From positions 1 to 11,314 of the forward strand of contig JAQBNV010000119.1 in the NCBI GenBank assembly GCA_028288395.1: a DNA stretch of 11,314 nt, written 5' to 3'. Position numbers and translations under genes: made by a program. The stretch is from Adhaeribacter sp. (GTDB lineage: Bacteria; Bacteroidota; Bacteroidia; Cytophagales; Hymenobacteraceae). The notes beneath the pieces are model-generated. The model was not told the origin of the DNA. It was given only the letters and a program-made list of their open reading frames with translations, and made no database searches. Positions 1-11,314 of this stretch are shown here, in pieces. How positions within the stretch are numbered: the stretch's first letter is position 1; the number at the start of each line of letters is the position of its first letter.

Positions 1-191
1 TGCTGGTAAATGGTGTGCTAACGGCTATTCCGATTGTGTGGTATAATAATGATTACAACCTGGGTGTGCGGTTAACTACCATTCCCATTGAAGATACCAT
101 GTACTCGATGCTAATGTTGCTGTTAACCATCACAGCTTATGAATTTTTGAAGCGAAGAAAGCGAAAACAAAAAAATACTTTAGTGGTTTAA
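1..191 (+). CDS. crtYcd: Lycopene cyclase domain protein (CrtYcd type), C-terminal fragment
   Basis: This is the last 62 codons of a gene that begins before the window; the reading frame runs from base 3 to the TAA at 189-191. The fragment contains NGVLTAIPIVWYNN, then NLGVR, TTIPIEDTMYSML and a hydrophobic run ending in YEFL, followed by a basic tail (KRRKRKQK). The W-Y-N-N and IP-x-EDT-x-Y pattern is typical of the membrane-bound heterodimer-type lycopene cyclases (CrtYc/CrtYd), which in Bacteroidota are usually fused into one protein. The family cyclises the ends of lycopene to beta-ionone rings in the cytoplasmic membrane. The last helix and basic tail fit a cytoplasmic C terminus. ispH starts 5 nt downstream and a CrtW ketolase gene follows, so a carotenoid operon is likely. 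Family assignment is by remembered motifs; the N-terminal half cannot be judged. Confidence 0.82.
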   Translation, partial: LVNGVLTAIPIVWYNNDYNLGVRLTTIPIEDTMYSMLMLLLTITAYEFLKRRKRKQKNTLVV

Positions 192-196
192 CCTGT

Positions 197-1042
197 ATGT
201 ATAACCTCCGCGTACAAATCGATCCAAATTCCGGCTTCTGCTTCGGCGTTATTTACGCCATCCAGATGGCAGAAGATATTCTGGATGAGCAGGGCTATTT
301 GTACTGTCTGGGCGATATTGTCCATAACGATGAGGAAGTAGAGCGGCTGGAGAAAAGGGGGCTGCGCATTATTGATTACGAAACGTACCGCGGGTTAAAA
401 AACGAGCATGTGCTTATCCGGGCCCACGGGGAGCCGCCTGCTACTTACCAGGTAGCCCTGGAAAACAACCTGAACCTGATCGATGCCTCCTGCCCGGTGG
501 TATTAAAGCTGCAAAACAGGATTAAAACTTCTTACGACAAACAGGAAAAAATTTATATCTACGGGAAGCACGGTCATGCCGAGGTGAAAGGCTTATTGGG
601 GCAGACCAACGATAAAGCGGTGGTGTTCGAAAATATTGACGAACTGCTGCAACACGATTTGCCGCCCAATATTACCCTGTATAGCCAAACTACCAAAAGC
701 ACTGATAATTTTTATAAAATAAAAAATTACCTCGAAGAAAAGGGCTACGTAGTAGAGGCCAACGATACCATCTGCCGGCAGGTATCTAACCGCGATAAAG
801 ATTTGCGCAAGTTCGCGGGCCGGTTCGATAAAATTGTTTTTGTTTCGGGTACCAAATCTTCCAACGGCAAGGTGCTTTACCAGGTCTGCAAAGATACCAA
901 CCCCAACACGTATTTTGTTTCGAAGGTTGAAGAGCTTTCGCCGGCCATGTTTTCGCCCGGCGATTCGGTGGGGATTTGTGGGGCTACTTCCACGCCCATG
1001 TGGCTAATGGAAAACGTACGGCATGCGTTGCTGGCGTATTAA
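197..1042 (+). CDS. ispH: 4-hydroxy-3-methylbut-2-enyl diphosphate reductase (IspH/LytB)
   Basis: IspH is the iron-sulfur enzyme that reduces HMBPP to IPP and DMAPP in the last step of the cytoplasmic MEP pathway. At 281 residues the protein is close to the usual length. The three cluster cysteines are visible as C15 (GFCFGV), C99 (DASCPVV) and C193 (DTICRQVSNR). The diphosphate-binding histidines appear as H43 (VHN), H77 (RAHG) and H127 in GHAEV, where E129 matches the catalytic glutamate of the family HxEV motif. QTT (164-166), SSN (221-223) and GATSTP (262-267) are the other substrate-pocket segments. The gene starts 5 nt after the lycopene cyclase stop, so the two are probably co-transcribed. 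It supplies precursors for carotenoids and also for the undecaprenyl phosphate used by MraY downstream. No key residue is missing. Confidence 0.96.
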   Translation: MYNLRVQIDPNSGFCFGVIYAIQMAEDILDEQGYLYCLGDIVHNDEEVERLEKRGLRIIDYETYRGLKNEHVLIRAHGEPPATYQVALENNLNLIDASCPVVLKLQNRIKTSYDKQEKIYIYGKHGHAEVKGLLGQTNDKAVVFENIDELLQHDLPPNITLYSQTTKSTDNFYKIKNYLEEKGYVVEANDTICRQVSNRDKDLRKFAGRFDKIVFVSGTKSSNGKVLYQVCKDTNPNTYFVSKVEELSPAMFSPGDSVGICGATSTPMWLMENVRHALLAY

Positions 1043-1112
1043 CTTCCTAAACCTGAAATATTGGGTTTAATGGAAAATCAATGCAAACCCAATTGCTCCG
1101 AAGAAGGTTTTA

Positions 1113-1161
1113 TGGCTCTAAACAAAAAGAATGAAATATTTATTCTTTTTGTTTAGAGCCA
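1113..1161. repeat. Perfect 20-bp inverted repeat between ispH and crtW
   Basis: The left arm 1113-1132 (TGGCTCTAAACAAAAAGAAT) is the exact reverse complement of 1142-1161, with a 9-nt loop at 1133-1141. The structure begins 70 nt after the ispH stop and ends 23 nt before the crtW start. It is AT-rich, and the T-run lies inside the descending arm rather than after it, so it is not a textbook intrinsic terminator. It could end transcription in either direction, attenuate entry into crtW, or block decay of the upstream mRNA. Confidence 0.8.
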
Positions 1162-1184
1162 AAGGGTTGCTATATATTTAAAGA

Positions 1185-1865
1185 ATGAATTTTTTGCAAA
1201 AACATAAAGGTGTTCTCATTGCAGCCTTGGTTATTTTAAGCTGGTCGCTGAGCCTCTGGTTTTTGCTGCATTTCCCGATAAATTTATTTTCGCCAGCACC
1301 TTACCTGTTAATGCTGGTGCAAACCCACTTGTATACCGGCCTGTTTATCACCGCCCACGATGCCATGCACGGCGTAGTTTCCCGGAACAAAAAAGTAAAT
1401 AGAGCGATTGGTACCTTAGCGGCCGGCTTATTCGCTTATAACAATTTTAACCGTTTGCTGCCCCGGCACCATGCCCACCACCATCACGTAGCCACCGCAC
1501 AGGATCCGGATTATCACGGTGGCAACTTCTTTGCCTGGTACTACAGTTTTCTTAAAAATTATATTACCTGGCAGCAACTGGTGTTAATGGCCATTACCTT
1601 TAACCTGCTGAAGCTGGTTTTTCCGGCCGAAAATGTAATACTGTTCTGGATGATACCGGCTATCCTGGCTACTTTTCAGTTGTTTTATTTTGGAACCTAC
1701 CTGCCGCACCGCGGGGAACATACTGCTGATAATGAACATAAATCCCATACCCAAGGCCGCAATCATGCTTGGGCTTTTATCAGTTGCTACTTTTTTGGCT
1801 ATCATTACGAACACCACGACAAGCCTTACGTGCCCTGGTGGCAACTCTACAAAGAAAAAAAGTAA
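1185..1865 (+). CDS. crtW: Beta-carotene 4-ketolase, CrtW type (fatty acid desaturase superfamily)
   Basis: This is a membrane-integral di-iron oxygenase of 226 residues, a normal length for CrtW. Family histidine clusters are in order: HDAMH (58-62) after the TGLFITA segment, RHHAHHHH (94-101) with the following DPDYH (107-111), FGTYLPHR (169-176), and GYHYEHH (205-211) before PWWQL. These distinguish it from ordinary acyl desaturases and from CrtZ hydroxylases. Hydrophobic segments lie at about 10-28, 38-57, 131-146 and 150-170. CrtW adds a keto group at C4 of beta-ionone rings; in pink Cytophagales the product would be a flexixanthin-like or other ketocarotenoid, which is inferred. The ATG is preceded by an A/T-rich leader ending AAAG, with no Shine-Dalgarno. 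The gene follows ispH after a 142-nt gap with a strong hairpin, so its expression may be partly uncoupled from ispH. Confidence 0.9.
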   Translation: MNFLQKHKGVLIAALVILSWSLSLWFLLHFPINLFSPAPYLLMLVQTHLYTGLFITAHDAMHGVVSRNKKVNRAIGTLAAGLFAYNNFNRLLPRHHAHHHHVATAQDPDYHGGNFFAWYYSFLKNYITWQQLVLMAITFNLLKLVFPAENVILFWMIPAILATFQLFYFGTYLPHRGEHTADNEHKSHTQGRNHAWAFISCYFFGYHYEHHDKPYVPWWQLYKEKK

Positions 1866-2100
1866 GGCCAATCCAAATTTTAACATCAGCCGGATGGTTA
1901 TTCATGGGCCTCCGGATACGTTATTTGCCGGCAGTTCAAATCCGTAATTCCGCTTTCTGTTTAAATAAAAACAGCTGATTTTTATACCCTAATTCCGGCA
2001 TTGGTCCAGGTTGTTCGGGTCTTTATTCCATTAGTCTCCCTTTTCCGTTCTCCTTCCTCCACTTTCTCCCACTTTTAACAGCCTTCCCTTTGGCCGATAA
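1866..2100. other. Non-coding gap after crtW, first part
   Basis: No convincing gene is seen here. Open frames that run out of crtW (to about 1947 and 1978) are out-of-frame shadows. A weak A/T hairpin (ATAAAAA 1965-1971 with TTTTTAT 1979-1985, 7-nt loop) follows crtW and could be a poor terminator. From about 2037 to 2092 the + strand is strongly pyrimidine-rich, so the - strand is a purine tract carrying GTGG motifs. The remaining gap to 2366 is described in the following entries. Confidence 0.6.
2048..2072 (-). promoter_or_regulatory. Possible second MraZ-box pair, opposite orientation
   Basis: Read on the - strand, GTGGG (2072 to 2068) and GTGGA (2062 to 2058) are spaced exactly 10 nt, with a degenerate GAGAA 10 nt further on (2052 to 2048). 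The AAAAGTGGGAGAA context resembles the operator in front of mraZ. It lies in a purine-rich tract, which raises the chance of a random match, and no gene is seen that a - strand promoter here would serve. It is a weak call. Confidence 0.25.
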
Positions 2101-2190
2101 AGGAATAATGGCAATAATTGATATAAGTAAGTGATTATCAAAGATATAATTGAATGCGTATTCTTTTGATCCAACTTAATGTCTGTATAA
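2101..2190. other. AT-rich block beside the DnaA-box cluster
   Basis: By hand count this 90-nt block is about 26% G+C, well below the neighbouring genes. It contains two copies of GATATAA (2120-2126 and 2143-2149) and several TAAT/ATTA words. Its position next to clustered DnaA boxes is what a DNA unwinding element would look like, but low GC alone is also normal for a Bacteroidota intergenic region. Confidence 0.4.
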
Positions 2191-2272
2191 CACCGTGGGT
2201 ATATTTTTAAAATTGGTGGGTAAAGTGTGGATAATGTGTATAAGTGGGGTTGATAACCATAATTTATCCACA
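2182..2272. promoter_or_regulatory. Cluster of DnaA boxes upstream of mraZ
   Basis: Two perfect consensus boxes (TTATCCACA) lie at 2226-2234 on the - strand and 2264-2272 on the + strand. A third, TTATACACA, matches the relaxed consensus TTATNCACA and abuts the first at 2235-2243 on the - strand. Weaker copies are TTATACAGA (2182-2190, - strand, one mismatch) and TTATCAACC (2248-2256, - strand, two mismatches). Five boxes in 91 nt is far above chance. DnaA could regulate the dcw promoter from here, or the region could be an origin of replication together with the AT-rich block at 2101-2190. The last base of the 2264-2272 box is shared with the first MraZ repeat. Confidence 0.7.
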
Positions 2273-2299
2273 AAGTGGTAAAAAGTGGGAGAACGAGGT
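2272..2299 (+). promoter_or_regulatory. MraZ operator: GTGG repeats at 10-bp spacing
   Basis: GTGGT (2275-2279), GTGGG (2285-2289) and a degenerate GAGGT (2295-2299) are phased at exactly 10 bp, and the first two sit in AAAGTGG context. MraZ proteins bind direct repeats with a GTG core at one-helical-turn spacing in front of their own gene. The third unit touches the -33 element of the mraZ promoter at 2299-2301, so binding would be expected to interfere with RNA polymerase. More GTGG words upstream (2195, 2216, 2227, 2244) are not in the same phase. Confidence 0.72.
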
Positions 2300-2328
2300 T
2301 GACTTAGTTTTTCTAATCCGTATTTTTG
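2299..2328 (+). promoter_or_regulatory. Bacteroidota-type promoter for mraZ and the dcw operon
   Basis: TTG at 2299-2301 (in GGTTGAC) is followed after exactly 19 nt by TATTTTTG at 2321-2328, a full match to the Bacteroidota -7 consensus TAnnTTTG. The usual -33/-7 spacing for the primary sigma factor of this phylum is 19-21 nt. Transcription would start near 2333-2336, giving a leader of about 32 nt before the mraZ ATG at 2367. An AGGAG lies at 2347-2351 but is 15 nt from the start codon, so it is unlikely to set the start. Confidence 0.75.
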
Positions 2329-2366
2329 TTTACTCCGAAATTTACCAGGAGTCTTAGTCATTCAAT

Positions 2367-2834
2367 ATGAACTTTCTTTCCGGCGAATACGAGTGCAAGC
2401 TAGACCCGAAAGGAAGGTTGGTTTTACCTGCGAAGATAAAAGCCAACCTGCCCGAGGAATCTGGTAACCAGGTGGTGCTCACCCGGGGGTTTGAGCCGTG
2501 TCTGGTATTGTATCCGCAGGTAGAATGGAAAGTGATTTATGATAAGGTGGCGAGTCTGAACGAATTTAACGAAGAGTACCGGAATTTTCAGCGGAATTTT
2601 TTCCGGGGGAATACCGAAGTAGAACTGGACAGTAGCGGCCGGTTTATTTTGCCCCGCACCATGGTGCGTTACGCCGAGATTGAAAAAGAAGTAATTGTGG
2701 TGGGTTTAGGCAACCGCGTCGAAATCTGGAACCCGGATAAATACGAGGATTTCCTGATCAAAGATCAACAAAGCTTCTCGGCCCTGGCCCAAAAATTCTT
2801 AGGCGACCAACCTTTAACCGAACCCGAATTATAA
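2367..2834 (+). CDS. mraZ: Transcriptional regulator MraZ
   Basis: MraZ is a DNA-binding protein with a tandem AbrB/SpoVT-like fold that assembles into a ring and binds repeated GTG-core sites, normally repressing its own dcw operon. The 155-residue length is typical. Both DxxxR signatures are present: LDPKGRLVLP (D13, R17) in the N-terminal half and LDSSGRFILP (D88, R92) in the C-terminal half. The N terminus MNFLSGEYECKLD is typical of Bacteroidota MraZ and supports the ATG at 2367. The phased GTGG repeats 68-92 nt upstream, overlapping the promoter, fit autoregulation. The stop codon overlaps the rsmH start by one base (TAATG), indicating translational coupling. Confidence 0.96.
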   Translation: MNFLSGEYECKLDPKGRLVLPAKIKANLPEESGNQVVLTRGFEPCLVLYPQVEWKVIYDKVASLNEFNEEYRNFQRNFFRGNTEVELDSSGRFILPRTMVRYAEIEKEVIVVGLGNRVEIWNPDKYEDFLIKDQQSFSALAQKFLGDQPLTEPEL

Positions 2835-3736
2835 TGGCCTATCATAAGCCGGTAATGTTGCAGGAGTCGGTAGAGGCCCTGGCCATAAAGCCTGAAGGCG
2901 TTTATGTAGATGTAACCTTTGGTGGTGGCGGGCATTCAGTGCTCATAGCGAGTAAGCTTACCACTGGTAAATTATTTGGTTTCGATCAGGACCCGGATGC
3001 GGAAAAGGAAGCAGAGAAGCTCCAATCGGGTGTGTTTACTTTTGTAAAGGCAAATTTCCGGTACCTTAAAAAATACCTGCGCCTGTACGGCATAAAGCAG
3101 GTAGATGGCATTCTGGCCGATTTAGGCGTGTCGTCGTACCAGTTCGATACTTCCGAAAGAGGGTTTTCTACCCGTTTCGATGGACCGCTGGATATGCGCA
3201 TGGATAAAGATGGCGACAAAAGTGCCCAGGATATTTTAAATACTTACGCCGAAGAAGACCTGCACAAGATGTTCGGGATTTACGGCGAAGTAAAAAATGC
3301 CCGTACCCTGGCCCGTACCATTGTGCTGAAACGGGCATCGCAGGAACTGATTACCATTGGGCAGTTTAAAGAAGCGATAGCCGGTTGTATGCCCAAAGGC
3401 CGGGAAAATAAATATTTAGCGCAGGTTTTCCAGGCCTTGCGCATGGAAGTAAACGATGAATTAAAAGCGCTGGAGGAGATGCTGCTGCAGACGGCAGAAG
3501 TATTAAAACCAGGGGGGCGCCTGGTGGTGATTTCGTATCACTCACTCGAAGACCGGCTGGTAAAGAATTTTATCCGGCAGGGGAAGTTCTTCGGGGAAGT
3601 TGAAAAAGACTTATACGGCAACGAGATAAAGCCTTTTGCTTCGGTATTTCGCAAACCCCTGACGCCTTCGGCCTTGGAACTGCAGGAAAATAACCGGTCC
3701 AGGAGTGCCAAGCTGCGGACGGCCGAAAAGTTATGA
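2834..3736 (+). CDS. rsmH: 16S rRNA (cytosine-1402-N4)-methyltransferase RsmH (MraW)
   Basis: RsmH methylates N4 of C1402 in the decoding centre of 16S rRNA using S-adenosylmethionine; it is cytoplasmic and is almost always second in the dcw cluster. The 300-residue length is normal. The protein starts MAYHKPVMLQESVEAL, as in the family. The SAM-binding loop is VDVTFGGGGHS (25-35), followed by DGILADLGVSSYQFD (91-105), RGFSTRFDGPLDMRMD (109-124), and the late motif VVISYHSLEDRLVKNF (231-246). The C terminus NNRSRSAKLRTAEKL is the conserved end, so the gene is complete. It overlaps mraZ by one base. After it comes an unusually loose 123-nt gap before ftsL. Confidence 0.97.
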   Translation: MAYHKPVMLQESVEALAIKPEGVYVDVTFGGGGHSVLIASKLTTGKLFGFDQDPDAEKEAEKLQSGVFTFVKANFRYLKKYLRLYGIKQVDGILADLGVSSYQFDTSERGFSTRFDGPLDMRMDKDGDKSAQDILNTYAEEDLHKMFGIYGEVKNARTLARTIVLKRASQELITIGQFKEAIAGCMPKGRENKYLAQVFQALRMEVNDELKALEEMLLQTAEVLKPGGRLVVISYHSLEDRLVKNFIRQGKFFGEVEKDLYGNEIKPFASVFRKPLTPSALELQENNRSRSAKLRTAEKL

Positions 3737-3781
3737 GTAATAAGTAATCGGGAATTATTAGTCGGATAAGTATTAAGTATT
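3736..3781 (+). repeat. Degenerate 7-nt tandem repeats after rsmH
   Basis: Immediately after the rsmH stop, AGTAATA and AGTAATC are adjacent (3736-3749), and AAGTATT is repeated in tandem at 3768-3781. The two blocks are not in the same phase. Such low-complexity heptads occur in intergenic DNA of this group. They resemble in period, but not in sequence, the heptads around the four-helix-bundle gene further downstream. Confidence 0.45.
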
Positions 3782-3813
3782 TAGTTAAAGCGCGCGAACA
3801 GGAGGAACAGGAA

Positions 3814-3855
3814 ATGAAAAACTTAAAACTTACATATTACCACCCAAAACTTTAA
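3814..3855 (+). CDS. Possible 13-codon leader ORF upstream of ftsL
   Basis: A perfect AGGAGG at 3800-3805 is followed 8 nt later by an ATG that opens a 13-residue frame (MKNLKLTYYHPKL) ending in TAA at 3853-3855, four nt before the ftsL ATG. Spacing to the ATG is ideal for a Shine-Dalgarno start. If translated, it could couple ribosomes into ftsL by reinitiation. Against this, Bacteroidota ribosomes make little use of Shine-Dalgarno pairing, the peptide is short and Lys/Leu-rich, and the surrounding A-rich DNA opens such frames easily. No similarity is recognised. It is a candidate only. Confidence 0.3.
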   Translation: MKNLKLTYYHPKL

Positions 3856-3859
3856 AAAG

Positions 3860-4294
3860 ATGGCTGGAAACACAGTAAAGGAAAGACCCCGGGTACAGCG
3901 TAAAGTAAATACGCAACGCCCGCTGCTCCAGGCAGAGGTGGAACGGCCCGAAAGGCCGAAAGGAATCAGTATTTTTGAATTGCTGGACCGCTATACCAAA
4001 ATGGATGTCCTGTTTCAGCATGGATTACCGGTTAGGTTTCTGCCCTATATTATTTATTTAATGGTAATTGCCTTGTTCTATATTGGCAATACCCACTACG
4101 CCGACAAAACCATCCGCAAGATTGATAAAATAAAAAGCGAAGCCGAAGACTTACGGGCCGATTATACCACCCTGGCCGCCGATTACATGGAAGCCAGCAA
4201 GCAATCAGAAGTGGCCCGTAAAGTAATGCCTATCGGTATTTTCGAAAGTTCTTCACCTCCTTATCAATTAGAAGTGTATGGCGAAGAATATTAA
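3860..4294 (+). CDS. ftsL: FtsL-like cell division protein
   Basis: The protein has 144 residues. It has a basic, proline-rich cytoplasmic N terminus (1-57), one transmembrane segment at about 60-76 (FLPYIIYLMVIALFYIG), then a polar helical stretch rich in K/E/A/D (about 82-122) that would form a periplasmic coiled coil. This single-pass topology, and the position between rsmH and ftsI, match FtsL, which joins DivIC/FtsB and FtsQ to activate FtsWI. FtsL is poorly conserved in sequence, and Bacteroidota versions are often labelled hypothetical or wrongly as methyltransferase; the call rests on topology and context. The start is preceded by an AAAAAG leader. The last 17 nt overlap ftsI, which implies coupled translation. 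Confidence 0.85.
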   Translation: MAGNTVKERPRVQRKVNTQRPLLQAEVERPERPKGISIFELLDRYTKMDVLFQHGLPVRFLPYIIYLMVIALFYIGNTHYADKTIRKIDKIKSEAEDLRADYTTLAADYMEASKQSEVARKVMPIGIFESSSPPYQLEVYGEEY

Positions 4295-6380
4295 AAAATC
4301 GATTGTTACCCGGGTCCGGGTAGCTTTTATTGCCATTTGCTTATTTGCGGCGGCCATCGTGGGAAAGGTCGTGCATATCCAGTTTATTGAAGGCCAGAAG
4401 TGGGCTCAACTCCAGAAGGAGAGCCGCATGATTTATTTGCCGGTGTATGCCACCCGGGGCAACGTGCTTTCGGATAACGAAAGCATTATGGCTACTTCGT
4501 TGCCTTTTTATCGCGTAGCTTTTGACCCTACTATTTGTGATGCTAAAAATTTTGACAAAGGCATCGATTCCCTAGCCCTTCTGCTTTCGCGTTTTTACAA
4601 AGATAAATCGCCGGAAGGATACCGTCGCAAAATAAAAAATGCCCGCCTAGCCAAAAGGCGCTACATCCGCATTCATAGCCGTCAGCTGAATTACCAGGAA
4701 AAGAAACTCATGGCTACGTGGCCTATTTTCCGGGAAGGTAAAAACAAAGGCGGCGTTATATTCGAAAAAGTAGATAAGCGTTTCCGGCCGTTTGGCACCC
4801 TGGCCCAGCGTACCATTGGCCGCATCAGCGAAGACAAAAAAGGCTCCGGCCTGGAATATACCTACAACAGTTACCTCGCCGGTAAAGACGGGGAAGCCCT
4901 TTTTGAAAGGATGGCCGGTGGTAATAAGCCTATATTTAATGGCACCGATGTAAAGCCCCTGCCGGGTTATGATATCAAAACCACCATCGATATTAACCTG
5001 CAGGATGTGGCAGAGAATGCCTTGTACAAAGCCTTAGTCCTGAATAATGCCCAGTATGGCTGCGTAATATTAATGGAAGTGAAAACCGGGGAAATTAAAG
5101 CCATTGCCAACCTGGGTCGGGAGAGGGAAGGCGTATACGTCGAGAATTATAATTACGCCGTGGGTAACCATGGTCGCACCGAACCGGGTTCTACTTTTAA
5201 GCTGGCATCCATGATGGCCCTCTTCGAAGAAACCGACCTGACCCCGTCTGATACGATTGATACCGGCCACGGCCGCCAGTTGATTGCGGGCAAGGCCATG
5301 GGCGAAGCCACCGGCGGCGGTTACGGGAAACTTTCGATTTCCCAGGTTTTTGAAAAATCTTCGAATGTTGGTACCGCCAAGCTGATAGAGAGCTATTTTG
5401 GCACCCAACCCCAGAAATTTGTGGATCATTTACACGAATTTGGCTTGTCCCAGCCTTTGGGCTTTCAGATGCATGGCGAAGCCCGGCCAGTTATCCAGAC
5501 GCCCAAAGACCGCAGTTGGAGCCGTACTACCTTGTCGCGGTTGTCGATTGGTTATGGCCTGAAAATATCGCCCCTGCAAACGCTGGCTTTTTACAATGCG
5601 GTAGCCAACAACGGTATTAAAGTTACGCCCATTATTGTAAAAGAAATCCGGAAAGGCAGTACCGTTATCGAAAGTTTTGAGGCGAAAGACTTTAACGCTA
5701 CCCGCATTTGCTCGGAAGCAACCGTGCAGAAATTACGCACGCTGATGGAAGGAGTAGTAGAGCATGGCACCGGCAAGCAGGTAAAAAGCCAGTATTACAA
5801 AGTGGCTGGCAAAACCGGAACCGCCTGGAAAATCAAAAACGGCAAATACATAAAAGATTATTCTACCTCTTTCGCCGGTTATTTTCCGGCTGATAACCCC
5901 AAATACTCCTGTATTGTAATTATCGATACACCCAAGAGCGGCCGTATTTACGGCGGCGATGTAGCCGCCCCGGTATTCCGGGAACTCGCCGATAAAGCCT
6001 ACGCCCGTGATTTGACTCTGCACAAGCCGCTGGCTACCCGGGTAGTAACCGACCGTCAGAAATTACCGCCGGTTAAAGCCGGCAACCAGGAAGAACTGAC
6101 TTTGATTACGAATAAATTAGGGGTAAGTACGCAAGCGCTGGCTGAGGAGGAATGGGTGAAAGCCGATTCACAAGGGCAGGTGCTGGCCTGGAAACCAAAT
6201 AAATTAACAGTGGGCCGGGTACCGGATGTAGCCGGTATGACGTTGCGGGACGCCCTGTTTGTATTAGGTAACCAAGGTTTGAAAGTGAAAACTGAGGGAA
6301 CTGGCCGGGTGCAAAAGCAATCGCTGGCAGCCGGAAGCCCCATCAAAAAAGGAAGTATCATTATTATAACGCTAAGTTAA
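4278..6380 (+). CDS. ftsI: Division transpeptidase FtsI/PBP3 with C-terminal PASTA domain
   Basis: This is a class B penicillin-binding protein that cross-links septal peptidoglycan in the periplasm together with FtsW. A short basic cytoplasmic tail is followed by one membrane anchor (about 13-36), a pedestal domain containing YATRGNVLSDNES (57-69) and GLEYTYNSYLAG (191-202), and a transpeptidase domain. The active site has S305 and K308 in GSTFK, SSN (361-363) and KTGTAW (512-517). Residues from about 641 to 700 (VGRVPDVAGMTLRDAL to the end) form one PASTA domain, which binds peptidoglycan or muropeptides in other proteins. The 700-residue length agrees with Bacteroidota FtsI and is longer than the E. 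coli protein. The start overlaps ftsL by 17 nt, and the stop overlaps murE in a TAATG. All catalytic residues are present. Confidence 0.95.
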   Translation: MAKNIKKSIVTRVRVAFIAICLFAAAIVGKVVHIQFIEGQKWAQLQKESRMIYLPVYATRGNVLSDNESIMATSLPFYRVAFDPTICDAKNFDKGIDSLALLLSRFYKDKSPEGYRRKIKNARLAKRRYIRIHSRQLNYQEKKLMATWPIFREGKNKGGVIFEKVDKRFRPFGTLAQRTIGRISEDKKGSGLEYTYNSYLAGKDGEALFERMAGGNKPIFNGTDVKPLPGYDIKTTIDINLQDVAENALYKALVLNNAQYGCVILMEVKTGEIKAIANLGREREGVYVENYNYAVGNHGRTEPGSTFKLASMMALFEETDLTPSDTIDTGHGRQLIAGKAMGEATGGGYGKLSISQVFEKSSNVGTAKLIESYFGTQPQKFVDHLHEFGLSQPLGFQMHGEARPVIQTPKDRSWSRTTLSRLSIGYGLKISPLQTLAFYNAVANNGIKVTPIIVKEIRKGSTVIESFEAKDFNATRICSEATVQKLRTLMEGVVEHGTGKQVKSQYYKVAGKTGTAWKIKNGKYIKDYSTSFAGYFPADNPKYSCIVIIDTPKSGRIYGGDVAAPVFRELADKAYARDLTLHKPLATRVVTDRQKLPPVKAGNQEELTLITNKLGVSTQALAEEEWVKADSQGQVLAWKPNKLTVGRVPDVAGMTLRDALFVLGNQGLKVKTEGTGRVQKQSLAAGSPIKKGSIIIITLS

Positions 6381-7843
6381 TGCCGCTTTTATCCGCGCTG
6401 CTTGCAGACGTAAAACCCATTCTGGTAGTAGGTTCCGAGGCGGTAGAAGTGCTTGGTTTAACCTTCGATTCGCGCCAGGCTGCCGCCGGGATGGCTTTCT
6501 TTGCCATCCGGGGAGAACAGACTGATGGGCATACTTATATTCCGCAGGCCGTTGTTGCCGGAACGGCGGTAGTAATCTGCGAAAAGTTACCCGAAATACT
6601 GGCACCGGCGGCTACTTACGTGCAGGTACATAATAGTGCTGAAGCCATGGGTTACCTGGCCGCGGCCTTTTACGGCCACCCGGCGCGAAAGCTGAAACTG
6701 GTGGGTGTAACCGGTACCAACGGCAAAACCACTTGCGTAACGCTGCTGCATAAATTATTCCGGGAACTGGGCTACCACGTTGGGATGCTTTCTACCGTGC
6801 AGAACCAGATTAACGAAACCGTTATACCGGCTACCCATACTACGCCCGATGCCATCAGCCTGAATGATTTGCTCGCGCGGATGGTAAAAGCTGGCTGTAG
6901 TTTTTGTTTTATGGAGGTGAGTTCGCACGCGCTGGTACAGCACCGGGTTACCGGCCTGCAGTTTACGGGCGCCATTTTTACCAACATCTCGCACGATCAC
7001 CTCGATTATCACAAAACTTTTGATGAATATATCCGGGCTAAAAAGCTATTCTTCGATAACCTGAACAAAAATGCTTTTGCTTTGGTGAATGCCGACGATA
7101 AAAGGAGCAGCGTGATGCTGCAGAACACCAAAGCAAAAACTTATACCTATGCGTTGCGCACTACGGCCGATTTTAAAGCCCGCATCCTGGATAATTCTAT
7201 TCAGGGATTGCACCTGGAATTAGCCGGCAAAGAAGTTTGGTGTAAGCTTATCGGCACATTTAACGCCTATAATTTACTGGCCGTTTACGGAGCCGCGGTT
7301 TTATTAAACGAAGATCCAGATGAAGTATTGACGGTGCTTTCCAGCCTGTCTTCGGCGGCGGGCCGCTTCGATTATATTGTTTCGGAGAACCAGATTACCG
7401 GTATAATCGATTACGCGCACACGCCCGATGCCTTGCAGAATGTGTTGCATACCATCCGGCAAATTCGCCGGCCCGAGCAGCAGGTGATAACCGTGGTAGG
7501 CTGTGGCGGTAACCGTGATGCGGCCAAAAGACCTGTTATGGCCGATATCGCCTGCCAGTTCAGCGACCGCGTAATTCTTACATCGGATAACCCCCGCTTT
7601 GAAGATCCCCAGGAAATATTAAATCAGATGGAAGCAGGCGTAAAACCCGGCGATTCTAAAAAGACCTTAACGGTAGTGGATCGGAAAGAGGCCATTAAAA
7701 CCGCCTGTATGCTGGCCAATAACCAGGATATTATACTGGTGGCCGGTAAAGGGCACGAAACCTACCAGGAAATAAAAGGGGTTAAAACCGATTTTGACGA
7801 TAAAAAAATATTAACCCAGCTCTTTCAGATGCTGGGCAAATAA
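6380..7843 (+). CDS. murE: UDP-MurNAc-tripeptide synthetase MurE, meso-diaminopimelate type
   Basis: MurE is the cytoplasmic ligase that uses ATP to add the third amino acid to UDP-MurNAc-L-Ala-D-Glu. At 487 residues it is of usual length. The P-loop is TGTNGKTT (111-118). Substrate-binding segments include STVQNQI, ATHTTPDA (151-158), MEVSSHAL (178-185), and FTNISHDHLDYHKTF (200-214). K221 in YIRAKKLFF is the likely carbamylated lysine. The C-terminal domain has DYAHTPDAL (344-352) and TSDNPRFEDP; the DNPR at 403-406 is the classical signature of enzymes that add meso-diaminopimelate rather than lysine, so the cell wall is predicted to be DAP-type. It overlaps ftsI by one base. No murF follows; mraY comes next, as is usual in Bacteroidota. 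Confidence 0.96.
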   Translation: MPLLSALLADVKPILVVGSEAVEVLGLTFDSRQAAAGMAFFAIRGEQTDGHTYIPQAVVAGTAVVICEKLPEILAPAATYVQVHNSAEAMGYLAAAFYGHPARKLKLVGVTGTNGKTTCVTLLHKLFRELGYHVGMLSTVQNQINETVIPATHTTPDAISLNDLLARMVKAGCSFCFMEVSSHALVQHRVTGLQFTGAIFTNISHDHLDYHKTFDEYIRAKKLFFDNLNKNAFALVNADDKRSSVMLQNTKAKTYTYALRTTADFKARILDNSIQGLHLELAGKEVWCKLIGTFNAYNLLAVYGAAVLLNEDPDEVLTVLSSLSSAAGRFDYIVSENQITGIIDYAHTPDALQNVLHTIRQIRRPEQQVITVVGCGGNRDAAKRPVMADIACQFSDRVILTSDNPRFEDPQEILNQMEAGVKPGDSKKTLTVVDRKEAIKTACMLANNQDIILVAGKGHETYQEIKGVKTDFDDKKILTQLFQMLGK

Positions 7844-7862
7844 AAGATAATCAATGGCTGGA

Positions 7863-7894
7863 TGCAGCAAGGCTTTTTCCATAGCCTTGCCGCA
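7863..7894 (+). repeat. Hairpin between murE and mraY
   Basis: GCAAGGCT (7867-7874) pairs perfectly with AGCCTTGC (7883-7890) around an 8-nt loop. After one A-C mismatch the stem continues for three more pairs (TGC 7863-7865 with GCA 7892-7894). No T-run follows, so it does not look like an intrinsic terminator. It could be an mRNA processing or stabilising structure inside the operon, 21 nt before the mraY start. Confidence 0.6.
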
Positions 7895-7915
7895 AAACAG
7901 CAATAAGACGAATCA

Positions 7916-9139
7916 ATGCTTTACTACTTATTTAATTACCTCGAAGAAAATTTTGATTTTATTGGCGCCGGGGTTTTTCAATATATTTCTTTTCGGGCCG
8001 GTATGGCTACGCTGGTATCGTTGCTCATCGCTATGATTTTCGGCGGGCGTTTGATAAAAATATTACACCGGAAGCAGGTAGGCGAAAGCATCCGGGATTT
8101 AGGCCTGGCTGGGCAAATGGAGAAAAAAGGCACGCCTACCATGGGCGGCGTTATTATTTTGCTCGCCATTCTGGTACCTACGCTGCTTTTTGCCCGGCTC
8201 GATAATATTTATATCATTTTAATGCTGATTTCTACAGTCTGGCTGGGTCTGATTGGATTTTTAGACGATTATATTAAGGTTTTCCGCAAAAATAAAGAAG
8301 GCTTAGCCGGTAAGTTTAAAGTAATCGGGCAAATTGGCCTGGGGCTGATTGTGGGGTACATTCTATTTGTAAGCGATGATGTAGTGGTGCGGCAATATGT
8401 AAACGGTACCACCGGCACCTTATCGGCCGTAGATGCCTCGCCTACTTACCTGGACGTAAAATCTATGATTACGAGCATTCCGTTCCGGAAAAACAATGAA
8501 CTGGATTACTGTACCATGTTTTCGTTTGCCGAACCTATTTTCGGGCAGTGGGCCTGTTTCCTGTATATTCCTTTTGTGATCATTATTATCACGGCGGTTT
8601 CGAACGGGGCCAATATTACCGATGGCCTGGATGGCCTGGCCGCCGGAACCTCGGCTATTATTGGTTTAACCCTCGCGGTTTTTGCCTGGATATCCGGTAA
8701 CACCATTATCGCCGATTACCTGAACATTATGTTTATTCCCAACTCCGGGGAACTGGTAATATTCTGTACGGCCTTTGTGGGGGCCTGTATCGGATTTTTG
8801 TGGTACAACTCCTACCCGGCGCAGGTTTTTATGGGCGATACAGGTAGCCTGGCCATCGGCGGAATTATTGCTGTACTGGCCCTGATTGTGCGCAAAGAAC
8901 TGCTCATTCCTATTCTGTGCGGTATTTTCCTGGTCGAAAATTTATCGGTGATGCTGCAGGTAAGCTATTTTAAATACACGAAAAAGAAATACGGCGAGGG
9001 CCGGCGCATCTTTAAAATGTCGCCGCTGCACCACCATTACCAGAAGGTTGGCTACCACGAATCCAAAATCGTTTCCCGTTTCTGGATTGTGGGTATCATG
9101 CTGGCGATTCTGAGCCTGGCTACTTTAAAACTGAGATAA
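7916..9139 (+). CDS. mraY: Phospho-MurNAc-pentapeptide transferase MraY
   Basis: MraY is the integral membrane enzyme that moves phospho-MurNAc-pentapeptide from UDP to undecaprenyl phosphate, making lipid I. The protein is 407 residues, rich in hydrophobic helices (about ten). Family motifs are KKGTPTMGG (70-78), FLDDYIKV with D117 and D118, [10 protein letters not shown] (D236, D239), [13 protein letters not shown] (D308), and MSPLHHHYQ with histidines 372-374. These cover the aspartates and histidines of the magnesium and uridine site. It is longer than the roughly 360-residue E. coli enzyme because of a loop at about 155-198 that includes a Ser/Thr/Asp-rich segment; this insert is common in Bacteroidota MraY. 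The ATG is 72 nt after murE, preceded by a hairpin and an A-rich leader. Confidence 0.96.
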
Positions 9140-9144
9140 TAGGT

Positions 9145-9169
9145 TTCGTTATTTGTTGTTCGTTATTCG
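9145..9169 (+). repeat. Left heptad array / inverted-repeat arm of the four-helix-bundle unit
   Basis: The segment reads as 7-nt units TTCGTTA, TTTGTTG, TTCGTTA, then TTCG, starting 6 nt after the mraY stop. Bases 9155-9169 (GTTGTTCGTTATTCG) are the exact reverse complement of 9585-9599. Continuing outward to 9145/9609, the whole 25 positions give 23 Watson-Crick pairs, one G-U and one mismatch. Together with the right array it encloses the 128-codon gene. Confidence 0.8.
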
Positions 9170-9180
9170 AAAGTCTAGAA

Positions 9181-9567
9181 ATGAGTAAGCAATATACAGC
9201 GTTAGATGTATGGACGAAAAGCAGAAGCCTTGCGAATAAAATTTATGAAATAACGAAGAGCTTTCCGAAAGAAGAAATATTTGGCTTGACCAGCCAGATG
9301 CGCCGAGCGGCGGTATCAGTGCCTTCTAATATTGCTGAAGGATGTGGGAGGCAATATTCAAAGGATGCTATTCAGTTTTTCTTTGTAGCCAGAGGCTCTT
9401 TATACGAATTAGAAACACAATTATATATTGCCTCGGACCAACGTTATGTTTTACCGGATGAAGCGGCCAAGTGCTTAGAAGAAGTGATCAATTGTAAACA
9501 ATTAATTAATGGCTTTATCAGCTATTACAAGTCATTAAACAGTCGGGAGTTGAACAAGAACCAGTGA
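9181..9567 (+). CDS. Four-helix-bundle protein (TIGR02436, 23S rRNA intervening-sequence/S23 family)
   Basis: The 128-residue protein carries the family pattern: an N-terminal helix with LDVWTKSRSLANKIYEITKSFPKEEIFGL, then TSQMRRAAVSVPSNIAEGCGR (37-57), then FFFVARGSLYELETQLYIA (66-84), and a last helix with a lysine-rich tail. Proteins of this type were first found encoded in 23S rRNA intervening sequences of Leptospira and others. They are related to Avd, the pentameric accessory protein of diversity-generating retroelements. The biochemical role of stand-alone members is unknown, and nucleic-acid binding is an inference from charge and relatives. No reverse transcriptase or rRNA is nearby. 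The gene interrupts the conserved mraY-murD junction. It is about 39% G+C by hand count, lower than its neighbours, and is flanked by inverted heptad arrays, all suggesting acquisition. The start has no Shine-Dalgarno; ATG at 9181 gives the normal family N terminus. Confidence 0.9.
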   Translation: MSKQYTALDVWTKSRSLANKIYEITKSFPKEEIFGLTSQMRRAAVSVPSNIAEGCGRQYSKDAIQFFFVARGSLYELETQLYIASDQRYVLPDEAAKCLEEVINCKQLINGFISYYKSLNSRELNKNQ

Positions 9568-9583
9568 CAGCTTGCAAGCAAAG

Positions 9584-9618
9584 ACGAATAACGAACAACG
9601 ATTAACGAACAACGAATA
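9584..9618 (+). repeat. Right heptad array: five tandem ACGAAYA-like units before murD
   Basis: Five consecutive 7-nt units start at 9584, 9591, 9598, 9605 and 9612. Units 1 and 5 are ACGAATA, units 2 and 4 are ACGAACA, and the middle one is ACGATTA, so the unit order itself is symmetric. The array ends two bases before the murD ATG and so forms its entire immediate leader. Bases 9585-9609 are complementary to the left array at 9145-9169. Confidence 0.85.
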
Positions 9619-9620
9619 AT

Positions 9621-10970
9621 ATGATAGCGATACTGGGAGCAGGCGAGAGTGGAGTAGGAGCAGCTCTTTTGGCAAAAGCCAAAGGGCTATCGGTTTTTGT
9701 ATCGGATATGGGCAGCATTAAGCCGGCTTACAAAGACCAACTGCAGAAAGAAAATATTCCTTTCGAAGAAGGCACGCATTCTTTTGAGCGGATATTGACG
9801 GCCGACGAAATTATTAAAAGCCCGGGTATTCCGGATAAAGCCGATATCATTAAGCAGGCCAAAGCCCAAAATATTCCGGTTATTTCCGAGATAGAATTTG
9901 GCGCCCGTTATTCGAAAGCTAAATTTATTTGTGTAACCGGTACCAACGGCAAAACCACCACCACGCTGTTGACCTATCATTTATTAAAAACCGCTGGTTT
10001 TAACGTAGAGTTGGCTGGCAATATTGGCGAAAGCCTGGCCGCTAAAGTAATAGAAGATACTGCCGAATATTATATAGTAGAGTTGAGCAGCTTTCAGCTG
10101 GACACCATGTACGGGTTTAAAGCCCATATTGCCATCCTGCTGAATATTACCCCGGATCACCTGGACCGCTACGACTATAATATCGGGAATTATGCTCAAT
10201 CTAAGTTGCGCATTACCCAAAACATGGCGCTGACCGATTTTTTTATTTACAACCAGGAGGATGCTTTAATTCAGGAACACCTGGCTGGCATAAATACCCA
10301 GGCCACTTTGGTGCCATTTGGTTTACAACCGGGCGGCAGCGTCCAGGCTTCCTATACCGATAATATCATCTTTACCGAAGTTACCGGAAAACCCGAAACC
10401 ATTGATATTTCGGCTTCTCCTTTAATCGGGAAACATAACCAGTACAATATCCTGGCTGCCGTTACGGCTGCTTTGCTGGCCGGCGCGGAGGCTTTCCGGA
10501 TTGAAGAGGGGCTGGCTACTTTTAAAAATGCCGAACACCGTTTGCAGCCGGTAGGCGAGGCCAACGGCGTTACTTACATCAACGACTCCAAAGCTACCAA
10601 CGTGGAAGCCGTGTGGTATGCCCTGGAAGGAATAAAAAAACCAATTATCTGGATTGCCGGCGGCGTGGACAAAGGCAACGATTACGAAACCCTTAAGCCC
10701 TTGGCCAAAGAGAAAATAAAAGCTTTGCTCTGCCTTGGAAAAGAAAACGAAAAATTTTTCCGCGAATTCCAGAACGTAATTCCGGTAATCGAAGAAACCC
10801 AATCGGTGGATGAGGTGGTGCAAAAAGCCAAGGCCTTGGCCCAGGCAGGCGATGTGGTATTGCTGTCGCCGGCCTGCGCCAGCTTCGATCTGTTTCAGAA
10901 TTACGAGCACCGGGGCCGCAGCTTTGCCGAAGCCGTGCAGAAATGGGTTTTAGACGAAGACAAAAGATGA
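9621..10970 (+). CDS. murD: UDP-N-acetylmuramoylalanine--D-glutamate ligase MurD
   Basis: MurD is the cytoplasmic ATP-dependent ligase that adds D-glutamate to UDP-MurNAc-L-alanine, the step before MurE. Its 449 residues match the family. The N-terminal Rossmann-like domain begins MIAILGAGESGVGAALLAKAKG, the usual Bacteroidota start, supporting the ATG at 9621. The central ATPase domain has the P-loop TGTNGKTT (106-113), AGNIG (132-136), VELSSFQLD (153-161), NITPDHLDRY (175-184), and K195 in YAQSKLRI as the likely carbamylated lysine. The C-terminal domain has GKHNQYN (270-276), EHRLQPV (305-311), NDSKATN (321-327), and LLSPACASFDLFQNYEHRG near the end. In Bacteroidota it normally follows mraY directly; here a 481-nt stretch with the four-helix-bundle gene separates them. 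Confidence 0.97.
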   Translation: MIAILGAGESGVGAALLAKAKGLSVFVSDMGSIKPAYKDQLQKENIPFEEGTHSFERILTADEIIKSPGIPDKADIIKQAKAQNIPVISEIEFGARYSKAKFICVTGTNGKTTTTLLTYHLLKTAGFNVELAGNIGESLAAKVIEDTAEYYIVELSSFQLDTMYGFKAHIAILLNITPDHLDRYDYNIGNYAQSKLRITQNMALTDFFIYNQEDALIQEHLAGINTQATLVPFGLQPGGSVQASYTDNIIFTEVTGKPETIDISASPLIGKHNQYNILAAVTAALLAGAEAFRIEEGLATFKNAEHRLQPVGEANGVTYINDSKATNVEAVWYALEGIKKPIIWIAGGVDKGNDYETLKPLAKEKIKALLCLGKENEKFFREFQNVIPVIEETQSVDEVVQKAKALAQAGDVVLLSPACASFDLFQNYEHRGRSFAEAVQKWVLDEDKR

Positions 10971-10988
10971 AGCGAAAGCTAGTTCATC
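10966..10988 (+). repeat. Small GNRA-loop hairpin over the murD stop codon
   Basis: AGC (10971-10973) and GCT (10978-10980) close a GAAA tetraloop; after a 3-nt bulge (10981-10983), TCATC (10984-10988) pairs with GATGA (10966-10970), which includes the murD TGA. No T-run follows. It is short and may be chance, or it may mark the 3' end of a processed segment before ftsW. Confidence 0.35.
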
Positions 10989-11048
10989 CATAATATAAAA
11001 GATTAATAATTACTCTGGTTTCCGGACTAGGGTTTAGAGGCTACAGTT

Positions 11049-11314
11049 ATGAATAAAGTAAAAGGCTGGTTGCAGGATAACCTGAAAGGTGATCCGATTT
11101 TGTGGGGAATCGTTATCGCTTTTTCGCTCATTAGCATTCTGGTAGTGTATTCGGCCATTGGTACCCTGGCTTACCGCAAGGGCCAGGGCAATACCGAGTT
11201 CTTTTTGTTTAAGCACACCGGCCTGATTGTGGTGGGATTAATATTTATGTGGTTTGCTCATAAAATAAACTACCGCTATTATTCCCGCTTGTCGTTAATC
11301 GGGTTGTTTCTGTC
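11049..11314 (+). CDS. ftsW: Division peptidoglycan glycosyltransferase FtsW, N-terminal fragment
   Basis: The gene is cut by the window end after 88 codons. FtsW is the SEDS-family membrane glycosyltransferase that polymerises lipid II at the septum with FtsI. The visible part has a polar cytoplasmic start (MNKVKGWLQDNLKGDPILW), a first transmembrane helix containing ISILVVYSAIGTLAYR, the conserved GNTEFFLFKH segment before the second helix (IVVGLIFMWFAH), then YRYYSRLSLIGLFL entering the third. The VVYSA and LFKH patterns are typical of Bacteroidota FtsW, and the position after murD is the expected one. The 78-nt gap after murD holds an A/T-rich leader with no Shine-Dalgarno. RodA is the alternative SEDS member, but context favours FtsW. 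Confidence 0.92.
   Translation, partial: MNKVKGWLQDNLKGDPILWGIVIAFSLISILVVYSAIGTLAYRKGQGNTEFFLFKHTGLIVVGLIFMWFAHKINYRYYSRLSLIGLFL

Follow-up and report, generated by a model that had tools for sequence, protein, structure and literature searches.

A four-helix-bundle gene enclosed by complementary heptad arrays between mraY and murD of Adhaeribacter and at other bacterial loci

The window analysed here, a stretch of 11,314 nucleotides from Adhaeribacter sp., contains genes that we take, judging by their sequence, to be murE, mraY and murD. It raises a simple question: what is a small four-helix-bundle (4HB) gene, bracketed by complementary arrays of 7-nt units, doing between mraY and murD? 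An initial annotation likened the arrangement to the intervening sequences (IVSs) of 23S rRNA, or to a MITE. Its interpretation is partly supported by our analysis, and the pattern of gene plus heptad arrays is more general than that annotation could see. The best reading of the unit is that it is intervening-sequence-like and lies outside rRNA.

The unit between mraY and murD

The gene order is murE-mraY-unit-murD, with the unit filling the spacer (Table 1). Of the 25 arm positions 23 are paired, with no mismatch over the inner 15, and the 3' array is built of ACGAAYA-type 7-mers that recur 14 nt on. The inverted local match of the two spacers scores 21, whereas the best of 2000 dinucleotide shuffles reaches 18. 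The 25-position inverted repeat described at the outset around the TIGR02436 gene thus stands, with 0 of 2000 shuffles as good, and the bracketing of the 4HB gene by inverted arrays at this junction is confirmed as real. The array does end 2 nt before the murD ATG, as annotated, but the gap from the mraY stop to the 5' arm is 5 nt and not 6 nt. In the minimum free energy (MFE) fold of the sense RNA the arms are base-paired with each other; taken whole, the 511-nt fold has only a slight advantage over shuffles (z -1.8), of which 6 in 100 are at least as stable. No transposase lies between the arms among the listed ORFs of at least 80 aa, the 4HB gene being the only one there, which agrees with the initial annotation. 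The window unit is without terminal repeats or target duplication, and no close empty pair for an empty-site comparison was present among the genomes examined.

Table 1. Features of the mraY-murD junction in the window
Feature	Position	Strand	Basis
mraY, upstream neighbour	7916..9139	+	ORF list; orthologs
5' arm, G/T-rich heptad array, TTCGTTA-type	9145..9169	+	pairs with 9585-9609
4HB gene, PF05635 / TIGR02436, IVP/S23 family, 128 aa	9181..9567	+	profile matches
3' arm, A/C-rich heptad array, ACGAAYA-type	9584..9618	+	repeats in sequence
murD, downstream neighbour	9621..10970	+	ORF list; orthologs

The family assignment is secure, with 129.5 bits against PF05635 (cut-off 33.8) and 127.3 bits against TIGR02436 (cut-off 24), as originally proposed; the profile search gave no Y1 domain match. 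Among solved structures, sequence comparison gives a single relative at E<=0.01, PDB 2gsc_A (E=2e-22), the Xanthomonas family member XCC0516, and the predicted model, built from a 58-row alignment, has four helices with a mean pLDDT of 96.6. Over 157 aligned rows, six polar columns (Q39, R42, S46, N50, E53 and E76) show 97-100% conservation. The protein is under purifying selection: dN/dS is a median of 0.088 among Flavobacterium orthologs (643 pairs) and 0.054 between the window gene and that of the same-genus genome G001, a rough value as dS is 1.59 and near saturation. Of the 118 Bacteroidota genomes sampled, 88 have IVP/S23 genes, and the literature consulted yielded no function for the family. 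Excerpts of one paper describe the Xanthomonas protein as a homopentamer and argue that Coxiella probably does not make its S23 protein and can do without it (PMC4990558).

The likeness to rRNA IVSs is borne out by the Coxiella 23S IVS, in which, according to the same excerpts, a 28-bp terminal stem surrounds an S23/4HB ORF with tandem heptamers ahead of its start codon (PMC4990558). The PF05635 protein family, the complementary ends around the ORF and the heptamers before it are common to both, as is approximate size (428 nt there, 474 here). The unit here differs in sitting between two protein genes and in having arms that are heptad arrays with a locus-specific unit. As positions 8900-9900 of the window gave no rRNA match and the unit is not inside an rRNA gene, we class it as a variant of the rRNA IVS and not as a member. 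None of 60 other 4HB loci scanned with Rfam was inside rRNA.

The junction was read in our genome and 29 relatives, which are 30 of the 59 genomes searched, with gene-less hairpins judged by eye. A 4HB gene with ACGAAYA-type heptads is present in 6 of the 30 genomes (one copy, L039, is broken), so it is not at this junction in all relatives; 5 have gene-less inverted heptads of other units, in 10 the spacer is no longer than 36 nt (1 nt in one case), and the remaining 9 have spacers of other kinds. A 4HB gene also lies between mraY and murD in Pontibacter aydingkolensis and in P. diazotrophicus, where both arms are built from a different heptad in the latter species. A tree of 75 proteins, poorly resolved at its deep forks, places the five labelled junction proteins close together, and the P. 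aydingkolensis protein falls in their midst. The junction label requires two changes on this tree, a single change occurring in 0% of bootstrap trees, because the P. aydingkolensis protein, also from the junction, is unlabelled. The survey, the tree and dN/dS are best explained by a junction gene that has been passed down within the family, repeatedly lost and kept under constraint. Other inverted repeats occupy the mraY-murD spacer in other genera (CATCCTGAAAGGATCTT type and CACTGCG heptads; loci L045, L051 and L057), so this spacer tolerates hairpins generally.

Heptad arrays around 4HB genes and elsewhere

Our own genome has seven family matches, of which two are partial, one (L005) has two internal stop codons, and four (L001-L004) are full. 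The flanks of the four full copies are inverted, with scores of 21-28, and each locus has its own unit; L003 contains TAACTGA units. For a wider comparison, the first set comprised near-full-length matches only (223, of which 219 were unique with 150-nt flanks; broken and partial copies were dropped) and was reduced to 96 clusters below 60% identity. Of the loci used, 120 were hand-picked among the matches listed, and one homologue search contributed the best 80 of 204 matches.

Flanks of the 96 4HB genes pair with a median score of 20, compared with 10 for mismatched flanks. The 99th percentile of mismatched pairs is exceeded by 46 of the 96, by 3 of 147 control ORFs from these loci, and by 2 of the 163 genes of similar size in 800 kb from two genomes. 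Own flanks are better than every mismatched partner at 38 of the 96, and p<=0.05 is reached at 76, where 4.8 would be expected. Lag-7 identity is 0.39 and 0.42 in 4HB flanks versus 0.28 in control flanks, and identity peaks at lags 7, 14 and 21 appear in the former but not in the latter. A second, unclustered set of 60 loci (27 partial ones dropped) brought the total to 156, or 148 once 8 duplicates are removed. In this second set the picture is like that of the first for the 24 cyanobacterial loci, for the 25 others, of which 8 duplicate first-set loci, and for the 6 plasmid loci, taken from six of 29 plasmid records. Of the 148 loci, 115 have 7 as their best period, 24 have 8 and 6 have 9, while shuffled flanks have no period preference, and G exceeds C in the upstream arm in 156 of 173. 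A 4HB gene enclosed by complementary, locus-specific heptad arrays is therefore an architecture that recurs in several phyla, including Cyanobacteriota.

Heptamers with no assigned cause have been reported in several bacteria. TAACTGA heptamers are described in Beggiatoaceae, cyanobacteria and some Bacteroidetes, in a text that also cites work by Mrazek for heptanucleotide repeats being the most abundant class in many bacteria (PMC4679880, excerpts). They resemble the arrays here in their period of 7, in lying mostly just before start codons in Maribeggiatoa, and in that TAACTGA itself occurs at L003; they differ in being described as direct repeats, with one inverted case (PMC4679880, excerpts). 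GGGAATC-type heptamers of Xanthomonas and Nostoc often form convergent pairs (70 and 75 cases), with the G-rich strand lying just after stops and, in opposite orientation, just before starts, and with aligned ORFs preferred (PMC4692102, excerpts). Convergent heptamer pairs near starts and stops are a likeness to our units, as is the fact that Xanthomonas is the source of the 4HB relative 2GSC; unlike our arrays, these were interpreted as G-quadruplex repeats (PMC4692102, excerpts). The text of PMC4679880 has no match for "four helix" or "S23", and that of PMC4692102 has none for "four helix", "S23" or "XCC0516". Apart from the Coxiella IVS heptamers, we found no paper in open-licence PMC that links heptads with 4HB genes generally.

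Heptad arrays also occur without a gene. In the 800 kb of genomes G007 and G009 there are eight period-7 inverted pairs, six of them gene-less with loops of 9-105 nt; the two with long loops both enclose a 4HB gene, and one gene-less hairpin has an arm in common with a 4HB unit. Two of the four 4HB genes in these 800 kb miss the period-7 criterion, one having an inverted repeat and the other none at the threshold. Heptads are common where the gene is absent, yet their density tracks the gene. We counted triplets of YAACNNN, one pattern family, in 39 relatives, together with the backward-read form; the latter, included to serve as a control, picks up genuine heptads too (CAATNNN units), and both were therefore summed. 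Median density is 2.6 heptads per Mb in genomes with no 4HB gene (n=6), 5.3 with 1-2 (n=12) and 43.4 with at least 3 (n=21). The Spearman correlation between density and 4HB number is 0.71 (p=4e-7; 39 genomes), 0.69 in the window's family (n=25), and 0.65 and 0.64 for each pattern alone. GC does not explain the link, since the partial correlation on GC is 0.67 (the 21 of 39 genomes with the mraY locus). Among eight genomes of the window's genus, the sole 4HB-free one (G005) is at background with 1.3 YAAC triplets per Mb, and the other seven have 18-86. Three of the six 4HB-free genomes (G043, G044 and G048) belong to other families, and two of these three are small, so their low counts could partly reflect distance. 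Some genomes have few heptads despite 4HB genes (G042, 3 genes and 9 matches; G045, 8 and 23; G050, 3 and 23), perhaps because their units differ from the counted pattern. The density link is the strongest hint of a trans role of the 4HB protein on the arrays; it is a correlation, and both quantities could depend on a third factor.

Placement, gain and mobility

Among the 88 of 96 clusters that have both neighbours, 72 units lie sense between two co-directional genes, against a baseline of 44.8% of 627 gene triples from two genomes (p=1e-12); 8 are antisense between co-directional genes and 8 are elsewhere. Same-strand neighbours lie at median distances of 62 and 47 nt. The units are thus placed sense in short operon spacers. 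Insertion into operons of essential genes, suggested in the initial annotation, is seen at mraY-murD, at groES-groEL and between two tRNA genes, the last in an Omnitrophota genome (L356, 1326-1962).

The groES-groEL junction offers a recent gain. In 30 of the 61 genomes of the genus of G083 (Flavobacterium-type, judged by relatives; gene-less hairpins scored by eye), 2 carry a 4HB unit there, with proteins 75% identical and a GCTTTAA-type unit common to both; one of the 28 without the gene has a gene-less hairpin of similar unit. G083 and its relative G331 are 100% identical in DNA over secG, 99% over groES and 98% over the start of groEL, but the spacer is 521 nt in G083 and 82 nt in G331, with about 11 nt before groEL in common. 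In this single pair the old spacer has been replaced with no simple target duplication seen, and the new heptads differ from those formerly there, which means that a gene can bring its arms along. Spacers in close relatives of G083 (L423-L425) hold single GTATTAAG-type arrays with no inverted partner and no 4HB gene. Homing of the gene into a pre-existing hairpin of matching unit was not seen in this one gain.

The MITE-like mobility first suggested is seen in one cyanobacterial family only, and the window gene looks instead inherited with losses. In the cyanobacterium G299, 12 examined loci have closely related copies, most pairwise matches being 96-99% identical. The left end TAACTGACGTTACGCA occurs in all 12, and 10 have its inverted counterpart with at most 2 mismatches. 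In those copies that were aligned at their ends, the terminal repeats lie outside the heptads and the heptads travel with the element; this family is a MITE whose cargo is a 4HB unit. It is dispersed (L371, L397-L406 and L410), with 16-bp terminal inverted repeats, and many copies have, within the gene, an interrupting segment with several different heptad arrays of its own. Common terminal ends among dispersed copies were seen in this family only, copies in our own genome have differing arms, and non-syntenic near-copies elsewhere are rare in the sample (four pairs of at least 70% identity among loci with paired arms).

Several candidate partners of the 4HB gene were considered. Across 118 Bacteroidota genomes, leaving out the sub-cut-off reverse transcriptase and Y1 matches of G116, 4HB number correlates with the number of Y1_Tnp (PF01797) genes (0.61), a correlation equalled in 0 of 5000 within-family permutations (108 of the 118 genomes entered). 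RAYT/REPIN systems, in which a Y1 transposase gene goes with dispersed palindromes, resemble the present arrangement in having a gene with hairpin flanks and many dispersed gene-less hairpins, and repeat density here does track the gene. The 4HB protein, however, gives no Y1 domain match, and Y1 loci in Bacteroidota (39 testable of 40 fetched) as a group lack period 7 in their flanks, which have REP-like palindromes in many cases. Y1/RAYT was accordingly rejected as part of the 4HB system. Load of rve was rejected as a driver, since in the 118 genomes it has no correlation with 4HB number. Reverse-transcriptase copying as a general need was set aside too: 4HB number shows no trend with RVT_1 number (Spearman 0.07), and 25 of 49 genomes with at least 5 4HB genes have no RVT_1 match. 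No reverse transcriptase adjoins the window 4HB gene; the one RVT_1 match of our genome is on contig C6 and the window on C274 of an assembly that is fragmented and 79% complete. The Avd protein of diversity-generating retroelements (DGRs) is a further relative to consider, PF05635 being said to resemble Avd (PMC10053308, excerpts). Besides this frequent absence of RVT_1, the window protein matches both Avd profiles only weakly and below their cut-offs (bAvd 23.9 bits, cut-off 40; NF033474 21.1, cut-off 80). A recognition code between protein and heptad was likewise rejected: proteins 60-70% identical at non-syntenic loci mostly have unrelated units, with a unit similarity of 0.27 against about 0.22 for less related proteins, and 0.41 for syntenic orthologs at that identity, which have also drifted considerably.

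How the arms stay matched

Comparison of syntenic orthologs shows that the arms change together. Whatever the class of protein identity, from 20 to 99%, a gene's own arms pair with a mean score of 22-29, while the score for one ortholog's arm against another's drops from 28 to 11 as protein identity falls; among orthologs more than 80% identical the two are indistinguishable, as expected. Own-arm scores exceed the mean cross score at 85 of 99 loci (p=2e-14). Because own pairing stays high while cross pairing falls, the unit drifts and yet the match persists, and both arms must change together while the unit differs between loci. Selection for a stem in the sense RNA should leave more G-U than A-C mismatches, but the ratio is 195:207, or 75:69 in the strict core, with duplicates removed (208:220 and 78:74 over 156 loci with duplicates kept). 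With no G-U excess, the matching of the arms is probably maintained by something other than RNA folding, and the idea that they are kept because the message folds out finds no support here. The mismatches are as expected of a DNA-level process, and copying of one arm from the other would fit them better.

The whole explanation that we tentatively favour, and to which we give close to an even chance, is an IVS-like unit combined with a process, linked to the 4HB gene, by which heptad arrays are made or maintained. The 4HB protein may bind folded or single-stranded heptad DNA and promote fold-back or strand-switch copying; rewriting of one arm from the other would preserve their match as the unit drifts, and other spacers could acquire new arrays in trans. 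The transcribed hairpin might be cut by RNase III, as in rRNA IVSs, leaving mraY and murD expression unharmed. Against arm copying it counts that the binding and copying activities are ones we infer for the protein, that the link between heptads and 4HB genes is a correlation in one set of 39 relatives, and that gene-less hairpins occur at both the mraY-murD and the groES-groEL junctions. The G083 heptads, which seemingly arrived with the gene, fit transfer of a ready-made unit better than making on site. Also unfavourable are the 4HB-carrying genomes with few heptads, the published argument that the Coxiella protein is expendable (PMC4990558), and the equality of own and cross pairing above 80% identity.

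The main rival to arm copying is processing at the RNA level, in which the arms would be selected as a transcript stem that RNase III cuts, the unit would be spliced or trimmed out, the heptads would come from slippage and the protein would be secondary. There is an rRNA precedent, with RNase III cutting at the first heptamer (PMC4990558, excerpts), and the predominance of sense units, the unit between tRNA genes and the MFE pairing of the window arms all suit it. We nevertheless consider it rather unlikely: it predicts the G-U excess that is missing, 8 of 88 units are antisense between co-directional genes, the whole-unit fold is only slightly better than shuffles, and it leaves the dispersed heptads that track 4HB number unaccounted for. 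Ordinary polymerase slippage, with inversion by template switching and the 4HB gene as an old passenger without a role, would readily explain heptads and hairpins that lack the gene, and agrees with the reported abundance of heptanucleotide repeats (PMC4679880, excerpts). It is improbable in view of the excess of 4HB genes over both control sets above the 99th-percentile score, of the two long-loop pairs in 800 kb that both enclose a 4HB gene, and of heptad densities that follow it.

A non-autonomous element moved in trans by a Y1/RAYT-like or DDE transposase would account for the Y1 correlation, the cyanobacterial MITE family and the gain at groES-groEL. It appears very improbable, since the tested Y1 loci lack period 7, 6 of 49 4HB-rich genomes (at least 5 genes) have no Y1 match, rve shows no correlation, the window unit is without terminal repeats or target duplication, and at groES-groEL the old spacer was replaced. 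The absence of a transposase from the unit had been rightly noted, and the variable presence of units at one junction also supports the initial reading.

Beyond the favoured explanation of this unit, the IVP/S23 family could be the trans-acting factor behind heptanucleotide arrays in several phyla, copying a folded strand into the other arm; this we regard as quite possible, if short of probable. If true, an orphan "ribosomal S23" family would gain a function, rRNA IVSs would be one special landing site, and TAACTGA, GGGAATC and other heptamers would be dialects of one system. The recurring architecture, the joint change of the arms and the tie between heptad density and the gene allow the function of the family and the origin of the repeats to be tested together.

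Some plasmid loci have a further bearing on how the family has been described. A 4HB gene lies between cas6 and cas4 on plasmids of Pseudanabaena galeata and Anabaena sp. 90 (L418 and L422), and the 4HB protein is listed among CRISPR-associated ones (PMC10910872, excerpts). The cas6-4HB-cas4 order suggests why it was so reported, and some associations of the protein, this one for example, may reflect no more than the location of the unit. On a Nostoc edaphicum plasmid (L420), the gene lies antisense between nrdB and nrdA.
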